DNA of 64,000 nucleotides, taken from positions 992,001 to 1,056,000 of the forward strand of contig CP053031.1 of the NCBI GenBank assembly GCA_021496505.1, given 5' to 3'. The notes beneath the pieces were generated by a model. That model was not told the DNA's origin. It saw only the letters and a list, made by a program, of their open reading frames with translations, and did not search any database. The position numbers and the translations under genes were made by a program. Source of the stretch: Thermoleophilia bacterium SCSIO 60948. Its GTDB lineage: Bacteria > Actinomycetota > Thermoleophilia > Solirubrobacterales > 70-9. Numbering within the stretch: the stretch's first letter is position 1; each line of letters begins with the position of its first letter. Of this stretch, positions 1 through 64,000 are shown piece after piece.

Positions 1-2
1 CG

Positions 3-191
3 GTTATCTTGCCGCTCGCCGCGGGCCTCACCCTCGCCGCGCTGTCCTCGCCGCTGGTCGGCCACACCTCCCCCAGGGACGGATGTGCCAAGCCTTCGGC
101 CGCCTTCTTTGCCGCTCCCCTGGCCACCGTACACCTGAGGCAGGAGACCACGGAGGGGTTCCCGGCCGGCGCGAACGCGGGCGAGCTGTGA
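3..191 (+). CDS. possible 3' end of a gene entering from the left
   Basis: An open frame runs from the window edge to a TGA at 189-191. Its first residues are hydrophobic (VILPLAAGLTLAALSSPLVG), like the last membrane helix of a protein, followed by a polar tail. It ends 7 bases before the next start, so it could be the upstream member of the same operon. There is no recognisable domain and the tail has no clear family, so this could also be chance. Confidence 0.18.
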   Translation, partial: VILPLAAGLTLAALSSPLVGHTSPRDGCAKPSAAFFAAPLATVHLRQETTEGFPAGANAGEL

Positions 192-198
192 TTTCAGG

Positions 199-663
199 AT
201 GAACTTCAGACGTGGACCAGCGCTAGTCGGTGTGGCGGTCGCTGCCGTGGTCGTCATCGTGATCGTCGTCGCCGGCGGCGGTAACGATGCGAAGACCCCA
301 ACCGCCCCGGCGGAGGGTCCAACCGCACAGGTGCGGGGCCCTGAAGCCGGGTCGTCCGGCAAGGGACCACGCGACGGTGAAGAGAAGCCGGCGGAGTCGG
401 AGCAGCCTCTGATTGAGCTCTCCGACGGCCAGCCGGTGGGCGGAGTGAGGGAGCTCTCCTACTCGCCCGGCGACCAGATCCGATTCGCCGTCGCTTCGGA
501 TGTCGACGACGAGATCCACTTTCACGGCTACGACGTGTCGGTGCCGGTGCGCGCAGGTAAGAAGGCTCAGGTCGAGATCGACAACGCGAGCCTCGAAGGG
601 GTGTTCGAGGTCGAGCTAGAGGACCGCGTGATCCCGATCGCCGAAGTGACCGTCAGCCCATGA
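199..663 (+). CDS. membrane-anchored cupredoxin-like protein
   Basis: A 154-residue protein with one N-terminal membrane helix (about residues 8-27), a low-complexity Pro/Gly/Glu linker to about residue 80, and a C-terminal beta-sandwich of the cupredoxin-like type. The HFHGYD motif near residue 112 resembles the family's metal-site segment, but I see no complete His/Cys/Met copper site. It lies directly upstream of a CtaG-type oxidase assembly protein, so a role in copper handling or protein export-side support for cytochrome oxidase is plausible. That role is inferred from context and not shown by residues. Confidence 0.6.
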   Translation: MNFRRGPALVGVAVAAVVVIVIVVAGGGNDAKTPTAPAEGPTAQVRGPEAGSSGKGPRDGEEKPAESEQPLIELSDGQPVGGVRELSYSPGDQIRFAVASDVDDEIHFHGYDVSVPVRAGKKAQVEIDNASLEGVFEVELEDRVIPIAEVTVSP

Positions 664-799
664 CCCGCTAACCGCGGGGCAGCCGTGCTCTGCGGCCACC
701 GCCGCCGCCCGCGCCTTGCCGTCGGCGCGTGGGTCTTGTCCTCGATGAAGATTCTGGTGGTCTCGATCGGCGGGAGAAGCGGCATCGGTAGCCTCGAGG

Positions 800-1741
800 G
801 TGCACATGGACATGGTTGGTCACGGGTCTTCCTTCGATCTGCTCAAGTTGCTCGGCGAAATCGGGATCCCGCTGGCGCTGGCCGTCGCCTACTGGCTGCG
901 AGTCCGGGTTCTCGCTCGCGAGCACAGGGCGCCGTCCCGCCGCCGCCAGCTGTCCTTCGGCGCGGGCCTGCTCGTCATCGTGGTCGCCAGCGTCGGATTG
1001 GCGGAGATCTCGATGCGGCAGGTCTCGGGCCACATGGTCCAGCACCTCCTGCTGATGGATCTCGCCGCGTTCCTCGTGATCCTGGGAGTGACGCGGCCGG
1101 TCGTGGAGCCGCTCCTCAGCGTGCCGGGGCTGCGCCACGCGCGCAAGATCGTCCGGCCGGTGCCGGCGATGCTGATCTTCATCGCCATCGTGGTGGTCTG
1201 GCACCTTCCGCCGCTCTACAACCTGACCGCGGAGAGCGAGCTGGCGCACGCCGCATCGCGCACGTTCTTCCTCGGGGCCGGGCTCGTGAAGTGGATGGCG
1301 CTCATCGGTCCGGTCTCGGCGGCGGCTTGGTTCGTCGGCGGCTTCTCGCTCCTATACGTGGCCACGGAGCACCTGTTCATCGCCGTGATGGGCAACGTCT
1401 TCATGTGGGCCGGCACGCCGATCTACTCCGTGTACGCCGAGCGAACCGCGGCGGTCGGCATCGATCCCGTGACCGATCAATCGATCGGTGGTGGGATCAT
1501 GGCGGTATGGGGGATGATGCTCACGCTCGCCTTGCTGGCCTGGGTCCTGCTGCGGTGGTCCAAGCACGAGACGGAGCGGCAGGACCTGCTCGACCTGGCT
1601 CGTGACAACGGCGTCGCGATTCCGGCCGACGTAGTCGCGAGGGCGGTACGAAACGGCCAGGCCGGAGCGATGAGGGTCGACATCCTGCGCCGACGCCACG
1701 ACCCTCGCGCCGCTGCTGCGAGTAGTCGCGGTTCGTCCTGA
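800..1741 (+). CDS. ctaG: cytochrome c oxidase assembly protein, caa3 CtaG family
   Basis: A 313-residue polytopic membrane protein with about seven hydrophobic helices. It carries the conserved segments of the caa3_CtaG family: HMVQHLLLM near residue 82, WHLPPLYN near 134, and DQSIGGGIM near 228. Family members help insert copper into cytochrome c oxidase. The His-rich helices would lie in the membrane. The start is GTG at 800, with an alternative in-frame ATG at 806. A TAGCCT box at 789-794 precedes it and there is no good ribosome-binding site. It follows the cupredoxin-like gene by 136 bases and converges on the next gene with 8 bases between stops. Confidence 0.85.
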   Translation: MHMDMVGHGSSFDLLKLLGEIGIPLALAVAYWLRVRVLAREHRAPSRRRQLSFGAGLLVIVVASVGLAEISMRQVSGHMVQHLLLMDLAAFLVILGVTRPVVEPLLSVPGLRHARKIVRPVPAMLIFIAIVVVWHLPPLYNLTAESELAHAASRTFFLGAGLVKWMALIGPVSAAAWFVGGFSLLYVATEHLFIAVMGNVFMWAGTPIYSVYAERTAAVGIDPVTDQSIGGGIMAVWGMMLTLALLAWVLLRWSKHETERQDLLDLARDNGVAIPADVVARAVRNGQAGAMRVDILRRRHDPRAAAASSRGSS

Positions 1742-1749
1742 CCCGGGCC

Positions 1750-3255
1750 TCAGCGCAGTCGTTTCGCCCGGATCGCCCGCGAGAGGAACCGGCCCCTGCT
1801 GTCGGCGGGCGGGCGTAGGCCGAGTAGGCGCATGACCGTCGGTGCGATGTCGACGTTGACCGGCCGTGAGGAGAGACGCTTGCCCCGGACGATGCCGTCG
1901 CGGACGAGCGGCGAACCACCCGCGAGGGCGAGGAAGTTGTCGGCGGTCACGGGGTTGCCGTGATTTCCGGGCAGCGGGTTCCCGGTCGGGTCCGGCAGCG
2001 GGAACGGCAACCCGCCCGCCGACTCGCTGAATGCGACACTCGCGTCGGTCGTCGCGATCAGGTCTCCGCTCCGCGCCCCGCCGGTGTGCCAGCCGGGATG
2101 GACGCGACCGACGGTGTGACGGCGCCCGCCGTCGCTCGGGTTCGGCCGTCGGTAGAGGACTTCGTCGACCCCGTCGACGTCGAGTGCCGCGCTGCGCATC
2201 TTGCGTAGCAGCGCGAAGCGCGACTTCGACCGGCGATCGGCGAGGTAGATCGAGTCGAGGCTGCCGTTCTGGACTGCGAGGAAGTCTTCGGGGTCGATCC
2301 CCTCGGCCTCAAACGCGTCGCCAAGGCTGACTTTCTGCGGCGTCGAGTCCATCGAGTGGTCGGAAACGAGCATCAGGACGGACCGCTTCCAGATCCGCTC
2401 GCCCCGAAGCGTTCCGACCAACCGTTCGATCTGCGCGTCGGCCAGCGTAACCGCCGAGTCGTAAGCGGGCGAGCGTCCCGTCGCGTGGCCCGCCGAGTCG
2501 ATCTGGGGGAGGTTCACGAACGTGAAGTTCGGGCGCCGCGTTCTCACGCCCCTGCGCACGCCCTCGGTGACGGTGCGCACGACCTCGTCCATGACGATTG
2601 AGTCGTCGGCCGCGTAGCCCGTGACTGGGTTGGTCGCCACCTGCTGGCAGTAGGCGTCGTCATCGGCCCCGTCATCGCACGGAGCCCACAGATAGTCGGC
2701 GTCGGTGCGCCGCGACCGGAAGTTCCGTCCGGCGAAGATCCGCCCGAGCTTCGGCTTTCCGAAGATGCCTGCCGAGACGATCCGCTTCGGGTCACCCTGA
2801 CGGTGGATCGCCTCGAACGTGAACTCGGCCTGCGGGCAATTGCGGTTCTCGCCGCTCGTCTCGCTGGGTATCGCGGTGAGGTCGATCTGACCGGTCGGCC
2901 TGCAGCTGTCCGCGTTCGCCAACGGGGCGTAGATCGCGAACGCGTTCGCGGCGATCCCCGACCGGCCCGGATAGGCGCCGCTCATCATCGCCGTGTGGTT
3001 CGGGTTCGTCTCCGCCGGGATCACCGAGCTCGAACGCGGAAAGTAGGCTGCCCCTCCTGATTGGCCGTCGATCAGCGAGCTGATGAACGGCGCACGCTCG
3101 GCGGTGACGGCGTCGCCGTCAAGACCGTCGAGGACGACAACGTAGACGAACGGGCGCTTCGGCTTGGCCGCGCCGGCTGCGGGAGCGAGGGCGAGGCCGG
3201 CCGCGAGTAGGCAGAGGGCGGTGGCGGCGACCCGAAGCGGGCGGAAGAGGCTCAT
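1750..3255 (-). CDS. secreted type I phosphodiesterase / alkaline phosphatase-family protein
   Basis: A 501-residue protein with a signal peptide (MSLFRPLRVAATALCLLAAG, cleavage near AGAAK). The alkaline-phosphatase-fold metal and nucleophile motifs appear in order: VVVLDGLDGD with the first metal Asp, NPNHTAMMSG with the nucleophile Thr, DSAGHATG, and SDHSMDSTP with the Asp-His pair. This matches the nucleotide pyrophosphatase/phosphodiesterase family acting on exported phosphodiesters or phosphonates; the substrate is unknown. The ATG at 3255 is preferred over upstream in-frame starts because the signal peptide follows at once and a TACGAT box lies exactly 6 bases upstream, which suggests a leaderless transcript. 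Confidence 0.85.
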   Translation of the reverse strand: MSLFRPLRVAATALCLLAAGLALAPAAGAAKPKRPFVYVVVLDGLDGDAVTAERAPFISSLIDGQSGGAAYFPRSSSVIPAETNPNHTAMMSGAYPGRSGIAANAFAIYAPLANADSCRPTGQIDLTAIPSETSGENRNCPQAEFTFEAIHRQGDPKRIVSAGIFGKPKLGRIFAGRNFRSRRTDADYLWAPCDDGADDDAYCQQVATNPVTGYAADDSIVMDEVVRTVTEGVRRGVRTRRPNFTFVNLPQIDSAGHATGRSPAYDSAVTLADAQIERLVGTLRGERIWKRSVLMLVSDHSMDSTPQKVSLGDAFEAEGIDPEDFLAVQNGSLDSIYLADRRSKSRFALLRKMRSAALDVDGVDEVLYRRPNPSDGGRRHTVGRVHPGWHTGGARSGDLIATTDASVAFSESAGGLPFPLPDPTGNPLPGNHGNPVTADNFLALAGGSPLVRDGIVRGKRLSSRPVNVDIAPTVMRLLGLRPPADSRGRFLSRAIRAKRLR

Positions 3256-3261
3256 CGGTCG

Positions 3262-3267
3262 ATCGTA
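3262..3267 (-). promoter_or_regulatory. leaderless -10 box of the phosphodiesterase gene
   Basis: Read on the minus strand, TACGAT is followed by 6 bases and the ATG at 3255. There is no Shine-Dalgarno sequence. The spacing fits a transcript starting at or next to the start codon. Confidence 0.5.
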
Positions 3268-3447
3268 GGTGGCCGCCTCCGCCGGGGCGTCACTGGATGG
3301 TGAACGCCTTTCGCAGACGAAACCGGCGCGGCTCGATTCCGGTCCCGATCTTAGATCGTCCGTCGTGATCGTCGTCGTCAGCACCGTCCGCCGGCGTCGC
3401 GAGCGCAACGCCGAGGAAGCGACGGGCGACACGCCGTGTGACGATCT

Positions 3448-4632
3448 CTAGACGGATTCGGCGAGTAGCTGGTCGAGGCGCCCGGACAGCCGCTCGGCGA
3501 GCAGGTCGCGGATCGGCCCCTCCTTGGCACGCCCGACGAGCTCGGCGAGGAACCCCTCGATGACCAGCCGGCGCGAGTCGGAGTCTCCGAGCCCGCGTGA
3601 CTTGAGGTAGAAGAGCTGGTCCGGGTCGACCTGCGCGATCGCCGCCGCGTGCGTGCAGGCGACGTCGTCGGCGAGGATCTCGAGGCCCGGGATCGCGTCC
3701 GCGTGGGCTCGCTCGGAGAGGATGAGGTTGCGGCTCTCCTGGAACGCGTCGGTGCGCTGGGCGCCCGGGTCGACCTCGATCATTCCGCGCCAGACCGAGC
3801 TGGCACTGCCGGTCAGGACACCGCGGAAGGCGAGGTCGGAGACCGTGTCCTCGGCCGCGTGCTCCTGGGTCGTGTCGTAGTCGAGGTGCTGGGCGCCGCG
3901 GCCGGCCATCGCGCCGGTGACCTTCGCGCTGGCGCCGCGACCGACGAGCCGCGTCTCCATCCGCACCTTGCCGCGCTCGGAGCCGAAGCCGAGGGCGACC
4001 CACTCGAGCGTGGCGTCGCGATCGACGGAGGCACGCTGGCTCGCGAAGACCCAGGTGTCCTCGGAGAGGTCCTGCTGGCAGACGTAGCGAAGCGTCGCTC
4101 CGGGTTCCACGAACAGCTCGACGACACCGTTGAACAGCCCTCGGCCCTCGGAGGAGTAGCGCTCCCAGACCTCGGCCTCGGCGCCCTCCTCGACGATGAC
4201 GACGGTCCGCCAATTGACGGCCGAGCCATCGCTCGGGTGAGCAACTTCGACCTGGACCGGCTCAGAGAGCTGCTTGCCGCGCGGAACGTAGACGAACAGC
4301 CCGTCGCCGAGGCCCGCCTCGTTGAGCGCGACGAACGGGTCGTCGACCTCGACGAGCGAACCGAGCCGCTCGCGCAGCAGGTCACCGTGGGACTCGAGCG
4401 CCTCCGCGAACGAGGAGACGACTATGCCCTCCTCGGCGACACGGTCGAGACCTTCGACGCTCGCCCGCTCGGGCGAGTAGGAGGCCGGCTCGAAGCCCTC
4501 GAGGTCGGTGAACTCCCAGCCCCGCGTCTTGCGGGTCGGCAGTTCGAGCTCGGAGGCGAGGGTCGTGCCGGAGCGCCGCCGCTCGGCGACCCACTCCGGC
4601 TCGGCCGTCAGCGTCTCGGCGCCGCTAGCCAA
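3448..4632 (-). CDS. sufD: Fe-S cluster assembly protein SufD
   Basis: A 394-residue beta-helix protein of the SufB/SufD family, partner of SufB and SufC in the SufBC2D scaffold that builds Fe-S clusters in the cytosol. The C-terminal core contains the typical segments [20 protein letters not shown] and [20 protein letters not shown]. The start is TTG at 4632: it overlaps the sufB stop by 8 bases and is preceded on the minus strand by GGAGGG with 5 bases spacing. No ATG or GTG fits as well. It is the last gene of the Rieske-sufB-sufD unit, and 192 bases then separate it from the next gene. Confidence 0.93.
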
Positions 4633-6109
4633 TCGAACCCTCCATCTGGAGCTCGATGAGGCGGTTCATCTCGACCGCGTACTCCATCGGGAGCTCCTTG
4701 GTGATCGGCTCGATGAACCCGTTGACGATCATCTTCGACGCCTCTTCCTCGTCGAGCCCGCGGCTCTGGAGGTAGAAGAGCTGATCCTCGCCGACCTTCG
4801 AGACCGAGGCCTCGTGGCCGATGTTGGCGTCGTTCTCGTCGATCCGGATCGTCGGATAGGTGTCCGAGCGCGAGTGCTCGTCGAGCAGCAGCGCGTCGCA
4901 GACGACCTTCGACTTCGACTGCTCGGCCCCCTTGGCGACCTCGAGCAGACCGCGGTAGGTCGCCCTGCCGCCGTCCTTGGAGATCGACTTGGAGAAGATC
5001 GACGACGTCGTCCGCGGAGCGGCGTGGATGATCTTGCCTCCGGCGTCCTGGTGCTGGCCCTCACCGGCGAAGGCGATCGACAGGATCTCGCCGTGCGCCT
5101 CTTCGCCGAGCAGGTAGATCGCGGGGTACTTCATAGTGATCTTCGAGCCGAGGTTGCAGTCGACCCACTCGACGGTGGCGCGGTCCTGGGCGACGGCGCG
5201 CTTCGTGACGAGGTTGTAGACGTTCTGCGACCAGTTCTGAACGGTCGTGTAGCGAACGCGAGCGCCGGGCTTGGCGATGATCTCGACGACCGCCGAGTGC
5301 AGCGAGTCGGTCGAGTACACCGGGGCCGTGCAGCCCTCGATGTAGTGCACGTCCGAGCCCTCCTCGGCGATGATCAGCGTGCGCTCGAACTGGCCCATGT
5401 TCTCCGTGTTGATCCGGAAGTAGGCCTGGAGGGGCATCTCGACCTTGACGCCGGCCGGCACGTAGACGAACGAGCCGCCCGACCAGACCGCGGAGTTGAG
5501 CGCCGCGAGCTTGTTGTCGTTCGGCGGGATCACCGTGGCGAAGTACTCGCGGATCAGGTCCTCGTGCTCGCGCAGCGCGGTGTCCATGTCGGTGAAGATC
5601 ACGCCCTGGGCCTCGAGCTTCTCGTTCACCTGGTGGTAGACGACCTCGGACTCGTACTGAGCGCCGACGCCGGCTAGGAACTTGCGCTCGGCCTCGGGGA
5701 TGCCGAGCCGATCGAAAGTCTTCTTGATGTCCTCGGGGACCTCGGACCAGTCGCGGCTGTTGCGATCGGATGCGCGGACGAAGTAGTGGATGTCGTCCCA
5801 GTCGATCTGGTCGAGATCGGCGCCCCAGTCAGGAGTCGGGCGGCTGAGGAAGTTCTCGTAGGCCTTGAGCCGGAACTCGCGCATCCACTCGGGCTCGTCC
5901 TTGTACTCGGAGATCGATTCGACGACCTGCTTGCTCAGCCCCTTCGGAGCCTTGTAGGAGTAGCCGGTCTCGGGGTCGGAGAAGCCGAAGCGCTCGGCGT
6001 AATCGCCGCCGATCTCCTTCAGCGCCGACTCGGCCTCGGTGAGCTGCTTACCCGACGGCCCCACCGTCGTCGGGGTCTCGGTGGGAATCTCTGTCTCGGG
6101 CGTGGCCAT
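4625..6109 (-). CDS. sufB: Fe-S cluster assembly scaffold SufB
   Basis: A 494-residue protein of usual SufB length and strongly conserved. It is the scaffold subunit that receives persulfide sulfur and forms Fe-S clusters with SufC and SufD. Family segments include [31 protein letters not shown] and the C-terminal [13 protein letters not shown]. The ATG at 6109 starts [11 protein letters not shown] and lies 8 bases after the stop of the Rieske gene. Longer in-frame starts reach into that gene and would add an unrelated Pro/Arg-rich leader, so they were rejected. It overlaps sufD by 8 bases, which suggests translational coupling. Confidence 0.95.
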
Positions 6110-6117
6110 GTGGCTAC

Positions 6118-6435
6118 TCAAACCTCCAGCTTGACTTGGCCGTCCTCGACGCGGACGGGGAACGTGTCTACGGGCCGGAATGCCGGCAAGGACTTCGGGC
6201 GGCCCGTCCGCAGGTCGAACGACGAGCCGTGGCGCGGACACTCAACGGTACAGAGCGCCGCATCGAACTCCCCCTCGGCGAGCGGGCCGTCGTCGTGCGA
6301 GCAACGGTCCTCGATCGCCATCAACTCTCCGCCCTCGCAGCGGAAGACCCCGACCTTGCGTCCACCGGCGTCCACGATCCGCATCTCGCCGGGGGCGAGG
6401 TCGGAGTCGTTGCATACGTCGATCGTCTCGGGCAT
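6118..6435 (-). CDS. Rieske [2Fe-2S] ferredoxin
   Basis: A 105-residue single-domain Rieske protein. The two cluster motifs are visible: CSHDDGPL (Cys-x-His) near residue 45 and CPRHGSSFD (Cys-x2-His) near residue 66. It belongs to the small ferredoxin group related to non-haem oxygenase ferredoxins. As first gene of the unit with sufB and sufD it may act as an electron donor or an early client in cluster assembly. That role is inferred from position only. Similar small Rieske genes occur in suf clusters of other bacteria. Confidence 0.88.
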
Positions 6436-6791
6436 GTGCCTGCGCCAGGGTCCTTCGGTCGGGTCCGGTCGGGGAGTTCGTAGGTATTCCTACTTTCCGA
6501 CTCGGATTTTAACGGGCGCAGGCGGCGTTCATTCGGCGTCTACCGATTCCCGAGCTCTAATCGACTGCAAGGCATCGGTCGGCTCTCTGTGACTTCACGC
6601 ACGTTCTGTGAGCAAAGCGTGAGCATCCACTAACGTCCCGCCGCAGATCCGCGCCAACCCAGCGCGCCGCCGAAACCCGCGATCTCCCCGGATGGGATGA
6701 CAAAGGGGCCCCGGCGGACAGGAAAAGGACTTCCCCGCCGCGCGGATCTTCGGGCTCACGAATCCCCCACACGACCCAGGAGGTCCCCGGG
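6436..6791. other. divergent intergenic region between the Rieske-suf unit and the Rpf-like gene
   Basis: 356 bases with no credible gene. It must hold divergent promoters for both sides. An inverted repeat at 6480-6493 is listed separately. An AT-richer patch lies at about 6505-6515. The right end carries the AGGAGG ribosome-binding site of the Rpf-like gene at 6779-6784. Confidence 0.6.
6480..6493. promoter_or_regulatory. inverted repeat GTAGG-TATT-CCTAC, candidate operator
   Basis: A perfect 5-bp dyad with a 4-base spacer, 45-58 bases upstream of the Rieske-sufB-sufD unit, where a promoter and regulator site are expected. The Rrf2 regulator encoded at 11351-11827 is the natural candidate to bind it. 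The dyad is short, and I found no second copy upstream of sufC. Confidence 0.3.
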
Positions 6792-7460
6792 ATGCGCAAG
6801 AGCATCGCCGTGGCCGCCATGGGTGCGGCGCTGATCGTCAGCCCCACCGCGGCCACCGCAGACCAGAACAAGCAGAACGCGAACGCCGGCAAGTCCGCTC
6901 GCCACGACCACGCGGTCGAGAAGCTCGTCAAGACCGAGCCGATCTCGAAGCCCGACATCTACTCGGGCCTCGACGACACGAAGCTCGACCCGGTCCCCGT
7001 CGAGCGCTACCTCGACGTGCGCGAGAAGTTCACGAAGCGCTTCGGCAAGAACGAGGCCGGTCGCGACATCGTCCGTGACGGCTACAAGGCCGACGGCAAG
7101 GTCGTCGCCGCGCCGGTCGATGAGCTCGCCGAGTCGACCGACCGGATGCAGACCGCGCTCAACCCGCCCGAGCCCGAGCCCGAGCCCGTCGCGACCGATT
7201 CCGGCGCCACGGCCACGGCTTCGACTGAGGCCATCGACACCTCCGGTGCTCCCACCGAGGTAATCGAGTGCGAGTCGGGCGGCGACTACAGCGCCAACAC
7301 CGGCAACGGCTATTACGGCGGCTACCAGTTCGATCAGAGCACCTGGGACGCCTACGCCCCCGAGGGCTATGCCGGCACCCTGCCGTCCGAGGCTCCGCCC
7401 GAGGTCCAGGATGCGGCCGCGGCTGCGGTGCCCTACGACGCCTGGCCTAACTGCCCGTAG
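6792..7460 (+). CDS. secreted transglycosylase-like (Rpf-type) protein
   Basis: A 222-residue exported protein with a signal peptide at residues 1-23 (cleavage near AATA-DQ), a charged linker, a Pro-Glu repeat (PEPEPEPEPV-like, near residue 125), and a C-terminal transglycosylase-like domain from about residue 155. The motif ECESGGDYSANTGNGYYGGY contains the catalytic Glu and the family's first Cys; the partner Cys is in the terminal DAWPNCP. Such domains cleave peptidoglycan glycan strands, as in resuscitation-promoting factors. The start ATG follows an AGGAGG by 7 bases. A strong terminator lies downstream. Confidence 0.85.
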   Translation: MRKSIAVAAMGAALIVSPTAATADQNKQNANAGKSARHDHAVEKLVKTEPISKPDIYSGLDDTKLDPVPVERYLDVREKFTKRFGKNEAGRDIVRDGYKADGKVVAAPVDELAESTDRMQTALNPPEPEPEPVATDSGATATASTEAIDTSGAPTEVIECESGGDYSANTGNGYYGGYQFDQSTWDAYAPEGYAGTLPSEAPPEVQDAAAAAVPYDAWPNCP

Positions 7461-7498
7461 CTCTGGCTTTCGGACATACGGCCGATCAGGTCCGTATC

Positions 7499-7540
7499 GA
7501 GACCCCGCTCGCGAAGGACGCGAGTGGGGTCTCTTGCTTT
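7499..7540 (+). terminator. intrinsic terminator after the Rpf-like gene
   Basis: A 15-bp stem (7499-7513 pairing with 7519-7533, one G-U pair) with a 5-base AAGGA loop, followed by TTGCTTT at 7534-7540. It lies 39 bases after the stop at 7460. This is the clearest rho-independent terminator in the window. Confidence 0.85.
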
Positions 7541-7643
7541 CACGACCCGGACCCGTAGAACACGACGCCCCGACGCGGCACCGGGAGTCCTGCGGATCGG
7601 CAGGTGGGTCGGGCGCTCAGCCCAGGGCCCGTCGGCGCGGGGT

Positions 7644-8363
7644 CTATTCGCTCTGCTCTGCGACCGCCGCCTCGACCGCCTCCGTCGAGGTGTCCTCGAC
7701 GACCTGCGGATCACCGTCGGCACCCTGCTGGACCGTGACCGAGGGCGTGCCGGTCAGGCCCAGTTCCTGCGCCTGCTGGACGTTCGCGATCAGGTCCTTG
7801 TCGGGCACCGCCTCGCGAGCGTCGTTCCAGGCATCGATGTCTTCGATCCCCGCATCCTCGGCGATCCCGGTCAGGAAGTCTTCGGTGACGTAGCCGGAGT
7901 TCTCCGGTCCCTGCCGGGCGTAGAACTCCTCGACGAACTGCCACAGCCGTCCCTGCTCACCGGCGGCGATCGCCGCCTTGCCCGCGTCTACGGACTCGGG
8001 ACCGATGATCACGTAGTTGCGGAACTCGAGCGAGGCCTCGCCGTCGGCGACCGGGCCGGTGATCAACTCCGGGATCGTCGTGCGTGAGTAGGCGGCGCAG
8101 GCGGGGCACTGGAGGTCGCCCCACTCGACGATCCGCACCGGCGCATCGGGGTCTCCGATGACGGGTCCGTCCTGCGGCAGCTCCTCGAGCAGCGTCGCGA
8201 AGTCCTCGTCGCTGTCGGATGGCGTGTCGTCGCTGCCGGACTGGCTCGTGACGATCAGGACCGCGACGACGATCGCCGCGAGCAGGATCGCGCCGCCGCC
8301 GAGTGCGAAGGCGCGCTTGCGGCGGTCGGGGTCGGGCGTGGGGGAGGGGGCGTCGTCACTCAT
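7644..8363 (-). CDS. membrane-anchored DsbA-family thiol oxidoreductase
   Basis: A 239-residue protein with a cytoplasmic basic tail, one membrane helix (residues 20-40), an acidic linker and an extracytoplasmic thioredoxin-fold DsbA domain. The redox pair is C86-x-x-C89 in DLQCPACAAYS. A cis-Pro segment appears in GLTGTPSVTV near residue 211. It would oxidise cysteines of exported proteins. The VKOR-family gene just upstream (26 bases) is its expected reoxidising partner. A TAGGCT box 9 bases upstream of the ATG suggests it also has its own promoter. Confidence 0.88.
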   Translation of the reverse strand: MSDDAPSPTPDPDRRKRAFALGGGAILLAAIVVAVLIVTSQSGSDDTPSDSDEDFATLLEELPQDGPVIGDPDAPVRIVEWGDLQCPACAAYSRTTIPELITGPVADGEASLEFRNYVIIGPESVDAGKAAIAAGEQGRLWQFVEEFYARQGPENSGYVTEDFLTGIAEDAGIEDIDAWNDAREAVPDKDLIANVQQAQELGLTGTPSVTVQQGADGDPQVVEDTSTEAVEAAVAEQSE

Positions 8364-8388
8364 TGGCAGCGCAGCCTATGAGCCGCCC

Positions 8389-8808
8389 CTAAGCCCCGCC
8401 GAAGCGAAATGCGCGCAGTCCCGTCCAGACCGTCAGCAGGGTCATGACGACCGCACTCGCGATGCACCACTGGCAGATCGCCTCGATCTCGAACAGCTCG
8501 AGGTAGGTGAGATAGACCGAGAAGCCGAACCCGATCAGTGCGGCGGCGAAGCCGCCGAAGCGCCCCAGGTCGCCCGGAAGCGCGGCACAGCCGGCGATCA
8601 GCAGGTAGCCGGCGATGCCGATGACCGCGACGTTGACACCGGCGAGCTCGGAGTAGGGACTCGCGGCCACGGTCTCGCAGCCCTTCGAGCCGGCGACGCA
8701 GGCGGGTGCGCCACCGCCGGCCTCCGCGATCGTGATGTACGTGCTGATCGCGACCCCGACCAGCGCCAGGACCGCGATCAGGATTCGCGCGCGGCGCTCG
8801 CCCGCCAC
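8389..8808 (-). CDS. vitamin K epoxide reductase (VKOR) family protein
   Basis: A 139-residue protein with four hydrophobic helices. The VKOR cysteines are C37 and C44 in the extracytoplasmic loop (ACVAGSKGCETV) and the redox-active C112-x-x-C115 (ICQWC). Bacterial VKOR proteins reoxidise DsbA-like proteins using quinone, replacing DsbB. The start is GTG at 8808, 15 bases after the sufU stop, so it is the fourth gene of the sufC-S-U unit. The adjacent DsbA-family gene is the expected partner. Confidence 0.88.
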   Translation of the reverse strand: MAGERRARILIAVLALVGVAISTYITIAEAGGGAPACVAGSKGCETVAASPYSELAGVNVAVIGIAGYLLIAGCAALPGDLGRFGGFAAALIGFGFSVYLTYLELFEIEAICQWCIASAVVMTLLTVWTGLRAFRFGGA

Positions 8809-8823
8809 CGTCCCGCCTCGTCC

Positions 8824-9249
8824 CTAGATCTCGGCGGCTTCGGTCGGGTTCCCGATCTTGCCCTCGTCCTCCCAGTCGGCGACGTCGCCGAGCGCGGCGG
8901 ACTTGACGATCTTGAGGCCGAGCAGCGCGCACTTGAGTCGCGTCGCCGAGATGTCGATCCCGAGCAGGTCGAGGACGGTCTCCTTCGGCAGCTTGAGCAG
9001 CTCCTCGCGGGAGAGGCCCTCGAGCTCGTCCGTCAGCATCGAGGTAGCGGCCGTCGAGATCGCGCAGCCCTGGCCCTCGAAGCCGACGCCGCTCACGCGC
9101 CCGGACTCGTCGAGCGTGATGTAGACGTGCTGCTCGTCACCGCAGAACGGGTTCGTGTCCTCGAAGTCGAGGTCGAAGCTCTCCGGCCGCCCGAAGTTGT
9201 GGGGGCGCTTGTAGTGCTCGAGGATCTGCTCTCGGTAGAGGTCGTCCAT
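8824..9249 (-). CDS. sufU: SufU-type Fe-S assembly / sulfur-transfer protein
   Basis: A 141-residue protein of the IscU/SufU fold with the three invariant cysteines C36 (NPFCGDE), C62 (GCAIST) and C107 (RLKCALLG). SufU accepts persulfide sulfur from SufS through a zinc site. The Lys before the third Cys is SufU-like, and the LPPVK motif of IscU is absent. However, only 44 residues separate the second and third Cys, so the insertion that characterises Firmicute SufU is missing. It lies 22 bases downstream of sufS. Confidence 0.9.
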   Translation of the reverse strand: MDDLYREQILEHYKRPHNFGRPESFDLDFEDTNPFCGDEQHVYITLDESGRVSGVGFEGQGCAISTAATSMLTDELEGLSREELLKLPKETVLDLLGIDISATRLKCALLGLKIVKSAALGDVADWEDEGKIGNPTEAAEI

Positions 9250-9271
9250 CGTGTCGAACGCTAGCCGTCGC

Positions 9272-10521
9272 TCAGATCCCGAACACGCGGCGCGCGTCCT
9301 CGAGGCCCTCGACCAGCCGGTCGATCTCCTCGGCGGAGGTGTAGACGCCGAAGCTCGCGCGCGCCGTCGCGGTAACGCCGAGGCGCTCCATCAGCGGCTG
9401 CGCGCAGTGGTGGCCGGCGCGGACGGCGACCCCGTGGCGGTCGAGGATCTCGGCGATGTCGTGGGCGTGGACCCCCTCGAGCTCGAACGAGACGGGGCCG
9501 AGGCGCCCCTCACCGCGCGGCGGGCCGAAGATCCGAAGCCCTTCGACGGACTCGAGCGCAGCGAGGGCGTGATCGGCCATCTCGACCTCGTGGGCCTCGA
9601 TCGCGTCCATTCCCACCGCGTCGACCCAGTCGATCGCCGCCGCGAGCCCGACGGCCTGCGCGATGGCAGGAGTGCCGGCCTCGAAGCGTGCCGGGAGGTC
9701 GGCGAACGTGGTCCCGTCGCGGGTGACCTTGCGGATCATGGAGCCGCCACCGAGGAACGGTGGCATCGAGCGCAGCAGATCGAGTCTTCCCCACAGGGCG
9801 CCGATCCCGGTGGGTCCGTAGATCTTGTGGCCGGTCAGGGCGTAGAAGTCGGCGCCGAGCTCGGCGACGTCTAGACCGAGCTTCGGCGCGGACTGGGCGC
9901 CGTCGACGAGGACGAGCGCGCCGGCGGCGTGGGCGCGGCGACAGATCTCGGTGATCGGGTTGCGCGTGCCGAGGACGTTCGACACGTGCGTGACCGCGAC
10001 CAGCCTCGGGCCGCGTGCGAGCGCCTCGTCGAGCTCGTCGAGCCTCAGCTCACCCGAGTCGGTGACCCCGACCCAGTCGATCTCCGCCCCGGCGCGCTCG
10101 GCGAGTTGCTGCCAGGGCACGATGTTCGAGTGGTGCTCCATCTCGGTCAGCACGATCCGATCGCCGGCGCGGACGTTCGCGTCGCCCCATGCACGCGCGA
10201 CGAGGTTGATCGCCTCGGTCGCGTTGCGGACGAAGATCAGCTCGCGCCGGTCGGCGGCCCCGAGGTGGCGAGCGACGGTGTCGCGGGCGTTCTCATACGC
10301 CTCGGTCGCCTCGGCCGAGAGCGTGTGCGAGCCGCGGTGGACGTTCGAGTGGTGGCGTCGCTCGTAGTCGGAGACGGCGTCGATCGAGGCCTGGACTCGC
10401 TGCGAGCTCGCGCCCGAGTCGAGGTAGGCGACCGGGTGGCCGCCGATCTCGCGCTCGAGCGCCGGGAACTGGGCCCGGACCTGTCCGAGCTCGAAGCCGC
10501 GCGCGGTCGCGGGCGAGGCGG

Positions 10522-10525
<4 letters not shown>
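9272..10525 (-). CDS. sufS: cysteine desulfurase SufS
   Basis: A 417-residue PLP-dependent class V aminotransferase-fold enzyme that takes sulfur from cysteine as a persulfide and leaves alanine. The PLP lysine is K234 in TGHKIYGPTG; the persulfide-carrying cysteine is C374 in AGHHCAQPLMERLG, typical of group II (SufS) desulfurases. The start is GTG and overlaps the sufC stop by 4 bases (GTGA), giving tight coupling. It works with the downstream SufU and feeds SufBCD. Confidence 0.95.
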
Positions 10526-11286
<761 letters not shown>

Positions 11287-11350
11287 GGATGCTCCTTTTG
11301 CGGTTGAGGAAGGTGAAGGTCTTTTCGGCTTGCGCCCGGCGGGTGCCGGG

Positions 11351-11827
11351 TCAGCCGGCGAGGGCCGGTTCGGCCTCGGGCTCGGCGCCGAACGCGACGA
11401 GGTCGGCGAGCGTCGTCTGAGCGAGCGCGCGAGTCACGCCGCCCTGCACGCGCGTCCAGAGGAACTTGGTCGAGCAGGCCTGGTCGGCGTCGACCTGGTG
11501 CGAACACTGGACCCGGCCCTCGGAGTCGGGCGAGAAGCACTCCATCGGCGCGATCGGCCCCTCGAGCGCCTGGACGACCTCGAGCATGTCGATCTCCGCG
11601 GCCGGGCGAGCGAGGCGGTAGCCGCCGTGCGCGCCGCGAACCGAGGCCACGAGACCGCACTCGCGCAGCCTCGCGGCGAGGTGCTCGAGGTAGGAGAGCG
11701 GCAGGTTCTCAGCACTCGAGACGGCGCCCAGGGAGATCGGTCGGGCAGCCGAGGGATCCTCGCCGCCCTTGCGGCCGAGCTCGACCATCAAGCGCACGCC
11801 GTACTCCGCTTTCGTCGAGAACAGCAT
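11351..11827 (-). CDS. Rrf2-family Fe-S-type regulator of the suf genes
   Basis: A 158-residue winged-helix regulator starting MLFSTKAEYGVRLMVELG, the usual Rrf2 opening. A TTG three codons upstream is possible. HGGYRLARP is the family's wing motif. Three cysteines at about residues 89-107 (ECFSP, VQCSH, QACST) are placed like the cluster ligands of IscR, which supports an Fe-S-sensing repressor. It sits 64 bases upstream of sufC, so control of the suf units is the natural inference. Some actinobacteria use a different SufR type instead. Confidence 0.85.
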   Translation of the reverse strand: MLFSTKAEYGVRLMVELGRKGGEDPSAARPISLGAVSSAENLPLSYLEHLAARLRECGLVASVRGAHGGYRLARPAAEIDMLEVVQALEGPIAPMECFSPDSEGRVQCSHQVDADQACSTKFLWTRVQGGVTRALAQTTLADLVAFGAEPEAEPALAG

Positions 11828-11841
11828 CTGGAACAAATCCT

Positions 11842-11858
11842 AGCCCGCTGATCGGGCT
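11842..11858 (-). terminator. short hairpin between the response regulator and rrf2
   Basis: AGCCCG (11842-11847) pairs with CGGGCT (11853-11858) around a 5-base loop, in the 37-base gap between the two genes. There is no T-run. It may attenuate read-through from the two-component genes into rrf2. Confidence 0.3.
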
Positions 11859-11864
11859 TGCCCG

Positions 11865-12494
11865 CTATGGGTCGATCAGGCCGCGACGGATCGCGTAGCG
11901 CACGAGCTCGACGCGGTCTCGCATCCCCAGCTTCCGCATCGCGTTCGAGCGGTGGTTCTCGACGGTCTTCTCGGACAGGTGCAGGATGTCTGCGATCTCG
12001 CGGTTCGTATGCGCCTCGGCGACGAGCTTCACGACCTCCTCCTCGCGCGGCGTCAGCTCATCGGTGCGCACCGCGCCCTCGCCGAGGACGTCCTTGATCA
12101 GCGCCCGTTGTGCCTCGGGCGTCAGGAACGGCTCGCCGCGCTCGACGGCTCGGACCGCGGACAGCAGGTCGGAGTCGGCCTGCGCCTTGAGGACGTAGCC
12201 CGACGCGCCGGCCTTCAGCGCCTCGAACAGGTAGCGCTCGTCGTCGTACATCGACAGGATCAGGACGGACACGTTCGGCGCCTGCTCGCGGATCTCCCGC
12301 GTCGCCTGAAGCCCGGTGAGCTTCGGCATCTTGACGTCGAGGATCGCCAGGTCGGGGCGCTCGCGGACCGCGATGTCGCGCGCCTCGACGCCGTCGGAGG
12401 CCTCGCCGATCACCTCGAGGTCGCCCTCCCGCTCGAGCAGCATCCGCAGCCCGGAGCGGACGATCCCGTGGTCGTCGGCGATCACGACCCTCAT
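11865..12494 (-). CDS. NarL/FixJ-family response regulator
   Basis: A 209-residue two-domain regulator. The receiver domain holds the acidic pair DD at residues 7-8 and the phosphoacceptor D53 (LAILDVKMP), with the conserved Lys at about 103. A LuxR-type helix-turn-helix follows (ELTPREEEVVKLVAEAHTN near residue 145, then NREIADILHLSEKTVENH). Its ATG overlaps the end of the upstream histidine kinase gene by 4 bases, so the two form a cognate pair. Target genes are not shown by the sequence. Confidence 0.92.
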   Translation of the reverse strand: MRVVIADDHGIVRSGLRMLLEREGDLEVIGEASDGVEARDIAVRERPDLAILDVKMPKLTGLQATREIREQAPNVSVLILSMYDDERYLFEALKAGASGYVLKAQADSDLLSAVRAVERGEPFLTPEAQRALIKDVLGEGAVRTDELTPREEEVVKLVAEAHTNREIADILHLSEKTVENHRSNAMRKLGMRDRVELVRYAIRRGLIDP

Positions 12495-13492
12495 GCCGCC
12501 GCTCCGATGAGCGCCGGGACCGGGACGACGAGCGTCACGCGGGTTCCGAGGTCGGGCCGCGACTCGATCTCGAGCTCGCCGCCGGCGAGCAGCGCGCGCT
12601 CGCGCATCCCGCCGAGTCCGAGCCCCGAACCGACCTTGTCGAACGCGAACCCCGAGCCGTCATCGTGGACCACGAGCCTGAGCTCCTCGGCGTCGCGGCG
12701 GAGCTCGACGCCGACCCGCTGCGCGCCCGAGTGACGCGCGGTGTTGTTGAGCGCCTCCTGGGTCACCCGGTAGACGACGAGCTGGACGTCGGCGGGCAGG
12801 CTTCCGAGGTCGCCGCTCGTCTCGAGCGCGGTCTCGAGATCACCACGGGCCGAGACGTCGGACAGCAGCCCGGCGACGGCGGCCTTGAGGCCGAGGTCGT
12901 CGAGCGCGGTCGGTCGCAGCTGGCGCGACATCCGCAGCAGCTCGGCCATCGCCTCGTTGGCGACGCCCTGGGTCTCGGCGAGCTCGTCGGCGAGCTCGGG
13001 CGGGGCCGTGCGGCGCGTCGCCTCGAGCCGGAGCAGCAGGCCGGTGAGCGACTGGTTGACCTCGTCGTGGAGGTCTCGCGCGACCCGGGCTCGCTCCTCC
13101 TCCTGCGCGCGAAGCGCGGCGCTCGAGCTGCGGCGGCGCTCGGCCTCGAGCCGGCCGAGCATGTGGCGGAAGGCGCGGTGCAGGCGCTTGACCTCGTCGG
13201 GAGCGCCCTTGTAGTCCTCCTCGGTCGCGGCGCTCAGGTTCGCGCCGGGGCGCGAGAGGTCGGCGCGCTCCATGTCGTCTACGAGTCGTTCGAGCGGGCG
13301 GAACCTGCGCTGCAACAGGATCACGTTGACCGCGACGGTGAGCGCGACGCCGAGGCCGAGCACGAGCGCCTCGTTCGGCGTCTCGGAGAGGTCGACGTCG
13401 GGATCGGTCGCCAGCACGGCGCCGACGACCGCCGCGACGATCAGCAATAGGTTCGCGACCAGTACCTGTGTGACTAGTGTTCGGCTTCGCAT
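12491..13492 (-). CDS. sensor histidine kinase, NarX/LiaS type (HisKA_3)
   Basis: A 333-residue membrane kinase with two N-terminal helices (about residues 8-28 and 42-60) and almost no extracytoplasmic domain between them. A HAMP-like segment follows, then the HisKA_3 motif ARDLHDEVNQSLTGL with the phosphoacceptor His near residue 143, and an ATPase domain ending GSGLGLGGMRERALLAGG. The tiny sensor loop (about 15 residues) suggests it senses the membrane itself or uses an accessory protein. It is divergent from htpX, a membrane-quality protease gene 256 bases away, which fits an envelope-stress role by inference only. Confidence 0.9.
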   Translation of the reverse strand: MRSRTLVTQVLVANLLLIVAAVVGAVLATDPDVDLSETPNEALVLGLGVALTVAVNVILLQRRFRPLERLVDDMERADLSRPGANLSAATEEDYKGAPDEVKRLHRAFRHMLGRLEAERRRSSSAALRAQEEERARVARDLHDEVNQSLTGLLLRLEATRRTAPPELADELAETQGVANEAMAELLRMSRQLRPTALDDLGLKAAVAGLLSDVSARGDLETALETSGDLGSLPADVQLVVYRVTQEALNNTARHSGAQRVGVELRRDAEELRLVVHDDGSGFAFDKVGSGLGLGGMRERALLAGGELEIESRPDLGTRVTLVVPVPALIGAAA

Positions 13493-13748
13493 CGCTCCCC
13501 GACCAGTATCGGCGCTCAGCGAGGTCGGGTCGAGCCGCGGGTGCCGCCGACCGCGCCCGTCCCGCCCAAGCGGAAGCCTGATTCCGGCTTTGAGGCGGGC
13601 TTAATCAGGGTTCGCCCCCAGACCCGTGTGGGTGGTCGCCCTCATGTGGAATCCGACCTCGCGTGACAGGATTCCCTCGGCACCATCCCCGGCCCGGATC
13701 CCCGCGGCCGGCTTCCATTCTCATTCCCCTCAAGGAGGGACCCCCGAA

Positions 13749-14609
13749 ATGACCACGACCTCGAAATCCAATTTCGCGGCCGGTCTTCGCACGACGATCC
13801 TCATGGCGACCCTCGGCGGCCTTCTGGTCGCTCTCGGTTACGCGCTCGGCGGCATCCAGATCGCCGGCGTGTTCCTCGTCCTGGCGCTCGTCATGAACGG
13901 CATCGCCTTCTTCTTCAGCGACAAGATCGCGATCAAGAGCTCCGGCGCGAAGCCGATCTCCGAGCAGGAGGCCCCCGGCCTCTACCAGATGGTTCGTGAG
14001 CTGACCACGCGCGCCAACCTGCCTATGCCGAAGCTCTACATGATCCCCTCCGAGCAGCCGAACGCTTTCGCGACCGGCCGCAATCCGAAGAACTCGGCGG
14101 TGGCGGTCACGCACGGAATCACGAAGCTGCTCTCCGAGGATGAGCTTCGCGGCGTCGTCGCGCACGAGCTCGCCCACATCCGCAACCGCGACATCCTCAC
14201 CCAGTCCGTCGCTGCGGCGATCGGTTCGATGATCACCTGGCTCGCCTACATGTTCATGTGGGTCGGCGGCGACGACGATTCGCCCGTCGGGCTCATCGGC
14301 TCGCTCGCGCTGATCATCCTCGCGCCGATCTCGGCGACGCTGATCCAGCTCGCCGTCTCGCGCCAGCGCGAGTACGCGGCCGACGCGACCGGTGCGCAGA
14401 TCTGCGGCAACCCGGAGTCGCTGGCCTCGGCGCTGCTGAGGCTCGAGGCCGGGGCGGAGGCGATCCCGATGCAGGCCAACGCCGCGACCGAGTCCATGTA
14501 CATCGTCAAGCCGTTCCGAGGCGGCGGGATCAGTGGTCTCTTCACCACCCATCCGCCGATCCAGGAGCGCGTCAAGCGACTCCGCCAGATGCGCCCGTCA
14601 CTCGGCTAA
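13749..14609 (+). CDS. htpX: membrane zinc metalloprotease HtpX
   Basis: A 286-residue M48-family protease with two N-terminal helices (residues 14-31 and 37-55). The zinc motif is H139-E-L-A-H143 (VVAHELAHIRNRD), with the third ligand E208 in SRQREYAADATGA. Two further hydrophobic stretches lie between them. HtpX degrades misfolded membrane proteins. The ATG at 13749 is chosen over an upstream GTG because AAGGAGGG precedes it at proper spacing and the conserved helix follows directly. Confidence 0.92.
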   Translation: MTTTSKSNFAAGLRTTILMATLGGLLVALGYALGGIQIAGVFLVLALVMNGIAFFFSDKIAIKSSGAKPISEQEAPGLYQMVRELTTRANLPMPKLYMIPSEQPNAFATGRNPKNSAVAVTHGITKLLSEDELRGVVAHELAHIRNRDILTQSVAAAIGSMITWLAYMFMWVGGDDDSPVGLIGSLALIILAPISATLIQLAVSRQREYAADATGAQICGNPESLASALLRLEAGAEAIPMQANAATESMYIVKPFRGGGISGLFTTHPPIQERVKRLRQMRPSLG

Positions 14610-14641
14610 CCTGGAGCGAACAGCTTGAACCTTCGGTCGAT

Positions 14642-14696
14642 GGGGCCGAGGGGGAGGCGGCCGTAACCCCCCAGCGGCCGTCTCTCCCTCGGCCCC
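14642..14696 (+). terminator. 22-bp stem-loop after htpX
   Basis: Bases 14642-14663 pair with 14675-14696 over 22 positions, two of them G-U, around an 11-base C-rich loop. It starts 32 bases after the htpX stop. There is no T-run, so it may be a factor-dependent or 3'-stabilising structure. Confidence 0.6.
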
Positions 14697-14894
14697 TGGC
14701 CGTTCAGGGGTTCGCATATCGCGGTCATCGGCCGCTCGCGTGCGCAGCACGCTTCGCGACCTGCTTCCCACGATCTGCTTCCCCCTGAACGGCCTGACGG
14801 CTGTCTGGGTTCGCAGCCGACGGAGGCCCTTTCTGAACCGTTTTGGTCGGCTATTCGGGGTCTGCGCTCGTGCCGCGATGCGGCGCCACCTCGC

Positions 14895-14900
14895 TATATT
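14895..14900 (+). promoter_or_regulatory. candidate -10 box of the rhodanese-MoeB gene
   Basis: TATATT at 14895-14900, in the only AT-rich patch of the region, would start a transcript about 40 bases before the ATG at 14948. A matching -35 is not evident. Confidence 0.35.
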
Positions 14901-14947
14901 TTTTGAAGTAAGGGAATCCGGATCGAGTTTCAGGAGTTTTGGTTCGA

Positions 14948-16147
14948 ATGGCAGCTACGGAGCCGATCGAGGCGATCAAGGAGCGGATCGAGGAAGTCGA
15001 GGTCGAGGAGGCCGATCGCGAGGTCTCCGCGGGTGAGGCGATCCTCGTCGACGTTCGTGAGCGCAACGAGTGGGACGCCGGCCACGTCGAGGCCTCGACG
15101 CTCGTGCCGCAGGCCGAGGTCGCCGACCGGCTCGCCGAGGTCGCTCCCGACCAGAGCCAGCGCGTGCTCTTCCTCTGCGCGTCGGGCAACCGCTCGGCCC
15201 GCGCCGCCGACCTCGCCTCCGAGCTCGGCTACACCGACGTCGCCTCCGTGCGCGGCGGGTTCACGACCTGGTCGGATCGCGGTCTGGCGACCGTCGAGCC
15301 CGAGGGTCTGACGCGCGATCAGCGCATGCGCTACTCGCGCCACACGCTGCTCGACGAGGTCGGGGTCGAGGGTCAGCTCAAGCTGCTGAACGCCAAGGTC
15401 CTGCTGCTCGGGGCCGGTGGCCTCGGCGCGCCGACCGCGCTCTACCTCGCCGCCGCCGGCGTCGGCACGATCGGCATCGTCGATGACGACGTCGTCGACG
15501 AGTCGAACCTCCAGCGCCAGGTCATCCACTCGACGAAGACCGTCGGCGAGGCGAAGACCGCCTCGGCCAAGCAGGCGATCAACGACCTCAACCCGGACAT
15601 CGAGGTCATCGAGCACAACACGCGGCTCGACGCTTCGAACATCCTCGACCTGATCGAGCCCTACGACATCCTCGTCGACGGCGCCGACAACTTCCCGACC
15701 CGATACCTGCTCAACGACGCGTCGGTGCGGCTTCGCAAGCCCGTCGTCTCGGCGTCGATCCTCGGCTTCGAGGGCCAGATCTCGACCTTCGTCCCCTACG
15801 AGGGTCCCTGCTACCGCTGCCTGTTCCCGACGCCGCCGCCGCCCGAGCTCGCTCCGAGCTGCGGTGCCAACGGAGTCCTCGGTGTCATGGCCGGGGTCAT
15901 GGGGCTCTTCCAGGCCAACGAGGTCATCAAGCTGGTCGTCGGCATCGGCGAGCCGCTCGTCGGGCGCCTGGTGCTCTACGACTCGCTCGGAACCCGTCTC
16001 ACCGAGCTCAAGGTCCGCCGCGATCCGGAGTGCCCGATCTGCGGCCCGGACGCGCCGGAGATCGACGAGTCCGAGATGGGGCAGTTCCCCGACTACGAGC
16101 TGTTCTGCGGCGCCCCGGCGCGCGAGGAGACTCCGCAGGCCGTTTGA
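14948..16147 (+). CDS. rhodanese-MoeB fusion: sulfur-carrier adenylyltransferase/sulfurtransferase
   Basis: A 399-residue protein with an N-terminal rhodanese domain (residues about 25-118, active-loop Cys C77 in CASGNRSARA) followed by a full E1-like ThiF/MoeB domain (from about residue 125). The ATP loop is LLGAGGLGAP and the zinc cysteines lie in GPCYRC and ECPICGPD. Such enzymes adenylate the C-terminal Gly-Gly of a ubiquitin-like carrier and turn it into a thiocarboxylate. The actinobacterial MoeZ has the two domains in the opposite order. The ATG at 14948 is preferred to a TTG at 14939 because CAGGAG lies at workable distance. The next gene, cysO, is its likely substrate. Confidence 0.9.
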   Translation: MAATEPIEAIKERIEEVEVEEADREVSAGEAILVDVRERNEWDAGHVEASTLVPQAEVADRLAEVAPDQSQRVLFLCASGNRSARAADLASELGYTDVASVRGGFTTWSDRGLATVEPEGLTRDQRMRYSRHTLLDEVGVEGQLKLLNAKVLLLGAGGLGAPTALYLAAAGVGTIGIVDDDVVDESNLQRQVIHSTKTVGEAKTASAKQAINDLNPDIEVIEHNTRLDASNILDLIEPYDILVDGADNFPTRYLLNDASVRLRKPVVSASILGFEGQISTFVPYEGPCYRCLFPTPPPPELAPSCGANGVLGVMAGVMGLFQANEVIKLVVGIGEPLVGRLVLYDSLGTRLTELKVRRDPECPICGPDAPEIDESEMGQFPDYELFCGAPAREETPQAV

Positions 16148-16183
16148 GGCCGAACGAGTCCGCGAACGAGTCCCGCGACCGGC

Positions 16184-16189
16184 TAGGTT
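16184..16189 (+). promoter_or_regulatory. leaderless -10 box of cysO
   Basis: TAGGTT, then 8 bases, then the cysO ATG at 16198. There is no Shine-Dalgarno. It suggests cysO can be transcribed apart from the upstream moeB gene. Confidence 0.5.
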
Positions 16190-16197
16190 CACACGCG

Positions 16198-16476
16198 ATG
16201 ACCAAGGTGAAGATCCCACCCGTACTGCGCTCGCGCACCGATGGCGCCTCGGAGGTCGAGGCCTCCGGTTCGACCGTCGGCGAGGTCCTCGCCGACCTCG
16301 CCGAGCGCCACCCCGATACCCGCGAGCAGCTGTTCTCGGGCGAGGGTGAGCTGAACCGCTACGTCAACGTCTATCTCAACGACGAGGACGTCCGCGTGCT
16401 CGGCGGGCTCGACACCGCCGCCTCTGAGGGCGACACGGTCGTGATCCTGCCGGCGATGGCCGGCGGTGAGCGCTAG
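16198..16476 (+). CDS. cysO: CysO-like sulfur carrier protein with a GGER tail
   Basis: A 92-residue ubiquitin-fold protein (MoaD/ThiS superfamily). It matches mycobacterial CysO in its start (MTKVKIPPVLRSRTDG), the NRYVNVYLNDEDVR segment and the ending TVVILPAMAGG. CysO carries a C-terminal thiocarboxylate that provides sulfur for cysteine made by CysM. Unusually, two extra residues, Glu-Arg, follow the Gly-Gly, so the protein must be trimmed before it can be adenylated. The Mec-type protease at 23095 is the obvious candidate. The codons ggc ggt gag cgc tag at 16462-16476 are unambiguous. Confidence 0.88.
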   Translation: MTKVKIPPVLRSRTDGASEVEASGSTVGEVLADLAERHPDTREQLFSGEGELNRYVNVYLNDEDVRVLGGLDTAASEGDTVVILPAMAGGER

Positions 16477-16550
16477 TCCGGTCACAGGCAACCGTTAGCT
16501 CAAGGCATTCGCTTGGCCCGCCGAAGGGTCGAGTGGTATGCAGCCAGGCA

Positions 16551-16556
16551 TAAGCT
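16551..16556 (+). promoter_or_regulatory. leaderless -10 box of the sugar transferase gene
   Basis: TAAGCT, then 8 bases, then an in-frame GTG at 16565. This favours GTG 16565 over the ATG at 16538 as the start. Confidence 0.45.
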
Positions 16557-16564
16557 CTCCGCCC

Positions 16565-18019
16565 GTGAACACGGATGTCGAACCCGCGCTGCAGATGGGC
16601 GGGGCGGGGACCCGCCGCCTCGGTGCTCTGCGAGCCCAGCGAACGCTGGGTTGGGTCGGCCTCGAGCTCGCGCCGGCTCTGACCGCCGGACTGATCGCCC
16701 TCTCCCACGTCCCCGTCGGCCTCGCGGTCGGGCTGACAGTGGTCATGCTCGGCTGCGCGACGACGTTCGAGCGCCAGCGCTATCCGCTCCACCTGATGCG
16801 CCTCTCGGGCTACGTCGCCCGGCTCGCGGTGCCGCTCGCCGGCGTCCTGCTCACCGCCTTCGCCTCACTCGCCTTCGAGCCGATCCAGGTCACCGAGCTC
16901 GGCGTCCCGCTGCTCGGGGCCTGGGTGGTCACCTTCGCGACGCTCTGGGTTCTGCGCTCGATCGGCCGTGACCTCGAGCTGCGGGTCGTTGTCGTAGGGA
17001 GCTCCGGCGTCGCGACCGCGCTCAAGCGCGAGCTCGAGACCGCGGGCCTGACGAGCCACCGGATCGTCGGTTGGATCGACTTTCGCGAGACCGGGGAGGA
17101 GGAGCTCCCCGATGGCTGCCTCGGCAACTACCGCGAGACCCGGGAGATCGTCCTGAGCGAGAGCGCCGACCTCGTGATCTTCGCCCTGCGCGAGTCGGGC
17201 TCGGAGGCGATCGGGGTCTCGTCGATCGAGGTCATGGAGTCGGTCGCCCAGCAGCTGCTCGGCACCGACGTCCGCCTGATCGGCGCGAACCAGGCCTACG
17301 AGGACCTGTTCGGCCACGTGCCGCTCGCGACGATGAACGCGGCCTGGTTCCAGTACGTCCTACACCCGCGCTTCAACGCCGGGTCCTCCAAGCAGCGCCG
17401 TCTGCTCGACCTGACGGCGGCCGGATCGATGCTGCTGATCGGCGCGCCGATCATCGCGATTGCGGCGATCTGCATCAAGCTGACCGACCGCGGCCCGGTC
17501 TTCTACCGCCAGCTGCGCGTAGGGGAGCGCGGCGAGGAGTTCTGGATGCTGAAGCTGCGCTCGATGCGGGTCGACGCCGAGTCCGACGGCGTCGCCCAGT
17601 GGTCGCGACCGGATGACGACCGGATCACCGCCGTCGGCGGCTTCCTGCGCCGCACGCACCTCGACGAGCTGCCCCAGCTGATCAACGTCCTGCGCGGGCA
17701 GATGTCGCTCGTCGGCCCGCGACCCGAGCGCCGCACCTTCGTCGACGCTCTCGAACAGCAGCTCCCCTACTACGACCGCCGCCACCTGATGCGGCCCGGG
17801 ATAACCGGCTGGGCACAGGTGCGGATCGGTTATGCCGGGACGGACCGCGGCACGGCGTGGAAGCTCTCCCACGACCTCTACTACTTCAAGCATCGCTCGG
17901 TCGGCCTCGATCTGCTGATCATGATCGAGACCCTCGTGACGCCCGTCTCGGACCTACGCGCTCAGGCGTACGCACCCGACGAGACGTTCATCGTCGAGGC
18001 CCAGCGCGAGCACGTCTAG
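16565..18019 (+). CDS. polyprenyl-phosphate sugar phosphotransferase (WbaP/WcaJ-like)
   Basis: A 484-residue membrane protein from GTG 16565 (493 residues if the ATG at 16538 is used). Four N-terminal helices span about residues 40-125, then a Rossmann-like CoA-binding-type domain (RVVVVGSSGVATALKREL), and a C-terminal bacterial sugar-transferase domain. Catalytic segments include KLRSMRVDAE, RRTHLDELPQL, SLVGPRPERR and MRPGITGWAQVRIGYAG. It transfers a hexose-1-phosphate to undecaprenyl phosphate, the first step of exopolysaccharide assembly. No other polysaccharide genes are adjacent. Confidence 0.9.
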   Translation: MNTDVEPALQMGGAGTRRLGALRAQRTLGWVGLELAPALTAGLIALSHVPVGLAVGLTVVMLGCATTFERQRYPLHLMRLSGYVARLAVPLAGVLLTAFASLAFEPIQVTELGVPLLGAWVVTFATLWVLRSIGRDLELRVVVVGSSGVATALKRELETAGLTSHRIVGWIDFRETGEEELPDGCLGNYRETREIVLSESADLVIFALRESGSEAIGVSSIEVMESVAQQLLGTDVRLIGANQAYEDLFGHVPLATMNAAWFQYVLHPRFNAGSSKQRRLLDLTAAGSMLLIGAPIIAIAAICIKLTDRGPVFYRQLRVGERGEEFWMLKLRSMRVDAESDGVAQWSRPDDDRITAVGGFLRRTHLDELPQLINVLRGQMSLVGPRPERRTFVDALEQQLPYYDRRHLMRPGITGWAQVRIGYAGTDRGTAWKLSHDLYYFKHRSVGLDLLIMIETLVTPVSDLRAQAYAPDETFIVEAQREHV

Positions 18020-18021
18020 CG

Positions 18022-18807
18022 CTAGTGCTCTAGGACCAATCCCAGGAAGCGGCGCGTGCGCTCGTTCTTCGGGCGCTCGAGGACCTCGGCCGGTGGTCCG
18101 TCCTCGACGACCACACCATCGTCCATGAAGATCACGCGGTCGGCGACCTCGCGGGCGAACCCGATCTCGTGCGTCACGACGATCATCGTCATGCCCTCCG
18201 CCGCGAGCTCGCGCATCACGTCGAGGACCTCCTTGACGAGCTCCGGGTCGAGCGCGCTCGTGACCTCGTCGAAGAGCATCACGTGAGGGTCCATCGCGAG
18301 AGCCCGGGCGATCGCGACGCGCTGCTGCTGACCACCCGAGAGCCGGTCCGGGTACTCGTCGGACTTCTCGGACATCCCGACGCGGGCGAGCAGCTCCTCG
18401 GCCTTCTTGCGGGCCTCGGAGCGATCGCGTCCGAGAACCTTCTGCTGGGCGATGCAGACGTTCTCGATCGCGCTCTTATGCGGGAACAGGTTGAACGACT
18501 GGAAGACCATCCCGACGCGCTTGCGCAGGTAGTCGAGGCCCGACTCCTCGTCGCCCTTCGTCCGCCTCGCGCTGATCGGCTTGCCCTCGAGCAGGATCCG
18601 GCCGGAGTCGGCCGGCTCGAGGAAGTTGATGCAGCGCAGCAGCGTCGACTTGCCCGATCCGGACGGGCCCAACACGCACACGACCTCGCCCCGCTTGATC
18701 CGGACGTCGATGCCACAGAGGACCTCGAGGTCGCCGAAGGACTTGTGGACGCCCTCGAGCTCGAGCATCGCGTCGCCCGCGGTCGACGCTTGCGTAGCGC
18801 CGGTCAT
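18022..18807 (-). CDS. polar amino acid ABC transporter ATP-binding protein
   Basis: A 261-residue ATPase of the GlnQ/HisP group. Walker A is [11 protein letters not shown], the signature [15 protein letters not shown], Walker [14 protein letters not shown], with the switch His in [13 protein letters not shown] second start, MLELEGVH at 18768, is closer to the family's usual N-terminus; the ATG at 18807 overlaps the permease stop by 4 bases and is preferred. It is the third gene of a binding-protein, permease, ATPase unit. Its stop is 2 bases from the converging sugar transferase stop. Confidence 0.93.
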
Positions 18808-19595
18808 ACGCCCGCCTGCGGTTGGACGCGAACCGTGCCGTCGTCGTCCCCGTCGCTTCGACCGGCGCGCTGCGTGCGCTTCTGATCTCGCGCGATGAGC
18901 CAGTCGACGAGTCTCGCGAGGGGGATCGTCACGATCAGGAACAGGATCGCGCCCATCAGCAGACCCGACCCGTTGAAGTTCTCGGCCTGGATGTCGTTGC
19001 CGGCCTGCACGACCTCGATCAGGCCGAGGACACCGACGAGCGAGGTGTCCTTCATCAGCGCGATGAAGTCGTTGAGGAGCGGCGGGATCACCTTACGGAC
19101 GGCCTGCGGGACGATCACGTAGCGCATCGACTGCGCGTGACTCATCCCGAGGGACCGCGCCGCCTCGGTCTGCCCACGCGGTACGGCCTCGATCCCGGCC
19201 CGGTAGACCTCGGCCATGTAGGCGCCGTAGGTGATCGTCAGCGAGATCACTCCGTACCAGAACGGTGAGATCTGCCCGAACCAGGTCGGATAGCCGATGG
19301 CCCGCGGGATCAGTCCCTCGGACGCGAGCGCGCCCATGAGTCCCGACACCAGCAGCAGCACCAACAGCATCGGGATGCCTCTGAAAGCGTCGATGTAGGC
19401 GATCGCGAGCCAACGGATGGGCGCCGCTGCCTTGCCCGGTAGCTGGCGGAGGATCGCGAGTATCAGACCCCAAATGAGCGAGAAGATCCCGCCGAGGACC
19501 GACAACAACAGCGTGAGCTTGAAGCCCTCGAGGATCGGCCCGATGTTGTCGCCGATCAGGCCGAAGTCGAAGTAGTACTGGAGGATGAAGTCCAA
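18804..19595 (-). CDS. polar amino acid ABC transporter permease
   Basis: A 263-residue inner-membrane permease of the HisM/GlnP family with five or six helices and the EAA-type loop [20 protein letters not shown]. The N-terminal motif [13 protein letters not shown] is typical of the family. The start is TTG at 19595, supported by GAGGGG five bases upstream on the minus strand. Only one permease gene is present, so it would act as a homodimer. The substrate is not determinable; the position between two halves of a cysteine pathway makes cystine worth considering. Confidence 0.9.
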
Positions 19596-19624
19596 CTAGG
19601 CCCCTCGCGGACGGCGGGAAGAGA

Positions 19625-19650
19625 AGAGGGGCGCCACGTGGCGCCCCTCT
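19625..19650. terminator. 26-base perfect palindrome between binding-protein and permease genes
   Basis: A 13-bp perfect inverted repeat with no spacer, 14 bases downstream of the binding-protein stop. It may stabilise the binding-protein mRNA and reduce permease expression, a common arrangement in ABC operons. There is no T-run. Confidence 0.55.
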
Positions 19651-19663
19651 CAGGTTCGGCGGT

Positions 19664-20497
19664 TCAGCCCCCGGTTACCGACTCCGGCGGCTGCGTCGAG
19701 AAGTACTTCTCGTAGAGGTCGTCGATCGTGCCGTCCGACTTCAGGTCGTCGAGCGCACCGTTGACCGCCTCGATCAACGCCGTGTTGTCTGGGGCCATCG
19801 CGAACCCGTACAGCTCGTCGGTCTGGATCTCCTCAACCAGGGTCACGTCGGAGTTCTGCTCCTCGGCGTCTACGGCGACCGGCTGGTCGATGATCACCGC
19901 GTCGACCTGACCGTTGGCGAGTGCGGCGATGGCGTCGGGACCCTGCGGGAAGGGACGAACCTCGCCGGCGTCGGTCTCATCGCTGGCATACGTCTCACCG
20001 GTCGTGCCGTCCTGCACGCCGACAATCGCGCCGGAGAGATCGTCCACGGAGGCGATGTCCGAGTCCACCGGGACGACGAGCGCCTGCTGCGCCTCGTAGT
20101 ACGGGTCGGAGAACGCGACCGTCTGCTCGCGCTCGGGAGTGATCGTCGAGGCGGCGGCGGCGATGTCGAACTGACCGGCCGCGGTGTCGCGGAAGATCGT
20201 GTTGAACGACGTGTTCTGGTAGGTCGGCTCGACCCCGAGCTTCTCGGCGATCGCGTTCATGACCTCGATGTCGTAGCCCGAGAAGTCACCGCTGTCGGGG
20301 GTACCGATCTCGAATGGCGGGAACGGGGCGTCGGTGCCGACGAGGAGCTCGCCCTCCGTGTTCAGGCCGAGATCGGCGCTGCCCGAGTCACCTGAGGAAC
20401 CGCTGTCGTCCGACGAGTCGTCACCGCATGCCGCGATGCCGAGCGTCGCGATGAGGACCGCGAGCAGTGCCGCGAGCCTGAGCCGAGAGAACTTCAC
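19664..20497 (-). CDS. amino acid ABC transporter substrate-binding lipoprotein
   Basis: A 277-residue family 3 solute-binding protein. A lipoprotein signal ends in LGIAAC with the lipidated Cys at residue 24, followed by a Ser/Asp-rich linker. The domain opens GELLVGTDAPFPPFEIG and contains GYDIEVMNAIAEKLG and the second-lobe segment IVGVQDGTTGE. The GTG at 20497 is chosen because AGGAGG lies 9 bases upstream and the basic signal begins there. The in-frame ATG at 20521 would overlap that ribosome-binding site. It is the first gene of the transporter unit. Confidence 0.9.
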   Translation of the reverse strand: MKFSRLRLAALLAVLIATLGIAACGDDSSDDSGSSGDSGSADLGLNTEGELLVGTDAPFPPFEIGTPDSGDFSGYDIEVMNAIAEKLGVEPTYQNTSFNTIFRDTAAGQFDIAAAASTITPEREQTVAFSDPYYEAQQALVVPVDSDIASVDDLSGAIVGVQDGTTGETYASDETDAGEVRPFPQGPDAIAALANGQVDAVIIDQPVAVDAEEQNSDVTLVEEIQTDELYGFAMAPDNTALIEAVNGALDDLKSDGTIDDLYEKYFSTQPPESVTGG

Positions 20498-20721
20498 TGA
20501 AAATTTCCTCCTCGAATCCATTCGGCGCGGCTCCCCCAAGACCGACACCTCCCTGCGTGGTCGGAATCTAGCGACCATTTGACCACCGGCGCCTGACGGC
20601 GCCAGATCGGCTGAGCCATCCTCAGCCGGACCGATGACTCTGCCACGCGCGCGGTGGCGTCGGTTCGCCACTCGGCACAGCTTCGACGTCGACGGATTCG
20701 CCCGCCGGTCGAGCCGAGGGT

Positions 20722-21336
20722 TCAGGCCGGCCGCAGCAGCGTTGAGAGCCCGCGATCGAGCGCGGCTCGCGCGGCGTCCAGACCGAGCGAACCCGAGAGC
20801 CAGCGCGTGCACAACCCGTCGACCAGGGACACGAGTAGATCGGCCGTGACGCCGGGATCGACGCCCTCGGCGATCGAGCCGTCCTCGACGCCGTCGCCGA
20901 TCGCGAGCGCGACCAGGCCGCTCCAGGCGGCGTTGACCCGCGCGAGCTCGTCGCGGAGTTTCGCGTCGAACACCGCCGACGCCCCGATCTCGCCCCAGAC
21001 GAGGGCGTCCTCGCGCACGGCCGGGTCGTCGTCGAGCTCGGCCATCAGCGCGTCGCGGATCGCGTCATAGGCCGGTTCGGCGGGCGCGCGGTCGCGCAGG
21101 CGCTCCGAGGGGGCGGCCTCGCCGAGGTTCGCCATCACGGCGCGGATCAGTCCCGCCCGTGACTCGAAGTGGTAGTAGAGCAACGGCACCGAGACGCCCG
21201 CCTGCGCAGCGATCGATTCGAGCCGCATCCCGCGCACGCCGTCGGCCGCGATGCCCTCGCGGGCCGCGGCGAGGATCGCCGAGCGGTTGTCGCTGCCGGC
21301 ACCCTCGGATTCGTGTCTGCGCGCGGTCTCGGTCAT
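20722..21336 (-). CDS. TetR-family transcriptional regulator
   Basis: A 204-residue regulator. The N-terminal helix-turn-helix is at residues about 18-64, with IAAQAGVSVPLLYYHFESRA as the recognition part. The C-terminal ligand domain is of the TetR_C type (RWLSGSLGLDAARAALDRG at the end). Its ATG lies 74 bases from the divergent cysM start, so it may regulate cysM or itself from that short shared region. No dyad operator stands out there. Confidence 0.88.
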   Translation of the reverse strand: MTETARRHESEGAGSDNRSAILAAAREGIAADGVRGMRLESIAAQAGVSVPLLYYHFESRAGLIRAVMANLGEAAPSERLRDRAPAEPAYDAIRDALMAELDDDPAVREDALVWGEIGASAVFDAKLRDELARVNAAWSGLVALAIGDGVEDGSIAEGVDPGVTADLLVSLVDGLCTRWLSGSLGLDAARAALDRGLSTLLRPA

Positions 21337-21394
21337 CGGCTCAGAGCGGTGCGATCCTCGCAGGCCGGGCGCTTCGCGGAGCGAGCCACCCCAC

Positions 21395-21400
21395 TACAAT
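21395..21400 (+). promoter_or_regulatory. -10 box of cysM
   Basis: TACAAT at 21395-21400, 10 bases before the ATG at 21411. It is the best -10 match near the gene. The transcript would have a leader of only a few bases. Confidence 0.5.
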
Positions 21401-21410
21401 TACTGAAGTA

Positions 21411-22376
21411 ATGACGGACTCGGTTCTCAACCGCCCGTGCGGGGGTCGGTACGGCAACGTCATCGAGGCGGTGGGCAACACGCCGCTCGTAGAGCTGCCG
21501 CGACTCGCTCCGCACCCCGGAGTGCGGATCTACGCCAAGCTCGAGGGCCGCAACCCGACGGGCTCGGTCAAGGACCGCGTCGCCAAGGCGATGATCGAGG
21601 CGGCCGAGCGCGAGGGCGCGATCGGCCCGGGCCAGACGATCATCGAGCCGACGTCGGGCAACACCGGGATCGCCCTGGCGATGATCGCGAGTCGCAAGGG
21701 CTATCCGATCAAGGTCGTCATGCCCGACAACGTCACCGCCGAGCGCACGCAGCTGCTCGAGATGTACGGCGCCGAGATCATCTTCTCCGAGGGCGCCAAG
21801 GGGTCCAACGGAGCCGTCGAGAAAGCGCTCGACATCGTCGAGCACGACAGCTCGTACTACATGCCCTACCAGTACGGCAACGAGGCCAACCCGGGCGCCC
21901 ACTACAACGGCACCGCGGTCGAGATCCTCGAGGAGCTCGAGACGGTCGACGCGTTCGTCGGCGGTCTCGGAACCGGCGGGACGCTGATGGGCAACGGGCG
22001 CCGGCTCAAGGAGGCCAACCCGGACTGCAAGATCGTCGCCTCCGAGCCGATGCAGGGCGAGCTGGTCCAGGGCCTGCGCTCGCTCGACGACGGCTTCATC
22101 CCGCCGATCATCGACCTGTCGGTCCTCGACCGGAAGATCATGGTCTCCAACCACGACGCGATCGTCTGGACCCAGAAGCTGCTGCGCGAGGAGGGCGTCT
22201 TCGCCGGCGTCTCCTCCGGCGCCATCGCCCGGGTCGCGAATCGGATCGCCGGCGAGATGGATGAGGGCAACGTCGTCTTCCTCGTCCCCGACGACGGCTG
22301 GAAGTATCTCTCCTCCGGCGTCTACACGAAGCCCGTCGAGGAGCTCGAGAGCGTCGATTCCACCGTTTGGTGGTAG
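21411..22376 (+). CDS. cysM: CysO-dependent cysteine synthase CysM (O-phosphoserine sulfhydrylase type)
   Basis: A 321-residue PLP enzyme of the cysteine synthase fold. The PLP lysine is K54 in NPTGSVKDRVAK; the substrate loop is EPTSGNTGIALAM. It resembles mycobacterial CysM more than CysK: the segment GLRSLDDGFIPP keeps the Arg (R223) that in the mycobacterial enzyme recognises O-phosphoserine, and the protein has the extended C-terminal tail ending VWW. It would use CysO thiocarboxylate as sulfur donor. The ATG at 21411 begins MTDSVLNRP; longer frames run into the divergent regulator. The alkD and mec genes follow. Confidence 0.92.
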   Translation: MTDSVLNRPCGGRYGNVIEAVGNTPLVELPRLAPHPGVRIYAKLEGRNPTGSVKDRVAKAMIEAAEREGAIGPGQTIIEPTSGNTGIALAMIASRKGYPIKVVMPDNVTAERTQLLEMYGAEIIFSEGAKGSNGAVEKALDIVEHDSSYYMPYQYGNEANPGAHYNGTAVEILEELETVDAFVGGLGTGGTLMGNGRRLKEANPDCKIVASEPMQGELVQGLRSLDDGFIPPIIDLSVLDRKIMVSNHDAIVWTQKLLREEGVFAGVSSGAIARVANRIAGEMDEGNVVFLVPDDGWKYLSSGVYTKPVEELESVDSTVWW

Positions 22377-23083
22377 ACGCCGCGGGCGTCCGGGCCGCGC
22401 TTCGCGAGCTCGCCGAACCTGAGCATGCCGCGGCTCGGCAGCGCTTCTTCAAGACGGGACCCGGCGAGTACGGCGAGGGCGACGTCTTCCTCGGTCTGCG
22501 GGTGCCCGACCAGCGCCGGGTCGCGCGCACCTTCGCGGAGCTGCCGCTCGCCGACTGTGCCGAGTTGCTGGGCAGCGAGACCCACGAAGACCGCTTCACC
22601 GCGCTGGCCATTCTGCGGCTGCGCTTCGAGCGCGGTGACGCCGCCGCGCGCGAGCGGATCGCCGATCTCTATCTCGACCACCTCGGCGCCGTCGACAATT
22701 GGGACCTGGTCGACGCCTCGGCGCCGTATCTGCTCGCCGACCGCGTCCGCTCGGACCCGATGCTGCTCGACTCGCTGGTCGTCTCCGAGCGCCTCTGGGA
22801 TCGCAGGGTCGCGATCCTGGCGACGTTCCCGCTGATCCGCGAGGGAGTTTTCGACCGGACGCTCGAGTTGTCCGAGAAGCTGCTCGGCGACGAGCACGAC
22901 CTGATCCACAAGGCGGTCGGTTGGATGCTCCGCGAGGTCGGCAACCGCGACCCCGATCGCTTGCGGGGCTTTCTCGCCGAGCATGCCGGGCGGATGCCGC
23001 GGACCGCGCTTCGCTATGCGATCGAGCGCCTCGATCCGGCCGAGCGAAAGCGGTGGATGAGCGTGCCGCGGGTCACCGGTTAG
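22367..23083 (+). CDS. DNA alkylation repair protein, AlkD-like
   Basis: A 238-residue all-helical HEAT-like repeat protein of the AlkD family (DNA glycosylase for alkylated bases). Family marks are RVPDQRRVARTFAEL, the AVDNWDLVDASAPYL segment containing the catalytic-region Trp and Asp, and IHKAVGWMLREVGNRD. The start is TTG at 22367 or the adjacent GTG at 22370; both overlap the cysM stop, so translation is probably coupled. Its place between cysM and mec has no obvious metabolic reason. Confidence 0.85.
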   Translation: MVVDAAGVRAALRELAEPEHAAARQRFFKTGPGEYGEGDVFLGLRVPDQRRVARTFAELPLADCAELLGSETHEDRFTALAILRLRFERGDAAARERIADLYLDHLGAVDNWDLVDASAPYLLADRVRSDPMLLDSLVVSERLWDRRVAILATFPLIREGVFDRTLELSEKLLGDEHDLIHKAVGWMLREVGNRDPDRLRGFLAEHAGRMPRTALRYAIERLDPAERKRWMSVPRVTG

Positions 23084-23086
23084 CCT
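23081..23086 (+). promoter_or_regulatory. leaderless -10 box of mec
   Basis: TAGCCT, then 8 bases, then the mec ATG at 23095. The first three bases are also the alkD stop codon, so chance overlap is possible. Confidence 0.35.
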
Positions 23087-23094
23087 CGTCTGCG

Positions 23095-23490
23095 ATGCGA
23101 ATCCGCCGCGACCTGCTCGACGAGATCATCGCCCACAGCCGCGAGGACGATCCGAACGAGTGCTGCGGCGTTCTCGCCGGTCCGGATGGTGTCGCCGACC
23201 GCGCGATCCGCGCCCAGAACTCGCGTCCGAGCCCGACCGCCTTCGAGATCTCCGGCCAGGACCTGCTGCGGATCTACCAGGAGACGAACGACGGCGAGGA
23301 CTTCGTCGCGCTCTACCACTCGCACACGCGCAGCGAGGCCTATCCCTCGCAGACGGACATCAACATGGCGCCGCGCTGGCCGGGCACCGTCTGGCTGATC
23401 TGTTCACTGGCCGAGGCCGAGCCCGTCATCCGCGGCTTCGAGATCGAGGACGGCCGGGTCACCGAGCTCGAGATCGAGCCGGTCGACTGA
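23095..23490 (+). CDS. mec: Mec-type JAMM metalloprotease acting on CysO
   Basis: A 131-residue M67 (JAMM/MPN) peptidase. The zinc and catalytic residues are E22 (NECCGVLAG), H75 and H77 (YHSHTRSEAYPSQTD), S85 and D88. Mycobacterial Mec cleaves cysteine from the CysO-cysteine adduct. Here it could also remove the Glu-Arg tail of the CysO precursor. It is close to mycobacterial Mec in length and motif spacing. It follows alkD by 11 bases and is followed by an overlapping zinc-ribbon gene. Confidence 0.9.
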   Translation: MRIRRDLLDEIIAHSREDDPNECCGVLAGPDGVADRAIRAQNSRPSPTAFEISGQDLLRIYQETNDGEDFVALYHSHTRSEAYPSQTDINMAPRWPGTVWLICSLAEAEPVIRGFEIEDGRVTELEIEPVD

Positions 23491-23978
23491 CCGGTCCCGA
23501 GCCGCTTCGCTGCCCCTCGTGCGGCTCCGTCTACGAGCCGCCGTCGGCGTTCTGCCCGGCCTGTGAGATGCCTCTCGTCATCGACTCGGACCTGAGCGAG
23601 GAGGCGGCGGTGGGCCCGCGCCACGAGCTCGCCCGCCAGATCAATCCGAGCTACGCCCAGGGCCCGCTCGTCCGCGTCGCCTGGGCCGCCAACCAGGCCG
23701 AGGCCGAGATGATCCAGGGGATGCTGCTCTCCGAAGGGGTCCCGAGCCTGCTGCGCCGCACACGCGGCTTCGACGTCCCGGACATGCTCGCCGCCGGTGC
23801 CCGCGACGTGCTCGTCCCTCAGAGCGCCGAGGAGATCGCGCGGGGGATGCTGGGACCGCGCAACGAGGTCGGCGCTCGCACGCAACGGGTCTCGAAGTGG
23901 GTCTTCCTCGCGACCGCGACCGCGGTCGGACTCGTCGCGCTGGCGATCGTGTTCGTGCTCTACGCGCTGACGCGCTGA
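23487..23978 (+). CDS. zinc-ribbon and DUF2007-like membrane protein
   Basis: About 163 residues: an N-terminal zinc ribbon (CPSCGS then CPACEMP), a DUF2007-like signal-transducing domain (VRVAWAANQAEAEMIQGML), and a C-terminal membrane helix (about 140-160). No ATG, GTG or TTG lies in frame between the mec end and the zinc ribbon. A CTG at 23487 overlaps the mec stop as CTGA and would give the complete ribbon. The first ATG, at about 23569, would lose it. The function is unknown. The start is uncertain; the protein is likely real. Confidence 0.7.
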   Translation: MTGPEPLRCPSCGSVYEPPSAFCPACEMPLVIDSDLSEEAAVGPRHELARQINPSYAQGPLVRVAWAANQAEAEMIQGMLLSEGVPSLLRRTRGFDVPDMLAAGARDVLVPQSAEEIARGMLGPRNEVGARTQRVSKWVFLATATAVGLVALAIVFVLYALTR

Positions 23979-23982
23979 CCGG

Positions 23983-24753
23983 CTAGGAGAAGCGCTCGAG
24001 GCCACCGCGCGGAATGTCCTCGCGCAGGTAGCGCCGCCATTCGGCCTCGACCTCGCGCGCGGGCTGGTCGAAGGCGATCTCGATCGCCGCCTCCGCGCCC
24101 GAGCGCCGCACGCGCGAGACGAGGACGTGGCAGGCGTCGATCCCGCGCCGGCGCTCGAGCAGGTCGAAGATCGTGCCGCCGAGGATGATCGCGTCGCGCT
24201 GCGAGGGTGGAAAAGAGGGCTGGCGCGAGCCGCGCATCCGCGTCGACACCGCGGCACGGAACAGCGGGGTCTGGCCGGCGAAGTACTGCGCGCCGCCCTC
24301 GACGAGCCACGACCAGCGCAGATATCGCAGGAAGCGCCCTGGTCCCCACGGCGGCGGCAGGCGCTCGTTCTCGCCGCCGATCACGAGCTGCGCGTAGAGC
24401 CGCTCGGCGGTCCCGAGGAGCGCGTGCAGCGAGTCCCTGCCCGCCGCGCGTCGCATCAGGTGCTCGTCGGAGAGCACGTGGAGCTCGGAGGCCATCGCCC
24501 AGCCGGCGAGGTAGCGCCGGCCGGCCGGCGCGGCCGCGAGCCTCGCCGCGGGAAGGAACGGATGCGCCGCGGCGAGCCAGGCGGGGGAGGGATGGACGAT
24601 CACCGTCAGGTCATCGGCGGGCGTGAACTCGAAGTGGTCCTCGAGCCGCAGGCGGCGTTCCTCGAGCGCGTCGAGCACGCGCTCGGCGCAGGCGGCATCG
24701 GCGCTCTCGTGCCGAGCCCGGAACGTCATCGACTGAGACTCGACCCAGGGCAC
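23983..24753 (-). CDS. gluzincin-like protein without an obvious HExxH motif
   Basis: A 256-residue protein, no clear family. The segment WSWLVEGGAQYFAGQ (near residue 150) resembles the second zinc-ligand region of gluzincin peptidases (WLxEGxAxYF). Where an HExxH would be expected upstream, the sequence reads LHALLGTAERLYAQ. It may therefore be a catalytically dead relative. There is no signal peptide. The GTG at 24753 is supported by a TAGGCT box exactly 6 bases upstream. It lies just downstream of the penicillin acylase gene on the same strand. Confidence 0.65.
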   Translation of the reverse strand: MPWVESQSMTFRARHESADAACAERVLDALEERRLRLEDHFEFTPADDLTVIVHPSPAWLAAAHPFLPAARLAAAPAGRRYLAGWAMASELHVLSDEHLMRRAAGRDSLHALLGTAERLYAQLVIGGENERLPPPWGPGRFLRYLRWSWLVEGGAQYFAGQTPLFRAAVSTRMRGSRQPSFPPSQRDAIILGGTIFDLLERRRGIDACHVLVSRVRRSGAEAAIEIAFDQPAREVEAEWRRYLREDIPRGGLERFS

Positions 24754-24759
24754 GGGTCC

Positions 24760-24765
24760 AGCCTA
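24760..24765 (-). promoter_or_regulatory. leaderless -10 box
   Basis: Minus-strand TAGGCT, 6 bases, then GTG at 24753, in the 17-base gap after the acylase gene. Confidence 0.45.
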
Positions 24766-24770
24766 TTTCG

Positions 24771-27545
24771 CTACGGGTTCGTGCCGACCTCGACGATCTG
24801 CTGGAACGTCGGGCGGTTGATCCAGTGGATCTCGGGCTGGGTGATCGCCCCGAGCGCGCGCGATTCGACCGCGTCGTAGCACCACTGCGGATCGCCGCCC
24901 TCGCAATCGTCCGCGTCGGCGTAGACGTCCTCGTAGGGGATCGCCGCCGCCTGCACGAGCGATCGCTGGAGCCGCTTCTTGCACAGCTTCAGCGAGCCGC
25001 GCCCGCAGTACTTGCGCGAGTACGGGTCGCGGACCTTCGTCCGAAGAACGCTTCGCAGGTCCTTCTGCGAGTAGGCGTACCAGCCACCGTTGTAGGCCGA
25101 GCCCTGGTTCGTGCCTGACTTGTGCGGGCTGTCGTCGATCGAGCGCACCGCCTTGATCCGGTCCATCAGCCCGTCGCCGAGCGCGGGCTTGAACTGGGCC
25201 TCGACGAGCAGCGGCCACCACGCATCCATGATCCGGACGGCATCGGCCTGCTCGTAGGTCCCGTCGCCGTCGGCGTCGCGGCGGTGGGCGCCCGACGCCG
25301 CCCAGGCTTTGAGCGTCGCGACCGCCGGCCGCGCCTCGGCGGAGATCCCGCCGCGGCCGCTTCGCAGGACCCTCAGCGCCCAGGGGAGCACCTGGCTGCC
25401 GCGCAGGTCGACCGTCCCCGCGTCTTCCATCGCCTGGACGAGCTCGACGAGGTTCATCTTCTTCGACCCCGCGATCCCGCGCTCGATCCGCTCGTCGAGC
25501 GAGTCGGACCGATACACGGAGCCGTAGGCGAACGTGTCATCGGAGGCCGAGAAGCCCTTGGCCTGCTTGTTGTTCCAGCTCGTCAGGTAGGCCTTGTCGA
25601 CGTCGTGGGGGTGAGCGTCCTGCGGCGCCTGCGCCGAGGTGTTGAGCTCGGTGTTCAGGTCGCGCCAGACGAAGCGGTCGCGCCCGAAGACCGGGAAGTT
25701 CGGGTCGACCCGCTTCGGGCGCACGGGGTTGGCGCCCGAGTTGAAGTAGGCGATCTCGTCGTCGTTGACGTAGAACCAGTTGAACGTCAGGTCGACCTTG
25801 TTGGCCGCCTTCATGAACTCCTTCGCCGACTCCATCTTGTCGGGGTTGTTGAAGTCGGCGAAGCCGAGCACGGACGGGTCGACCTCGTGGAAGTAGGTCG
25901 CCCGCAGCGTCGTGAAGACGTAGGGGACTCCCTTGATCAGCGAGCGGCCGCTGACGATCCCGAGCTCGGTGCGCTGTGAGCGCAGCGTCTCGGAGCCCGC
26001 CGGGGTCTGATCGGCGGCGCTCGGCGTCCAGGTGTTCGTGCGCTCGAGCGTCTCGAACGGCTTGCACTCCCCATCTCGCAGGTACCCCTCCGACTGCAGG
26101 GACGGCTCGCCCTGCCCGTCGGGGTTGCAGAGCTTCATCGCGTAGGTGTCGGTGATGTCCTGCCCGGCCGACGTCGCGCTCCACGCGTAGTCGGTGCCGC
26201 GACCGAGCTGGACGTAGAGGTTCGTCCCGGGGAAGGCCGAGCCACGGGCGTCGATTCCCGGCCCGTCGGCCGAGTCCGGGGCGTGGACGTCCTGCTCGAT
26301 CAGGATCTGCGGCGCGTAGTAGGAGACCTGTGGGCCCATGACCGCGAGCGGATTGCCGCTCTCGGACTCGCGCCCGGATACGAGCAGCGCGTTCGACATC
26401 CCGCTCTGCTCGTCCAGCGGCCCGAGCAGGTCGGCGGCGTCGGGGAAGCGCGAGCCCTCGGGGGTCGCCTGCATCGGCGTCGAGGAAGCGACGACGTCCG
26501 GGCGCTCGAGCGTGCCCGGATCGGGCAGCGCGGTGCCGATCGGGTTCTTGACCGCACGCTGGTAGGGGAAGCGTTCGTTCGTCGTCGTCGGCGCCTCGGC
26601 GTCGTTCTGGGAGCGGAAGTCGGCCCAGACCTTGCGCCCGGCGCGCTTGCCGAACTTGGCCTGAGCAGCCTGCAGGACCTCGGCCGAGCCGAGCTCGTTG
26701 CCGCCGCCCTTGCCGAAGATCCCCGCGACCAGCGCGCCGATCGCGATCACGTCGGTCGGCTTGAACTCCTCGGGACCGCCGACGTTGTTCGTCAGCTGGT
26801 ACTCGCCCGGAAGCGTGCCCGCGAGCCGGTTCTCGTCGATGTAGGCGTTGATGCCGGCGACGTAGTTGTCGAGGTCCTCGACGATCTGCTCGCCCGCCTC
26901 GCCGTAGAGCTCGGGCGCGCGGTCGATCTGAAGCTGGAGGTCCTCCTCGGTGTAGGGCGTGTCGCGCCAGACGCCGCGGTCCATCTCGCGGTTGCCCTCC
27001 GACCCACCGACGAAGCTCGACAGCTGACCCCGCCCGGAGTGGCGCAGGACGTCGATGAAGAAGAGGCGGTCCTGGGCGGTCGCGTAGCCGGTCCCGAACA
27101 TCGCCCCGGCGCGTGTCTCGCCGTAGATGTGGGGGACGCCGAACTCCGAGTCGCGGATGATCGTGACGTCGTCTCGCGGGCTGATCGCCTCGTCGTAGGC
27201 GTCGGCGTCCGAGGGCGGGACGCCGAAGCTCGCGTCCTTATAGAAGTCGTTCAGCGCCGCGTCGTCGAAGTTCGGGTCGTCGTAGGCGTAGACCAGGTCC
27301 TCGTACATCCCGAGCTGATCGGAGTTGTGCTCGGGACGGGCTCCGGTCGAGACGAAGCGCAGGATCTCGGCGAGCGAGGAGCTGCCGTTCTGGCCCGGCG
27401 GCAGGATGTTGCGAAAGCCGCCGGCATCGTCTGCCTGGTACTCGCCCGGTTCCGGCCCCTGCGCCGACGCGGCGGGCGCCCAGACGAGCGCCGCGAGCGC
27501 GATCGCAACCATGGACGCGACGAGGCCGCGCGACGACTTGAGCAT
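24771..27545 (-). CDS. penicillin acylase family protein (exported Ntn-hydrolase)
   Basis: A 924-residue exported amidase precursor. The signal peptide is residues 1-28 (ending APAASAQG). The alpha chain contains GVPHIYGETRAGAMFGTGYA, a family hallmark. The autoprocessing nucleophile is Ser384 in SGMSNALLVSG, which becomes the N-terminus of the beta chain. The C-terminal half holds GGWYAYSQ and Cys-rich segments. Family members cleave acyl amides such as penicillins or acyl-homoserine lactones; the actual substrate is unknown. A GGAGGAGAGAGG ribosome-binding site precedes the ATG. Confidence 0.9.
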   Translation of the reverse strand: MLKSSRGLVASMVAIALAALVWAPAASAQGPEPGEYQADDAGGFRNILPPGQNGSSSLAEILRFVSTGARPEHNSDQLGMYEDLVYAYDDPNFDDAALNDFYKDASFGVPPSDADAYDEAISPRDDVTIIRDSEFGVPHIYGETRAGAMFGTGYATAQDRLFFIDVLRHSGRGQLSSFVGGSEGNREMDRGVWRDTPYTEEDLQLQIDRAPELYGEAGEQIVEDLDNYVAGINAYIDENRLAGTLPGEYQLTNNVGGPEEFKPTDVIAIGALVAGIFGKGGGNELGSAEVLQAAQAKFGKRAGRKVWADFRSQNDAEAPTTTNERFPYQRAVKNPIGTALPDPGTLERPDVVASSTPMQATPEGSRFPDAADLLGPLDEQSGMSNALLVSGRESESGNPLAVMGPQVSYYAPQILIEQDVHAPDSADGPGIDARGSAFPGTNLYVQLGRGTDYAWSATSAGQDITDTYAMKLCNPDGQGEPSLQSEGYLRDGECKPFETLERTNTWTPSAADQTPAGSETLRSQRTELGIVSGRSLIKGVPYVFTTLRATYFHEVDPSVLGFADFNNPDKMESAKEFMKAANKVDLTFNWFYVNDDEIAYFNSGANPVRPKRVDPNFPVFGRDRFVWRDLNTELNTSAQAPQDAHPHDVDKAYLTSWNNKQAKGFSASDDTFAYGSVYRSDSLDERIERGIAGSKKMNLVELVQAMEDAGTVDLRGSQVLPWALRVLRSGRGGISAEARPAVATLKAWAASGAHRRDADGDGTYEQADAVRIMDAWWPLLVEAQFKPALGDGLMDRIKAVRSIDDSPHKSGTNQGSAYNGGWYAYSQKDLRSVLRTKVRDPYSRKYCGRGSLKLCKKRLQRSLVQAAAIPYEDVYADADDCEGGDPQWCYDAVESRALGAITQPEIHWINRPTFQQIVEVGTNP

Positions 27546-27627
27546 CCGATCCCTCTCTCCTCCGGGCCGCGGCGCGACCGACCCGGTGATCGTAGACGAC
27601 CGCGGCCGCCCGGAGGCGGCGCTCCGT

Positions 27628-28566
27628 TTAGCCGGCGTTCTCGAGTTCCCAGTCGAGCTCGGTCCGCACGCCGATCGCTGCGAGCGAGTCCTGCGCCGAG
27701 GCCAGGTCCGCCGTGCCCTCGACCGCCGAGACGAGCGGCAACTCGCCGGCCTTCGCGGCTCGCGGAACGTCGAAGAAGAAGCCGATCGCGCCCGCGGGGC
27801 CGAGGCGCACCTTGCGTCGCCCGCCGCGGATCGGCACTTCGCCCGACTCGCCGCGCGCGCAGCGGACGACTCCGAGGCTGGCTTCGGTTCCGGTGCTCGC
27901 CGCTACGGACTCGATCTCGTCGGCGACCTCGGGGCCCATGCTCCAGCTGCCGATCCAGGACCCGACCCGGCCCAATGCCGCGACACGGTCGAGGACCTCC
28001 TCGGGCTCGAGCTCGCCGTCGCAGCCGGCGCCGAGGATGGCCCCGAGCGTCGCCGGGCCGCCGCGGCGCTCGAGCTCGAGCGCGGCCGCGAGCATCACCG
28101 CGTCGCAGAGCGGGCTGGCGAGCCCCCTCTCGGTTCCGTCGGCGATCGCGTCGCCGCCGATGTCGGTCAGCACGACCAGGTCCGCGCCGAGCTCGCCAGC
28201 CGCCGCCGCCAGCGCGTCGGCGACGCCGAGCGGGCCGCCGTTCGGATCGATCAGGAGCGTCGGCACGCCGAGAGCGCCCGCCACGCGCGACTCGGAGAAG
28301 GGGATCGCGTCGACGGTCGTCGTGGCGGCGTCGGCGAGGACCGCCCGCTCGCCGAGCGGCCGGCCACCGACGATCTCCTCTACGGGCCGTGGACCGGGGC
28401 GCGGGTCGATCGGCAGTCGCTCCCAGGAGACGCCACCGAGCGTCGCCGGCGTACCCAGCGACTCGCACAGGCGGGCGATCGCCAGCGAGCCGACGACATC
28501 GCCGCCACCACCGATTCCGATCACGAGCGCGCCGCGGGCGGCGCGAATCCGCGCTTCGAAGCTCAG
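27628..28566 (-). CDS. DUF1152 domain protein
   Basis: About 312 residues with a nucleotide-binding-like opening LVIGIGGGGDVVGSLA and later VVLTDIGGDAIADGTERGLA, both typical of DUF1152. The function is unknown; the fold suggests a nucleotide- or sugar-phosphate-binding enzyme. No standard start lies ahead of the first beta strand: a CTG at 28566 overlaps the stop of the DUF1802 gene (CTGA), while the nearest GTG at 28524 would cut into the strand. The CTG start is favoured here. It is translationally coupled to the upstream gene. Confidence 0.75.
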   Translation of the reverse strand: MSFEARIRAARGALVIGIGGGGDVVGSLAIARLCESLGTPATLGGVSWERLPIDPRPGPRPVEEIVGGRPLGERAVLADAATTTVDAIPFSESRVAGALGVPTLLIDPNGGPLGVADALAAAAGELGADLVVLTDIGGDAIADGTERGLASPLCDAVMLAAALELERRGGPATLGAILGAGCDGELEPEEVLDRVAALGRVGSWIGSWSMGPEVADEIESVAASTGTEASLGVVRCARGESGEVPIRGGRRKVRLGPAGAIGFFFDVPRAAKAGELPLVSAVEGTADLASAQDSLAAIGVRTELDWELENAG

Positions 28567-29189
28567 GCGGGGACCGGCTCGCCCTGGCAGGCGTCGCGGA
28601 TCATCGCCGAGGCGCGGCCGAACTCCTCGTCGGCCATCACCGGCGTGCCCTCGAACGGCAGGTCGCGGTCGATCTCGACCCACGAGCGGCAGCCGTGGTA
28701 CTCGTCGCGGACCCGCACGGTCACGGGGCGCGGGATCCTGTGGACCCTGAGCAGCAGGACGTGGAGCGGGTGCCGGCGCTTCCAGGCGAGGCGCTTGCGC
28801 GCGTAATCCGGCGTCCAGACGTGGAAGGGGGACAGCGCGTCGACGATACGCGGGTCGTCGGTCTCGAAGTGGTCGGCGACCTCGGCCCAGGCCCGGATCC
28901 GCACGCGGTCGGGCTGCATGATGCCGCCGTCCTGGAGCAGGGCCTTCGGTGTCGGTTCCTCGTCGGGCCACACACCCTCCTCGAGCGCGCGGCGAAGCTC
29001 CGGATGATGGGAGGCGCGGACGAGGTCGTTGCGCTGGTGGTCGAAGGTGGGGTAGAGGAAGAAACGCTCGTGCTCGAGCTCGAAGTGCTTGTTCTCCTCG
29101 CGGATCCCGCCCTTGCGAAGCGTCAGGAGCTGCTCGCCCTCTGACAGCGCGCGCACTGTGACGGCCCACTCTTTGAAGGCGATAGGCAT
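28563..29189 (-). CDS. DUF1802 family protein
   Basis: A 208-residue protein opening MPIAFKEWAVTVRALSEGEQ, followed by LLTLRKGGIREENKHFEL and FFLYPTFDHQR, the conserved N-terminal part of DUF1802. Its molecular role is unknown. The ATG at 29189 is clear. It overlaps the DUF1152 start by 4 bases. Two different domains of unknown function expressed together may form one pathway or complex. Confidence 0.82.
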   Translation of the reverse strand: MPIAFKEWAVTVRALSEGEQLLTLRKGGIREENKHFELEHERFFLYPTFDHQRNDLVRASHHPELRRALEEGVWPDEEPTPKALLQDGGIMQPDRVRIRAWAEVADHFETDDPRIVDALSPFHVWTPDYARKRLAWKRRHPLHVLLLRVHRIPRPVTVRVRDEYHGCRSWVEIDRDLPFEGTPVMADEEFGRASAMIRDACQGEPVPA

Positions 29190-29379
29190 TGAGAAGTCTG
29201 CTGGTCCTTGGAAGGTCGAGAGTCGGGGCCGCGGCCTAACCGATGACGCTTCCGGTACGGAAGCTCGGCCCGTCGGCTTGTGAGCGAGTGTAAAGCCTGC
29301 CTCAGGTAAATCGCAAGCTGATGACGAATGTCACGAGACGCCCTGAACGAACGCTTGCGCAGTGGCCTCGCGGACCGGG

Positions 29380-30900
29380 TCAAGCGCCGTGACCGCCACC
29401 TCCGGGCGTCTCGATTCGCAGGATCTGGCCCGGCTCGAGTCGTCCTCCGGCCTTCGGGTCGAGCTCCTCGCCGTCGATCAGGTTGCGACCCGGATCGCCA
29501 TCCGCGCCTCCCTCGCTGCCGCGCGGAGCGTGGCGTCGGCGCTCCGTGATCAGGCTGTAGGCGAGCGGCTCGAGTGCCTCGATCTCGCGAACGAGCCCGT
29601 CGCCGCCCCGCCGGGAGCCGGATCCGCCCGAGCCCCGGCGCAGCCCGAGCTCGCGAATCCGGACCGGCAGTTCCGACTCGATCACCTCGATCGGGGTGTT
29701 GAGCGTGTTCGACATCGCGACGTGGATCGCGCTCGGGCCGGGTGAGTCGGCGTCGGCGCCCTGGCCGCCGCCGAGCGTCTCGTAGTAGGTGAACCCCTCG
29801 CCGGAGGGGTCGGCGAGCGTCAGGTTGTTCATCGTCCCCTGCCCCTGGGCCGTCGATCCGAGCGGCTCGGCGAGCGCGGCCATGACCAGATCGGCGACGC
29901 GACTCGAGGTCTCGACGTTGCCGGCGGCGACCGCTGCGGGATGGCGAGCGTTCAGCAGCGATCCCTCCGGGGCGGTGATCTCGATCGGCCGATGCGCACC
30001 GGCCGACGGCGGCGCATCGGGGTCGAGCAGGACCCTGACCGCGAACAGCGCCGCGGAGCGCGTCACCGCGAGCGGACAGTTGAGGTTGCCGTCGACCTGA
30101 TCGGCGCTGCCGACGAAGTCGAGGCGCAGTCGCTCGCCCTCGATCGTCGCCTCGACACGCAGCTCGAGGTCCTCGAGCCCGCGCTCGCCGCCCTCGAGGA
30201 CGTCGCTCGCGGACCAGCGACCGTCGGTGAGCTCGGCGAGCCGCGCCCGGGTGCGACGCTCCCCGTAGTCGAGCACTTCCGCCATCGCGTCGCGGACCCG
30301 CGCCTCGCCCTCGCGCGCGCAGAGCTCGGCGATGCGCTCGGATCCGATCCGGTTCGCCGCTCGCTGGGCGCGGAGGTCGGCGATCCGCTCCTCGGGATTT
30401 CGCATCCGCCGCGCGAGCCCGTCGAGCGTGTCCTCGCCGACGAGGACCGGCTCGATCACGACACCCTCCTCGTCGAGCGTCCGCGAGTCGAACGGCATCG
30501 AGCCGGGCGTCGGCCCGCCGACATCGGCGTGGTGGGCGCGGCTCGCCGCGAAGCCCAGCAGCGAGCCGTCTTCGCCGTGGAGCGCGCGGATCAGGGTGAT
30601 GTCGGGCAGATGGGTCCCGCCGCGGTAGGGGTCGTTGGCGATCCACTCCGACCCGGGGTCGCAATCGACGGCCTCGTCGAGGATCGTCGCGACGGCATCG
30701 GGCATCGAGCCGAGGTGGACCGGGATGTGCTCGGCCTGCATCACGAGCTCGCCGCGTGCGTCGAAGAGCGCGGTCGAGCAGTCGCGCCGCTCCTTGATGT
30801 TGGCCGAGTGCGCCGAGCGGATCAGCGCCGCACCCATCTCCTCGCAGGTCGCGCGCAGCGCACCGAGCAGCACCTGGAGGCTGACCGGGTCGAGGCTCAT
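29380..30900 (-). CDS. hyuB: hydantoinase B / oxoprolinase-type subunit
   Basis: A 506-residue HyuB-family subunit. It opens MSLDPVSLQVLLGALRATCE and has RSAHSANIKERRDCSTALFD and HIPVHLGSMPDAV, strongly conserved in the family. With HyuA it forms an ATP-dependent amidohydrolase for hydantoins, 5-oxoproline or a related cyclic amide, or an acetone-carboxylase-type enzyme; the substrate cannot be told from sequence. The ATG at 30900 overlaps the hyuA stop by 4 bases. The C-terminus ends in GGGGHGA, usual for the family. Confidence 0.92.
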   Translation of the reverse strand: MSLDPVSLQVLLGALRATCEEMGAALIRSAHSANIKERRDCSTALFDARGELVMQAEHIPVHLGSMPDAVATILDEAVDCDPGSEWIANDPYRGGTHLPDITLIRALHGEDGSLLGFAASRAHHADVGGPTPGSMPFDSRTLDEEGVVIEPVLVGEDTLDGLARRMRNPEERIADLRAQRAANRIGSERIAELCAREGEARVRDAMAEVLDYGERRTRARLAELTDGRWSASDVLEGGERGLEDLELRVEATIEGERLRLDFVGSADQVDGNLNCPLAVTRSAALFAVRVLLDPDAPPSAGAHRPIEITAPEGSLLNARHPAAVAAGNVETSSRVADLVMAALAEPLGSTAQGQGTMNNLTLADPSGEGFTYYETLGGGQGADADSPGPSAIHVAMSNTLNTPIEVIESELPVRIRELGLRRGSGGSGSRRGGDGLVREIEALEPLAYSLITERRRHAPRGSEGGADGDPGRNLIDGEELDPKAGGRLEPGQILRIETPGGGGHGA

Positions 30901-32918
30901 CGCTCGGGTCCCTCGCCGCGGTGCCCACGCGTGGCGACCACGCTTCCGCGCTCGTCGACCTCGGCGCTCCAGTCCGGCCCGAGGAGGAAGGTCGCCTCGG
31001 GCAGCTCGAACACGCACGGCCCGCTCGCCCGCACCCCGGCCGCCGGCTCCCCGCGAAGGATCTCGGTCTCGTGCCAGGCTCCGGCGACGTGGACACGGCG
31101 AGTCGTCCGCTCGACCCCATCGCCCTCACCGGGGTCAGCGGCCCGCGGCGTGAGCTCGGGAGCGGCGGAGCGGAGCGCGGCGCGGAGGTTCACGAGCTCG
31201 ATGTCCGCGCCGGGGTCGCAGTAGCCGTAGCGGCGCTCGTGCTCGGCTTCGAAGAGCTCCCTCAGGCGGTCCGGCGGGGCGTCCCGCTCGGCGTCGACGG
31301 CGAGCTCGAACGATTGCCCGGCGTAGCGGAGTTCGTGGACGAGCTCGAGCTCGGCCTCGTCGCCGAAGTCCGTGTCCCCGCCGGCGCGGAGCTCCGTCTC
31401 CAGCGCGTCGATCTCCTCCCCGATCCGCTCCGCCGTCAGCCCATCGCCGGCGAGCAGGACCGTCCGGGCGGTGTCGCGGCGGCGCTCTGACGCGGCGAGT
31501 CCGAGCGCCGAGAGCACACCGCCGGCGCGCGCACACACGATCCGCTCGATGTCGAGCTGCTCGGCGACGGCCGCGGCATGCAGCGGGCCCGCGCCTCCGA
31601 AGGCGTAGAGGGCGTAGCCGCGCGGGTCGACGCCACGCTCGACGGTGACGACGCGAAGCGCCCTCACCATCTCGGCGTCGGCGACCCGCGCGATGCCGAC
31701 CGCGCACTCGGTCGTATCGAGCCCGAGGTCTCCGGCCAGGCGCCCGACAGCCCGCTCGGCGGCCGAGGCGTCGAGTTCGATCCCGCCCGCGAGGCTCGCC
31801 GCCGGCAGACGGCCCAGAACCAGATCCGCGTCGGAGACGGTCGGCTCGGTGCCGCCCCGCCCGTAGCAGGCCGGCCCCGGCTCGGCGCCCGCGGAGCGCG
31901 GTCCGACGCGCAGCGCGCCGCCGATGTCACGCCAGGCGATCGACCCACCGCCGGCCCCGACGGTGTGCACGTCGACCATCGGCAGCTGGATCGGGCGGCC
32001 GCCGATCCGCGTCGAGTCGGTCCGCCGGACGCGACCCGACTCGACCACGCAGACGTCGCAGGAGGTGCCGCCCATGTCGAATCCGAGCGCCCGCTCGTCG
32101 CCGCCCAGCGTCGCCAGCCGGGCCGCGCCCACGGCGCCACCGGCGGGACCGGACAGCACGCTCCACGCCCCGGAGCGCCCGGCCTCCTCGGCGCTCGCGA
32201 GGCCGCCGGAGGAGCGCATGACCGCCGGGGCCGGGAGTCCGCGCTCGGAGCAGGCCGAGGCGAGCCGGGCGATGTAGCGGCCGAGTAGAGGGGAGAGGTA
32301 GGCGTCGACGACCGTCGTCGAGCAGCGCTCGAACTCGCGGAACTGCGCCAGAACCTCGTGCGATGCCGAGACGTGCAGGTCGGGGAAGCGATCGCGCAGC
32401 CGACGGGCGACGCGCCGCTCGTGGTTCGGATCCCGATAGGCGAAGAGCAGGCAGATCGCGACCGACTCGGGCTCGAGCTCGGCGATCCGCTCGGTGATCC
32501 GATCGAGTTCCTCGTCGGTCAGGTCGCGGACGACGTCTCGCGGGCCGATTCGCTCGCGGACCCCGACCCGCGCCTCGGCGGGAGCGAGCGGAACGGGGAG
32601 CGGCTGGCGTGGGTGGTAGAGGCGCGGGCGGTCCTGGCGCGCGATCTCGAGCAGATCGGTGAACCCCTCGGTCGCGAGCAGCGAGCAACGCGCGCCCGAC
32701 TCCGTGAGCAGGGCGTTGGTACCGACCGTCGTGCCGTGGGCGAGGAGCTCGACGTCGGCGGGATCGCGGCCGGCGCGCTCGAGCGCGGCCTCGATCGCCG
32801 CGAGCACGCCCCGCGACTGGTCATCGGGCGTCGTCGGCGACTTCGCCGTATAGACCCGCTCACCGTCGAAGGCGACGGCGTCGGTGAACGTTCCGCCTAC
32901 GTCGACGCCAACGAGCAT
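30897..32918 (-). CDS. hyuA: hydantoinase A / oxoprolinase-type ATPase subunit
   Basis: A 673-residue HyuA-family ATPase of the actin/Hsp70-like fold. The N-terminal phosphate loop is VDVGGTFTDAVAFDG; the second is GFDMGGTSCDVCVV; THTVGAGGGS-like VHTVGAGGGSIAWRD lies near residue 310. It hydrolyses ATP to drive ring opening by the B subunit. The ATG at 32918 is preceded by TAGTTT exactly 6 bases upstream, so the hyuAB transcript may be leaderless. The two genes form a complete pair. Confidence 0.93.
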   Translation of the reverse strand: MLVGVDVGGTFTDAVAFDGERVYTAKSPTTPDDQSRGVLAAIEAALERAGRDPADVELLAHGTTVGTNALLTESGARCSLLATEGFTDLLEIARQDRPRLYHPRQPLPVPLAPAEARVGVRERIGPRDVVRDLTDEELDRITERIAELEPESVAICLLFAYRDPNHERRVARRLRDRFPDLHVSASHEVLAQFREFERCSTTVVDAYLSPLLGRYIARLASACSERGLPAPAVMRSSGGLASAEEAGRSGAWSVLSGPAGGAVGAARLATLGGDERALGFDMGGTSCDVCVVESGRVRRTDSTRIGGRPIQLPMVDVHTVGAGGGSIAWRDIGGALRVGPRSAGAEPGPACYGRGGTEPTVSDADLVLGRLPAASLAGGIELDASAAERAVGRLAGDLGLDTTECAVGIARVADAEMVRALRVVTVERGVDPRGYALYAFGGAGPLHAAAVAEQLDIERIVCARAGGVLSALGLAASERRRDTARTVLLAGDGLTAERIGEEIDALETELRAGGDTDFGDEAELELVHELRYAGQSFELAVDAERDAPPDRLRELFEAEHERRYGYCDPGADIELVNLRAALRSAAPELTPRAADPGEGDGVERTTRRVHVAGAWHETEILRGEPAAGVRASGPCVFELPEATFLLGPDWSAEVDERGSVVATRGHRGEGPER

Positions 32919-32924
32919 CGACGC

Positions 32925-32930
32925 AAACTA
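32925..32930 (-). promoter_or_regulatory. leaderless -10 box of hyuA-hyuB
   Basis: Minus-strand TAGTTT, 6 bases, then the hyuA ATG at 32918, within the 23-base gap after the upstream gene. Confidence 0.5.
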
Positions 32931-32941
32931 CCGGCGGCCGG

Positions 32942-33400
32942 TCAGGCGGCTGCGCCGACCTCCGACTCGCTGCGAAGCTCGAGCGCCGGACCGTCGAAGG
33001 TCTCCTCGAGGTGCTTGTGCGACGGGCAGTACTCGCGGCCGGGCAGCGGGTCGCGCTGGCACGGCGTGCCCCGCCGAGTGTGCGCCTGGCACTGACGCGG
33101 GATGCCCGCGAGATCGATCTCGTCGGAGAGCTGCTCGAGGTGCTCGACCGCGAGCGCGATGTTGCGCTCGACGACGCGCCAGACATCGAGCTGGTCGTTC
33201 ATCGCGAAGTGGCAGCGGATCTCGCTGAACAGCGTCCGCGCCGGGCGCGCGAAATAGCGCCGGTCGGCGGCGAGTCGCTGGACGACGCCCTCGCAGGAGT
33301 CGAGCACGCGCTGCTTGTTGCGGCACCCGCTGGGGTCGCGTGGGTCCTCGACGACCCGTGGTCCGAGCTCGCGATAGATCGAGCGGCTGAATCGGTACAT
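32942..33400 (-). CDS. conserved protein with a C-terminal Cys/His cluster
   Basis: A 152-residue protein of unknown function. The N-terminal 100 residues are helical and charged. The C-terminal part has a small metal-site-like cluster: CQAHTRRGTPC, then REYCPSHKHLEE, which together give Cys-x8-Cys...Cys-x2-His. This resembles short zinc-binding tails found in several uncharacterised bacterial families. A GGAAG-type ribosome-binding site precedes the ATG. It lies upstream of hyuA on the same strand, but hyuA seems to have its own promoter. Confidence 0.7.
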   Translation of the reverse strand: MYRFSRSIYRELGPRVVEDPRDPSGCRNKQRVLDSCEGVVQRLAADRRYFARPARTLFSEIRCHFAMNDQLDVWRVVERNIALAVEHLEQLSDEIDLAGIPRQCQAHTRRGTPCQRDPLPGREYCPSHKHLEETFDGPALELRSESEVGAAA

Positions 33401-33752
33401 CCGTCTTCCGTCCTTCCCTCACTGACGAGAACCGCTTGGGCTCGCGACCGTCCCTGGTGACCATCGGTACGCGCGCCTGTATCGGCGCAGATCACCTCGT
33501 CGCGGTGTTTCCCTGAAAGCGCCGTGATTCGATCGGCCGGGAGCGGAGTCATTCGATCGGTTGACCGTCGAATGAGGACGGAATTCGCGCGCCTCGGTCG
33601 GGTTCGATTCGGCCGGCTGACTTCGAGCGGTGCTCTCCTTCCGTGGATTCCCTGAGCGCGACCACCTGGTTGACAAGGTGTCGTACGCGCTGTCCGGTCG
33701 AGAAAGGTAGCGAATCGGCGGCGGATTCGCTCGCTCAGTTAATTCTGAGTGG
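33401..33752. other. intergenic region, no gene seen
   Basis: 352 bases between a divergent-facing 5' end (left) and the 3' end of nadB (right). No frame has convincing coding character. A weak hairpin, CTCAG-TTAATT-CTGAG at 33734-33749, lies just after the nadB stop and could be a poor terminator. A TTGACA at 33670 has no matching -10. Confidence 0.5.
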
Positions 33753-35210
33753 CTAATTCAGCGTCTGCGCCTTCACCCATCCGTCAGGGGTGAAGGTGAA
33801 ATGGGTGCGCGCGAGGGCCGGTGAGGGCTCCGGATGGTCGTCCCGGCGATGCGCGCCGCGGGTCTCCGATCGAGCGAGCGCCGATGCTGCGATCGCTCTT
33901 GCCAGCGGATATGGGTCATCGAGCAGACGCTCGAGGCGATCGGCGCTGCGCTGAGGTCCGGCGAGGTCCCAGACGCGAGAGCGCGTCTCGAGGGTCGGCG
34001 GATGGAAGCGCTGCGAATCCGCGAGCGTGGGCACCGCCACGGCCGGTTCCGTTGCCGTCGCGGCGTCGGCGGTCGCCGACCCCGCTGCCCTCGCACCGAA
34101 GACGAAGCACTCGCTGAGCGAGTTCGAGGCGAGGCGGTTGGCGCCGTGGAGACCCGTCGACGTCGCTTCGCCGACGGCGAGCAGACCCGGCAGCGTGGTC
34201 CGGCCGTCGACGTCCGTCGTGATCCCGCCGATCAGGTAGTGCGCGGCGGGGGCGACCGGCACCGGCTCGCGGCGCGGGTCGAGGCCTGCGGCCCGGCAGG
34301 TCGCGAACACGTTCGGGAACCGCTCCGGCGCGAGCATCGTCAGGTCGAGCCCGACGAAGTCGCGTCCGTCGAGCGCCATTCGGGCGAGGACGGCGGCGGA
34401 GACCTCATCGCGTGGCGCGAGCTCGTCCGTGAACCGTGCGCCGTCGGCACCGAGCAGTCGCGCGCCCTCGCCGCGGACCGCCTCGGTGACGAGCGCGCCG
34501 TCGAGGTCGGTCCCCGGCAGCGAGAGCGCCGTCGGGTGGAACTGGCAGAGCTCGAGGTCGCGGAGCTCGGCGCCGGCCGAGTGGGCCATCACCGCGCCCG
34601 CTCCGATCGCGCCGAACGGATTCGTCGTTCGTCGCCAGAGGGCCGCGCCGCCGCCGGTCGCCGCGACCGTCGCCCCGGCGCGGATCGGGCCACGGTCGGT
34701 GAAGGCGCCGTGGCAGCGCTCGCCGTCGCTCCACAGGGCGAGCGCGGACACACCCTCGAGGACGTCGAGGCCGCGGGTCGAGGCCGCGATCTCGGCCAGG
34801 CGCGAGGTGATCGCGCGTCCGGTCTGGCTGCCGCCGCAGTGGACGATCCGGCGCTCGGAGTGACCGCCTTCGAGGCCGAGCGCGATCCGGCCCTCGGGGT
34901 CGGGATCGAACTCGACTCCGCGTTCGGTCAGCTCGCGGACCATCGCCGGCGCCTCCGAGCAGACGACCCGGACGACGTGCTCGTCACAGAGCTCGCGCCC
35001 GGCGCGAAGCGTGTCCGCCACGTGGGCCTCGACCGAGTCCTCGGGCGCCAGCGCGGCCGCGAGCCCACCCTGGGCCCAGTAGCTCGAGCTCTCGGCGAGC
35101 GGCTTGCGCGAGACGAGCGCCGTGCTCGCGCCCGCCTCGGCGGCGCGGATGGCGGTGAAGAGGCCGGCGGCGCCGCCGCCGATGATGCATACGTCGTAGG
35201 TCGCGGACAT
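33753..35210 (-). CDS. nadB: L-aspartate oxidase NadB
   Basis: A 485-residue flavoprotein of the fumarate reductase/succinate dehydrogenase family. The FAD loop is IIGGGAAGLFTAIRAAEAG; the conserved SSYWAQGGLAAAL and HPTALSLPG-type segment follow, then GGITTDVDGRTTLPGL and GLHGANRLASNSLSE. It oxidises aspartate to iminoaspartate, the first step of NAD synthesis. The usual partners nadA and nadC are not adjacent. It is somewhat short at the C-terminus compared with many NadB proteins. Confidence 0.92.
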   Translation of the reverse strand: MSATYDVCIIGGGAAGLFTAIRAAEAGASTALVSRKPLAESSSYWAQGGLAAALAPEDSVEAHVADTLRAGRELCDEHVVRVVCSEAPAMVRELTERGVEFDPDPEGRIALGLEGGHSERRIVHCGGSQTGRAITSRLAEIAASTRGLDVLEGVSALALWSDGERCHGAFTDRGPIRAGATVAATGGGAALWRRTTNPFGAIGAGAVMAHSAGAELRDLELCQFHPTALSLPGTDLDGALVTEAVRGEGARLLGADGARFTDELAPRDEVSAAVLARMALDGRDFVGLDLTMLAPERFPNVFATCRAAGLDPRREPVPVAPAAHYLIGGITTDVDGRTTLPGLLAVGEATSTGLHGANRLASNSLSECFVFGARAAGSATADAATATEPAVAVPTLADSQRFHPPTLETRSRVWDLAGPQRSADRLERLLDDPYPLARAIAASALARSETRGAHRRDDHPEPSPALARTHFTFTPDGWVKAQTLN

Positions 35211-35244
35211 CTCGGGAGCGGGGCGCCTACCGTACCCGGCCGAG

Positions 35245-36242
<998 letters not shown>

Positions 36243-36246
<4 letters not shown>

Positions 36247-37220
36247 GGCGCCTCGACGAGCGAGCGCTCGCGCTCGACGCCGTCGGCGAGAACGTCGCGG
36301 TAGGCGCGGACGGCGCGCCGAGCCATCCGTCGCGCCGAGAGCCATTCCGCGCGCGGGCGGCCGTCGACCCGCGGGTCGGGGTGGTCGAGGTGGCGGCGCG
36401 CGACCTCGGCCCAGCGCTCGGCGTGGAACGGCTCGGTCAGACAACCGTCGATCCCGGCGAGCAGCGTCGGCGCGATCCCGACCGGCGTCGAGAGGACGGG
36501 GACGTCGCAGGCGAGCGCCTCCACGGCGACGAGTCCGAAGCCCTCGTTCTCCGAGGTGATCACGACGGCGTCGGCGGCGTTGATCCAGTCGGGCATCCGC
36601 TCGGACGGGATCGAACCGCCAGACAGCAGCTGCGCGTCGGTCAGCCGGGCCAGCTCGCGAGCGCGGTCGAAGCGCTTCTCGGGCCGGAACGTCGCCGCGG
36701 GGAAGAACAGGTAGCGCCCGTCGGGCTCGAGCCCGAGCCGGCGGCGGGACTCGCGCCGCGTCCGGGGCGAGAAGCGCGACAGGTCGGCGCCGCAGGGCAG
36801 GATCGCCGAGCGGCCGGGCAGCCGGGTCAGGCCCGGGCGGCCGCCCTCGGGTGAGAACAGCGCCAGCGACGCGGCCGAGACGAGGTCGGCGCGGCGCGAG
36901 AGCATGCGCGAGATCGCGCCGACCGCCGGGTGGCGGACGTCGGTGCCGTGGTAGGTGACGACGAGCGGCCGCGCTCCGGCGAGCGCCGCGCACGCCCCGG
37001 CGAGCCCGTAGTGGGCGTGGACGAGATCGAAGCCCCCGTTCTTGATCCGTCGCCGGATCTCGCGGATGGCAGGCGGGTAGGCCGACTTTCCGAGCGGGAA
37101 CGAGAGCAGCTCGACGTCGAGCCCCTCGTCGCGCAGCGCCTCGACCTGATCGCGGACGTAGCTGCCGCGCGCCGGCGCGGCGAGATCCGGTGTGATGTTG
37201 GTTACGACGAGGACTCGCAA
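36243..37220 (-). CDS. glycosyltransferase family 4
   Basis: A 325-residue GT-B glycosyltransferase. The N-terminal domain opens LRVLVVTNITPDLAAPARGS; the C-terminal nucleotide-sugar site includes ENEGFGLVAVEALACDVPVL (the E-x7-E motif). The start is TTG at 37220, with TATCTT 9 bases upstream on the minus strand. Longer in-frame versions would read back through the neighbouring pilin gene and are rejected. The acceptor is unknown. It overlaps the converging deacetylase gene by 4 bases. Confidence 0.85.
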
Positions 37221-37276
37221 GGCCCGGGGAAGATATCCCGCTTCTCTCCGCCCGCCTCCCCGGGCCCGGCGATGGG

Positions 37277-37531
37277 TCAGTCGAAGCTGACGGCGGAGAC
37301 CGCGTCCTTGATCTTGCCGACGATCACCTCGGCGATCTCGGTGCCCTGGCCGCCGTTGAATCCCTTCATCGCGGCGACCATCCCGACCATCAGCAGGCTG
37401 ACCAGCAGGATCAGGCCGACGTACTCGACGGTTCCCTGACCGCGCGCATCCCCGGCGCGCCGGCCGCCGCGCTCGAGCAGCGCCCAGGTCATCCTCGCCC
37501 GTAGCTCCAGGTAGTTCCAGATCGCTTCCAT
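37277..37531 (-). CDS. Flp/Fap-type pilin-like small protein
   Basis: An 84-residue protein with a hydrophilic leader and a class III-type processing site, RGQGTVEYVGLILLVSLL: Gly before cleavage, then a Glu five residues into a single hydrophobic helix. This is the form of Flp pilins secreted by Tad systems. The mature part would be about 50 residues. An AGCGAGGAACG ribosome-binding site precedes the ATG. No tad ATPase, secretin or prepilin peptidase is in the window. Confidence 0.75.
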   Translation of the reverse strand: MEAIWNYLELRARMTWALLERGGRRAGDARGQGTVEYVGLILLVSLLMVGMVAAMKGFNGGQGTEIAEVIVGKIKDAVSAVSFD

Positions 37532-37843
37532 CGCACGTTCCTCGCTCTCGGGTCCGACTCGCAGGTACGCGACCGATGCTGCGCCCGCCGGATCCTCCGA
37601 ACAAGACGCCGAACGCGCGGCCCAGAGCCGGATTCGTGCCGAAAGCCGAACCCGAGGGACTACGCCGCGAGGAGGAGGCGGACGCGCGGCCTCGGCAGCT
37701 CGGACGACGCGCGTATCCGCCTCACGCCGAGGTTCAGATCACCCGCGAAGGCGACGATCCGCGGCCCGATCGAGAGCAGTCTGCGGCCATCGAAACGAAC
37801 CCGCCGGAACGGCACCCGGGCCGGCACTCAGAGGAGACAAGAA
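37532..37843. other. intergenic region, no gene seen
   Basis: 312 bases between the divergent pilin and cupin genes. The open frame crossing it to the right is an out-of-frame shadow of the cupin gene. Only the GAGGAG ribosome-binding site of the cupin gene (near 37831) is evident. Confidence 0.5.
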
Positions 37844-38410
37844 ATGGCTCACGCAGGACAGACTCTCGACAACCCGATCAGCGGCGAGCGGATCACGTTC
37901 CGCAAGACGGCCGCCGACACGAACGGCGAGCTGCTCGCGATCGACCTCGAGCTCGCGCCCGACGGGCACGTTCCGGGGATGCACGTTCATCCCGAACAGG
38001 AGGAGACCTTCGAGGTCGTCTCCGGCCGGATGAAGTTCCGGATGGGGATGAAGAAGATCATCGCCGAGGCCGGCGACGTGGTCACGGTCCCGGCCGGGGT
38101 CGCCCACAAGTTCTCGAACGCCGGCGAGGAGACCGCCTACGTCCGCGTCGAGGTTCGCCCCGCGCTGCGGATGGAGGAGCTGTTCGAGACCGCCACCCAG
38201 CTCGCGAAGGACGGCCGGACGAACCAGAAGGGCATGCCCAAGCCGCTCGATCTGGCGCTCTTCACGCGTGAGTTCCGCCGCGAGGTGGTCGCCCCGTTCC
38301 CGCCGGTCTGGGTCCAGCGCGCGACGCTCGCTCCGCTGGCGGCGATCGCCGAGCGGCGCGGCCTCGCGGCCCGCTACGAGGCTCCGGCGGCGCTTCCCGC
38401 GATGGCCTGA
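37844..38410 (+). CDS. cupin domain protein
   Basis: A 188-residue protein with one cupin barrel (residues about 20-110). The metal motifs are GMHVHPEQEETFEVVSG (His, His, Glu) and PAGVAHKFSNAG (final His). The C-terminal 70 residues (LFTREFRREVVAPFPPVWVQ) are helical and seen in related cupins of unknown role. Substrate unknown. GAGGAG lies upstream of the ATG at good distance. A stem-loop follows the gene. Confidence 0.82.
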   Translation: MAHAGQTLDNPISGERITFRKTAADTNGELLAIDLELAPDGHVPGMHVHPEQEETFEVVSGRMKFRMGMKKIIAEAGDVVTVPAGVAHKFSNAGEETAYVRVEVRPALRMEELFETATQLAKDGRTNQKGMPKPLDLALFTREFRREVVAPFPPVWVQRATLAPLAAIAERRGLAARYEAPAALPAMA

Positions 38411-38431
38411 GCCCTGAACCCGACGCGGACC

Positions 38432-38448
38432 CGGGCCCCGAGGGCCCG
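38432..38448 (+). terminator. GC stem-loop between cupin gene and rph
   Basis: A 7-bp GC-only stem (38432-38438 with 38442-38448) and a 3-base loop, 22 bases after the cupin stop. No T-run, so it may be only partly effective. Confidence 0.4.
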
Positions 38449-38463
38449 CCGACGCTGGGGGCC

Positions 38464-39213
38464 ATGCGAGACTCGGATCGCATGGCCCCTACGCGTAGTT
38501 ACGAGCGCTCGCCCGCCGACCCCCGTCCCGTCCGCGTCGAACCCGGCTTCGTCCGTCCGGCGACCGGATCGGCGCTCTATTCACAGGGGGAGACCCGGGT
38601 CATCTGCACCGCGTCGGTGTCCGACCGCGTCCCGAAGTGGATGCAGGGGCGCGGCTCGGGCTGGGTCACCGCCGAGTACGCGATGCTCCCGGCCTCGACC
38701 GGCGAGCGTAAGCAGCGGGACATCTCGAAGGGCAAGCTCGACGGCCGCTCGACCGAGATCCAGCGCCTGATCGGGCGCTCGCTCCGCGCCGTCGTCGACC
38801 TCGAGGCGCTCGGGGAGCGCTCGGTCTACGTCGACTGCGACGTGCTGCAGGCCGACGGCGGCACCCGATGCGCCTCGATCACGGGCGGATTCATCGCGCT
38901 CAAGCTCGCGCTCGACTCGCTGCGGGCGCGCGGCGAGCTGACCCGTGATCCGCTGACCGGTTCGGTCGCCGCGATCTCGTGCGGGCTCGTCGACGGCGTG
39001 GCGCTGTGCGACGTCGATTACTCCGAGGACTCGCGAGCCGAGGTCGACGCGAACATCGTGATGAGCGGAGAGGGCGGGCTCGTCGAGGTTCAGGCCACCG
39101 CCGAGCAGACCCCTGTCTCACGCGCCTCACTCGACGACCTGCTGTCGCTCGCCGAGCCCGCGCTCGATGCCCTGCGCGCCGTCCAGGAGCAGGCGACGTC
39201 TCCCTCCTCCTGA
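38464..39213 (+). CDS. rph: ribonuclease PH
   Basis: A 249-residue phosphorolytic exoribonuclease that trims tRNA 3' ends. Conserved segments are VRVEPGFVRPATGSALYSQG, GWVTAEYAMLPAST, GRSTEIQRLIGRSLRAVVD, CDVLQADGGTRCASITGG and ATAEQTPVSR. The ATG at 38464 gives the longest sensible form; the ATG at 38482 is an alternative closer to the family's usual start. It is directly followed by the rdgB gene, a pairing common in actinobacteria. Confidence 0.94.
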   Translation: MRDSDRMAPTRSYERSPADPRPVRVEPGFVRPATGSALYSQGETRVICTASVSDRVPKWMQGRGSGWVTAEYAMLPASTGERKQRDISKGKLDGRSTEIQRLIGRSLRAVVDLEALGERSVYVDCDVLQADGGTRCASITGGFIALKLALDSLRARGELTRDPLTGSVAAISCGLVDGVALCDVDYSEDSRAEVDANIVMSGEGGLVEVQATAEQTPVSRASLDDLLSLAEPALDALRAVQEQATSPSS

Positions 39214-39215
39214 AT

Positions 39216-39836
39216 ATGGCGCTCCCGCCGCGGCTCGTCGTCGCGACGCGCAACCCCGGCAAGCGGCGCGAGTTCGCCGAGATATTCGAGCCCCACGGCA
39301 CCGAGCTGCTCGCCCCTCCCGACGAGATGCCCGAGCCCGTCGAGGACGGCGAGACCTTCGAGGCCAACGCGCTGATCAAGGCCAGGGCTACACACGCCGC
39401 CACCGGGCTGCCGGCGTTCGCCGACGACTCGGGGATCGCGGTCGCGGCGCTCGGCGGCCGGCCCGGCGTCAGGTCGGCGCGCTACGCCGGCGAGCACGCG
39501 ACGGACGAGGAGAACCTGGACCTGCTGCTCAGCGAGCTCGCCCCGTACACGGATCCGGCGCGACGCGGCGCGGCCTACGTCGCGGCGATCGCCTACGTCG
39601 ACGGCTCGGGCGAGCCCGGACGCGACGGGGTCGTCGTCGAGGCGCGCTGCGAGGGCGTGCTGATCGGCGAGCGACGCGGCGGCGGCGGGTTCGGCTACGA
39701 CCCGGTCTTCGTCCCGCTCGACACCGGGCCCGCCGACGAGCGGACGATGGCCGAGCTCAGCCCGGCCGAGAAGCACGCGATCTCGCACCGCGGCCGCGCC
39801 GCGCGGCTGCTCGTCGAGCGGCTCCAGGGCCCCTAG
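39216..39836 (+). CDS. rdgB: non-canonical purine NTP pyrophosphatase (RdgB/HAM1)
   Basis: A 206-residue house-cleaning enzyme that hydrolyses ITP, dITP and XTP. It opens with LVVATRNPGKRREFAEIF; DDSGIAVAALGGRPGVRSAR holds the catalytic Asp; GGGGFGYDPVFVPLDTG and ELSPAEKHAISHRGRA are the other signature segments. The ATG at 39216 lies 2 bases after the rph stop. Longer frames reach back through rph and are shadows. Confidence 0.94.
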   Translation: MALPPRLVVATRNPGKRREFAEIFEPHGTELLAPPDEMPEPVEDGETFEANALIKARATHAATGLPAFADDSGIAVAALGGRPGVRSARYAGEHATDEENLDLLLSELAPYTDPARRGAAYVAAIAYVDGSGEPGRDGVVVEARCEGVLIGERRGGGGFGYDPVFVPLDTGPADERTMAELSPAEKHAISHRGRAARLLVERLQGP

Positions 39837-39982
39837 GTCTCGGGCAGCAGGTTGACCGCCGCGGCCGCCGCGACGGCCGCGACCACGATCGCGTAGCCGG
39901 TGTAGCCCTGGAGTGCGAGCAGCACGATGGCGACCGCGCAGATCGCGATCGTGACGAGCCAGGGCCAGCGGGAGCGGGGCAC
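39833..39982 (-). CDS. small membrane protein
   Basis: About 49 residues from a GTG at 39982: a short basic start (VPRSRWPWL), then two hydrophobic helices (TIAICAVAIVLLALQ and YAIVVAAVAAAAAVNLL). Function unknown. A GGGAAG lies about 10 bases upstream. It converges on rdgB with a 4-base overlap and is divergent from the next gene. A longer version starting at 40099 would overlap that gene, so it was not chosen. Confidence 0.5.
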   Translation of the reverse strand: MPRSRWPWLVTIAICAVAIVLLALQGYTGYAIVVAAVAAAAAVNLLPET

Positions 39983-40002
39983 GCCTATATCTTCCCGGAT
40001 CC

Positions 40003-40557
40003 GTGAGCGGCAGGAAGGACAGATCCGATCGACCCGACCCGCGGCGCCGGCCGCGACGGCGCCGTGTGCCGCGCCAGGCGCTCGACGAGCTCGAGACACA
40101 GGGGCCGGGCGGGCAGACCTTCGGGCGCGCCCCGGAGACCTCGCTCGGCGAGGTCGGGCCGGGACGCGTCCAGGCGGCGCTGGCGCTCGCGCGGCTGCGC
40201 GAGCTGTCGGTCGACATGCGCGGTGGGGCGTTCTTCAACCCGTCCGGCGACCTGATGGCGTCGACCGGGGACGACACGGTCTGGGCCGAGCTCGGTACCG
40301 CGCTCGTCGAGGCCGCCGAGGCCGCCGACCAGCGCGAGTTCTCCCAGCTCCACGTCGGCGGTGAGGCCGGCGAGGTCTTCCTCGTCCGCTACGAGGGCTA
40401 CGCGGTGATCGTTACGGCGGAGCGCTACACGCTCGCCTCGCTGCTTGCCGCCGACCTGCGGGCCGTGCTCCACGACCTCGTTGAGGGCCACGCCGGACTC
40501 GATCGCCGCGCCCCGGACCCGACGAGCACGACGACGAGCCATCCGGTGGTCCGCTGA
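40003..40557 (+). CDS. uncharacterised protein, possibly Roadblock/LC7-like
   Basis: A 184-residue protein. It begins with a very basic stretch (about residues 3-25, RRRPRRRRVPRQ) and then a mixed alpha/beta domain. The segment GEVFLVRYEGYAVIVTAERY followed by LASLLAADLRAVLHDL is reminiscent of Roadblock/LC7 (MglB-like) GTPase regulators, but this is a weak impression. The start is GTG at 40003. Its stop overlaps the start of the next small gene (TGATG). No GTPase gene is near. Confidence 0.6.
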   Translation: MSGRKDRSDRPDPRRRPRRRRVPRQALDELETQGPGGQTFGRAPETSLGEVGPGRVQAALALARLRELSVDMRGGAFFNPSGDLMASTGDDTVWAELGTALVEAAEAADQREFSQLHVGGEAGEVFLVRYEGYAVIVTAERYTLASLLAADLRAVLHDLVEGHAGLDRRAPDPTSTTTSHPVVR

Positions 40558-40763
40558 TGTCGATCTTCGACCGCATCGCCGCCTATGCCGACGACGCCCA
40601 GGAGATGGTCGAGACCGCCCGCCGCCGGCGCCTCGACCGCGAGCCGTTCGCCCGGATCCACTTCCGCGGCGGCTCGATCGTCGAGCTCGAACCCGGTTCG
40701 GAAGCCTCGCGCTCGCTCGGCTTCGCAGCTCGCGCGCTGCTCGAGCGCACCCGCGACGAGTAG
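40557..40763 (+). CDS. small protein coupled to the preceding gene
   Basis: A 68-residue protein of unknown function: an N-terminal helix (DRIAAYADDAQEMVETARRR), a short beta hairpin (FARIHFRGGSIVELEPG) and a C-terminal helix. Its ATG overlaps the stop of the preceding gene, so the two are probably made together. No homolog recognised. Confidence 0.6.
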   Translation: MSIFDRIAAYADDAQEMVETARRRRLDREPFARIHFRGGSIVELEPGSEASRSLGFAARALLERTRDE

Positions 40764-40785
40764 TCCTCCGTCCGGCCGATCGCGG

Positions 40786-40805
40786 ACGCTCGCACCGCCG
40801 AGCGT
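40786..40805 (+). terminator. hairpin before lctP
   Basis: A 7-bp stem, 40786-40792 with 40799-40805, with a 6-base loop, followed by TTG. It lies 23 bases after the small gene and 61 bases before lctP. Plausible weak terminator. Confidence 0.4.
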
Positions 40806-40866
40806 TTGCGGAACCTGAGCGGCGGTTAAAGCCTCACGGAACGCGGCGTCTTTCTCGGGAGGAGAG

Positions 40867-42543
40867 ATGTACCAGCAGGTCCTCGACCCTGTGTCCGACT
40901 CGCTCGGGCTGTCATCGATATTCGCGGTTCTGCCGCTCCTCACCCTGTTCGTCCTGCTGGGCGGATTCCGGATGAAGGCGCAGTGGGCGGGCCTGATCTC
41001 GCTCGCCGTCGCCGTCGTGATCGCCGTCGCCGTGTACGGGATGCCGGTGGGCGTCACGTTCAACGCGGCCCTTCTCGGCGCCGTCTTCGGCCTGATCCCG
41101 ATCATGTGGATCGTCGTCAACGCGGTCTGGATCTACAACATGACCGTCAAGACGGGCCACTTCGCCGTCCTGCGGCGCTCGTTCGGAGCGATCTCGAACG
41201 ACCAGCGGATCCAGGCGATCGTCATCGCCTTCGCCTTCGGCGCGCTGCTCGAGGCGCTCGCCGGCTTCGGCACCCCGGTCGCGATCACCTCGGTCATGCT
41301 CGTCGCGCTCGGCTTCTCGAAGATGAAGGCCGTCTGCGTGGCGCTCGTCGCCAACACCGCCCCAGTGGCCTTCGGCGCGCTCGCGATCCCGATCGTCACC
41401 GCCTCGGAGCTGACGACGATCCCGCTCGGCGACCTCGGCGCGATGGTCGGTCGCCAGACCCCGCTCGTGGCGATGATCGTGCCGTTCATCCTCGTCGGCA
41501 TGGTCGACGGCTTCAAGGGCATCCGCGCCGTCTGGCCGGCGGCGATCGTCGGCGGCCTGACCTTCGCGATCGGCCAGTTCCTGTGCGCCAACTACGTCTC
41601 GGTCCAGCTCACCGACATCGTCGCCTCGCTCCTCTCGGCCGGCTCGATCGTCCTGCTGATGCGGGTGTGGCAGCCCGGCGAGCCGCTCACCGGCGAGGCC
41701 GAGGGTGGACCCAAGCCCGCGATCGCGGGCGCGTCGGGACACGACCCTGCGCTCGAGGCGGCCGTCCGCCGTCGCGATCAGGAGCACGACTCGCGGCGTG
41801 AGGTCATCGAGGCCTACTCGCCGTACCTGATCATCATCGGCCTGTTCGCGATCGCCCAGCTGTTCTTCAAGGACTTCATCGACGAGGGAATGACCCCGTT
41901 CGCCTGGCCCGGGCTCGACATCACGAACCCGGCTGGCGAGGCGCTCACGTCGACGAACTACAACCCGAACTCGAGCTGGACCGGTTCGATCCTGCTCATC
42001 TCCGGGGTGCTGACCGCGATCGTCCTGCGCGTCCGCGCCTCGACCGCGCTCAGGACCGCCGGCGAGACGCTCGACCAGCTCAAGTGGGCGATCCTCACCG
42101 TCGCCGCGGTCCTCGCGCTGGCCTACGTGATGAACCTGTCGGGCCAGACGATCACGCTCGGCACCTGGATCGCGGGCGCCGGCGCCGCGTTCGCGTTCCT
42201 CTCGCCGGTGCTCGGCTGGCTCGGGACCGCGGTCACCGGCTCGGACACATCCTCGAACGCGCTGTTCGCGGCGCTCCAGGTGACGGCCGGCGAGCGGACG
42301 GGGATTTCCCAGAACCTGCTCGTCGCGGCGAACTCGTCCGGCGGCGTCATGGGCAAGATGGTCTCGCCGCAGAACCTCGCGATCGGAGTCGCGGCGGTCG
42401 GCATGGCCGGCAAGGAGGGCGACGTTCTGCGCAAGGTCGTCGGCTGGAGCTTCCTGATGCTGCTCGCCGTCTGCGTCCTCGTCTACCTGCAGTCGACGCC
42501 CGTCCTCGACTGGATGGTCGTAGACGCCGCGCCGACCGGGTAG
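40867..42543 (+). CDS. lctP: L-lactate/glycolate permease, LctP family
   Basis: A 558-residue transporter with about 12-14 helices. Family signatures are EALAGFGTPVAITSVMLVAL in the middle and SVGGVMGKMVSPQNLAIG-like SSGGVMGKMVSPQNLAIG near the end. The family imports L-lactate, D-lactate or glycolate with protons. As first gene before glcDEF and a malate synthase it most likely brings in glycolate, as GlcA does in E. coli. A GGGAGGAGAG ribosome-binding site precedes the ATG. Confidence 0.93.
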   Translation: MYQQVLDPVSDSLGLSSIFAVLPLLTLFVLLGGFRMKAQWAGLISLAVAVVIAVAVYGMPVGVTFNAALLGAVFGLIPIMWIVVNAVWIYNMTVKTGHFAVLRRSFGAISNDQRIQAIVIAFAFGALLEALAGFGTPVAITSVMLVALGFSKMKAVCVALVANTAPVAFGALAIPIVTASELTTIPLGDLGAMVGRQTPLVAMIVPFILVGMVDGFKGIRAVWPAAIVGGLTFAIGQFLCANYVSVQLTDIVASLLSAGSIVLLMRVWQPGEPLTGEAEGGPKPAIAGASGHDPALEAAVRRRDQEHDSRREVIEAYSPYLIIIGLFAIAQLFFKDFIDEGMTPFAWPGLDITNPAGEALTSTNYNPNSSWTGSILLISGVLTAIVLRVRASTALRTAGETLDQLKWAILTVAAVLALAYVMNLSGQTITLGTWIAGAGAAFAFLSPVLGWLGTAVTGSDTSSNALFAALQVTAGERTGISQNLLVAANSSGGVMGKMVSPQNLAIGVAAVGMAGKEGDVLRKVVGWSFLMLLAVCVLVYLQSTPVLDWMVVDAAPTG

Positions 42544-42556
42544 TCGGCAGAGGACG

Positions 42557-44098
42557 ATGAGCGACACGGACGTCGTCCAGCCAGACCCCGCGGAGGTCAA
42601 GCCCGAGCAGGTCCCGAGCGAGGACAGCGCCGAGAAGGCGGCCGAGCGCCGCCGCGCGGTCGAGTCGGTCCTGCCGGCTCTTCGCGAGGCCGCCGGGGCT
42701 GAGCACGTCTATACCGAGGACCACCAGGTCCGCACCTACGAGTCCGACGGCCTGCTCCACTACCGCGCCCGGCCGGCCGCCGTGGTCCTCCCGGGCAGCG
42801 CCGAGGAGGTCCGCGAGGCGGTCCGGATCTGCTTCGAGGCCGGCGTCCCGTGGGTCGCGCGCGGCGCCGGGTCCGGGCTCTCGGGCGGCGCGCTACCGGT
42901 GGCGGGAGGAGTCGTCATCGGTCTGTCGCGGCTGCGTCGCGTGCTCGAGGTCGATCTCGACAACGGACGCGTCGTAGTCGAGCCGGGGGTCACGAACGTC
43001 GAGGTCTCGGCGGCGGTCGGGCCGACGCACTTCTATCCGCCCGATCCCTCCTCGCAGATCGTCTGCACGATCGGCGGCAACTTCGCCGAGAACTCCGGCG
43101 GCGCGCACTGTTTCAAGTACGGGTTCACGACGAACTACGTCCTCGGCGCCGAGGCGATCCTCTCCGACGGGACGATGGTCGAGATCGGCGGCGCCGCGTC
43201 CGACATGCCGGGCTTCGACCTGCTCGGCGCGCTCGTCGGCTCGGAGGGGACGCTCGCGGTGGTCACGAAGATCACGCTGCGCGTGATCCCGACGCCGGAG
43301 TCGGTCCGCACCCTCGCCGCCTTCTTCGATTCGGTCTCCGACGCCGGCGACGCGGTCTCGGCGATCGTCACCGGCGGGGTGATCCCGGCGGCGATCGAGA
43401 TGATGGACAAGCTCGCGATCGAGGCCGCCGAGCTCGCGACCGGCGTCGGCTTCCCGACCGACGCGGGCGCGGCCCTCATCATCGAGCTGGACGGGTCCGA
43501 GAGCGAGGTCGAGGCGCAGTTCGCCGACCTCGAGTCGACCTGCGAGCGAGCCGGCGCGACCGAGGTCAGGATCGCCGAGACGGCCGAGCAGGCGGCGCTG
43601 TTCTGGAAGGCGCGCAAGGCCTGCTTCCCGGCGATGGGCCGGATCTCGAGCTCCTACTACGTCCAGGACGGGGTGATCCCGAGGACGAAGCTGACCGAGG
43701 TCCTCCAGCGGATCGAGGATCTCGCGACCGAGTACGAGCTCCGGGTCGCCAACGTCTTCCACGCCGGCGACGGCAACCTCCATCCGCTCGTCTGCTACTC
43801 GGGCCCCGACGAGGCCGAGAAGGCCGAGGAGCTCTCGGGCAAGATCCTCGAGACGTGCGTCGAGTTCGGTGGCTCGATCACCGGCGAGCACGGCGTCGGC
43901 GTCGACAAGAAGGCCTACATGCCGAAGATGTTCGGCGAGCCGGACCTCGCGGCGTTCCAGAAGCTGCGCTGCGCCTTCGATCCGCACGCGCTGGCCAACC
44001 CGGGCAAGGTGATGCCGACGCCACGGCTGTGTGGCGAGGTCCCGGGTCCGTACCGCGAGCATCCACTCGAGCGCGCCGGCCTCGCGGAGCGCTTCTAG
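42557..44098 (+). CDS. glcD: glycolate oxidase subunit GlcD (FAD-linked)
   Basis: A 513-residue FAD-linked oxidase of the GlcD/lactate dehydrogenase (PCMH-type) family. The FAD-binding part includes PWVARGAGSGLSGGALPVAG and GNFAENSGGAHCFKYGFT; the catalytic C-terminal domain has NVFHAGDGNLHPLV and TGEHGVGVDKKAYM. It oxidises glycolate (or D-lactate) to glyoxylate (or pyruvate), passing electrons to GlcE and GlcF. It starts 13 bases after lctP with AGAGGA as ribosome-binding site. Confidence 0.93.
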   Translation: MSDTDVVQPDPAEVKPEQVPSEDSAEKAAERRRAVESVLPALREAAGAEHVYTEDHQVRTYESDGLLHYRARPAAVVLPGSAEEVREAVRICFEAGVPWVARGAGSGLSGGALPVAGGVVIGLSRLRRVLEVDLDNGRVVVEPGVTNVEVSAAVGPTHFYPPDPSSQIVCTIGGNFAENSGGAHCFKYGFTTNYVLGAEAILSDGTMVEIGGAASDMPGFDLLGALVGSEGTLAVVTKITLRVIPTPESVRTLAAFFDSVSDAGDAVSAIVTGGVIPAAIEMMDKLAIEAAELATGVGFPTDAGAALIIELDGSESEVEAQFADLESTCERAGATEVRIAETAEQAALFWKARKACFPAMGRISSSYYVQDGVIPRTKLTEVLQRIEDLATEYELRVANVFHAGDGNLHPLVCYSGPDEAEKAEELSGKILETCVEFGGSITGEHGVGVDKKAYMPKMFGEPDLAAFQKLRCAFDPHALANPGKVMPTPRLCGEVPGPYREHPLERAGLAERF

Positions 44099-44100
44099 CG

Positions 44101-45228
44101 ATGGCCGCCCCCGCGACCCCGGAGGAGGCGGCCGAGGCGATCTCGTCGGCGGGCGGCCCGGTGCGGATCAGCGGCGGCGCGACGAAGTCCGGCTGGGGCA
44201 ACCCCGCGAGCGAGGGCGGTGCCGAGCTCTCGATGCGCGGCATGGCGCGCATCCACGATCACGCCGAGGGCGACTTCACCGCCGTCCTCGACGCCGGCGT
44301 CCCGTTCGCTGAGGCCCAGGAGACGTTCGCGAGGGCGGGCCAGATGCTCGCACTCGACCCGCCGCCGGTCGACGGCGCGACGGTCGGCGGCGTCGTCTCG
44401 GCGGCCGAGTCCGGCCCGCTTCGCCACCGCTACGGCGCCCCGCGCGACCTCGTCATCGGCGTGACGCTGGCGCTCGCCGACGGCTCGGTCGCCAAGGCGG
44501 GCGGCAAGGTGATCAAGAACGTCGCCGGCTACGACGTCTCGAAGCTCGTCGCCGGCGCCCACGGGACGCTCGGCGCGATCTGCGTGCTGTCGCTGCGACT
44601 GCACCCGAAGCCCGAGCGCACCGCGACCGCGATCCTGCGCGCCGGCGACCCCGGCGAGCTCGCGCGTCGCGCGGTCGAGCTCGCAGGCAAGCCGCTCGAG
44701 TGCGAGGCGCTCGACGCCCGCTGGGACGCCGGGGCGGGGGAGGGTTCGCTGCTGCTCCGGTTCGCCGGTGAGACCTGCCGCGAGCGCGCCGAGGCGCTCG
44801 GCTTCGAGCTCGCCTCCGAAGCCGACAACGAGCGTCTGTGGGCCGAGCAGCGCTCGCGCCAGCGCGCCGAGCCCGACACCGACGAGGTCGTCGTGCGCGT
44901 CGCCGGGCTGCCGACCCAGCTCGCGACCGTGATTTCCGCGGCGACCGAGCACGGCGGTTCCGTCGTCTCGCGGGCGGCGGTCGGCACGAGCTACGTCCGG
45001 CTGCCCGCGGCGAGCTCGACCGCGGACGGCGTCGCAGCGGTCGAGTCGATCCGCGCCGCCCTGCGACCCGCACGCTGCACCGTCACCGACGCTCCCGAGC
45101 CGCTTCGCGCCGCGCTCGATCCGTGGGACGTGCCCGAGGGGCCGGAGCTCGAGCTGATGCGCGCCGTCAAGCGCCGCTTCGATCCCGACGGGCGTCTCAA
45201 CCCCGGCATCTACGTGGGAGGAATCTGA
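44101..45228 (+). CDS. glcE: glycolate oxidase subunit GlcE (FAD-binding)
   Basis: A 375-residue second FAD-binding subunit with the PCMH fold. It opens with PVRISGGATKSGWGNPAS and contains VGGVVSAAESGPLRHRYGAP and KVIKNVAGYDVSKLVAGAHG, typical of GlcE. The C-terminus ends FDPDGRLNPGIYVGG, also typical. The ATG at 44101 lies 2 bases after the glcD stop; a longer frame reading back through glcD is a shadow. Confidence 0.92.
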   Translation: MAAPATPEEAAEAISSAGGPVRISGGATKSGWGNPASEGGAELSMRGMARIHDHAEGDFTAVLDAGVPFAEAQETFARAGQMLALDPPPVDGATVGGVVSAAESGPLRHRYGAPRDLVIGVTLALADGSVAKAGGKVIKNVAGYDVSKLVAGAHGTLGAICVLSLRLHPKPERTATAILRAGDPGELARRAVELAGKPLECEALDARWDAGAGEGSLLLRFAGETCRERAEALGFELASEADNERLWAEQRSRQRAEPDTDEVVVRVAGLPTQLATVISAATEHGGSVVSRAAVGTSYVRLPAASSTADGVAAVESIRAALRPARCTVTDAPEPLRAALDPWDVPEGPELELMRAVKRRFDPDGRLNPGIYVGGI

Positions 45229-45229
45229 A

Positions 45230-46543
45230 ATGGCCGAAATGGCCGAAAGGGCCGAGACCGCGGGAGCCGTCGAGACCAGGGCCTGGGATGAGATTCGCCC
45301 GCCCGAGCTCGAGCTCATAGACGACTGCGTCCATTGCGGCTTCTGCCTGCCGACCTGTCCGACCTACTCCCTCTGGCAGGAGGAGATGGACACGCCGCGC
45401 GGCCGGATCGTGCTGATGGGGGAGGGGCTCGAGAAGGGCTCGGACCTCTCCTCGACCATGGTCGGCCACCTCGACAACTGCCTCGGCTGCATGGCCTGCG
45501 TGACCGCGTGCCCGTCGGGCGTCGCCTACGACAAGTTGCTGATCGATGCCCGCGGCCAGATCGAGCGCCGCTACGCGCGCCCGCGGCTCGAGCGGCTGCA
45601 TCGCCGGGCGATCTTCGCCCTCTTCACCCACCCCGGGCGGCTGCGCGCGCTGATCCCGGGGATGGCGCTGACGAAACCGCTCAAGCTCGACCGCCTGTTC
45701 GCGCGCTGGCCGCGGATCCGCAACCTGTTCCGGCTCGCGCCCCCGGTTTCGCTGCGAGACATCGTCCGCCGCCTGCCCGAGCGGACAGCCGCCCAGGGCA
45801 CCTCGCGGGGACGCGTGGCGGTGCTCCAGGGCTGCGTCCAGCGCGCCTTCTTCGGCGACGTCAACGAGGCGACCGTCGCGGTCCTCGCCGCCGAGGGCTT
45901 CGACGTCGACGCGCCGGCGAGCCCGCGCTGCTGCGGCTCGCTCCAGCAGCACGCCGGCGAGTCCGAGCCCGCGCGCGAGCTCGCTCGCGAGACGATCGCC
46001 GCATTCGAGGACTACGACGTCGTCGTCTCCAACTCGGCCGGCTGCGGGTCGGGGATGAAGGACTATCCGCACCTGCTGCGCGACGATCCGGCCTGGCACG
46101 AACGCGCCGAGGCGTTCGCCGAGAAGGTCAAGGACGTCACGGAGCTGCTCGCCGGGATCGAGCCGCGTGCGGAGCGCGGGCCGATCGAGCGCAAGGTCGC
46201 CTACCACGACGCCTGCCACCTCGCCCACGCCCAGGGCGTGCGCTCCGAGCCGCGCGAGCTGCTGCGCCAGATCCCGGGTCTGGAGCTGGCCGAGCCTCAC
46301 GGCTGGGAGTTCTGCTGCGGGTCGGCGGGTATCTACAACCTGGTCAACCCGGAGCCCGCCGCCGAGCTCGGCGAGCGCAAGGCACGGGCGCTGATCGAGA
46401 CGGGGGCCGACGCGATCGCGGCGGCCAATCCCGGGTGCTCGATCCAGATCCAGACGCACATGCGAGAGCTCGGGCACGAGGCGCCGATCCTCCACCCGAT
46501 CCAGCTGCTCCACGAATCGATCCGAAAGGGAAGCGATGTCTGA
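45230..46543 (+). CDS. glcF: glycolate oxidase iron-sulfur subunit GlcF
   Basis: A 437-residue iron-sulfur protein that carries electrons from GlcD to the quinone pool. Two [4Fe-4S] motifs are seen, CVHCGFCLPTCPTY and CLGCMACVTACPSG, followed by two CCG domains (SPRCCGSLQQHAGE and EFCCGSAGIYNLV). GGAGGA precedes the ATG. It overlaps the malate synthase start by 8 bases, which couples glyoxylate production to its use. Confidence 0.93.
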   Translation: MAEMAERAETAGAVETRAWDEIRPPELELIDDCVHCGFCLPTCPTYSLWQEEMDTPRGRIVLMGEGLEKGSDLSSTMVGHLDNCLGCMACVTACPSGVAYDKLLIDARGQIERRYARPRLERLHRRAIFALFTHPGRLRALIPGMALTKPLKLDRLFARWPRIRNLFRLAPPVSLRDIVRRLPERTAAQGTSRGRVAVLQGCVQRAFFGDVNEATVAVLAAEGFDVDAPASPRCCGSLQQHAGESEPARELARETIAAFEDYDVVVSNSAGCGSGMKDYPHLLRDDPAWHERAEAFAEKVKDVTELLAGIEPRAERGPIERKVAYHDACHLAHAQGVRSEPRELLRQIPGLELAEPHGWEFCCGSAGIYNLVNPEPAAELGERKARALIETGADAIAAANPGCSIQIQTHMRELGHEAPILHPIQLLHESIRKGSDV

Positions 46544-48158
46544 AACCCAGGTGCACCAAGTCGAGGTCGGGGGTCCGGTCGAGGGCCGCTACGAGGAGGT
46601 GCTCACGCCGGGCGCGCTCTCGTTCCTCGAGGGCCTGCACCGGGAGTTCAACCCGCGCCGGCTCGAGCTGCTCGAGAAGCGGACCGAACGCCGCAAGGAA
46701 CTGCTCGACGGCGGCACGCTCGACTTCCTCGAGGAGACGAAGGACGTCCGCGAGGGCGACTGGAGCGTCGCCGAGGTGCCGAAGGCATTGCGCGAGCGCA
46801 AGGTCGAGATCACCGGTCCGACCTCCGCGAAGATGGTCATCAACGCGCTGAACTCCGGCGCGTCGGGCTTCATGGCCGACTTCGAGGACTCGAACTCGCC
46901 GACCTGGGACAACATGATCGGCGGCCAGCTCAACCTCGCCGACGCGATCCGCCGCAAGCTCGAGTTCACGAGCGAGGAGGGCAAGGAGTACTCGCAGGCC
47001 GACGAGCAGGCGAACCTGCTCGTGCGTCCGCGTGGCTGGCACCTCCCCGAGCGCCACCTGAAGGTCGACGGCGAGGAGATGTCGGGGTCGCTCGTCGACT
47101 TCGGGCTCTACGTCTTCCACAACTCGAAGGAGCTGATCGAGCGCGGGGCGGGGCCGTTCTACTACCTGCCGAAGATGGAGCACCACCTCGAGGCGCGCCT
47201 GTGGGCGGACGTCTTCCGCCACGCCGAGGACAAGCTCGACCTCGATACGGGGACGATCAAGGCGACGGTCCTGATCGAGACGATTCCCGCCGCGTTCCAG
47301 ATGGACGAGATCCTCTACGAGCTCCGCGACCACTCCGCGGGTCTCAACGCCGGGCGCTGGGACTACATCTTCTCGATGATCAAGTGCTTCGGCGATCGCG
47401 AGGACAAGGTGCTCCCGGACCGCACCGACGTGACGATGACGGTCCCGTTCATGCGTGCCTACACGGAGCTCCTCGTCAAGACGTGCCACAGGCGTGGGGC
47501 GCACGCGATGGGCGGCATGGCGGCGGTGATCCCGTCGCGGACCGACGAGGAGGCCAACGAGAAGGCCTTCGAGGCGGTCAAGGCCGACAAGAAGCGCGAG
47601 GCGGAGGCCGGCTACGACGGCACCTGGGTGGCGCACCCGGACTCGGTCGAGGTCGCGATGGGCGAGTTCGACGCGGTCCTCGGGGACCGGCCGAACCAGC
47701 TCGACAAGCAGCGAGACGACGTCGAGGTGAGCGCCGAGGAGTTGCTCGACGCCGGCTCGGCGGGAGACTCCTACACCCGCAAGGGGCTCGACAACGACGT
47801 CAACGTCGGCATCCAGTACATCTCGAGCTGGCTGCGCGGCAACGGCGCGGCCGGGATCTACGGGATGATGGAGGACGCCGCGACGGCCGAGATCGCCCGC
47901 TACCAGGTCTGGCAGTGGCTGAAGCACGGGATCGAGCTCGACACGGGCGAGAAGGTCACACCGGAGCTCGTCGGTGAGGTCGCCACCGAGCAACTCGAGG
48001 TGATCCGCAAGGAGATCGGCGACGACGAGTGGTTCGAGCGCGAAGGCCGCCCGGAGCTCTCGCGCGAGCTGTTCGAGAAGGTCGCGCTCGCCGACGACCC
48101 GCCCGCGTTCCTCACGCTCCCGGCCTACGAGGAGCTGCTGAAGATCCACGACGCCTGA
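46536..48158 (+). CDS. aceB: malate synthase A
   Basis: A 540-residue malate synthase of the A isoform by length and motifs: MADFEDSNSPTWDNMIGGQ near residue 110, LIETIPAAFQMDEILYELRD near 245, GRWDYIFSMIKCF and AHAMGGMAAVIPSR. It condenses glyoxylate with acetyl-CoA to malate. AAGGGAAG precedes the ATG. It is the last gene of the lctP-glcDEF unit and closes the route from glycolate to central metabolism. No isocitrate lyase is in the window. The E. coli glc operon uses the G isoform instead. Confidence 0.95.
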   Translation: MSETQVHQVEVGGPVEGRYEEVLTPGALSFLEGLHREFNPRRLELLEKRTERRKELLDGGTLDFLEETKDVREGDWSVAEVPKALRERKVEITGPTSAKMVINALNSGASGFMADFEDSNSPTWDNMIGGQLNLADAIRRKLEFTSEEGKEYSQADEQANLLVRPRGWHLPERHLKVDGEEMSGSLVDFGLYVFHNSKELIERGAGPFYYLPKMEHHLEARLWADVFRHAEDKLDLDTGTIKATVLIETIPAAFQMDEILYELRDHSAGLNAGRWDYIFSMIKCFGDREDKVLPDRTDVTMTVPFMRAYTELLVKTCHRRGAHAMGGMAAVIPSRTDEEANEKAFEAVKADKKREAEAGYDGTWVAHPDSVEVAMGEFDAVLGDRPNQLDKQRDDVEVSAEELLDAGSAGDSYTRKGLDNDVNVGIQYISSWLRGNGAAGIYGMMEDAATAEIARYQVWQWLKHGIELDTGEKVTPELVGEVATEQLEVIRKEIGDDEWFEREGRPELSRELFEKVALADDPPAFLTLPAYEELLKIHDA

Positions 48159-48188
48159 GCGGCGCCCGCAAGACATCGGCTTGCGAAC

Positions 48189-48220
48189 CCCCATCGGCGC
48201 GCTAGCTTGCGCCGATGGGG
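48189..48220. promoter_or_regulatory. 12-bp dyad with a -10 box in its loop
   Basis: Bases 48189-48200 and 48209-48220 form a perfect 12-bp inverted repeat around the 8 bases GCTAGCTT. TAGCTT (48203-48208) lies 6 bases before the ATG at 48215, which itself lies in the right arm. On DNA it could be an operator over a leaderless promoter; on read-through RNA from aceB it would form a hairpin acting as terminator or masking the start. Confidence 0.55.
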
Positions 48221-48841
48221 ACCTTCACAGAGCGGACGCTCCGCTTCCTGCGCTCGAATGCCGTCGCGCTGCTCGCGCTCTTCGTCGCCCTCGGCGGCTC
48301 GGCCTACGCCGCGGCGAAGATCGGCTCGTCGGACATCAAGCGAAACGCCGTCGAGAGCCGCCACATCGGCAAGAATGAGGTCCGCGTGGCCGATGTCGCG
48401 TCTCTACCTCGCGCCGAGCTGACGGCCAATAGCTCGCAGTCCTTCTCGGACGCGGCGGAGAACGTCGAGTTCGACGATGCCCGGGTGAGCCGCGGGCTGC
48501 GTCTGCTCACGAACGGAGACTCGGTCCTCGTCAAGCAACCGGGCGTCTACGCGATCACTGGCGAGTTGCACTGGGAGTCGAACTCCGACGGGGCCCGGGT
48601 CGCCGAGTTGCGAATCGATCCCGCGGCCGGCGACTCCCGCTACGTGAGCAGCGACGTCCGGCCTGCCAACCCAGCTACTAACACCACGAACCAGATCGCT
48701 ACGACCGTCGAGCTCGGCCGAAACGAGATCGTCTCGCTCGACGCGGGTCAGCAGTCCGGAGACGAGCTTACCCTCGCGGACTTCAGCGGCTTCTCGGCGC
48801 GGATGACGATCCAGTACGTGAGCCCGCCGCCGCGCGGCTAG
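48215..48841 (+). CDS. secreted protein with a jelly-roll-like C-terminal domain
   Basis: A 208-residue exported protein. The N-terminal module (LRFLRSNAVALLALFVALGG, ending SAYAAAKIG) is a signal or anchor helix followed by a polar repeat-like stretch (SSDIKRNAVESRHIGKNEV), closely related to the start of the protein at 60408. The C-terminal domain looks like a C1q/TNF-type jelly roll (VKQPGVYAITGELHWES, then FSGFSARMTIQYV). The function is unknown; a surface or spore-coat-like structural role is possible. The start lies in a dyad, listed separately. Confidence 0.75.
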   Translation: MGTFTERTLRFLRSNAVALLALFVALGGSAYAAAKIGSSDIKRNAVESRHIGKNEVRVADVASLPRAELTANSSQSFSDAAENVEFDDARVSRGLRLLTNGDSVLVKQPGVYAITGELHWESNSDGARVAELRIDPAAGDSRYVSSDVRPANPATNTTNQIATTVELGRNEIVSLDAGQQSGDELTLADFSGFSARMTIQYVSPPPRG

Positions 48842-49251
48842 CGCACCAGCTCGGCGAAGCCGATCAGGTTCCCCTCGCTGTCTCGCAGCCAGATCGCGCG
48901 TTCGATCCGCGCGTTCTTCGACGGATAGGTGCCCGGGATCTCGAGTATCCCCTCGCGCTGCTCGACGCCGGGGAACTCGTAGCTCTCGAGGTCGGCGCCC
49001 CGCTCGCGCAGGTCGGCGACGAGCGCGTCGAGGTCCTCGACCTCAAAGCCCATCTGGGTGTGGTCGCCTGAGGCGAGACCTGTCGATTGGAAGAGTGCGA
49101 ACTCGGTTTCGCCGAAGCGATAGAGGTAGCCGCCCTCGCGCTCGTCGGAGGGCTCGAGGCCCAGCTTCTCCGAGTAGTAGCGACGCGCACGCTCCAGATC
49201 GGCGCACGGCAACCGCGTCGCGACCCGGGCGTTCTCGAACAGGGGGTTCAT
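48838..49251 (-). CDS. VOC (glyoxalase-like) family protein
   Basis: A 137-residue single-domain protein of the vicinal oxygen chelate superfamily. It opens NARVATRLPCADLERARRYY, followed by KLGLEPSDEREGGYLYRFGE; the end, AIWLRDSEGNLIGFAELVR, carries the usual Glu-Gly-Asn region ligand position. The substrate is unknown. The ATG at 49251 is 18 bases from the divergent tldD start. A very long minus-strand frame continues past this start but lies opposite tldD and is a shadow. Confidence 0.85.
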   Translation of the reverse strand: MNPLFENARVATRLPCADLERARRYYSEKLGLEPSDEREGGYLYRFGETEFALFQSTGLASGDHTQMGFEVEDLDALVADLRERGADLESYEFPGVEQREGILEIPGTYPSKNARIERAIWLRDSEGNLIGFAELVR

Positions 49252-49256
49252 GCCGA

Positions 49257-49262
49257 TAGGTT
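49257..49262 (+). promoter_or_regulatory. leaderless -10 box of tldD
   Basis: TAGGTT, 7 bases, then GTG at 49270; no ribosome-binding site. It fixes the tldD start. Confidence 0.5.
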
Positions 49263-49269
49263 GCACCCC

Positions 49270-50673
49270 GTGGCAAGTGACGACCCCCTCGTCCCGTCCG
49301 AGCTCGCCGAACGGGTCATCGCCCGCGCGCTTCGAAACGGTGGCGACTGGGCGGAGTTGTTCTGCGAACAGCGCTCGTCGTTCGGCCTGTCGATTGACGA
49401 GTCGCGCGTCGAGGGCGTCACCCGCGGGCGCGACCTCGGGGCCGGCGTCAGGGTCGTCAGCGGCGAGACGAGCTACTTCGCTCACGTCGACGGGCTCGCC
49501 GAGGCCGACCTCGAGCGCGCCGCCGACGCGGCGTCGGCGGCGCTGAGCGGTGAGCGCACCGAGCCGACCGCGCTGAGCGCGCTCGTCCGCGGCGAGCCCC
49601 AGCCCATCGAGACCGACCCGGCCGACGTCACCGCGGATCGCAAGGCCGACCTCCTGCGCGCCTGCGACGAGCGGGCGCGGGCGGCCGGCGCCGAGATCAC
49701 CCAGGCCAGCGCCTCGTACTCCGAGGCGCGGCGGCGGATCACCGTCGCGAACTCGCTCGGCACCTTCGCCAGCGACGACCGGCTGCGGACGCGGCTCGGC
49801 GTCCAGGCGGTCGCGGCTCGCGACGACCGTGTCGAGACCGGCTTCGAGACGCGCGGCGCCCATCGCGGCTTCGAGCTGCTCGCCGACGGCGCCGCCGAGG
49901 CGACCGCCGACGCCGCCGGGCGGGCGGCGGTGACGATGCTCGGCGCCGACCCGGCGCCCGCCGGAACGATGCCGGTGGTCGTGGGCGACGGCTTCGGCGG
50001 GGTGCTCTTCCACGAGATGACCGGCCACGGAGTCGAGGCCGACCACGTCCAGAAGGGCGCGTCGGTCTACGCCGGGATGATCGGCGAGCAGGTCGCCGAC
50101 CCGTCGCTCGTCGCCTACGACGACGGCCGCCTGCCACACGAGTGGGGCACGGAGGGAACCGACGACGAGGGAACCCCGACCCAGCGCACCCCGATCATCG
50201 AGGGCGGTCGCCTCACCGGGCTGCTCTACGACCTGATCCGGGCCCGGAAGGACGGTGTCGCCTCGACCGCCAACGGCCGCCGCCAGAGCTTCCGGCACCT
50301 GCCGATCCCGCGGATGACCAACACCTACATCGCGCCGAGCTCGGACACGACCCCAGCCGCGTTGATCGGTGACGTCTCGCGTGGCTTCTACGCGGTTTCG
50401 TTCGCCGGCGGTCAGGTCGACCCGACGACCGGCGACTTCGTCTTCGGCGTCTCCGAGGGCTACCTGATCGAGAACGGCGAGGTCACCCGGCCATGCCGCG
50501 GCGCGACCCTGATCGGCAACTGCCTCGCCGCGCTGCGAGCGATCGACGGCGTCGCCAACGACTTCGACGTCCGTACCGGCTTCTGCGGTAAGGGCGGGCA
50601 GTCGGTGCCGGTCGGCGTCGGCCAGGGACACGTCCGGATCGCCGAGCTCACCGTCGGAGGCACGTCGGTATGA
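49270..50673 (+). CDS. tldD: TldD/PmbA-family metalloprotease subunit TldD
   Basis: A 467-residue TldD protein. The zinc motif is HEMTGHGVEADHVQKG (His-Glu-x3-His) near residue 254. Later segments, ARKDGVASTANGRRQSFRHL and GGQVDPTTGDFVFGVSEGYL, are family hallmarks. With TldE it forms a heterodimeric protease that cleaves unfolded peptides, processes microcins or other RiPP precursors, and affects CcdA turnover. The start GTG at 49270 has a TAGGTT box 7 bases upstream. It overlaps tldE by 4 bases. Confidence 0.93.
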   Translation: MASDDPLVPSELAERVIARALRNGGDWAELFCEQRSSFGLSIDESRVEGVTRGRDLGAGVRVVSGETSYFAHVDGLAEADLERAADAASAALSGERTEPTALSALVRGEPQPIETDPADVTADRKADLLRACDERARAAGAEITQASASYSEARRRITVANSLGTFASDDRLRTRLGVQAVAARDDRVETGFETRGAHRGFELLADGAAEATADAAGRAAVTMLGADPAPAGTMPVVVGDGFGGVLFHEMTGHGVEADHVQKGASVYAGMIGEQVADPSLVAYDDGRLPHEWGTEGTDDEGTPTQRTPIIEGGRLTGLLYDLIRARKDGVASTANGRRQSFRHLPIPRMTNTYIAPSSDTTPAALIGDVSRGFYAVSFAGGQVDPTTGDFVFGVSEGYLIENGEVTRPCRGATLIGNCLAALRAIDGVANDFDVRTGFCGKGGQSVPVGVGQGHVRIAELTVGGTSV

Positions 50674-52055
50674 GCGCGGAGCCCGGGGAAGAGCTCGAGG
50701 CGGTCTGCGAGCGCGCCGTCTCGTCCGCCCTCGACGCCGGCGCCGGCGACGCGGAGGCGTTCGCCGAGGACTCGCGGAGCTTCAGCGCCGAGATCTTCGA
50801 GGGCCAGGTCGAGAGCCTCACCGAGTCCGGCTCGCGCGGACTCGGCGTACGCGTCTGGATCGACGGCCGCGTCGGCTACGCGTTCGCCACCGATCTCAGC
50901 GACGAGGGGATCCGCCTGACCTGTGCCGACGCCGTCGAGGCCGCGCGCGTCGCTGACGCCGACCGATTCGCCACCGCCCCCGAGCCGAGCAACGAGCCGG
51001 CGAGCGACGCGAGCTTCTCCGAACCGAGCTTCTTCGATTGGACCCCGGAGCGAAAGCTCGAGCTCGCCAAACGGGTCGAGCAGGTCGCGCTCGCCGGGGA
51101 TCGGATCGAGGCCGTCGAGTCGACCCACTACGCCGACGAGCTCTCGAACGTCGCGATCCGCTCCTCCCGCGGCGTCGAGGGCGCCTTCACGGCGACGGCC
51201 TCGTTCGCCTACCTACAGGCGATCGCATCCGAGGGCGACGGCGGCGACCGCCAGACCGGCCTCGGATTCGGGATGGGCCGCTCGCCCGAGACGCTCGATG
51301 CCGAGGCGATCGGCGCTGAGGCGGCTGAGCGCGCCGCCTCGCTGCTCGGCGCGTCCAAGCCCGCCTCGCGCACCTGCCCCGTCGTTCTCGACCCGACCGT
51401 CGCGGCGAGCTTCGCGGGCTTCATCGGCGGCCTGCTCTCGGCCGACTCGGTCCAGCGCGGGCGCTCGCCGTTCGCCGGCCGGCTCGGCGAGCCGATCGCG
51501 GCCGACCTACTGACGCTCGTCGACGACGGCGCCGCGCCCGGCGGACTCGCCAGCGCGCCGTTCGACGCCGAGGGGATGCCGGCGGGCCGGACCGCGCTGA
51601 TCGAGGCGGGCGAGCTCAGCGCCTACCTGCACGACTCCTACACCGCCCGCCGCGAGGGGGAGGGAGTCCGTTCGACCGCCAACGCCGGCCGCGCCGGCTT
51701 CCGCTCGGCGCCGTCGGTCGGTCCGACGAACCTGATTGTCGAGCCCGGCGTCGACCTGCGCTTCGAGGATCTGCTCGTCGAAGCCGGGGGAGGGGTGCTG
51801 ATCACCGACGTCTCCGGCCTGCACTCGGGAGTCAACCCGGTGTCCGGCCAGTTCTCGGTCGGTGCGACCGGGCGGCTCATATCCGCGGGCGGCGACCTCG
51901 CCGACCCGATCGACGAGTTCACGATCGCCTCCGATCTCCAATCGATGCTGCGCGCGATCACGTCGATCGGCTCCGAGCCCCGCTGGGTCCCGTTCGGCGG
52001 CTCGGTGTCCACGCCGGCGATCCTCGTCGGCGAGATGGCGATCGGCGGCAGCTGA
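50670..52055 (+). CDS. tldE: TldD/PmbA-family partner subunit TldE
   Basis: A 461-residue TldE/PmbA protein, the partner of TldD that lacks the zinc motif. It contains SGSRGLGVRVWIDGRVGYAF, VVLDPTVAASFAGFIGGLLS and STANAGRAGFRSAPSVGPTN, typical of the family. The ATG overlaps the tldD stop (ATGA), so the two subunits are made together. No small RiPP-like substrate gene is evident nearby. Confidence 0.93.
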   Translation: MSAEPGEELEAVCERAVSSALDAGAGDAEAFAEDSRSFSAEIFEGQVESLTESGSRGLGVRVWIDGRVGYAFATDLSDEGIRLTCADAVEAARVADADRFATAPEPSNEPASDASFSEPSFFDWTPERKLELAKRVEQVALAGDRIEAVESTHYADELSNVAIRSSRGVEGAFTATASFAYLQAIASEGDGGDRQTGLGFGMGRSPETLDAEAIGAEAAERAASLLGASKPASRTCPVVLDPTVAASFAGFIGGLLSADSVQRGRSPFAGRLGEPIAADLLTLVDDGAAPGGLASAPFDAEGMPAGRTALIEAGELSAYLHDSYTARREGEGVRSTANAGRAGFRSAPSVGPTNLIVEPGVDLRFEDLLVEAGGGVLITDVSGLHSGVNPVSGQFSVGATGRLISAGGDLADPIDEFTIASDLQSMLRAITSIGSEPRWVPFGGSVSTPAILVGEMAIGGS

Positions 52056-52071
52056 CCGCGAGGCGCGGAAC

Positions 52072-52077
52072 TACTCT
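52072..52077 (+). promoter_or_regulatory. leaderless -10 box of the GH26-like gene
   Basis: TACTCT, 7 bases, then GTG at 52085; no ribosome-binding site. Confidence 0.45.
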
Positions 52078-52084
52078 CCGGAGC

Positions 52085-53182
52085 GTGCGGTTCCGGATCG
52101 CGACCCTCGCGCTCGTAGGGCTCGCCTGCGCCGCGATCGGACTGACGAGCGCGGCCGGATCGCCCGACCGCCGCGGAGTGCCCGCCGGCTGCGATCTCGC
52201 CACCGGCTCGAACTGCGTCCTCATCCCGCCGCCGGACGGCCGGATCTACCACGCCGCCTTCCCCGACTTCGGCGGCGCCGAGAACAGGGTCGGGGCGAGC
52301 TCGATCAGGCGCTTCGAGCGCCTCGCCGATCGCCCGATCGCCTGGGCCTACTTCTCCGACAACTGGTTCGACGGGAAGATCCGGTTCCCCGACCGCGACG
52401 TCGACGAGATCCTGAGCGCGGACCGGCTGCCGTTCATCCGCCTGATGGCGCGCTCGGACTTCGGCCGCGGTCCGGACCCCAACTTCACGATGCACTCGAT
52501 CGCCGACGGCGAGTGGGACGCCGAGCTCGCCGACTGGTGTGACGGCGCGGCGGCAGTCGAGTCGCCGCTGCTGGCCGAGTTCGGGACCGAGGTCAACGGC
52601 GACTGGTTCCCCTGGAACGGGCGCTGGAACCGGCCGGACGGTCCGGCCGCCTTCCGGGACGCCTACCGGCGGATCGTCGACACCTGCCGGGATCGCGGCG
52701 CCGACAACATCACCTGGTTCTTCCACGTCGACGTCGGCTCCTCGCCGCGCGCGGATTGGAACGAGCCCTGGGACTACTACCCGGGCGACGAATACGTCGA
52801 CTGGATCGGCCTCTCCGACTACGGCCCGCTGAAGCCGGGCGAGTCGTGGCGGAGCTTCCACGCCCGGATGGACAACGTCATCTACGACCTGCTCGATCGC
52901 ATCGGCTCCGACAAGCCGCTCGCCGTGCTCGAGTACGGGGCGACCGAGGACCGGCGAAAGCCGACGGCGAAGGCGAACTGGATCCGCGCCGCCACCCGGA
53001 CCGTCGCCCGCGGGCATTGGCCGGAGATCCACGGCCTGTCCTACTGGCACGAGGCGTGGCAGAACGGGGACGGTTCGCACTCGAACCTCCACGTCGACTC
53101 GTCGAGGCGCTCGTTGCGCGCCTACCGACGGGGCGTCGCCGGCGAGCGGTTCAGCTCGCGGCCCCGCTTCGGCTCACGCTGA
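52085..53182 (+). CDS. exported GH26-like glycoside hydrolase
   Basis: A 365-residue protein with a signal peptide (residues 1-24, cleavage near SAAG) and a TIM-barrel domain like GH26 mannanases. The acid/base Glu is probably E169 in EFGTEVNGDWFPWNG and the nucleophile E283 in VLEYGATEDRRK. WIGLSDYGPLKPGESW lies between them. It would cut an extracellular beta-glycan; the substrate is not certain. The start GTG at 52085 follows a TACTCT box. It is 29 bases after tldE. Confidence 0.82.
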   Translation: MRFRIATLALVGLACAAIGLTSAAGSPDRRGVPAGCDLATGSNCVLIPPPDGRIYHAAFPDFGGAENRVGASSIRRFERLADRPIAWAYFSDNWFDGKIRFPDRDVDEILSADRLPFIRLMARSDFGRGPDPNFTMHSIADGEWDAELADWCDGAAAVESPLLAEFGTEVNGDWFPWNGRWNRPDGPAAFRDAYRRIVDTCRDRGADNITWFFHVDVGSSPRADWNEPWDYYPGDEYVDWIGLSDYGPLKPGESWRSFHARMDNVIYDLLDRIGSDKPLAVLEYGATEDRRKPTAKANWIRAATRTVARGHWPEIHGLSYWHEAWQNGDGSHSNLHVDSSRRSLRAYRRGVAGERFSSRPRFGSR

Positions 53183-53737
53183 GGCGAGGCACCAGTCGAG
53201 AACGTCGGGCCACGGCCCATAGCCATCGTCGGGCCGGAAGTGACCGGCGCCGTGGACGATCCCGATCGGCACCTCGAGCCATCCCCAGCTCGCCTTCGCG
53301 CCCGGCGGGTCGTAGGGGTCGGAGTCCGATCCGATGACGGTCGTGATCCCCGCCGCGCGAAGCGCCTCGCGACGCGGGGGCAGCTCGACGAACCCGGGGG
53401 CGAGCGACTCCAGCTCCGAGGGCGCCGGCGGCGCGACCAACAAAGTCCGCTGGGCGCGCTGTGACGACGGTACCCGGGTGCCGACGCCGAGCCAGGTCGT
53501 CGCGCCGAGCGAATGGCAGACGACGATCGGGGTCGCGTCCTGCTCTCCGATCACGCTGAGCTCGTCGAGGACTACCTCCTCCCAGGCGTCGCGACTCGGC
53601 TCGTCGGGGTCGGGGAGCTGGGGGTAGCGAACGAGCTCGCCGCGCGCCTCGAGCTCCTCGGCGAGCCACCGATGCCAGTGCCCGGGCGGCCTGCGGTTCG
53701 AGAGCCCGTGGAGGATCAGGTAGCCGCGACCCGGCAT
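53174..53737 (-). CDS. small alpha/beta hydrolase (RBBP9/YdeN-like)
   Basis: A 187-residue hydrolase. It opens with GYLILHGLSNRRPPGHWHRW; the nucleophile elbow is VVCHSLGATTW, and the catalytic Asp and His are likely in VIGSDSDPYDPP and GIVHGAGHFRPDDGYG. The single-domain size and GHFRPDDG motif match the RBBP9/YdeN serine hydrolases of unknown substrate. The ATG at 53737 begins just 4 bases after the upstream stop; longer starts overlap that gene. Confidence 0.87.
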   Translation of the reverse strand: MPGRGYLILHGLSNRRPPGHWHRWLAEELEARGELVRYPQLPDPDEPSRDAWEEVVLDELSVIGEQDATPIVVCHSLGATTWLGVGTRVPSSQRAQRTLLVAPPAPSELESLAPGFVELPPRREALRAAGITTVIGSDSDPYDPPGAKASWGWLEVPIGIVHGAGHFRPDDGYGPWPDVLDWCLASA

Positions 53738-53741
53738 CGGC

Positions 53742-54206
53742 TCAGCTCGGCGACCCGTCCAGCGAACCACCGAGCGCGACGATCACGGCCGCGGCCGCCG
53801 GGTTCTTCGCCAGCGGCGGGCAGCGCATTCCCTGCTCGGCACCCTCGATCTCGAACGTCGCCTTCGACGTCATGCCCTTGGGGTCGACGGCCGTCACGCG
53901 AACCGCCGAGCGCGGCCAGCGCTCGAGCTCCTTCCCGACCTGCCGCGGCGTGACCTCGAGCGGGTGGGTGAGATTGCGCGGGTTGAACTTGAACGCGACG
54001 ACCTCGTCGGCGGTCAGGACGAGGCAGACGTTCTGCGGAAGCTTCATCCGACCCGAGGGGCGCTGGAACTGCGCCGCCGCCTCGACCGTTCCGTCGACGC
54101 GCCCATGGGCGGCCGCGCGCCAGAGCTCGATCACGCTCGCGCCCTTCCCGCGCAGGTCCGCGGTCAGGTGGGGGTCGATCGCGCTCGCGAGTTCTTGGAC
54201 TTGCAT
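53742..54206 (-). CDS. uncharacterised protein
   Basis: A 154-residue soluble protein of unknown function. It has an N-terminal helical part (VQELASAIDPHLTADLRGKG) and a beta-rich part that includes NVCLVLTADEVVAFKFNPRN; the end is Ala-rich. It could be a PH-like domain protein, but this is a guess. The ATG at 54206 is chosen because TAGCTT lies exactly 7 bases upstream on the minus strand; a TTG at 54215 is less likely. It is followed by the hydrolase gene in the same unit. Confidence 0.65.
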   Translation of the reverse strand: MQVQELASAIDPHLTADLRGKGASVIELWRAAAHGRVDGTVEAAAQFQRPSGRMKLPQNVCLVLTADEVVAFKFNPRNLTHPLEVTPRQVGKELERWPRSAVRVTAVDPKGMTSKATFEIEGAEQGMRCPPLAKNPAAAAVIVALGGSLDGSPS

Positions 54207-54250
54207 CGCCACCAAGCTACGCGACCTGTCGAACGGCTAGGTTCGCGGGC
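54207..54250. promoter_or_regulatory. 44-base divergent region with two leaderless -10 boxes
   Basis: The minus-strand TAGCTT (54214-54219, 7 bases before the ATG at 54206) and the plus-strand TAGGTT (54238-54243, 7 bases before GTG at 54251) are 18 bases apart. Each promoter's -35 position overlaps the other's -10, so polymerase could probably not use both at once. Confidence 0.5.
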
Positions 54251-55363
54251 GTGTCGGCGACGCAGAAGGCGCGGAAGGAAGCCGAGAAGGCCGAGAAGAT
54301 CAAGGCCGGACTGAGCGAGGCGTTCGCCGGCGCGGTCCGGCGGCTCCCGACCGAGATCGACGATGTCCGGCTGGTCGTCTTCTCCGATCAGCACCGCGGC
54401 ACCCGCGACGGCTCCGACGACTTCCTGCGCTGCGAGCGCGCCTACGCGGCCGCGCTCGCCTATTACAGGGCGCTCGACTTCGAGCTCTTCCTGCTCGGCG
54501 ACGTCGACGAGATCTGGAAGTGCCACCCGTCCGAGATCCGCGACCAGTACCGCGACGTCCAGGAGCTCGAGGGCGCGTTCGCCCGCCAGGGCAAGGCGAC
54601 TCGCTTCTGGGGCAACCACGATCTGCTCTGGGAGCACACGCGGCTGTTCAAGAAGCACATGGGCCAGCCGGGGCAACCGATGGAGGGCGTGACCCCGATC
54701 GAGGCGCTGCGCTGGCCGATGACGAAGGACGGGAAGCCGGCCGGCGAGTTGCTGTTCACGCACGGCCACCAGGGCTCGCTCGGTTGGGTGTTCGGCCAGA
54801 AGATGATCCTGCGCTACGGCTGGCGCCGGCTGCAGAGCGCGATGTTCCTCGCCTCGACGATCCCTGCGGTCGAATGGCAGCTGCGCGACCACCACGACGT
54901 GACCGTCGCCGAGTGGGCGGCGCAGGAACCCGGCCGCCTCCTCGTCACCGGCCACACGCACCGGCCGGTCCTCGCCGGGTCACTGCCGGGACCGACGATG
55001 CGCGGCGAGCCGGTCACCGAGGAGCGGATCGCGGCCGCGCAGAGCGCGCTAGCCGACGCCCGGGCGGCCGGCGACAAGCGGCTCGAGGCCTCCGAGGCCG
55101 CGGAGCTCGAGTACATGCGTGCCGAGCTGCGCCGCTACGGCGGTGAGACGATGGCCGTCGACCGCGACGAGCTCCGCGCCGCCTACGCCAACACGGGTTG
55201 CTGCTCGTTCGGCGATGGCGACATCACCGGGTTGGTGATCGACCGGGGCACGATCTCGCTCGTCCGCTGGCCGGGGGAGGAGGGCGACGCGCTCCCGCAC
55301 CAACTCGGCGAGGCGCTCGACCTCGCGGCGATGCTTCGCGGCGAGATCGTCTTCGTTGACTGA
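54251..55363 (+). CDS. calcineurin-like metallophosphoesterase
   Basis: A 370-residue phosphoesterase. A charged N-terminal helix (residues 4-30) precedes the domain. Metal motifs appear in order: VVFSDQHRGTRDGSDD, LLGDVDEIWKC, FWGNHDLLWEH, LFTHGHQGSLGW and LLVTGHTHRPVLAG. The C-terminal part holds a helical segment and the conserved GCCSFGDGDITGLVIDRG-type region. The substrate is unknown (UDP-diacylglucosamine hydrolase-like or nucleotidase-like enzymes are options). The next gene, an MFS exporter, overlaps its end by 8 bases. Confidence 0.85.
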   Translation: MSATQKARKEAEKAEKIKAGLSEAFAGAVRRLPTEIDDVRLVVFSDQHRGTRDGSDDFLRCERAYAAALAYYRALDFELFLLGDVDEIWKCHPSEIRDQYRDVQELEGAFARQGKATRFWGNHDLLWEHTRLFKKHMGQPGQPMEGVTPIEALRWPMTKDGKPAGELLFTHGHQGSLGWVFGQKMILRYGWRRLQSAMFLASTIPAVEWQLRDHHDVTVAEWAAQEPGRLLVTGHTHRPVLAGSLPGPTMRGEPVTEERIAAAQSALADARAAGDKRLEASEAAELEYMRAELRRYGGETMAVDRDELRAAYANTGCCSFGDGDITGLVIDRGTISLVRWPGEEGDALPHQLGEALDLAAMLRGEIVFVD

Positions 55364-56732
55364 CCCGGAGCGGGCCGGAACCGGCTCGCGGCTGGCGCTC
55401 TTCGCGGCGTCGCTCGGGTTCTTCACGGTCATCCTCGACACGACGCTCGTCAACGTCGCGCTGCCGGCGATCGGTGCCGACCTCGTGGGCGGCGGAGCGG
55501 GAACGAGCGCGGGGGAGGGGGTCGCCGACCTCGGCTGGGTCCTCGACGCCTATCTCGTCGTCTTCGCCGCGCTGTTGCTGTCGGCGGGCGCGCTCTCCGA
55601 TCGGCTCGGCGCGAGGCGCTGCTACGCGATCGGGATGGCGGCGTTCGCGCTCTCCTCGGCCGCCTGCGCGCTCGCGCCGTCGCTCGGGGTGCTGATCGCC
55701 GCCCGCGCGGTCCAGGGGGCGGCCGCCGCGCTGATGCTCCCCGCCTCGCTGGCGCTCGTCCGCCAGACGTTCGAGGACCCGGGCGAGCGGACCCGCGCGA
55801 TCGCGGTCTGGACCGCGGCCGGCGGCGTCGGGCTGGCGAGCGGCCCGCTCGTGGGTGGCGCGCTGACCGAAGCGGCCGGCTGGGAGTCGGCGTTCCTGGT
55901 CAACCTGCCGGTCGCGGCGGTGTGCCTGCTCTGCCTGCGCAGCGTCGGGCCGTCACCTCAGCGCCCGGCTCCGATCGACGTCCTCGCGCAGCTGGCCGCC
56001 GTCGTCTCGCTCGGCGGCCTGGTGTTGGCGGTGGTCGAGAGCGGCCACGACGGCTTCGCGTCCGCGGTCCCGATCGCCGGCCTGGTCGCGTTCCTCGTCG
56101 GCGGCGCCCACTTCCTGCTCGCCCAGGCAAGGAGCGCGCATCCCATGTTGCCGCTCGATCTGTTCGCCTCGGGCGCCGTCAGCACGGTCCTCGCCGCGGG
56201 CTTCGCGATCAACATGGCGATCTACGGCACGATCTTCGTCCTCAGCCTGTTCTTCCAGGACGTCCTCGGCCGCTCGCCGCTCGAGGCCGGCCTGCTGTTC
56301 CTGCCGCTGACCGGGATGACCGGGATCTGGAACATCGTCGCCGGCCGGATCACCGAGCGCCGCGGCCCGCGTCTACCGCTCGTCATCGGCCCACCGATCG
56401 CCGCTGTCGGGTTCGCCTCGCTCGCGTTCCTCGACGAGCGCTCGAGCGACCTGTTCATCCTCGCCTCGCTGCTACCGATCGGGATCGGAGCGGGTCTGGC
56501 CGTCCCGGCACTGCTCAGCGCGATGCTCGAAGCGGCTCCCCACGAGAGCTCGGGTGCGGCGGCCGGGGCGCTCAACGCGGCGCGACAGCTCGGCGGCGCG
56601 GTCGGGGTGGCGGTGTTCGGGGTGCTGATCGGGGGTGGGTTCGTTGCGGGTCTGCACGTCTCGGTCCTCGTCGCCGCCGCGTTGTCGCTCGGCTCCGCGA
56701 TCGGTTGTCAGCGGGCTCTTGCCGCGGTCTGA
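55356..56732 (+). CDS. MFS drug exporter, DHA2-like
   Basis: A 458-residue transporter with about 12-14 helices. The motif A region is LSAGALSDRLGARRCYAIG; motif C-like GVGLASGPLVGGALTEAAGW follows; the opening TVILDTTLVNVALPAIGADL is typical of the DHA2 (EmrB/QacA) group. It probably exports hydrophobic compounds with protons. The start TTG at 55356 overlaps the phosphoesterase stop by 8 bases. Confidence 0.87.
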   Translation: MTDPERAGTGSRLALFAASLGFFTVILDTTLVNVALPAIGADLVGGGAGTSAGEGVADLGWVLDAYLVVFAALLLSAGALSDRLGARRCYAIGMAAFALSSAACALAPSLGVLIAARAVQGAAAALMLPASLALVRQTFEDPGERTRAIAVWTAAGGVGLASGPLVGGALTEAAGWESAFLVNLPVAAVCLLCLRSVGPSPQRPAPIDVLAQLAAVVSLGGLVLAVVESGHDGFASAVPIAGLVAFLVGGAHFLLAQARSAHPMLPLDLFASGAVSTVLAAGFAINMAIYGTIFVLSLFFQDVLGRSPLEAGLLFLPLTGMTGIWNIVAGRITERRGPRLPLVIGPPIAAVGFASLAFLDERSSDLFILASLLPIGIGAGLAVPALLSAMLEAAPHESSGAAAGALNAARQLGGAVGVAVFGVLIGGGFVAGLHVSVLVAAALSLGSAIGCQRALAAV

Positions 56733-56921
56733 CGCAACTCCCGATCGCTCAGGACTCGACAAATGATTGAGTCACGAAAAAGTCGCAAATAGCGACATGA
56801 ACCTACGCATGCTCGCGCGAGCGGCTCTTAGCTCGCTCTAAGCGTCGATGCATGGGGGCGCGAGGTTTCGGACCGGGGTTGTGCAACGCGTAACCGGGTT
56901 CGCGAAGAGGGACGTAACGAG

Positions 56922-58475
56922 GTGGACGGAGACGCGTCGCGGCCGCTGGCCGCCGAGGAGCTCGGAGACGAGCTCGACGAACTGGAGCTTGCGCTCGCTG
57001 ACGACGAGGGCGAGGCCGAGGGTGAGCTCGAGCTCGACCGCGCCCCGTCGGGGTTGGCCGGGCGGATCGCGATGCCGGCGCGCCGGGGTCTGCGCGGGGA
57101 GGGCTGGCCCGAGCGATCGTCCCGGCTGTACGAGGAGCTTCGCTCCCCGGCGCGGGCGATGGTCCGAAGGGCCTTCCGCACGGCGTTCGGGGACGATGAG
57201 CTCGACGACATCTACTCGAGCGCGTGGCTCGGCACGCTCCGCGCGCTGCGCTCGCGCGAGGCCGACATGGGGGACGAGGAAGTCCGCCGCTACGTGATGG
57301 CCGCCGTCGCCAACCACGCCGTCAAGGAGCTTCGGCGCCGCAAGCGCAAGCCGATCGCCCCGCTCGAGGCGGCAGGCCAGCCGGTTGATTCCTCGGCCGG
57401 TCCCGCCGACGAGGCCGCGAGCGCCGAGCGGTCGCAGATGGCGCGCGACCTGCTCGCCTCACTGCCGCCACGTCGTCGCGCCGTGATGCTGCTGCGCTAT
57501 GGCTGGGGTCTCGAGCCGAAGCAGGTCTGCGGCCTGATCGAGGGGCTCTCGCCGCGCGCCTACCGCAAGGAGATCACGCGCGGGGTCGAGCAGTTCACCG
57601 CGCGGCTCAAGAAGCTCGACGACGGCGAGTGGTGCGAGGAGCGTGAACCGATCCTCCAGTCGTTCGTCGCCGGCACGGCGAGCGCGGACGAGCAGATCCA
57701 GGCCAAGGCCCATCTCGCGCACTGCCGCGGCTGCCACGACTTCGTCGCCCGCCTCAACGGGCACCTCCACGATCTCGGCTCGGCGATCGCGATGCCCGGC
57801 GCGCTCGACGCCCTCGACGGGCGGATCTCGATCCCGGACCGAGCGCTCGACTTCGCCGAGCGGATCCGCGACAGCGTCAGCGGATCGGTCGGTCGCGCAC
57901 AGGCGGCCGTCGAGCCGACCACGAGCACGGCCGCGACCGGAGGAACGCGCGGTGCCGGGGCGGCGGGCGCGGGTCTCGCGGCGAAGCTCGCCGGCTTGGG
58001 CGGGGCCGGGAAGGTGGCCTCGGCGTGTCTCGCCGGCGGCGCGGCGGCGACCGTCTGCGTCGCCGCGGGGATCGCTCCGGTTCCCTTCGCGCCGAAGGCT
58101 GACGAACGGGACGCGGCCCCGAGGGTGGCCGAGGCGCCACCAACCTCGCCACCCGCGAGACCGCTACGCGCCCCGGAGCTGCTGCCCGTCCAGATCGGAC
58201 ACGAGCTGCCGCCGGAGCCCCAGCCGCAACCACAGCCCGAGCCTGAGCCCGAGCCGCAACCGACCGAGCCCGAGCCCCCGCCGGTCAGCCCCGAGCCGGC
58301 GCCCACGACGACGGTGGCCGAGCAACCGGTCGTGCCCGTCGAGACTCAGCAGTTCGACCCGCTCGCGCCGACACCCGCCGCGCCCCCGTCGAACGGCACG
58401 AGCTCGAGCTCGAGCTCGAGTTCGAGCGGCGGCTCGTCGGGCGCGTCGGCCACGAATCAGGAGTTCGGCCCATGA
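56922..58475 (+). CDS. sigma-70-like factor fused to a zinc anti-sigma domain, membrane helix and Pro-rich tail
   Basis: A 517-residue fusion. Residues 10-40 are acidic. Sigma region 2 is at about 75-145 (DDELDDIYSSAWLGTLRAL; NHAVKELRRRKRK). Region 4 is at about 173-225 (LLASLPPRRRAVMLLRYGWG; LSPRAYRKEITRGVEQF). A zinc anti-sigma (ZAS-type) domain follows: C238, H264-x3-C268-x2-C271. A hydrophobic segment (about 365-387) could cross the membrane. The outer part is Pro/Glu-rich (PEPQPQPQPEPEPEPQP) and ends in a nine-Ser run. Sigma factor and inhibitor thus share one chain. The GTG start at 56922 follows AGAGGG. The stop overlaps the next ATG by 4 bases. Confidence 0.82.
   Translation: MDGDASRPLAAEELGDELDELELALADDEGEAEGELELDRAPSGLAGRIAMPARRGLRGEGWPERSSRLYEELRSPARAMVRRAFRTAFGDDELDDIYSSAWLGTLRALRSREADMGDEEVRRYVMAAVANHAVKELRRRKRKPIAPLEAAGQPVDSSAGPADEAASAERSQMARDLLASLPPRRRAVMLLRYGWGLEPKQVCGLIEGLSPRAYRKEITRGVEQFTARLKKLDDGEWCEEREPILQSFVAGTASADEQIQAKAHLAHCRGCHDFVARLNGHLHDLGSAIAMPGALDALDGRISIPDRALDFAERIRDSVSGSVGRAQAAVEPTTSTAATGGTRGAGAAGAGLAAKLAGLGGAGKVASACLAGGAAATVCVAAGIAPVPFAPKADERDAAPRVAEAPPTSPPARPLRAPELLPVQIGHELPPEPQPQPQPEPEPEPQPTEPEPPPVSPEPAPTTTVAEQPVVPVETQQFDPLAPTPAAPPSNGTSSSSSSSSSGGSSGASATNQEFGP
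58401..58424 (+). repeat. hexanucleotide repeat AGCTCG x4
   Basis: Four in-frame tandem AGCTCG units (the last with one C to T change) encode the Ser run near the end of the sigma-fusion protein. Slippage would change the Ser count without shifting the frame. Confidence 0.7.
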
Positions 58476-60391
58476 ACAGGAACCGCGCCAACCGCGCCAG
58501 TCGGGCCGGCCGCGCCAGTCGCGCCGCGGTACGAGCGGCGGGTCCGCTCGGACTGGCCATCGCGCTTGCAGCGGTCACCCAGGTCGGCGCCCGGGCCGAG
58601 GAGCCCACGCCCGCGGCGCTCGAGGTCGGTCTGTACGAGGTCGTCCAATGCGCATCGGACCATCGCGACGCTCCCGACGCCCAGGTATCCGCGGAGCTCG
58701 GGTACGACGCGAGGTCGCGCTGCGACAACCGCGAGGACAACCGCACCCTCCGGATCGCCAACACGAGTCGCGTCACCGAGGGCCGGACCGCCCGGATCGT
58801 CTATGTCGCGCCGCCGTCGACCGAGATAGTCGCGGCGGAGGTCTACGCCAACCTCGAGAACGACGGCGGCCACAACGTCTCGCTGTCCATGGCCGACGCC
58901 AGCGGCAGCGAGGCCGGCGCGATCGCCAACGGCGGCCAGGCCTACGACGGCTGGCGAACCGAGCGCTGGAGTTCCCCCTCCGGAACCGGCCGCGCCCGAA
59001 TGATCCTCCGCGTCACCTGCGAGCGCGACGTCTGCGACCGCTCCGGCGACCTCCGGGCGTCGATGAGGAATGTGCGGTTGACGCTGCGGGACGTGGCGGC
59101 GCCGGAGATCGTGCGGGCGAGTGGCTCGCTCGTCGAAGACGCGTGGATCACCGACGAAGCCGAACTCGGCGTGCTGGTGCGCGACTCTGGCTCGGGGGCT
59201 CGGTCAATAGAGCTTTCGGTCAACGGCGATGTTGATGATCGTCCGTCGTCCGCGTGCGACGCGTTGAGAGACGGCACCGCGCTTCGAGCGAAGCCTTGCG
59301 CTGAGGAGTCGGAGACCAATTTCGGTGCAGTGGTGGTCGAGGCGCCTTATTCGCAGGGCGATAACGCCGTGCAAGCGTGCGCGGTCGACTTCTCCCTACA
59401 GCGGAGCTGTCGTAGCTACAACGTCCGTGTCGATAGTGAAGCCCCGGAGGGCTATTTCGGCGAGCAGACCGAGGACGACCCCGAACTCTTGCGAGTGCCT
59501 GTATCTGACTCAACCTCTGGTGTCTCCTCCGGGCAGATTCGATTCCGTCAGATCGGCGCTCGCGATTGGATCGATCTCCCTACGAGTCTTGTCGACGGTG
59601 AATTACGGGCCCGCGTCGACTCGTCCTCCTACCCCGAAGGCAGCTACGAGTTCGAGGCGAACATCAGCGATGTCGCGAGCAATTCAGCGGCGACGAACGT
59701 CAAGGCGGATGGATCGCCAATGGTCGTCGAGTTCCCTTTGCGTGAGTCCGCAACGGTGAGAGCCCGAATTGGTCGCAACGGCCGTGGCTCAACGATCGGC
59801 TACGGGCGTAACAGCAATGTGAGTGGGATCCTCGTCGATTCTTCAGGAAGTCCTGTGCCGGGCCGCCAGGTCACTGTCACCGAGTACTTCGGGGACGGGG
59901 CGCTGATCAATGCGCGCGTCCGCCAGGTCACGACCTCCGCATCCGGAGAGTTCACCTCGACGCTCCCCAATGGTCCGAGTCGGCGCGTTCATGTCACATA
60001 CGAGGGTGACGAGCAGTACCTGCCCGACTCAGAGACGGCCGGCAAGCTTCGGGTGAAGAGCGCCGCGACCTTGAAGATCTCGAGGAAGAAGATCCGTCCC
60101 GGCGACCGCGTCCGCTTCTCAGGGAGGGTTGGAAGGCTCGGTGCGCGAGTCCCCCCGGGCGGCAAGCTGATCGAGCTTCAAGTCCAGGAGGCCCCCGGCA
60201 AATTCAACACGATTCGACAGGCCTTCAGGACGAACAACCGCGGGAAGTTTCGGTTCAAGTACCGATTCGGACGCTTCTACACCGAACCGATTCGGTTCAA
60301 GTTCAAGCTAAAGGTCGTTCGAGAGCAAGGTTGGCCATACGTTACGCCGGTTCGATCGCGCGCTCGAGGATTGCGGATCAAGCCGCGCTGA
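58472..60391 (+). CDS. large secreted protein with Ig-like modules, coupled to the sigma fusion
   Basis: A 639-residue exported protein. A long basic signal peptide ends near residue 42 (VTQVGARAEE). The first 200 residues form a lectin-like beta domain with cysteine pairs (QCASD, SRCDN, RVTCERDVCD). Middle Ig-like repeats follow (DSGSGARSIELSVNG; DSTSGVSSGQIRFRQ), then a C-terminal carboxypeptidase-regulatory-like module (SNVSGILVDSSGSPVPGRQV) and a basic beta domain (RKKIRPGDRVRFSGRVGRLG). Function unknown; surface adhesion or wall structure is likely. Codon use changes part-way (from about 59100), suggesting a mosaic. It overlaps the sigma-fusion stop by 4 bases. Confidence 0.75.
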   Translation: MNRNRANRASRAGRASRAAVRAAGPLGLAIALAAVTQVGARAEEPTPAALEVGLYEVVQCASDHRDAPDAQVSAELGYDARSRCDNREDNRTLRIANTSRVTEGRTARIVYVAPPSTEIVAAEVYANLENDGGHNVSLSMADASGSEAGAIANGGQAYDGWRTERWSSPSGTGRARMILRVTCERDVCDRSGDLRASMRNVRLTLRDVAAPEIVRASGSLVEDAWITDEAELGVLVRDSGSGARSIELSVNGDVDDRPSSACDALRDGTALRAKPCAEESETNFGAVVVEAPYSQGDNAVQACAVDFSLQRSCRSYNVRVDSEAPEGYFGEQTEDDPELLRVPVSDSTSGVSSGQIRFRQIGARDWIDLPTSLVDGELRARVDSSSYPEGSYEFEANISDVASNSAATNVKADGSPMVVEFPLRESATVRARIGRNGRGSTIGYGRNSNVSGILVDSSGSPVPGRQVTVTEYFGDGALINARVRQVTTSASGEFTSTLPNGPSRRVHVTYEGDEQYLPDSETAGKLRVKSAATLKISRKKIRPGDRVRFSGRVGRLGARVPPGGKLIELQVQEAPGKFNTIRQAFRTNNRGKFRFKYRFGRFYTEPIRFKFKLKVVREQGWPYVTPVRSRARGLRIKPR

Positions 60392-60394
60392 CCG

Positions 60395-60400
60395 TAGGGT
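60395..60400 (+). promoter_or_regulatory. leaderless -10 box
   Basis: TAGGGT, 7 bases, then GTG at 60408. A TTGCGG at 60371-60376 is a possible -35 with an 18-base spacer. Confidence 0.45.
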
Positions 60401-60407
60401 TTCCCCC

Positions 60408-61034
60408 GTGCATCGGTTTCGTCGCTACCTGAGCTATGCGAACGTCGTGGCGACCCTGGCCCTGGTTGTCGCGATGGCTGGGGGTGCTTACGCAGTGACC
60501 CAGTTTGGAACCCGCGACGTGAAGAACAACAGCCTGCGTAGCGCTGACTTGAAAAATCGGAAGGCAGTTACCGGTCGCGATATCCGACGGAACTCGCTGT
60601 CTGGGGCCGAGATCCTTGAGAGTGGTCTCGAGACGAAACCCCTTGTCCAGGTGTCCGGCGACGGCTCAGGGGTCTGCGATCCTGAGGATGGGATTCCCCA
60701 GACATGTGCCAAGGCTTCAGTCGGTCTCCCTCGACGAAGCAATCTGCTCGTGACCGTGACCGGCGGCTTCACTTCCACGAGCGGGACCCCCGCCTCGGCT
60801 AGCTGCGCTATCGAGGTCGACGGCCGACCGCCTGCGACTCTCCTTAATCCGGGGGAGGCGAACAACGCGAATACGTCGCCGACAGCGACCAACGGCTTCG
60901 CCGGCACCTATCTCCCCGATTCGCCGGTTTCAGCTGGAATGCATGACGTCGCCCTGACTTGCACCCAAATCGGCTCCGCCGACGCCGTCATCGAAGACCC
61001 CTCCATCGCCGTGATCGCCGTCGCCGCCCCCTAG
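60408..61034 (+). CDS. secreted protein of the same family as the gene at 48215
   Basis: A 208-residue exported protein. The N-terminal module (LSYANVVATLALVVAMAGGA, then YAVTQFGTRDVKNNSLRSAD) matches that at 48215 in order: hydrophobic helix, AYA, then short Asn/Ser/Arg repeats (KAVTGRDIRRNSLSGAEI). The C-terminal part is a different beta domain with four cysteines. Function unknown. Its base composition is lower in GC than its right-hand neighbour, like the second half of the preceding gene. Confidence 0.72.
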   Translation: MHRFRRYLSYANVVATLALVVAMAGGAYAVTQFGTRDVKNNSLRSADLKNRKAVTGRDIRRNSLSGAEILESGLETKPLVQVSGDGSGVCDPEDGIPQTCAKASVGLPRRSNLLVTVTGGFTSTSGTPASASCAIEVDGRPPATLLNPGEANNANTSPTATNGFAGTYLPDSPVSAGMHDVALTCTQIGSADAVIEDPSIAVIAVAAP

Positions 61035-61068
61035 CGCCGACCACGCGGCGACGCATCGTCGCGCCCGA

Positions 61069-61074
61069 TAGCTT
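61069..61074 (+). promoter_or_regulatory. candidate -10 box of bioY
   Basis: TAGCTT at 61069-61074 would start a leader of about 34 bases; AAGGAG at 61101-61106 is the ribosome-binding site. Confidence 0.35.
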
Positions 61075-61114
61075 TCCGCCCCGACCACGCCGACCCCGCC
61101 AAGGAGCCCGCCTG

Positions 61115-61717
61115 ATGTCAGGAGCCGCAGCGCCAGCACTCGATCGCCGTCTCGTCCTCGCCGACACGATCCCCGGTGCGCGCGTCCGCGACGCCGTCCT
61201 CGTTCTTAGCGGTGCCCTGCTGGTGGCCGCGCTCGCGCAGGTCGTGATCCCGCTGCCCGGGACGCCGGTGCCGATCACTGGTCAGACGCTCGGCGTCGGT
61301 CTCGTCGGCGCCTGCCTCGGTATGAACCGCGGCGCCCTTTCGCTCGCGCTCTACACGCTGCTCGGACTCTTCCTGCCGTTCTACTCCGACGGGGGCTCCG
61401 GGACCGAGGTGCTCTTCGGCGCGAACGGCGGCTACATCTTCGGCTTCATCCTCGCCGCCGCGGCGATCGGCTACCTGGCCGAGCGCGGGGCGGACCGCAA
61501 GGTTCTCGCGGCCTTCGCGGCGTTCGTGGTCGGCCAGCTACTCATCTTCGGGATCGGAGTCCCCGTCTTGAAGATGTCGCTCGACATGACCTGGTCGGCG
61601 GCTATCGCCGCAGGCTTCACGCCGTTCATCGTCGGCGGGCTGATCAAGGCCGCCATCGGGGCCGCCGTGCTGCCGTCGGCATGGGCGCTCGTGCGCCGCT
61701 TCGAGCGCCGCGACTGA
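61115..61717 (+). CDS. bioY: biotin transporter substrate-binding subunit BioY
   Basis: A 200-residue membrane protein with six helices, the S-component of an ECF-type biotin transporter. Signatures: PLPGTPVPITGQTLGVGLVG, NRGALSLALYTLLGLFLP and FGANGGYIFGFILAAAAIGY. BioY can take up biotin alone or with an ECF module (BioM/BioN), which is not in the window. The ATG at 61115 follows AAGGAG by 8 bases; an earlier in-frame start lies inside the upstream gene and is rejected. Confidence 0.92.
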   Translation: MSGAAAPALDRRLVLADTIPGARVRDAVLVLSGALLVAALAQVVIPLPGTPVPITGQTLGVGLVGACLGMNRGALSLALYTLLGLFLPFYSDGGSGTEVLFGANGGYIFGFILAAAAIGYLAERGADRKVLAAFAAFVVGQLLIFGIGVPVLKMSLDMTWSAAIAAGFTPFIVGGLIKAAIGAAVLPSAWALVRRFERRD

Positions 61718-61830
61718 GCATCTCGCCCGGTCGCAGCCGGGTCGGTAGCTGACACAGAATCGGCACACGGTGCCAACGTCTAGGCACGGTTTATCCCTCT
61801 AAATAGCTGTTTCTCGTCCGCCATGGGCGA

Positions 61831-61836
61831 GATAAT
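61831..61836 (+). promoter_or_regulatory. leaderless -10 box of the HNH gene
   Basis: GATAAT, 6 bases, then GTG at 61843; no ribosome-binding site. Confidence 0.4.
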
Positions 61837-61842
61837 GGCCGC

Positions 61843-63210
61843 GTGGACCCGCAGTCCGACAGCGCGCCGGAAGAGGATCGTGAAGACCCGCTCCGCGGAC
61901 TCTCCCTCGATGCCATCGAGACCGAGATCGCCTCGCTCGCCGCAGGTCTCGCGGCGTCGCAGGCGCGATGGCTGGGGCTGCTCGGTGAGTTCGATCGCCG
62001 CGAGGGCTGGGCCTCCTGGGGGATGCGCTCCTGCGCCGACTGGGTCGCCTGGCGCTGCGCTCTGTCCACCCGTTCCGCCCGCGAGCACGTCCAGATCGCC
62101 CGCGCGCTTCGAGAGCTGCGTCTGATCCAAGCCGAGTTCGAGGCGGGCCGGCTCAGCTACTCCAAGGTCCGCGCGCTCTGTCGCATCGCCGAGCCCGCGA
62201 CCGAGGCCGATCTGCTCGAGCTCGCCCAGCAACTCACCGCCGCGCAACTCGAGGGCTCGGTTCGCGCGATGGTCCGGATCGACGAGATCCAGGCGCGCGA
62301 GCGCGAGGAGCGCCGGCGGGTCTCCTGGTTCTGGGAGGACGACGGCTGTCTCGAGCTTCGCGCGACGCTGCCACCCGAGGAAGGCGCGCTCCTGCTGGCC
62401 GCGATCGAGTCAGCGCGCGACGAGCTCTTCGCGCTCGATGACCATTCCGATCCCGACGACGCTTCGGAGGCCCAGCACGAAAACGGCACCGCGGTGCCGC
62501 GGAACGAGCCTGCCGACGAGCTGCCGGCCCCGCCCCCGACCAGCTCGGACGCCCTCCTCTACATCTGCGAGAAGGCGATGAAGCGTTCCCGGGAGGTGTC
62601 GCCGAGCTCTTGCGACCGCAATCAGGTCGTCGTCCACCTCGACCTGGCCGAGGATCATGCCCACGTGGAGTCCGGACCTTCACTTCACCCCAAGACGGCG
62701 AGGCGGCTCGGCTGCGATGCGGCCGCGGTCGCCCAGATCGAGCGCGGAGAACGCGTGCTCTCAGTCGGCCGACGCACCAGGGTGGTCCCGCCGCAGATCA
62801 GACGCGCGCTGGCGGGTCGCGATCCCGCCTGTCGCTTCCCTGGCTGCAGTTCACGACGCGGACTGGACGCTCACCACGTCCGCCATTGGCAGGACGGGGG
62901 CGAGACCGCGCTCGACAACCTGGTTCTCGTCTGCCGTCGTCATCATCGAGCGCTCCACGAAGGGGGTTGCTCGGTCGAGCAGCGGACCGATGGCGACGGC
63001 TTCGTCTTCCGCGACCCGCACGACCGGCTCCTCGAACGATCGCCGAGGCCGTCGAGGTTCAAGAACGGCTGGACACCGGACGCCGCGGGGCCACTGTCCC
63101 CAGGGACCGGCGAGCGCGCGGACCGCGCGTTGGTCGTCGACGCGCTGATCGCGATCCGCAGACGTGCGCGAGCGCGGAGGGGGGACGCCGATGCTCAGCC
63201 GGACGGCTGA
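61843..63210 (+). CDS. DUF222 / HNH endonuclease protein
   Basis: A 455-residue protein of a type abundant in actinobacteria. The N-terminal DUF222 domain is helical (residues about 20-330: WLGLLGEFDRREGWASWGMR; LSYSKVRALCRIAEPATEAD). The C-terminal HNH nuclease has PACRFPGCSSRRGLDAHHVR, HWQDGGETALDNLVLVCRRH and HRALHEGG, with two zinc-binding cysteine groups. These are often seen as multi-copy or mobile-associated genes; no mobile element is seen here. The GTG at 61843 lies 6 bases after a GATAAT box. Confidence 0.88.
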   Translation: MDPQSDSAPEEDREDPLRGLSLDAIETEIASLAAGLAASQARWLGLLGEFDRREGWASWGMRSCADWVAWRCALSTRSAREHVQIARALRELRLIQAEFEAGRLSYSKVRALCRIAEPATEADLLELAQQLTAAQLEGSVRAMVRIDEIQAREREERRRVSWFWEDDGCLELRATLPPEEGALLLAAIESARDELFALDDHSDPDDASEAQHENGTAVPRNEPADELPAPPPTSSDALLYICEKAMKRSREVSPSSCDRNQVVVHLDLAEDHAHVESGPSLHPKTARRLGCDAAAVAQIERGERVLSVGRRTRVVPPQIRRALAGRDPACRFPGCSSRRGLDAHHVRHWQDGGETALDNLVLVCRRHHRALHEGGCSVEQRTDGDGFVFRDPHDRLLERSPRPSRFKNGWTPDAAGPLSPGTGERADRALVVDALIAIRRRARARRGDADAQPDG

Positions 63211-64000
63211 TCGGCCGTGACCACCGGGTCACCGACCGCGATCGTCCCCGGGGTGACCACGTCGGCGCGCAGACCGCCGCGGTGGATGAACGCGCGGAGG
63301 ATTCCGTGACGGGTGAGTCGCTGGAGGTGGGCGCAGGGCTCGCAGGGCCGGCGCCCCACGAGCTCGACCTCTCCGACCCTGAACCGCCGCCCGACGAGCG
63401 CGTTGAGCTCGACGCCGCGGGTGACGAGGTTGCGTCGCATCTCCACCGCGGAGGAGAGGGTCCCGTCCGGGAGCCTGGTGTCCTCGAGTGCTTCGGCGGC
63501 GATCAGCGTCACGGCATGGCCGTTCGAGCTCGGGTTTGTGAAAGTGCCTTCGCCGCGGGCGTAGCGGTCGTCGGCGATGCCTTCCGCTCCGACCGTCGCG
63601 GTCTCGAGCGCTGTCATCGGACCCTCGCGGTCCTGGGCGATGTAGATCGCCTCGATGGCGGCGCTCTCGGTCGCAGCGACCCTGCCGCCCGCGGCTTCGT
63701 GTTCGCCCTCGACCGCGTGGTCGCGGAGATCGAGTGGCGCCAGGACCCAGCCGCGCTCGACCTCGCCGGCCGGCAGTTCGACCCCCCGCGGGTCGAAGAC
63801 GGCGCCCGACGGCACGCCGAACATGACGACCGGTCTCGGCTCCTCTCCGGTGGGCCGCAGCAGCGCGATCCAGTAGCCCGGCATCGCGAACGTGCGCGGC
63901 GCGTCGACCTCGACCATCGCGAACCCCCGCTCGGAGAGCCAGGCGCGCCAGACGGGCATCGGATCGTCCGCGTCGGGACGGGGTGGGGGAGTGCCGAGGT
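63195..64000 (-). CDS. MOSC domain protein, 5' end outside or near the window edge
   Basis: The frame is open from the right edge to a stop at 63195. From about codon 100 it is a MOSC domain (IEAIYIAQDREGPMTALETA; then NLVTRGVELNALVGRRFRVG, and RRPCEPCAHLQRLTRHG with the conserved Cys). MOSC proteins act on molybdenum-cofactor-linked sulfur or N-hydroxylated compounds. The first part (VWRAWLSERGFAMVEVDAP) is not recognised and may belong to an upstream domain. An ATG at 63959 is possible as start, but coding character continues beyond it. It overlaps the end of the HNH gene by 16 bases. Confidence 0.75.
   Translation of the reverse strand, partial: LGTPPPRPDADDPMPVWRAWLSERGFAMVEVDAPRTFAMPGYWIALLRPTGEEPRPVVMFGVPSGAVFDPRGVELPAGEVERGWVLAPLDLRDHAVEGEHEAAGGRVAATESAAIEAIYIAQDREGPMTALETATVGAEGIADDRYARGEGTFTNPSSNGHAVTLIAAEALEDTRLPDGTLSSAVEMRRNLVTRGVELNALVGRRFRVGEVELVGRRPCEPCAHLQRLTRHGILRAFIHRGGLRADVVTPGTIAVGDPVVTADQPSG

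What the first reader, a model, noticed from the sequence alone, without database searches (positions are those of the whole stretch)
16198..16476. CysO-like carrier ends in Gly-Gly-Glu-Arg, a precursor form
CysO/MoaD/ThiS carriers normally end in Gly-Gly, the residue that is adenylated. Here codons for Glu and Arg follow (positions 16468-16473). A tail after Gly-Gly blocks adenylation, so a protease must remove it. A precedent is QbsE of Pseudomonas fluorescens, whose Cys-Phe tail is removed by the JAMM protease QbsD. A Mec JAMM gene exists at 23095. Mec may thus both activate CysO and later release cysteine, giving one enzyme two steps in the cycle.
Basis: partly seen in the sequence, partly recalled or inferred. 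Interest (0 to 1): 0.8.

Follow-up and report, generated by a model that had tools for sequence, protein, structure and literature searches.

The report
Removable tail on a sulfur carrier
This bacterium makes its small sulfur-carrying protein CysO with two spare amino acids after the Gly-Gly that must be free to work, and relatives show that such tails are common, change quickly and appear where a JAMM protease able to clip them off is present, so it is a fresh case of a known maturation step.

Summary
In detail: the ORF at 16198-16476 is a CysO-type carrier ending ILPAMAGG-ER-stop. The tail is not peculiar to this genome. Of 133 distinct orthologues, all keep PAMAGG, 109 carry residues after it (usually 1-2), and the tail string changed at least 89 times on their tree. 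Two features point to endoproteolysis at GG|X. Tails stay short (107/109 are 8 residues or fewer; about 13% expected by chance). The first tail residue alone is restricted (0/109 of P,V,D,L,I,F,Y,W,M,N,K against 35/129 at later positions). A JAMM gene (Mec, 23095) is conserved in the same neighbourhood. Two related families without any JAMM have no extended carriers (0/47, against 26/48 in families with it). Across Actinomycetota all 44 genomes with a MoaD-MoaE fusion (Gly-Gly internal) have Mec. It is not new in kind: QbsE/QbsD, PtmS2/PtmS1 and DRJAMM on MoaD-MoaE are published, and (from memory) HcyS/HcyD, a JAMM acting at both steps. Added here: evidence that the tail drifts and is constrained only at P1', a CysO-CysM fusion, and the suggestion that one Mec matures CysO, MoaD and ThiS precursors.

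The parts
16198..16476 (+). cysO (CysO-A): beta-grasp sulfur carrier, 92 aa, ends PAMAGG-Glu-Arg-stop
   Evidence: model with core pLDDT above 90 and residues 89-92 below 50, i.e. a flexible C-terminus
16462..16467 (+). codons of Gly89-Gly90, the predicted cut and adenylation point
   Evidence: PAMAGG invariant in 133 of 133 distinct orthologues
16468..16473 (+). codons of the Glu-Arg tail (propeptide)
   Evidence: tail of variable length and sequence in relatives; same-length tail RR in the closest relative L055
14948..16147 (+). rhodanese-ThiF fusion, E1-like adenylating/sulfurating enzyme, 50 bases upstream of cysO
   Evidence: Rhodanese 17-108, ThiF 127-361 of the translated stretch; next to cysO in nearly all relatives whose contig covers it
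21411..22376 (+). cysM-type cysteine synthase
   Evidence: PALP and cysKM family; 66-81% identical neighbour of cysO in relatives; start
23095..23490 (+). mec: JAMM/Prok-JAB metallopeptidase, E22...H75-S76-H77-x7-S85-x2-D88
   Evidence: PF14464 E=7.5e-22; E, H, H, S, D invariant in 22 orthologues; PfJAMM1 and Rpn11 among solved relatives

Best explanation
The gene encodes a precursor of the sulfur carrier CysO. A JAMM metallopeptidase, most likely the Mec encoded 6.6 kb downstream, cuts the Gly90-Glu91 bond and exposes the Gly-Gly end. The neighbouring rhodanese-ThiF enzyme then adenylates and thiocarboxylates it, CysM adds the sulfur to its serine-derived substrate to give CysO-Cys, and Mec cuts again after Gly-Gly to release cysteine. 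The tail has no conserved message. Because Mec must cut after Gly-Gly anyway, stop-codon loss or small indels are nearly neutral as long as the tail is short and its first residue is accepted. Shown here: the tail, its drift, the P1' restriction, the gene neighbourhood and the co-distribution with JAMM. Inferred: the cut itself, that Mec makes it, and the order of steps.
For: Invariant PAMAGG with tails of 0-8 residues (two longer) in 133 distinct orthologues; CysO-B 15/70 tailed. Tail presence changed at least 17 times and the tail string at least 89 times on the CysO-A tree. P1' never P,V,D,L,I,F,Y,W,M,N,K (0/109 vs 35/129 at later tail positions, Fisher 4e-11, set chosen after seeing the data; within-tail permutation of representatives 0 vs 8.0 expected, p=5e-5; proline alone 0 vs about 11 expected from downstream DNA). 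Restriction at one position only fits a single endoproteolytic cut rather than stepwise carboxypeptidase trimming. Short tails: 107/109 are 8 or fewer against 12.8% expected. Conserved cluster rhodanese-ThiF/cysO/cysM/mec. Families without any Prok-JAB gene: 0/47 carriers extended; families with Mec: 26/48. MoaD-MoaE fusions in Actinomycetota: 44/44 genomes in 15 families have Mec, against 145/174 genomes with unfused MoaE. Published precedents: PMC6006322, PMC8832034, PMC3227635 for Mec on CysO-Cys.
Against: No experiment on this organism. Most CysO-B and 24/133 CysO-A have no tail although Mec is present, so a tail is not needed. G065 (97% complete) has CysO-A with a one-residue tail and no JAMM found; its cysO lies 1.3 kb from a contig end and two genus mates have Mec, so a gap is likely but not proven. 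The family contrast rests on only two JAMM-free families. Another peptidase could make the cut.
Confidence: 0.75

Rival explanations
1. The tail is removed, but by another peptidase (a different endopeptidase or a carboxypeptidase that stops at Gly-Gly); Mec only releases cysteine.
For: MoaX of M. tuberculosis is cut after Gly-Gly by a protease not identified in the paper. G065 has a tailed CysO and no JAMM found.
Against: Restriction at P1' but not further along argues against stepwise trimming. JAMM-free families have no extended carriers (0/47). JAMMs are the known enzymes for this cut.
Confidence: 0.15
2. The tail stays on and CysO-A no longer carries sulfur (a decaying or repurposed copy); CysO-B next to thrC does the work.
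For: The genome has a second CysO (51% identical, PAVAGG-Ala, L001).
Against: CysO-A core and PAMAGG are strictly conserved with E1, cysM and mec beside it. Tail and no-tail forms interchange at least 17 times, which would not be expected if the tail ended function. CysO-B also carries one extra residue.
Confidence: 0.06
3. Sequencing error: one base lost from GGC GGC TGA turned the true stop into Glu-Arg.
For: GGCGGTGAGCGCTAG is one base away from the GGCGGCTGAGC read in tail-free relatives.
Against: L055, the closest relative, has an in-frame tail of the same length ending in the same CGC codon, and 109/133 relatives have tails.
Confidence: 0.02

Closest known systems
QbsE/QbsD of the thioquinolobactin pathway (Pseudomonas)
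   Same: Carrier with residues after Gly-Gly that a JAMM peptidase removes (cited in PMC6006322)
   Different: Siderophore pathway; here cysteine pathway genes surround the carrier, and the tail drifts
PtmS2/PtmS3 and PtmS1 of Streptomyces platensis (PMC6006322)
   Same: Actinobacterial carriers capped after Gly-Gly (MV and C); the JAMM gene ptmS1 is clustered with ptmS2 and needed for product in vivo
   Different: Tails of one species only; drift and P1' restriction not analysed in the text read
[quoted passage not shown] content from memory, paper not held)
   Same: One JAMM removes the C-terminal residue of the carrier and later releases the amino acid: exactly the two-step role proposed
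   Different: Homocysteine with MetY instead of cysteine with CysM
M. tuberculosis CysO/CysM/Mec/MoeZR
   Same: Same four activities; Mec hydrolyses CysO-Cys (PMC3227635)
   Different: Mtb CysO ends in Gly-Gly; here the E1 has an N-terminal rhodanese domain and CXXC motifs, unlike MoeZR
DRJAMM on MoaD-MoaE of Deinococcus; MoaX of M. tuberculosis
   Same: Gly-Gly inside a longer chain is freed by cutting after the second Gly
   Different: MoCo pathway fusion rather than a short tail
Ubiquitin-like precursors of eukaryotes and archaea (SUMO; Caldiarchaeum ubiquitin with Rpn11)
   Same: Short tails after Gly-Gly removed before activation (PMC6043591 abstract; SUMO from general knowledge)
   Different: Sulfur transfer, not protein tagging, is expected here

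Membership tests
CysO-type sulfur carrier (ThiS/MoaD family) | beta-grasp ThiS-family domain, closest to CysO | tested here: met
   PF02597 E=6.7e-15; 3dwg CysO E=1e-22; model
CysO-type sulfur carrier (ThiS/MoaD family) | Gly-Gly at the mature C-terminus | tested here: inconclusive
   Gly-Gly invariant but followed by Glu-Arg; maturity depends on a cut not yet shown
CysO-type sulfur carrier (ThiS/MoaD family) | Linked to E1, CysM and Mec | tested here: met
CysO-type sulfur carrier (ThiS/MoaD family) | Thiocarboxylate and CysO-Cys formation | not testable with these tools
   needs mass spectrometry
Capped carrier with JAMM partner (QbsE/QbsD type) | Residues after Gly-Gly | tested here: met
Capped carrier with JAMM partner (QbsE/QbsD type) | JAMM peptidase with complete E, H, H, S, D set encoded nearby | tested here: met
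Capped carrier with JAMM partner (QbsE/QbsD type) | JAMM removes the tail | not testable with these tools
   inferred from co-distribution and P1' restriction
SAMP1 (NCBIfam NF041918) | score above curated cut-off | tested here: met
   61.4 bits against 60, a marginal pass; the partner is below the desampylase cut-off (73 against 130), so the name is not a safe guide to function

The most novel reading that the evidence does not exclude
In Actinomycetota one Mec-type JAMM is the common maturase of several sulfur carriers: it trims CysO tails and separates MoaD-MoaE, ThiS-ThiG and CysO-CysM fusions after Gly-Gly, besides releasing cysteine, and would be the unidentified MoaX protease of M. tuberculosis. 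Its presence is what lets carrier C-termini drift and fuse.
Probability: 0.45. Interest if true: 0.65.

Novelty: new member of a known kind. Interest (0 to 1): 0.5.

Why it matters
It turns an apparent oddity into a general rule that can be tested: where a JAMM is present, a carrier need not end at Gly-Gly, and only the residue just after the cut is constrained. That gives a natural substrate survey of Mec (accepted P1': A, R, S, G, Q, C, E, T, H), suggests a candidate for the open question of which protease cuts MoaX, and warns annotators that carriers not ending in Gly-Gly are not broken genes.

Tried and rejected
Sequencing error or a one-base deletion as the source of the tail: rejected because relatives, including the closest, have tails. 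Conserved meaning of Glu-Arg: rejected (89 changes of the tail string). Stepwise carboxypeptidase trimming: disfavoured by restriction at P1' only. Termination context as cause of the P1' bias: disfavoured because the bias also holds in tails of 3-8 residues, where P1' is not next to the stop. ThiS as a tail-free control: failed, since 30 of 69 ThiS are fused to ThiG and 6 have a short tail; JAMM-free families were used as control instead. Papers on QbsE (PMC1855785), HcyS (PMC3089676) and Sasaki 2014 (PMC4082789) were not held.

Full report
1. Observation. The ORF 16198-16476 encodes 92 residues ending ILPAMAGGER. Alignment with M. tuberculosis CysO (3dwg) ends at the second Gly, which is the last residue of that chain. 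The window lies in a 3.42 Mb single-contig genome; its near relatives are named Solirubrobacterales, Thermoleophilaceae and Conexibacter.

2. Surroundings. A rhodanese-ThiF enzyme (14948-16147) ends 50 bases before cysO. cysM is at 21411-22376 and mec at 23095-23490. The same set lies around cysO in relatives. Mec has the complete JAMM signature, invariant in 22 orthologues, and its solved relatives include PfJAMM1 and Rpn11.

3. Tails in relatives. Among 133 distinct CysO-A genes PAMAGG is invariant and 109 have a tail: 41 of one residue, 47 of two, 19 of three to eight, two longer. Parsimony on the tree of tail-free sequences needs at least 17 changes of presence and 89 changes of tail string. 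The second CysO of these genomes (CysO-B, next to thrC in this genome) has tails of 1-3 residues in 15 of 70.

4. Constraint. If a stop is lost, the next in-frame stop is expected far away (0.017 stops per codon downstream), so only 13% of tails should be 8 residues or fewer; 107 of 109 are. The first tail residue is A, R, S, G, Q, C, E, T or H in all 109. Eleven other residues make up 27% of later tail positions and 36% of downstream codons, yet never occur at P1'. That set was defined after seeing the data, so the safer tests are the within-tail permutation on representatives (hydrophobic residues 0 against 5.6 expected, p=0.0005) and proline, chosen on protease logic (0 against 11 expected from downstream DNA, p=7e-6; within-tail permutation alone p=0.06). 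One constrained position next to Gly-Gly fits one endoproteolytic cut.

5. Comparison with and without JAMM. Mec is in 184 of 215 good genomes of the class. Families coded f6 and f8 have no Prok-JAB match over cut-off in 23 genomes; all 47 carriers read there end exactly at Gly-Gly. In 18 genomes of Mec-bearing families outside the order, 26 of 48 carriers continue after Gly-Gly, as tails or fusions (Fisher 2.7e-10, not corrected for phylogeny: only two JAMM-free families). In 396 Actinomycetota genomes, MoaD-MoaE fusions without a stop occur in 44 genomes of 15 families, all with Mec; among 174 genomes with unfused MoaE 145 have it (p=9e-4). ThiS is fused to ThiG in 30 of 69 distinct ThiS of the order. 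One genome (G129, L392) has CysO fused to CysM after PAMAGG. One possible exception is G065: tail present, no Mec found, cysO near a contig end, two genus mates with Mec.

6. Mechanism. Best reading: precursor, cut by Mec after Gly90, adenylation and thiocarboxylation by the rhodanese-ThiF enzyme, CysO-Cys by CysM, second cut by Mec. Release of cysteine from CysO-Cys by Mec is published for Mycobacterium. The bond is the same kind of Gly-X bond in both steps, so an enzyme that must accept CysO-Cys would also be expected to accept short tails. This explains why tails drift. All steps here are inferred from sequence. The predicted structure has a confident beta-grasp core and a flexible end at residues 89-92, so the bond would be accessible.

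7. What is known. Capped carriers and their JAMM partners: QbsE/QbsD and, in Streptomyces, PtmS2/PtmS3 with PtmS1, whose deletion abolishes the product. DRJAMM cuts MoaD-MoaE. A 2006 genome survey already proposed that JAB peptidases free fused ThiS or MoaD. The two-step JAMM is known, from memory, for HcyD. So the finding is a new member of a known kind. The drift, the P1' restriction, the multi-carrier co-distribution and the CysO-CysM fusion were not found in the papers read, and most subscription journals are not in the library.

8. Verdict. Observation confirmed; interpretation partly supported; interest moderate.

Noticed in passing
L002 (own genome, about G000:C1:493.2-494.5 kb, minus strand): One ORF appears to join MoaD, MoaE and MoaC; the MoaD Gly-Gly is internal (VSGG-AGELL).
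   Followed up: partly
L392 (G129:C23:18684 on): CysO fused to a CysM-like synthase directly after PAMAGG (PAMAGG-SVFPPNVCRGGGDILGAIGGTPLVEL).
   Followed up: partly
ThiS loci: 30 of 69 distinct ThiS in the order are N-terminal parts of ThiS-ThiG fusions.
   Followed up: yes
window 21388-21413 and the same place in relatives: A conserved box GCTACACTTTCTGAAGTAATG (or GCTATATTCCGTGAAGTAATG) lies at the start of cysM in most relatives; looks like a -10 element of a leaderless transcript plus GAAGTA.
   Followed up: no
L430 (G181:C47): A MoaD-like carrier (LPAVSGG) runs on into an unrelated domain beginning DDAIELLLGTKKGLVVLRGERDG.
   Followed up: no
L431, L434, L436 (family f9): A different carrier ending YFMGGG or YYMGGG carries 2-16 extra residues and lies about 1 kb from mec.
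   Followed up: partly
G524, G495, G515 and others of family f23: MoaD and MoaE lie in one frame separated by a single in-frame stop codon, a half-way state to fusion.
   Followed up: no
window 14948-16147: The E1 has its rhodanese domain at the N-terminus and two CXXC motifs, whereas mycobacterial MoeZR, the CysO partner there, has the domain at the C-terminus and is described as lacking these motifs.
   Followed up: partly
window 16198-16476: NCBIfam would name this CysO 'ubiquitin-like small modifier protein 1' (61.4 bits against a cut-off of 60), probably a misleading name.
   Followed up: no
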